Source of the DNA: a bacterium
GTDB taxonomy: Bacteria > JAMCPX01
NCBI GenBank assembly: GCA_021792615.1
Contig: JAJYUJ010000059.1
Span: 1 to 9,861 of the forward strand
DNA length: 9,861 nucleotides
Direction of reading: 5' to 3'
Within the stretch, counting starts at the first letter, position 1; each line of letters opens with the position of its first letter. The notes under the pieces are model-generated. The model saw only the letters and a list, made by a program, of their open reading frames with translations. It ran no database searches and was not told the DNA's origin. Below, piece after piece: positions 1 through 9,861 of the stretch. A program made the translations under genes and the position numbers.

Positions 1-679
1 TTGCTATTGCTTGATCCGGAGATTCCAATTTCGTAAAGGTCAATCTTCTAACGGGGTGAACCATCCTATGTGGGAGTTTGTTCGGGTTGAATTTAATATG
101 CCGTGAAGGTGGTTTTATCTTATCGAGGAATGCCTTGAGCCTTCGTGTCCTTACAGTAAATTGAGTACTTGTTTTTGCAGTATTTATTGAATCAATATTT
201 CCTTTGAGTACTGCAAAGTTCTTTTCGTACCTTCTTTCAAATGCTTTTTGTCTTTGCTGGATTACAGCCGGCAGACCCTTTATTCGCTGCTCGGTTTGTT
301 TGAACTGAGCTCTGATACTTATATCTGTCTGCTCAAGCTCGGATTTCTCATTCAGGAACTCTGCCTTTTCTGATTCGATGCCGGCTGCCTGGCTTCTGTT
401 CTCTACCTTTTCTGCCCGCTCACGGATACGTTTGACGAGACTCTCTAACCCTCTTGACCCTTCACCCTGAGAGGAATCATAACTCCCTTCCGTCCCCCTT
501 ACCTTAAGGGGGAGACTCGAAGAACCTTTCAGATCTTTGGAGTTTTCGGCCGCATATACGGCCTGATAGATCCCGAGATTTGTCCATGCAAACACGAATA
601 TTAAGAAAACAGCGGTTGACTTTAACAAAGAAGGTTTAAAAATATCCTTATGAAAACCGATATGAGAGACGATCTTCAT
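1..679 (-). CDS. Large exported protein, N-terminal part (cut by window edge)
   Basis: The frame stays open for 226 codons from an ATG at 679 to the left edge, so the C-terminal part is missing. A GGAGGG Shine-Dalgarno lies at 683-688, only 3 nt from the ATG. The first 20 residues are basic. A hydrophobic core at about residues 21-37 is followed by a likely signal peptidase I site after Ala43 (VYA/AEN), so the product is probably exported. Residues 55-78 are Gly/Ser/Arg-rich and are encoded by a repeat-like block (listed separately). Residues 79-190 are rich in Glu, Lys, Arg and Gln and look like a long helical or coiled-coil segment. They are followed by a Pro/His/basic stretch ending in NKLPHR near residue 208. 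That layout and the LPHR motif remind me of the N-terminus of large exported transglutaminase-like or RHS-associated proteins, but no catalytic domain lies in the window. I am sure of the gene and unsure of the function. It is co-oriented with the upstream operon but separated by 214 bp, so it probably has its own promoter. Confidence 0.88.
   Translation of the reverse strand, partial: MKIVSHIGFHKDIFKPSLLKSTAVFLIFVFAWTNLGIYQAVYAAENSKDLKGSSSLPLKVRGTEGSYDSSQGEGSRGLESLVKRIRERAEKVENRSQAAGIESEKAEFLNEKSELEQTDISIRAQFKQTEQRIKGLPAVIQQRQKAFERRYEKNFAVLKGNIDSINTAKTSTQFTVRTRRLKAFLDKIKPPSRHIKFNPNKLPHRMVHPVRRLTFTKLESPDQAIA
446..517 (-). repeat. Probable dispersed-type repeat inserted in frame in the exported protein gene
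   Basis: Within the coding frame, codons 55-78 have a composition unlike their surroundings. The block contains a perfect 9-bp inverted repeat at 493-501 and 505-513 (TCCCCCTTA / TAAGGGGGA) with a 3-nt loop. A second short arm pair follows at 449-454 and 470-474 (CCCTCT / AGAGG). The encoded peptide is Gly/Ser/Arg-rich, sits just after the signal peptide cleavage region and looks like linker. Palindromic C-run/G-run blocks of this kind are known as dispersed repeats in some bacterial genomes and can be tolerated in frame in linkers. Only one copy is present in this window, so the claim that it is repeated elsewhere is inference. Confidence 0.5.
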
Positions 680-893
680 GCACCCTCCATATAAAATATT
701 GATTAACGACCTGGGTGTGTAAAGTCAATAAAATCTTTTTAGTCTGTGTATACTATAAAACCTTAAGTACTGTACATGCTTCTATTGAAGCAAATTCAAT
801 ATTTTTGTGGAAAAGAATTAAATCATTTTCAATTCTATTTTACCAAGGATTAAATTTTATGTGCCTTGAAGGAACGCCCTTAGTTCACTTAAT
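680..893. other. AT-rich intergenic spacer with unproven promoter for the exported protein gene
   Basis: This is the only sizeable non-coding gap in the window and is far more AT-rich than the flanking genes. It separates the GDPD stop codon from the exported-protein start. Reading on the minus strand, a TTGACT resembling a sigma-70 -35 box lies at 723-728. The hexamer 17 nt downstream (TAATCA, 700-705) is a poor -10 match. A TATAGT-like hexamer further upstream has no good -35 partner. A promoter is expected here because a strong ribosome site and a new gene follow, but I cannot place it with confidence. No convincing small gene is seen on either strand. Confidence 0.5.
784..800. repeat. Short AT-rich inverted repeat in the spacer
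   Basis: ATTGAA and TTCAAT form perfect 6-bp arms around a 5-nt GCAAA centre. It lies about 105 bp upstream of the exported-protein start codon. It could be an operator for a dimeric regulator or simply a chance palindrome in AT-rich DNA. A T-rich stretch follows it on the plus strand, but no plus-strand gene precedes it, so a terminator role there is unlikely. Confidence 0.25.
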
Positions 894-904
894 TTAAAGT
901 GACT
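882..904 (-). terminator. Weak stem-loop spanning the GDPD stop codon
   Basis: On the minus strand, AGTCACTT and AAGTGAACT pair over 8 bp with one bulged A and leave a 6-nt loop that includes part of the stop codon. It sits where the operon's transcript would be expected to end. No U-tract follows the hairpin and the stem is AT-rich, so it is not a canonical intrinsic terminator. It may be a transcript-end stabiliser, a Rho-assisted end or chance. Confidence 0.22.
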
Positions 905-1679
905 GCATTATTTTCGAAATAGTTGAAACCGCTATGTCCGGATAATTCGTAAAGAACCCGTCAACGTCATCCTTTATCAGCATCCGCATCAGTTCCTCGT
1001 TGTTCACGGTATAAATATTTGCGCTGAAACCGCTTTCATGGATACGCTGTATACGATTTGCGTCGACAGCCGCATACGACATATTGATTGCCGCTGCTTT
1101 TAGTTCACGTGCCGTGCGGATGTAAAAGGACAGCGTGCCCTCGTCACCGGCCTTGCCGGATTGAGTATCACCGGCGAGCTGATCCACCAGGACCCCGAGC
1201 CTTACGTCCTGAGAAATCCTGCGCATCTGCCTGAGCGCATCGAGGTTGAACGAAGACACGATGACCTCTTCCAAAAGATGGTATTTCTGAACAAGGTCAT
1301 AGACCTTTGTGCACAGCTCTGCGATACGCTCCTGCTTGCCGTCATCGTTCTTCAGTTCTATGTTCATGGTGATTTTATGGCTGATCACAGCCAGCACCTC
1401 CCCGAGGAGAGGGATTGAGACCGGCTTTCCATCGACAGGATCCTTGAATGTATATTTTTTTATTTCGGCTGCAGTAAGTTCCGCTACTCGCGTATCACTA
1501 TTAAATAGCCTGGCTAACGTAAAATCGTGGAACACGACGACCTGACCGTCGGATGTAAGCTGAACATCGAATTCAACGGCATCCGCTTTCATCTTTACGG
1601 CAAGTTCGAAAGAAGGGATGGTGTTTTCTATCTCATACCCCGAAGCCCCCCGGTGTGCATACACCACAGGTCTTCTCAT
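894..1679 (-). CDS. Glycerophosphodiester phosphodiesterase family protein, cytoplasmic
   Basis: This family hydrolyses glycerophosphodiesters to sn-glycerol 3-phosphate and an alcohol, using a metal-dependent TIM barrel. The expected motifs are in order: HRG (His9-Arg10), ENT at 18-20, the metal and acid pair Glu36 and Asp38 in EFDVQ, the second catalytic His51 in FHD, then IPLLGEVL (89-96), NIELK (106-110), a VSSFN strand near 145 and a C-terminal IYTVN...GFFTNYPD segment. The length of 261 aa is normal for the short UgpQ-like class. There is no signal peptide, so it should act in the cytoplasm, unlike periplasmic GlpQ. The start ATG overlaps the ftsY stop as ATGA, and a strong AGAGGAG ribosome site lies at 1688-1694 inside ftsY, 8 nt from the ATG. 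It is the last gene of the tight run. Substrate specificity cannot be read from sequence. No broken motif is seen. Confidence 0.93.
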   Translation of the reverse strand: MRRPVVYAHRGASGYEIENTIPSFELAVKMKADAVEFDVQLTSDGQVVVFHDFTLARLFNSDTRVAELTAAEIKKYTFKDPVDGKPVSIPLLGEVLAVISHKITMNIELKNDDGKQERIAELCTKVYDLVQKYHLLEEVIVSSFNLDALRQMRRISQDVRLGVLVDQLAGDTQSGKAGDEGTLSFYIRTARELKAAAINMSYAAVDANRIQRIHESGFSANIYTVNNEELMRMLIKDDVDGFFTNYPDIAVSTISKIMQSL

Positions 1680-2515
1680 ACGAACAACTCCTCTACAAAC
1701 TTGTCCTTATCGAACACCATAAAATCGCCGGCGGACTCTCCGGTACCTATGGCAACCACCGGGATCTTCAGCTCGTCACAAATGGTAAAGATGATTCCAC
1801 CCTTTGCAGTTCCGTCGAGCTTCGTAATGATGATGCCGTCGATACCTATGTTTTCATTGAAAAGCTTCGCCTGCTGAAATGAGTTTTTGCCGATCGTGGC
1901 GTCCACAATCAGGTAGGTAGCCATTTTATCACCGGCCATGGCCTTTGTCATGACGGACTTAATCTTCTTCAGTTCATGGACAAGGTTTACATTCGTGTGG
2001 AGCCTGCCTGCCGTATCCGCGATGACAACGTCCTTTGACCTGTGCTTGTATGCCATGATCGTATCATGGATGACCGATGCAGGATCAACCCCGGGCATTG
2101 CCTTCACCATATCCATGCCTACTCTGTCCGAGAGGATGGAAAGCTGCTCGATGGCAGCAGCCCGGTACGTATCACCCGCTCCGACGATAACGCTATGCCC
2201 GCGATCGATATACCACTTACCGAGCTTTGCAATGCTTGTCGTTTTGCCGGAGCCGTTTATCCCGATCATCAAAATACCGCATTTTGGTTCGATCAGGGGT
2301 GCAGAAACCAGGATTTGCTTCATCCTGTCTTTCAGGGTGTCGACCGGCTGCTTGCCGTGCGTTTCTTTTTCGTTGAGCAGCCGTTCGGCAATACTGAAGC
2401 TCATATCGAGTGACAGGAGTTCATCCGTATAACGTTCCCGGTCGATAGGTGCTCCATCGGTCCTGTCCGACAATTTTGTAAAGAGGGAAGAGAGTTTCGA
2501 AAAAAAACCCGGCAT
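1676..2515 (-). CDS. ftsY: FtsY, signal recognition particle receptor GTPase (short form)
   Basis: FtsY docks ribosome-SRP complexes at the inner membrane by forming a GTPase heterodimer with Ffh. The G domain is complete: GINGSGKTT P-loop (85-93), DTYRAAA (115-121), DTAGR (167-171), TKLDGTAKGG (231-240) and IGTGE (256-260). There is no methionine-rich M domain, which rules out Ffh. At 279 aa it is near the minimum, with a compact N domain (about 25-70) and no acidic A domain. Instead the extreme N-terminus, GFFSKLSSLFTKL, is a Phe/Leu/Lys amphipathic helix matching the membrane-targeting sequence that precedes the N domain in FtsY. Two motif positions are unusual: Tyr where DTFRAAA is typical, and Thr in place of the common Val or Ile of GVGE/GIGE. 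It starts 6 nt after the roadblock gene without a clear Shine-Dalgarno, suggesting coupled translation, and its stop overlaps the GDPD start. Confidence 0.95.
   Translation of the reverse strand: MPGFFSKLSSLFTKLSDRTDGAPIDRERYTDELLSLDMSFSIAERLLNEKETHGKQPVDTLKDRMKQILVSAPLIEPKCGILMIGINGSGKTTSIAKLGKWYIDRGHSVIVGAGDTYRAAAIEQLSILSDRVGMDMVKAMPGVDPASVIHDTIMAYKHRSKDVVIADTAGRLHTNVNLVHELKKIKSVMTKAMAGDKMATYLIVDATIGKNSFQQAKLFNENIGIDGIIITKLDGTAKGGIIFTICDELKIPVVAIGTGESAGDFMVFDKDKFVEELFV
1688..1694 (-). promoter_or_regulatory. Shine-Dalgarno for the GDPD gene, inside ftsY
   Basis: The minus strand reads AGAGGAG, ending 8 nt before the ATG at 1679. It is among the strongest ribosome sites in the operon and fixes the GDPD start at the ATGA overlap with the ftsY stop. 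Confidence 0.7.
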
Positions 2516-2521
2516 GGGTAT

Positions 2522-2860
2522 TTAGAGCGAACCTTTTATGAAACTCATGAGTTCCTGAACCCTGAGTTTATTAATGACCGCATGGTATGATGAATTATAT
2601 AATACCAGGAGAAAATATTCTTTTGTCAGCCTGTACATACCGAGAACATAGGGTTTCATGCTTACAAAAACGGAACGCGGCTGTTCATCGAAACCATTGA
2701 TGGCATTAAACAGTATGCTGAAATGCGCTCCGATAACCTTTAAGTCGTACTCCGCAACCGACCCGACAAGATCTATTGCCTCTCCTTCGGAGTCCACAAA
2801 AATAACACCCTCGACACCGCTTGAAAGGCTGATGAAGTTTTGCAGGGCGTCCCGGTACAT
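2522..2860 (-). CDS. Roadblock/LC7 (MglB-like) domain protein
   Basis: This 112-residue protein is essentially one domain. The predicted order is helix (1-14), a beta hairpin over GVEGVIFVDSEGEAID (15-30), a long central helix (about 38-60), three strands (about 63-90) and a C-terminal helix (about 94-110). This is the roadblock/LC7 layout, and the hairpin with its VDSEG turn is the typical family signature. Bacterial roadblock proteins such as MglB are usually dimeric partners or activators of Ras-like GTPases (MglA), acting in polarity, motility or signalling. No MglA-type GTPase is encoded in the window. The start is 1 nt after the smc stop (TAAcATG) with only a weak purine-rich AGAAAGAAG upstream, so translation is probably coupled to smc. 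It lies between smc and ftsY, so a role with either is possible but unproven. The fold call rests on pattern recognition. Confidence 0.78.
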   Translation of the reverse strand: MYRDALQNFISLSSGVEGVIFVDSEGEAIDLVGSVAEYDLKVIGAHFSILFNAINGFDEQPRSVFVSMKPYVLGMYRLTKEYFLLVLYNSSYHAVINKLRVQELMSFIKGSL

Positions 2861-2861
2861 G

Positions 2862-5800
2862 TTATACGGCTTCTTTCTGAAGTTTCACGGAAATAATCTT
2901 CGATACTCCTGGCTCTTCCATGGTTATACCGTAAATAACGTCCGCTATTTCTATTGACCTTTTATTGTGAGTTATGAGGAGGAATTGGCTCTTTGTTGAA
3001 AGTTCTTTTATGATATTGTTGAGCTTCCCGACGCTCGCATCATCCAGCGGTGCATCGATTTCATCAAGCAAAGCAAAGGGACTCGGTTTGACCATAAACA
3101 CGGATATGAGCAGCGCTATGGCTGACAGTGCTTTTTCCCCTCCGGACAGTAAATTTATGTTTTGTAATCTCTTGCCCATGGGTTGGATAACGATCTCCAT
3201 ACCGCTCTCGAGCAGGTCCTGTTCATCGGTAAGGATGAGTTCGCCCTTCCCTCCCTCGAACAGTTTCGGTATGACCTTTTTAAAGTTTTCGTTTACTCTG
3301 TCGAAGATTTCCCTGAATAATTTTCTCGATTCTTTATTTATCGAGTTGATGACTTTCTTCAGATTATCGATGGCCTGTTCGAGGTCCTGCTTGTGTTTCT
3401 CATAAAATTCGACTCTCTTTTGCAGTTCCTCGTATTCAGCTATTGCACCGACGTTAACGTCTCCCATTTTTGCTATCTTTTCCGAGAGTAAAGCAAGCCT
3501 GTCCCTGCCTGGCTGGACATCATCTTTTTCTATCAGCTTTCCATCGAATTGTTCGAGCTCCACACTGTATTTGTCTCTTGCCGTATCTTTGGTATAATCC
3601 GCTTTCATGGTCAGCTGAGACACCTCTATTGCCAGGGAAGACTCTATTGCTTTGATTGAGCTGATATCTTTTTCGAGCTGCTTGATTTCCTGTTCTATAT
3701 CCGAATACTCCTTGAACTCCCTGTCATAAGAAGTTTTGGCGTCCACAAGAGAATCCTGTTTCTGCTTGATGTCCTGGTTTAATCCTGCAAGCCTTCCTGC
3801 CGCCGCTACGGCTTCCTGATTCAGTGTTTCAAGCCTGGAGCCGTTATTGGAGGCCTCCTGTCTTAACGAGACCAACCTCCTGGATTTATCCTCCTGTTCC
3901 GTCTTGATCCTTTTTATTTCCGCATACTTCGCATTCAGCCTTTCTTTAAATGCAGCAAGGTTTGCGTTGCTTGCGGATATGGAATCCTTCTTGCTCTCGA
4001 GCATGGATTCAAGCTCCAACAGCGTATTCCTGAGGCTGTCCGCAATATTCGCCTTTGCCCCTTTATCCTCTTCATATATCGCTTTCTTTTGTTTTAAATC
4101 ACTGACCTCTTCCAGCAGCTCGGATGTATTCACTTTTATTTCTTCTTCTTCCATGTGGAGGGTCATCAGGCCACTCTCATAGTTGCTCAACTGGTCTTCA
4201 AGGCTCAGTAACTTCGCCCGTATGTTTGCCTGTTGTTTCTCGATTTCCTGCCCGGCACGTTCATGGCCGGCAAGTTCAGAACGGTACGCTTCTATCGTAG
4301 CGGAGAGTTTCGAACTTTCATCTTCATACCGGTTGAGGGTACCGCTCATGTCCTCGATCTCTCTTTTTAACCGCTCGAGTTCGCTCCTCCTGTCCAGGAT
4401 GCCTCCCTTGATAGTTCCCTCGGAACCTCCGTAAACTATACCGGATTTGACGACATCACCCGACAGAGTAACAGCAGTGGCCCCTTGCCCTGCCACGGTA
4501 TATGCGTCCTTCAAGGATGGTACGATAAAAACATTATTGAACAACGACTGAAACACGGGGACGACGTCGGCATCTTTAATTTCGATTATATCGAGTAATG
4601 GTACAAAACCTTCCTTACGGCCGGTCTCCGCTGCCTTGAACCAGGACTTTATGATAAACGCTGCCCTCCCCTTGTCCTGTTTGCGCAGGACATCAATCAC
4701 ACCGCCCGCAGTCTCGTGATCGGGAACTACCACGGCCTGGACGATATCACCGAGGACTGCCTGAACAGCAAGCTCATATCCTGTCTTCACATTGATATAA
4801 TCGGCAACGACCTTGCTTATATTGAATTGTTGCGATTGCTGGATAACGTACCGGGTGCCTTCTGAATAACCGTCCAAGTTCTTTCGCAGGTCCTCAAGAG
4901 TACTATACCGGGAGCGCAGGCCCTCGTAGGCCTTATTCGCTGTATCTATACGATCGGACAATGTACGCAATGCATCGTTTGCAGCGGTGAGTTGTTCATT
5001 CAGGACCGCTCTTTTCTGATCCCCGTCCGTCAGGTGAGCCGTGTTTTCTTTTTCCTGTTTTTCGAGAGCCTCTTTTTCTGCTTTCAGACCGCTTATTTTC
5101 GATTCGATGGCTGTTCTGTCGTGTTGTATTTTTTCGAGTCTGTGCGTGATGTTTTCAAAATCATGTTCCGCGGACAGTATCTGGTTATCCATCTCCGTGA
5201 TCTTCTTGACCCTGTTGAATTCATTGTTCCTTTCTTCTTCTATCTTGTCTTTTATTTCGTTGATCTGTTCTCCCAGATCGTTTTTTTCCTGTTCGTAGAG
5301 TTTCTGCGTTTCAACGATTGCGCTCAAGCCTTTCTTTTCTTCCTCTAATTTCTCTTCCAGCACGGTGAGCTGCTGAGCGAAAGATGTCTGTTCTCTTTTG
5401 AGCTCCTCTTCGCTGCTCCGTATCCTTTCGTTTTCCTGCTGAAGCGTTTGCTTCAGCTTTTTCGATGATTCGATCTTTTCCTGCAGCACCATTGCTTCCG
5501 CAGTCAGCGCATTGATCCTGTCCTGCTTACCGGATATTTCCGCTGCCTGGCTGTCAAGGCGTTCCTTGAACCGCTGATGATCCGTGTACCGTGACGAAGA
5601 CTGGGACATCAGCTTGGCCAGATCAAACCGCGTACTTTCGAGTCGCGTCTTTTTATCTTCGAGCTGAACGGTAATCTCCGAATACTCCGTTTTGAACAAG
5701 CTCAACTCGAGTGTCCTGTATTCGTCTTTCAGGATTTTATAGTCCTGTGCAATTTTTACCTGTTTGTTCACCTGGTTCAACTGCCGTTTAATCTCGGACA

Positions 5801-6404
5801 AAAGATCGGCAATGCGGCCTATGTTGGCTTTGGTCAATTCTATCTTATCGAGTGCTACTTTTTTTCTGTTTTTATATTTCAATATGCCTGCAGCATCTTC
5901 GATGACGTATCTGCGCATCTCCGGCTTGGCATCTATGATCTCGCTTATCTGTCCCTGCTCTATGATTGAAAACGCCTTTGAACTTATACCGATATCCATG
6001 AGGAATTCGAGGATATCCTTCAATCGCCTGGTATCCTTGTTCAGATAATATTCGCTCTCTTCTCCGCGGTACATCCTTCTCGTGACAACCGCCTCCGAAA
6101 AGGTATCGACTGACGGTGCGCTGCCTATCCCGTTGCTCGTGAAAACGAGAGACACGTCGGCCATACCGATCGATTTCCTGTGTTCTGAACCGTTAAAGAT
6201 AAGATCGGACATCTGGTTCGCCCTGAGCTGTCTGGCACTCTGTTCACCCATACACCATTTCACGGCGTCAACGATGTTGCTCTTACCGCTTCCGTTCGGG
6301 CCCACGATAGCCACAATGGGGTATTCAAAATTGAAACTGACCGGGTCTACAAAGGTCTTAAATCCCTGAATCTCGAGTTTTTTTAATTGCATGTATGCAT
6401 CCAT
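2862..6404 (-). CDS. smc: Chromosome segregation ATPase Smc
   Basis: Bacterial Smc dimerises into a ring and, with ScpA and ScpB, compacts and segregates the chromosome. The 1180 aa are full length. The N-terminal head has KKLEIQGFKTF and Walker A GPNGSGKSN (35-43) with the Q-loop IIEQGQ (147-152). Coiled coil runs from about 170 to 505. The hinge spans about 507-665 (DGYSEGTRYV to VYGGSEGTIKGG). The return coil is about 668-990. The C-terminal head carries signature LLSGGEKALSAIALL (1085-1099), Walker B FALLDEID with the D-loop APLDD (1110-1122) and the switch His in LLITHNKRS. All ATPase elements look intact. The hinge and full length separate it from RecN, SbcC and MukB. The annotated ATG is 1 nt after the TPR stop. 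A second ATG at 6392 (Met5) fits the usual family N-terminus better. Neither has a strong Shine-Dalgarno. ScpA and ScpB are not in the window. Confidence 0.97.
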   Translation of the reverse strand: MDAYMQLKKLEIQGFKTFVDPVSFNFEYPIVAIVGPNGSGKSNIVDAVKWCMGEQSARQLRANQMSDLIFNGSEHRKSIGMADVSLVFTSNGIGSAPSVDTFSEAVVTRRMYRGEESEYYLNKDTRRLKDILEFLMDIGISSKAFSIIEQGQISEIIDAKPEMRRYVIEDAAGILKYKNRKKVALDKIELTKANIGRIADLLSEIKRQLNQVNKQVKIAQDYKILKDEYRTLELSLFKTEYSEITVQLEDKKTRLESTRFDLAKLMSQSSSRYTDHQRFKERLDSQAAEISGKQDRINALTAEAMVLQEKIESSKKLKQTLQQENERIRSSEEELKREQTSFAQQLTVLEEKLEEEKKGLSAIVETQKLYEQEKNDLGEQINEIKDKIEEERNNEFNRVKKITEMDNQILSAEHDFENITHRLEKIQHDRTAIESKISGLKAEKEALEKQEKENTAHLTDGDQKRAVLNEQLTAANDALRTLSDRIDTANKAYEGLRSRYSTLEDLRKNLDGYSEGTRYVIQQSQQFNISKVVADYINVKTGYELAVQAVLGDIVQAVVVPDHETAGGVIDVLRKQDKGRAAFIIKSWFKAAETGRKEGFVPLLDIIEIKDADVVPVFQSLFNNVFIVPSLKDAYTVAGQGATAVTLSGDVVKSGIVYGGSEGTIKGGILDRRSELERLKREIEDMSGTLNRYEDESSKLSATIEAYRSELAGHERAGQEIEKQQANIRAKLLSLEDQLSNYESGLMTLHMEEEEIKVNTSELLEEVSDLKQKKAIYEEDKGAKANIADSLRNTLLELESMLESKKDSISASNANLAAFKERLNAKYAEIKRIKTEQEDKSRRLVSLRQEASNNGSRLETLNQEAVAAAGRLAGLNQDIKQKQDSLVDAKTSYDREFKEYSDIEQEIKQLEKDISSIKAIESSLAIEVSQLTMKADYTKDTARDKYSVELEQFDGKLIEKDDVQPGRDRLALLSEKIAKMGDVNVGAIAEYEELQKRVEFYEKHKQDLEQAIDNLKKVINSINKESRKLFREIFDRVNENFKKVIPKLFEGGKGELILTDEQDLLESGMEIVIQPMGKRLQNINLLSGGEKALSAIALLISVFMVKPSPFALLDEIDAPLDDASVGKLNNIIKELSTKSQFLLITHNKRSIEIADVIYGITMEEPGVSKIISVKLQKEAV

Positions 6405-6405
6405 T

Positions 6406-9400
6406 CTACATTAGGTTTCTTAATTTGTTTTTTGCCGTATTTTCCATTTCGCTTGAAAGACCAAGTCCTATGGCCTTGAGGAGCGCTGCCTTTGCCCGTT
6501 CAGGCTCGTTCAGGTTCGCCAGCATCATACCCTCTTTGAAATATGCAGCCGCCGGATTCTTGCTGAACTTAACCGCATATCCATACTCTGTCAATGCCTT
6601 TTCATACATACCGTTATACTCGTAAGCCGTACCGAGTGCATAATATGCGCTCCCGTTGTCCGGAGCAATCTGAATCGCCTTTTTATAGTACTGCTGCGCC
6701 CGATCGATATCGCCGTTCTGATAATAAATAGTACCGAGTCCCACCATTGCTTTTGAATAATCCGGAGAAAGACCGAGGGCGGTCAGAAATTCCTTTTTTG
6801 CATCCTCTATCTTGCCTATGTAGTTGTAAGCCTCACCAAGCCTGTAATGTATCTCCGGATTTTTTGGCGCAATTTTCAAAGCCATCGTAAGGTAATCGAT
6901 GGCAGAGTATGTTTCTTTATTGTTGTAATAGTAATTCGACAGCGCAAGCAGGTAGTCCGGATTAGACGGTGCATACTTCATGGCGTTTTTCAAATCGTTG
7001 ATAGCTGCAATAGTATTGTTGCCTGCGATATTCATAAGACCCCGCTGATAGTATGCATCAGCCATTGCCGGGTCTCTATTTATGGCACTGGTATATTCGT
7101 TAATGGCGAACTGGATATTTCCCATGTCCCGGTACACATTCCCGAGCGCGTAATGATACACGGCATTGGTAGGATTTATCTTTATAGCACTTTCAAGGCA
7201 GGAAACCGCAGACGTAAACACGTTCCCGGCCTTGTATGCATTTGCCAATTTATAAAAAACCTTGGCATCGTATGGCTGAGCAGCTATAGAAGCATTGTAC
7301 GCTTTGATCGCATCATTCAGCCTGCGCTCGTTAAAATAAACGTCACCGAGTACTTCGTATCCATACGGCAGGGTAGAATTGATCGATAAGGCCTTTAAAG
7401 CATACTTCTCTGCTTGTGCATACTTCAATTCCTTGTTGAGCATTTCGGCCATATAGGCATCGTCCGTTGCTGAAACCGGTGATATGCTCAGTGCTGTGTT
7501 CAATTGCACAACCGCACCGGTATAATCGCCTTCTTTGCCCAACACCACGGCGTATTCGGTATGGAGGGGTGCGTACGAGGGGAACCGGTTCACTGCATTC
7601 AACAGCATGGCAGCGGCATTCTTGTAATCTTTTTTCTTCCTGAGCAGCCTTCCGTTCAGGGTAATAAACGCCGGATTGTCGGGAGACAGTTGAACGGCTC
7701 TCTCGATCGTGTTTAAAGCCGTATCCAGCTCCCCGTTTCCTTCCCGTGCAAGGGCCATCCCATAAAGAGCATGGAGGTTGTTCTTATCCAGCTTGAGACA
7801 TTCTGTGAAATAGGAAATGGCAAGAACATATTTTTTATCGAGATAGTATGCCTGGGCAAGCTTGAGGTAGCCATCAGCCGTTGTGCTGTCGGTTGCTATG
7901 GCCGTCTTATATTCGTTCTCCGCTTCGTTCAAATTGCCGATCTTCACGTACACATCACCGAGGGCTATGTATGCTTTCGCGGTTTTATTGTTCTGTAAAG
8001 AATTATTAAATGCTTCCTCGGCAGCCGGATAATTATTCAGGTGCATCTGCATCCGTCCTATGGTGTAGTACAAGCTTGCCTTATCGTACGAATCTATTTT
8101 GCTGCCGGCTTTGTTTAAAATATCATTCAAGTCGGCTATAGACTGCGTCGTACCGGTAGCACTGCTGGCCTGAATACGTGCCTTGAGAATAACTGCGGAT
8201 ATATTATATGGATAACCGGCAAGTATAGTATCGAGGATTTTAACAGCACGGGACGGCTCTTGCTGCTGTTGATATATTCTTGCAAGCAGGAGTTTTGCCT
8301 TGATCATATCGGGCTCGAGCGTTGCAGCTTGTTGAATGAGCGATGCTGCCGTTGTCAAAGATTCGCCCTGTTTAAAATCGATATATCCCCGGTAATATAA
8401 TGCTTCGGGCATGTCGGGAGACTTTTGTAACGCTGTGTCTATCTCCCGGGATGCATGGTTGTAATCATCGTTTGCTATGGCTATCATCGTTTCAACAAGA
8501 TGATAGCGGGCATCGTCGTGCAGCATGATCTTTAGACGTGAAAGGAAAGGAACGCTATTTTTCAACTCTCCCTGCAGATTGTTCCTGCCCTTGAGCACTG
8601 CATAGTCCTTTGCTATACCGATATAAGCGTTCAGCAGATGGTGGTCTGCGGCAAGAGCCTGTTCATAAAGGTTCAATGAACTCTCATAACCGCTGATGGT
8701 CCCCTGCAAATACTGTTTATCTGCCCCGTCGAGCAATAGTTCTGCGCGTGCTTTTGCTTTTGCAGAAGCGGGTATTACGCTATAACTCATGAACGTCAAT
8801 TTCTTGAAATCCGGGTGTGCCGGGGTATACTCGACAAGATAGTAATAAATTCCAAGAAGAGCCCCCAAAACGATGATGATGCCTGCAATCGATGCGGTCA
8901 GTAGTTTTGGCAGGTGCTTTTGCGGAACGGTGATTTTTTGTATAGGTGTTGCATCTTTTGTTGCCGGTACGGATTCCGGTATGGTAACAGCACCTTCCTG
9001 AAGCAGTGAAGTTTCTTCTTCGGATGCTCCGGGAACATTTTCCGGCCGGGGCGGTTTTGTATCCGCCGGCTCGGGCATGCTTTCTTCCTGCATCAATACG
9101 GTTTCATCCGGCAGTATGCCCATATCCGGTTGATCCTGTGCCTTACCGGCAGAAGATTTCCCAAGATCGGTTGATTCGAGCCAGCTCGTGTCCTCCTCAC
9201 CGGTTCCTTCTTCTTCCCCGGCTTTTTGTGCCGGCGCTGCTGCCCCTCCGGCATCGGATTTGATGTCATCCATGGAGAATTCTTCGAACCCCTCTATTAC
9301 ATCCCCCTGCTCGTTCGGCTCATTGCCGGCAGTCTTTTCCGTTTTATCCGCACCGGCGGTTGTTCCGGTCTCTTTTACCGGTGTTTCGTCCGGTCTTCCG

Positions 9401-9798
9401 ATGTCGGTAAAATCCATTTCAGGAATCGTCTCTTCACCGGCAGGAACATCTGCCGGCTTTTTTTCGCCGGTGTCCTGTATTTCAAGGGATTCGAATATAT
9501 CATCCAGATTCGTTTCTCCTTTTTCCGGCTTCACGTCGTCCTGCGCAGGAGCATCCTGTGCCGGTTTGCTGCCTGCCGCATCTGCCATCCCTGAATCATG
9601 CGACTCAGGTGAGACCGGCTGGTCCTGTTCGGGCGGTAACCCCTGCTGCCTGTCGTGCTGCTGGACGTCCGCATCGGAGGGCAGTGCTACCGTATTTTCA
9701 TGTCCGCATTTTTTACAGGTAAATTTATAGTTCTGATTTTTAAGCTGGGCCTCGGTAAACATATACATCGTTTGACAGTCTTCACACCTGAGAATCAT
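6406..9798 (-). CDS. Zinc-ribbon, single-pass membrane, tetratricopeptide repeat protein
   Basis: Four parts are visible. Residues 1-40 are an MJ0042-type zinc ribbon with CxxC pairs Cys5/Cys8 and Cys28/Cys31. Residues 40-297 are an acidic Pro/Glu/Ala/Gly/Thr-rich, probably disordered linker. Residues 299-321 are a transmembrane helix (TASIAGIIIVLGALLGIYYY). Lysines and a histidine just before the helix favour an inside N-terminus, which would put the rest outside the cytoplasm. From about residue 390 to the end there are about 20 TPR units of roughly 34 residues, with the usual W/Y-x-x-LG/A...Y...A...F/Y...A...P pattern. TPR arrays bind proteins; no enzyme motif is present. The start has a strong GGGAGGGG ribosome site (9801-9808) and overlaps the stop of the upstream frame as ATGA. 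The stop is 1 nt from smc, so the two are probably co-translated. The function is unknown; a membrane scaffold is the most that can be said. The topology is inferred. Confidence 0.9.
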   Translation of the reverse strand: MILRCEDCQTMYMFTEAQLKNQNYKFTCKKCGHENTVALPSDADVQQHDRQQGLPPEQDQPVSPESHDSGMADAAGSKPAQDAPAQDDVKPEKGETNLDDIFESLEIQDTGEKKPADVPAGEETIPEMDFTDIGRPDETPVKETGTTAGADKTEKTAGNEPNEQGDVIEGFEEFSMDDIKSDAGGAAAPAQKAGEEEGTGEEDTSWLESTDLGKSSAGKAQDQPDMGILPDETVLMQEESMPEPADTKPPRPENVPGASEEETSLLQEGAVTIPESVPATKDATPIQKITVPQKHLPKLLTASIAGIIIVLGALLGIYYYLVEYTPAHPDFKKLTFMSYSVIPASAKAKARAELLLDGADKQYLQGTISGYESSLNLYEQALAADHHLLNAYIGIAKDYAVLKGRNNLQGELKNSVPFLSRLKIMLHDDARYHLVETMIAIANDDYNHASREIDTALQKSPDMPEALYYRGYIDFKQGESLTTAASLIQQAATLEPDMIKAKLLLARIYQQQQEPSRAVKILDTILAGYPYNISAVILKARIQASSATGTTQSIADLNDILNKAGSKIDSYDKASLYYTIGRMQMHLNNYPAAEEAFNNSLQNNKTAKAYIALGDVYVKIGNLNEAENEYKTAIATDSTTADGYLKLAQAYYLDKKYVLAISYFTECLKLDKNNLHALYGMALAREGNGELDTALNTIERAVQLSPDNPAFITLNGRLLRKKKDYKNAAAMLLNAVNRFPSYAPLHTEYAVVLGKEGDYTGAVVQLNTALSISPVSATDDAYMAEMLNKELKYAQAEKYALKALSINSTLPYGYEVLGDVYFNERRLNDAIKAYNASIAAQPYDAKVFYKLANAYKAGNVFTSAVSCLESAIKINPTNAVYHYALGNVYRDMGNIQFAINEYTSAINRDPAMADAYYQRGLMNIAGNNTIAAINDLKNAMKYAPSNPDYLLALSNYYYNNKETYSAIDYLTMALKIAPKNPEIHYRLGEAYNYIGKIEDAKKEFLTALGLSPDYSKAMVGLGTIYYQNGDIDRAQQYYKKAIQIAPDNGSAYYALGTAYEYNGMYEKALTEYGYAVKFSKNPAAAYFKEGMMLANLNEPERAKAALLKAIGLGLSSEMENTAKNKLRNLM

Positions 9799-9861
9799 AG
9801 CCCCTCCCTGTTTGCAATTTTTTTAGAATTTTCTATCATTTTTATGAAATCCTTTTCTTTC
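9795..9861 (-). CDS. C-terminal end of an upstream gene (cut by window edge)
   Basis: One minus-strand frame stays open from the right edge for 21 codons and stops with TGA at 9795-9797. The TGA overlaps the TPR start as ATGA. The predicted tail, KEKDFIKMIENSKKIANREGL, is Lys/Glu-rich and helical, plausible for a real protein end. The ATGA overlap mirrors the ftsY/GDPD junction in the same operon, which supports the frame. The stretch is too short to name a family. If real, the operon begins upstream of this window. Confidence 0.5.
   Translation of the reverse strand, partial: KEKDFIKMIENSKKIANREGL
9801..9808 (-). promoter_or_regulatory. Shine-Dalgarno for the zinc-ribbon/TPR gene
   Basis: The minus strand reads GGGAGGGG just before CT-ATG, giving an anti-16S match with a core spacing of about 4 nt. 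It supports the ATG at 9798, which directly precedes the zinc-ribbon sequence MILRCEDC. Confidence 0.65.

What the first reader, a model, noticed from the sequence alone, without database searches (positions are those of the whole stretch)
2522..2860. Roadblock/LC7 protein wedged between smc and ftsY
Seen: a one-domain roadblock-like protein starts 1 nt after smc and ends 6 nt before ftsY. Known: bacterial roadblock proteins such as MglB usually act with a Ras-like GTPase (MglA). None is encoded here, while the very next gene is an SRP-type GTPase and the previous one is the SMC ATPase. Inference: it may be a regulator or dimeric adaptor for Smc or FtsY, or the partner of a distant MglA that sets cell polarity in step with chromosome segregation.
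Basis: partly seen in the sequence, partly recalled or inferred. Interest (0 to 1): 0.6.

Follow-up and report, generated by a model that had tools for sequence, protein, structure and literature searches.

The report
Roadblock protein family between smc and ftsY
A small gene squeezed between two core cell-biology genes encodes a roadblock-fold protein of a widespread, apparently undescribed family, separate from the known polarity regulators MglB and MglC, that has stayed next to the same two genes across several bacterial phyla.

Summary
A 112-aa ORF (2860-2522, minus strand) starts 1 nt after smc and ends 6 nt before ftsY. Pfam alone is sub-threshold (Robl_LC7 E=0.018), but a family profile hits solved roadblock proteins (MglC, 5.6e-12) and an AF2 model (pLDDT 88) matches MglB, LAMTOR and Asgard roadblocks at Z 14-17. 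The arrangement is not unique: in 47 distinct homologues from at least five phylum-level groups, smc is directly upstream in 38/46 and ftsY is the next recognised gene downstream in 33/45; 27 have both, only 3 neither. A tree separates MglB, MglC and this set ("Robl-SF"), which lacks the MglC residues that bind MglB and mostly those that bind RomR, and has its own D-x-E-G-E turn. In one large phylum canonical MglA occurs in 23/25 Robl-SF genomes against 14/101 tested genomes without it. Most likely it is a homodimeric adaptor of the MglA GTPase network, co-expressed with Smc and FtsY; the direct partner is not shown. A sister genus lost the gene cleanly yet keeps smc-ftsY and MglA/B/C.

The parts
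2522..2860 (-). Robl-SF: stand-alone roadblock/LC7 protein, 112 aa
   Evidence: ORF; profile matches; fold
2780..2794 (-). codons of residues 23-27, DSEGE: family signature D-x-E-G-E at the beta1-beta2 turn, the position of the MglC 'FDI' surface
   Evidence: alignments A1/A2; residue counts; secondary structure
2862..6404 (-). smc, chromosome segregation protein SMC, 1180 aa; ends 1 nt upstream of Robl-SF
   Evidence: TIGR02168 959.6 bits
1676..2515 (-). ftsY, SRP receptor GTPase, 279 aa; starts 6 nt after Robl-SF
   Evidence: TIGR00064 261.5 bits
894..1679 (-). glycerophosphodiester phosphodiesterase, overlaps the end of ftsY by 4 nt; same apparent operon
   Evidence: Pfam GDPD 4.1e-47; kept next to ftsY in the window's phylum
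6406..9798 (-). TPR protein with N-terminal zinc ribbon, directly upstream of smc
   Evidence: Pfam; same order in G006 and G007

Best explanation
The gene encodes a single-domain, probably homodimeric roadblock protein of a separate family (Robl-SF) inherited vertically with smc and ftsY. The most likely mechanism is a non-catalytic roadblock adaptor of the MglA small-GTPase network, comparable in role to MglC: the dimer would present its invariant acidic D-x-E-G-E turns to another roadblock dimer (MglB or the MglC-like protein) or to a GTPase, and so tie the polar MglA switch to the chromosome-segregation or membrane-targeting machinery made from the same operon. Shown here: fold, separateness of the family, conserved operon position, co-occurrence with MglA, loss of the MglC contact residues. 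Inferred: dimerisation, adaptor role, partner identity, any link to Smc or FtsY.
For: Fold: AF2 pLDDT 87.7; Z 16.2 to MglB, 15.5 to LAMTOR, 16.9 to Asgard Roadblock3. Sequence: closest solved relative is MglC (5.6e-12; hhalign probability 98.5%); the window genome's own MglB is more distant (74%). Position: smc directly upstream in 38/46 and ftsY next downstream in 33/45 of 47 distinct homologues in at least five phylum-level groups. Co-occurrence within one phylum: MglA of at least 70% identity in 23/25 genomes with Robl-SF against 14/101 tested genomes without it, Fisher p=1.5e-13; any MglA-like GTPase 24/25 against 62/101, p=5e-4. The window genome holds MglB-MglA (G000:C35) and an MglC-like gene (G000:C11).
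Against: Co-occurrence was not corrected for phylogeny. G060 has Robl-SF and no MglA match, G238 only a broken fragment (completeness of both not given). Genus g3 (G006, G008) lost Robl-SF but keeps MglA, MglB and the MglC-like gene. Robl-SF is not beside mglA in any locus examined. The MglC surfaces that bind MglB and RomR are not conserved, so the MglC mode of contact cannot simply be transferred.
Confidence: 0.4

Rival explanations
1. FtsY partner: the roadblock dimer binds FtsY directly and regulates its GTPase cycle or membrane recruitment, a bacterial counterpart in role of the longin-fold SRX domain of eukaryotic SR-alpha.
For: ftsY is the next recognised gene downstream in 33/45 loci. 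In six loci where smc is not adjacent the gene still abuts or overlaps ftsY (-35 to +1 nt), suggesting translational coupling. Longin and roadblock domains are related and share a general GTPase-binding mode, and SRX is a longin domain (PMC3521125).
Against: 11 loci keep smc without ftsY (two are cut by contig ends). Genus g3 keeps smc-ftsY without the gene. Roadblock and longin are circular permutations of each other (PMC3521125). The mirror-tree test does not single out FtsY. The six ftsY-only loci fall in one clade of the tree (84/82), perhaps one event.
Confidence: 0.22
2. Smc partner: the protein is an accessory dimer of the Smc complex, regulating its ATPase heads or loading.
For: smc is the immediately preceding recognised gene in 38/46 loci, with many 0-4 nt or overlapping junctions. 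At about three places in the tree ftsY moved away while smc stayed.
Against: Known bacterial Smc partners are ScpA and the winged-helix ScpB, and no roadblock subunit of a condensin is known (general knowledge). Six loci have ftsY but not smc. Genus g3 does without it.
Confidence: 0.15
3. Operon passenger: the protein has a separate role and merely sits in an old smc-ftsY operon that is inherited vertically.
For: smc and ftsY share no known pathway yet stay adjacent even without the gene (G006, G008). Distances of all three genes correlate as expected for vertical inheritance. Three homologues sit elsewhere (L007, L083, L130).
Against: The gene follows smc where ftsY leaves and follows ftsY where smc leaves, and the order persists at 17-30% protein identity across phyla.
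Confidence: 0.2

Closest known systems
MglC of Myxococcus xanthus (PDB 7CT3)
   Same: Single roadblock domain of about 119 aa, best profile hit among solved structures, aligns end to end, occurs in genomes with MglA.
   Different: Separate branch of the tree. The FDI (25, 26, 28) surface is replaced by x-E-G-E and KRR (104, 106, 110) is largely not kept. Gene sits in smc-ftsY, whereas the MglC-like genes sit in TPR-mglC-aroQ/pepP loci.
MglB (GAP of MglA)
   Same: Roadblock fold, Z 16.2.
   Different: About 161 aa with longer termini, encoded next to mglA, distant in the tree (separate 100/100 clade). The window genome already has a true MglB-MglA pair.
Ragulator roadblocks LAMTOR2/3 and Asgard roadblocks
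   Same: Fold, Z 14-17; single-domain platforms for small GTPases.
   Different: About 11-16% identity; no common gene context.
SRX longin domain of eukaryotic SR-alpha
   Same: Related fold class that binds a small GTPase and belongs to the FtsY-type SRP receptor (PMC3521125).
   Different: Longin is circularly permuted relative to roadblock and is fused to the receptor; no SRX row was seen in the fold search. Analogy only.

Membership tests
Roadblock/LC7 superfamily (Pfam PF03259) | Profile match to Robl_LC7 | tested here: met
   Window protein alone is sub-threshold (15.2 of 23 bits); 21 of 33 family members match at E<=0.01, best 8.4e-10; family profile hits solved roadblocks.
Roadblock/LC7 superfamily (Pfam PF03259) | alpha-beta-beta-alpha-beta-beta-beta-alpha fold | tested here: met
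   AF2 model and PDB comparison, Z 14-17 over 100-111 residues.
Roadblock/LC7 superfamily (Pfam PF03259) | Homodimer formation | not testable with these tools
   Only monomer prediction was available.
MglC | Groups with MglC in a tree | tested here: not met
   M. xanthus MglC falls with the TPR-aroQ/pepP-linked family (94/88), Robl-SF outside it; deep branches poorly resolved, 119 columns.
MglC | FDI residues (F25, D26, I28) that bind MglB | tested here: not met
   Position 28 is E in 46/47 Robl-SF against I in 35/37 MglC-like; position 26 is E in 35/47 against D in 35/37; motif from PMC7949163 and PMC10329633.
MglC | KRR residues (K104, R106, R110) that bind RomR | tested here: not met
   K or R at 104 in 14/47, at 106 in 14/47, at 110 in 24/47 Robl-SF, against 35/37, 36/37, 35/37 in MglC-like proteins; motif from PMC10329633.
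MglB | Encoded beside mglA; falls in the MglB clade | tested here: not met
   No mglA in any Robl-SF locus examined; separate clade.
MglB | GAP activity on MglA | not testable with these tools
   Needs biochemistry.

The most novel reading that the evidence does not exclude
A bacterial SRP receptor with a roadblock subunit: Robl-SF acts on FtsY as SRX does in eukaryotic SR-alpha, with an MglA-type GTPase in the place of the Arf-like SR-beta, so that membrane-protein targeting (or Smc) is steered to a cell pole by the MglA switch.
Probability: 0.07. Interest if true: 0.88.

Novelty: new variant of a known kind. Interest (0 to 1): 0.5.

Why it matters
Bacterial roadblock proteins are studied mostly as MglA regulators in polarity and motility. 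A third, separate roadblock family kept in the smc-ftsY operon across several phyla and nearly always found with MglA suggests a link between a Ras-like polarity switch and chromosome segregation or SRP targeting. No paper in the open library joins roadblock with smc and ftsY, and no curated NCBIfam model covers the family. It gives a short, testable list of binding partners.

Tried and rejected
Chance or single-genome oddity: rejected. An ordinary MglB or MglC copy: rejected by tree, residues and gene context. Mirror-tree partial correlations to choose between Smc and FtsY: inconclusive, the preference changes with the subset. A general link of the MglC-like locus to ffh: seen in genomes of the window's genus and in G005, not in G006, G007 or the other phyla checked. 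Bdellovibrio papers found by 'roadblock + MglA + chromosome segregation' hold the words only in reference lists. No SRX/longin domain appears in the listed rows of the fold search; that is not evidence against relatedness. Complex prediction with Smc heads, FtsY or MglA was not available.

Full report
Observation. The window's minus strand carries TPR/zinc-ribbon protein - smc - 112-aa ORF - ftsY - glycerophosphodiesterase, with gaps of 1, 1 and 6 nt and a 4-nt overlap. smc and ftsY are unambiguous. No terminator-like site on the coding strand lies at the smc/ORF or ORF/ftsY junctions. The window is contig 36 of a 2.54-Mb genome, 99.6% complete, in a phylum-level group of only nine held genomes; named relatives are uncultured MAGs.

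Is it roadblock? Alone, the protein scores only 15.2 bits against Robl_LC7, below the cut-off. With ten relatives the profile hits MglC of Myxococcus (5.6e-12) and dynein roadblocks (6e-5) among solved structures, and 21 of 33 family members hit Robl_LC7. The AF2 model (pLDDT 87.7, pTM 0.83) reads helix-strand-strand-helix-strand-strand-strand-helix and aligns over 100-111 residues at Z 14-17 with MglB, LAMTOR2/3, Streptomyces and Asgard roadblocks. The fold claim is therefore good.

Conservation. In the window's phylum six of nine genomes have it, always between smc and ftsY. G006 and G008 (one genus) have smc and ftsY 64 and 12 nt apart with nothing between (read from the sequence) and no profile hit except their MglC-like gene: a clean loss. 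G001 is 80% complete and lacks the ftsY hit too, so it is uninformative. Outside, it was found in the MAGs LH_M62, SZUA-178, SKW176 and others, in about 25 of 247 genomes of one large phylum, 10 of 12 of a second, 3 of 3 of a third and one of three of a fourth. In a spread of 386 genomes it is rare outside these groups. I sorted 47 distinct homologues by neighbours: smc directly upstream on the same strand in 38 of 46 with sequence there; ftsY the next recognised gene downstream in 33 of 45; both in 27; smc only in 11 (two cut by contig ends); ftsY only in 6 (one cut); neither in 3. Where the operon is split, the gene mostly stays with one partner or the other. In the second phylum the gap to ftsY is 39-475 nt, so a small gene could lie between in some; only smc, ftsY and mglA were looked for.

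Which family? A tree of 96 roadblock proteins gives three sets: MglB (100/100), an MglC set that includes M. xanthus MglC (94/88) and whose genes lie in TPR-mglC-aroQ-pepP loci, and the smc/ftsY-linked set, here called Robl-SF. Backbone resolution is poor (119 columns), so Robl-SF is a clear cluster but not a proven clade. Residue counts back the split. MglC's MglB-binding F25-D26-I28 and RomR-binding K104-R106-R110 (PMC7949163, PMC10329633) are largely kept in the MglC-like set (D26 35/37, I28 35/37, K/R 35-36 of 37) and not in Robl-SF, where position 28 is E in 46/47 and position 24 is D in 45/47. Robl-SF's own signature is D-x-E-G-E at the beta1-beta2 turn plus a Gly-Ala in helix 2. The turn is the place used by MglC for MglB, so a partner surface there is plausible (inference).

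The distant MglA. The window genome has MglB-MglA at G000:C35, further MglA-like GTPases and an MglC-like gene at G000:C11. In the large phylum, MglA at 70% identity or more occurs in 23 of 25 Robl-SF genomes and 14 of 101 others tested (Fisher p=1.5e-13, not corrected for phylogeny); any MglA-like GTPase in 24/25 against 62/101. The 101 were the non-carriers listed or numbered first plus those with weaker roadblock hits, not a random draw. Genus g3 shows that the MglA system can persist without Robl-SF.

Mechanism. The committed reading is a homodimeric, non-catalytic roadblock adaptor of the MglA network, co-expressed with Smc and FtsY (0.4). Rivals: FtsY partner (0.22), Smc partner (0.15), operon passenger (0.2). 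Partner identity is inference throughout. A mirror-tree test gave no stable preference. The SRX analogy rests on literature (longin and roadblock related but circularly permuted; PMC3521125) and on adjacency, nothing more.

Known or new? The superfamily is long known. No open paper held joins roadblock with smc and ftsY, Roadblock/LC7 with smc and segregation or with condensin, and NCBIfam has no model for the family. The library lacks most subscription papers, so an earlier mention cannot be excluded.

Noticed in passing
L151 7577-7936 (G000:C11); loci L057-L062, L087-L091, L102-L111: A second roadblock family, which includes M. xanthus MglC in the tree, sits in a conserved TPR-mglC-(aroQ)-pepP-(efp)-accB run in several phyla, suggesting MglC has an old fixed context.
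   Followed up: partly
L154 (G317:C1:1785000-1804000): The MglC-like gene lies near aroC and what look like pilQ- and pilM-type genes, consistent with a type IV pilus link; names judged from sequence by eye only.
   Followed up: no
L041 7470-8566 (G000:C35): The MglB-MglA pair lies between 2-oxoacid oxidoreductase-like genes and nuoA-type genes.
   Followed up: no
window 6406-9798 (-): Large TPR protein with an N-terminal zinc ribbon directly upstream of smc; also in G006 and G007. Function unknown.
   Followed up: no
L130, L134: Two divergent Robl-SF homologues follow a large sensor-like gene instead of smc; L134 still precedes ftsY.
   Followed up: no
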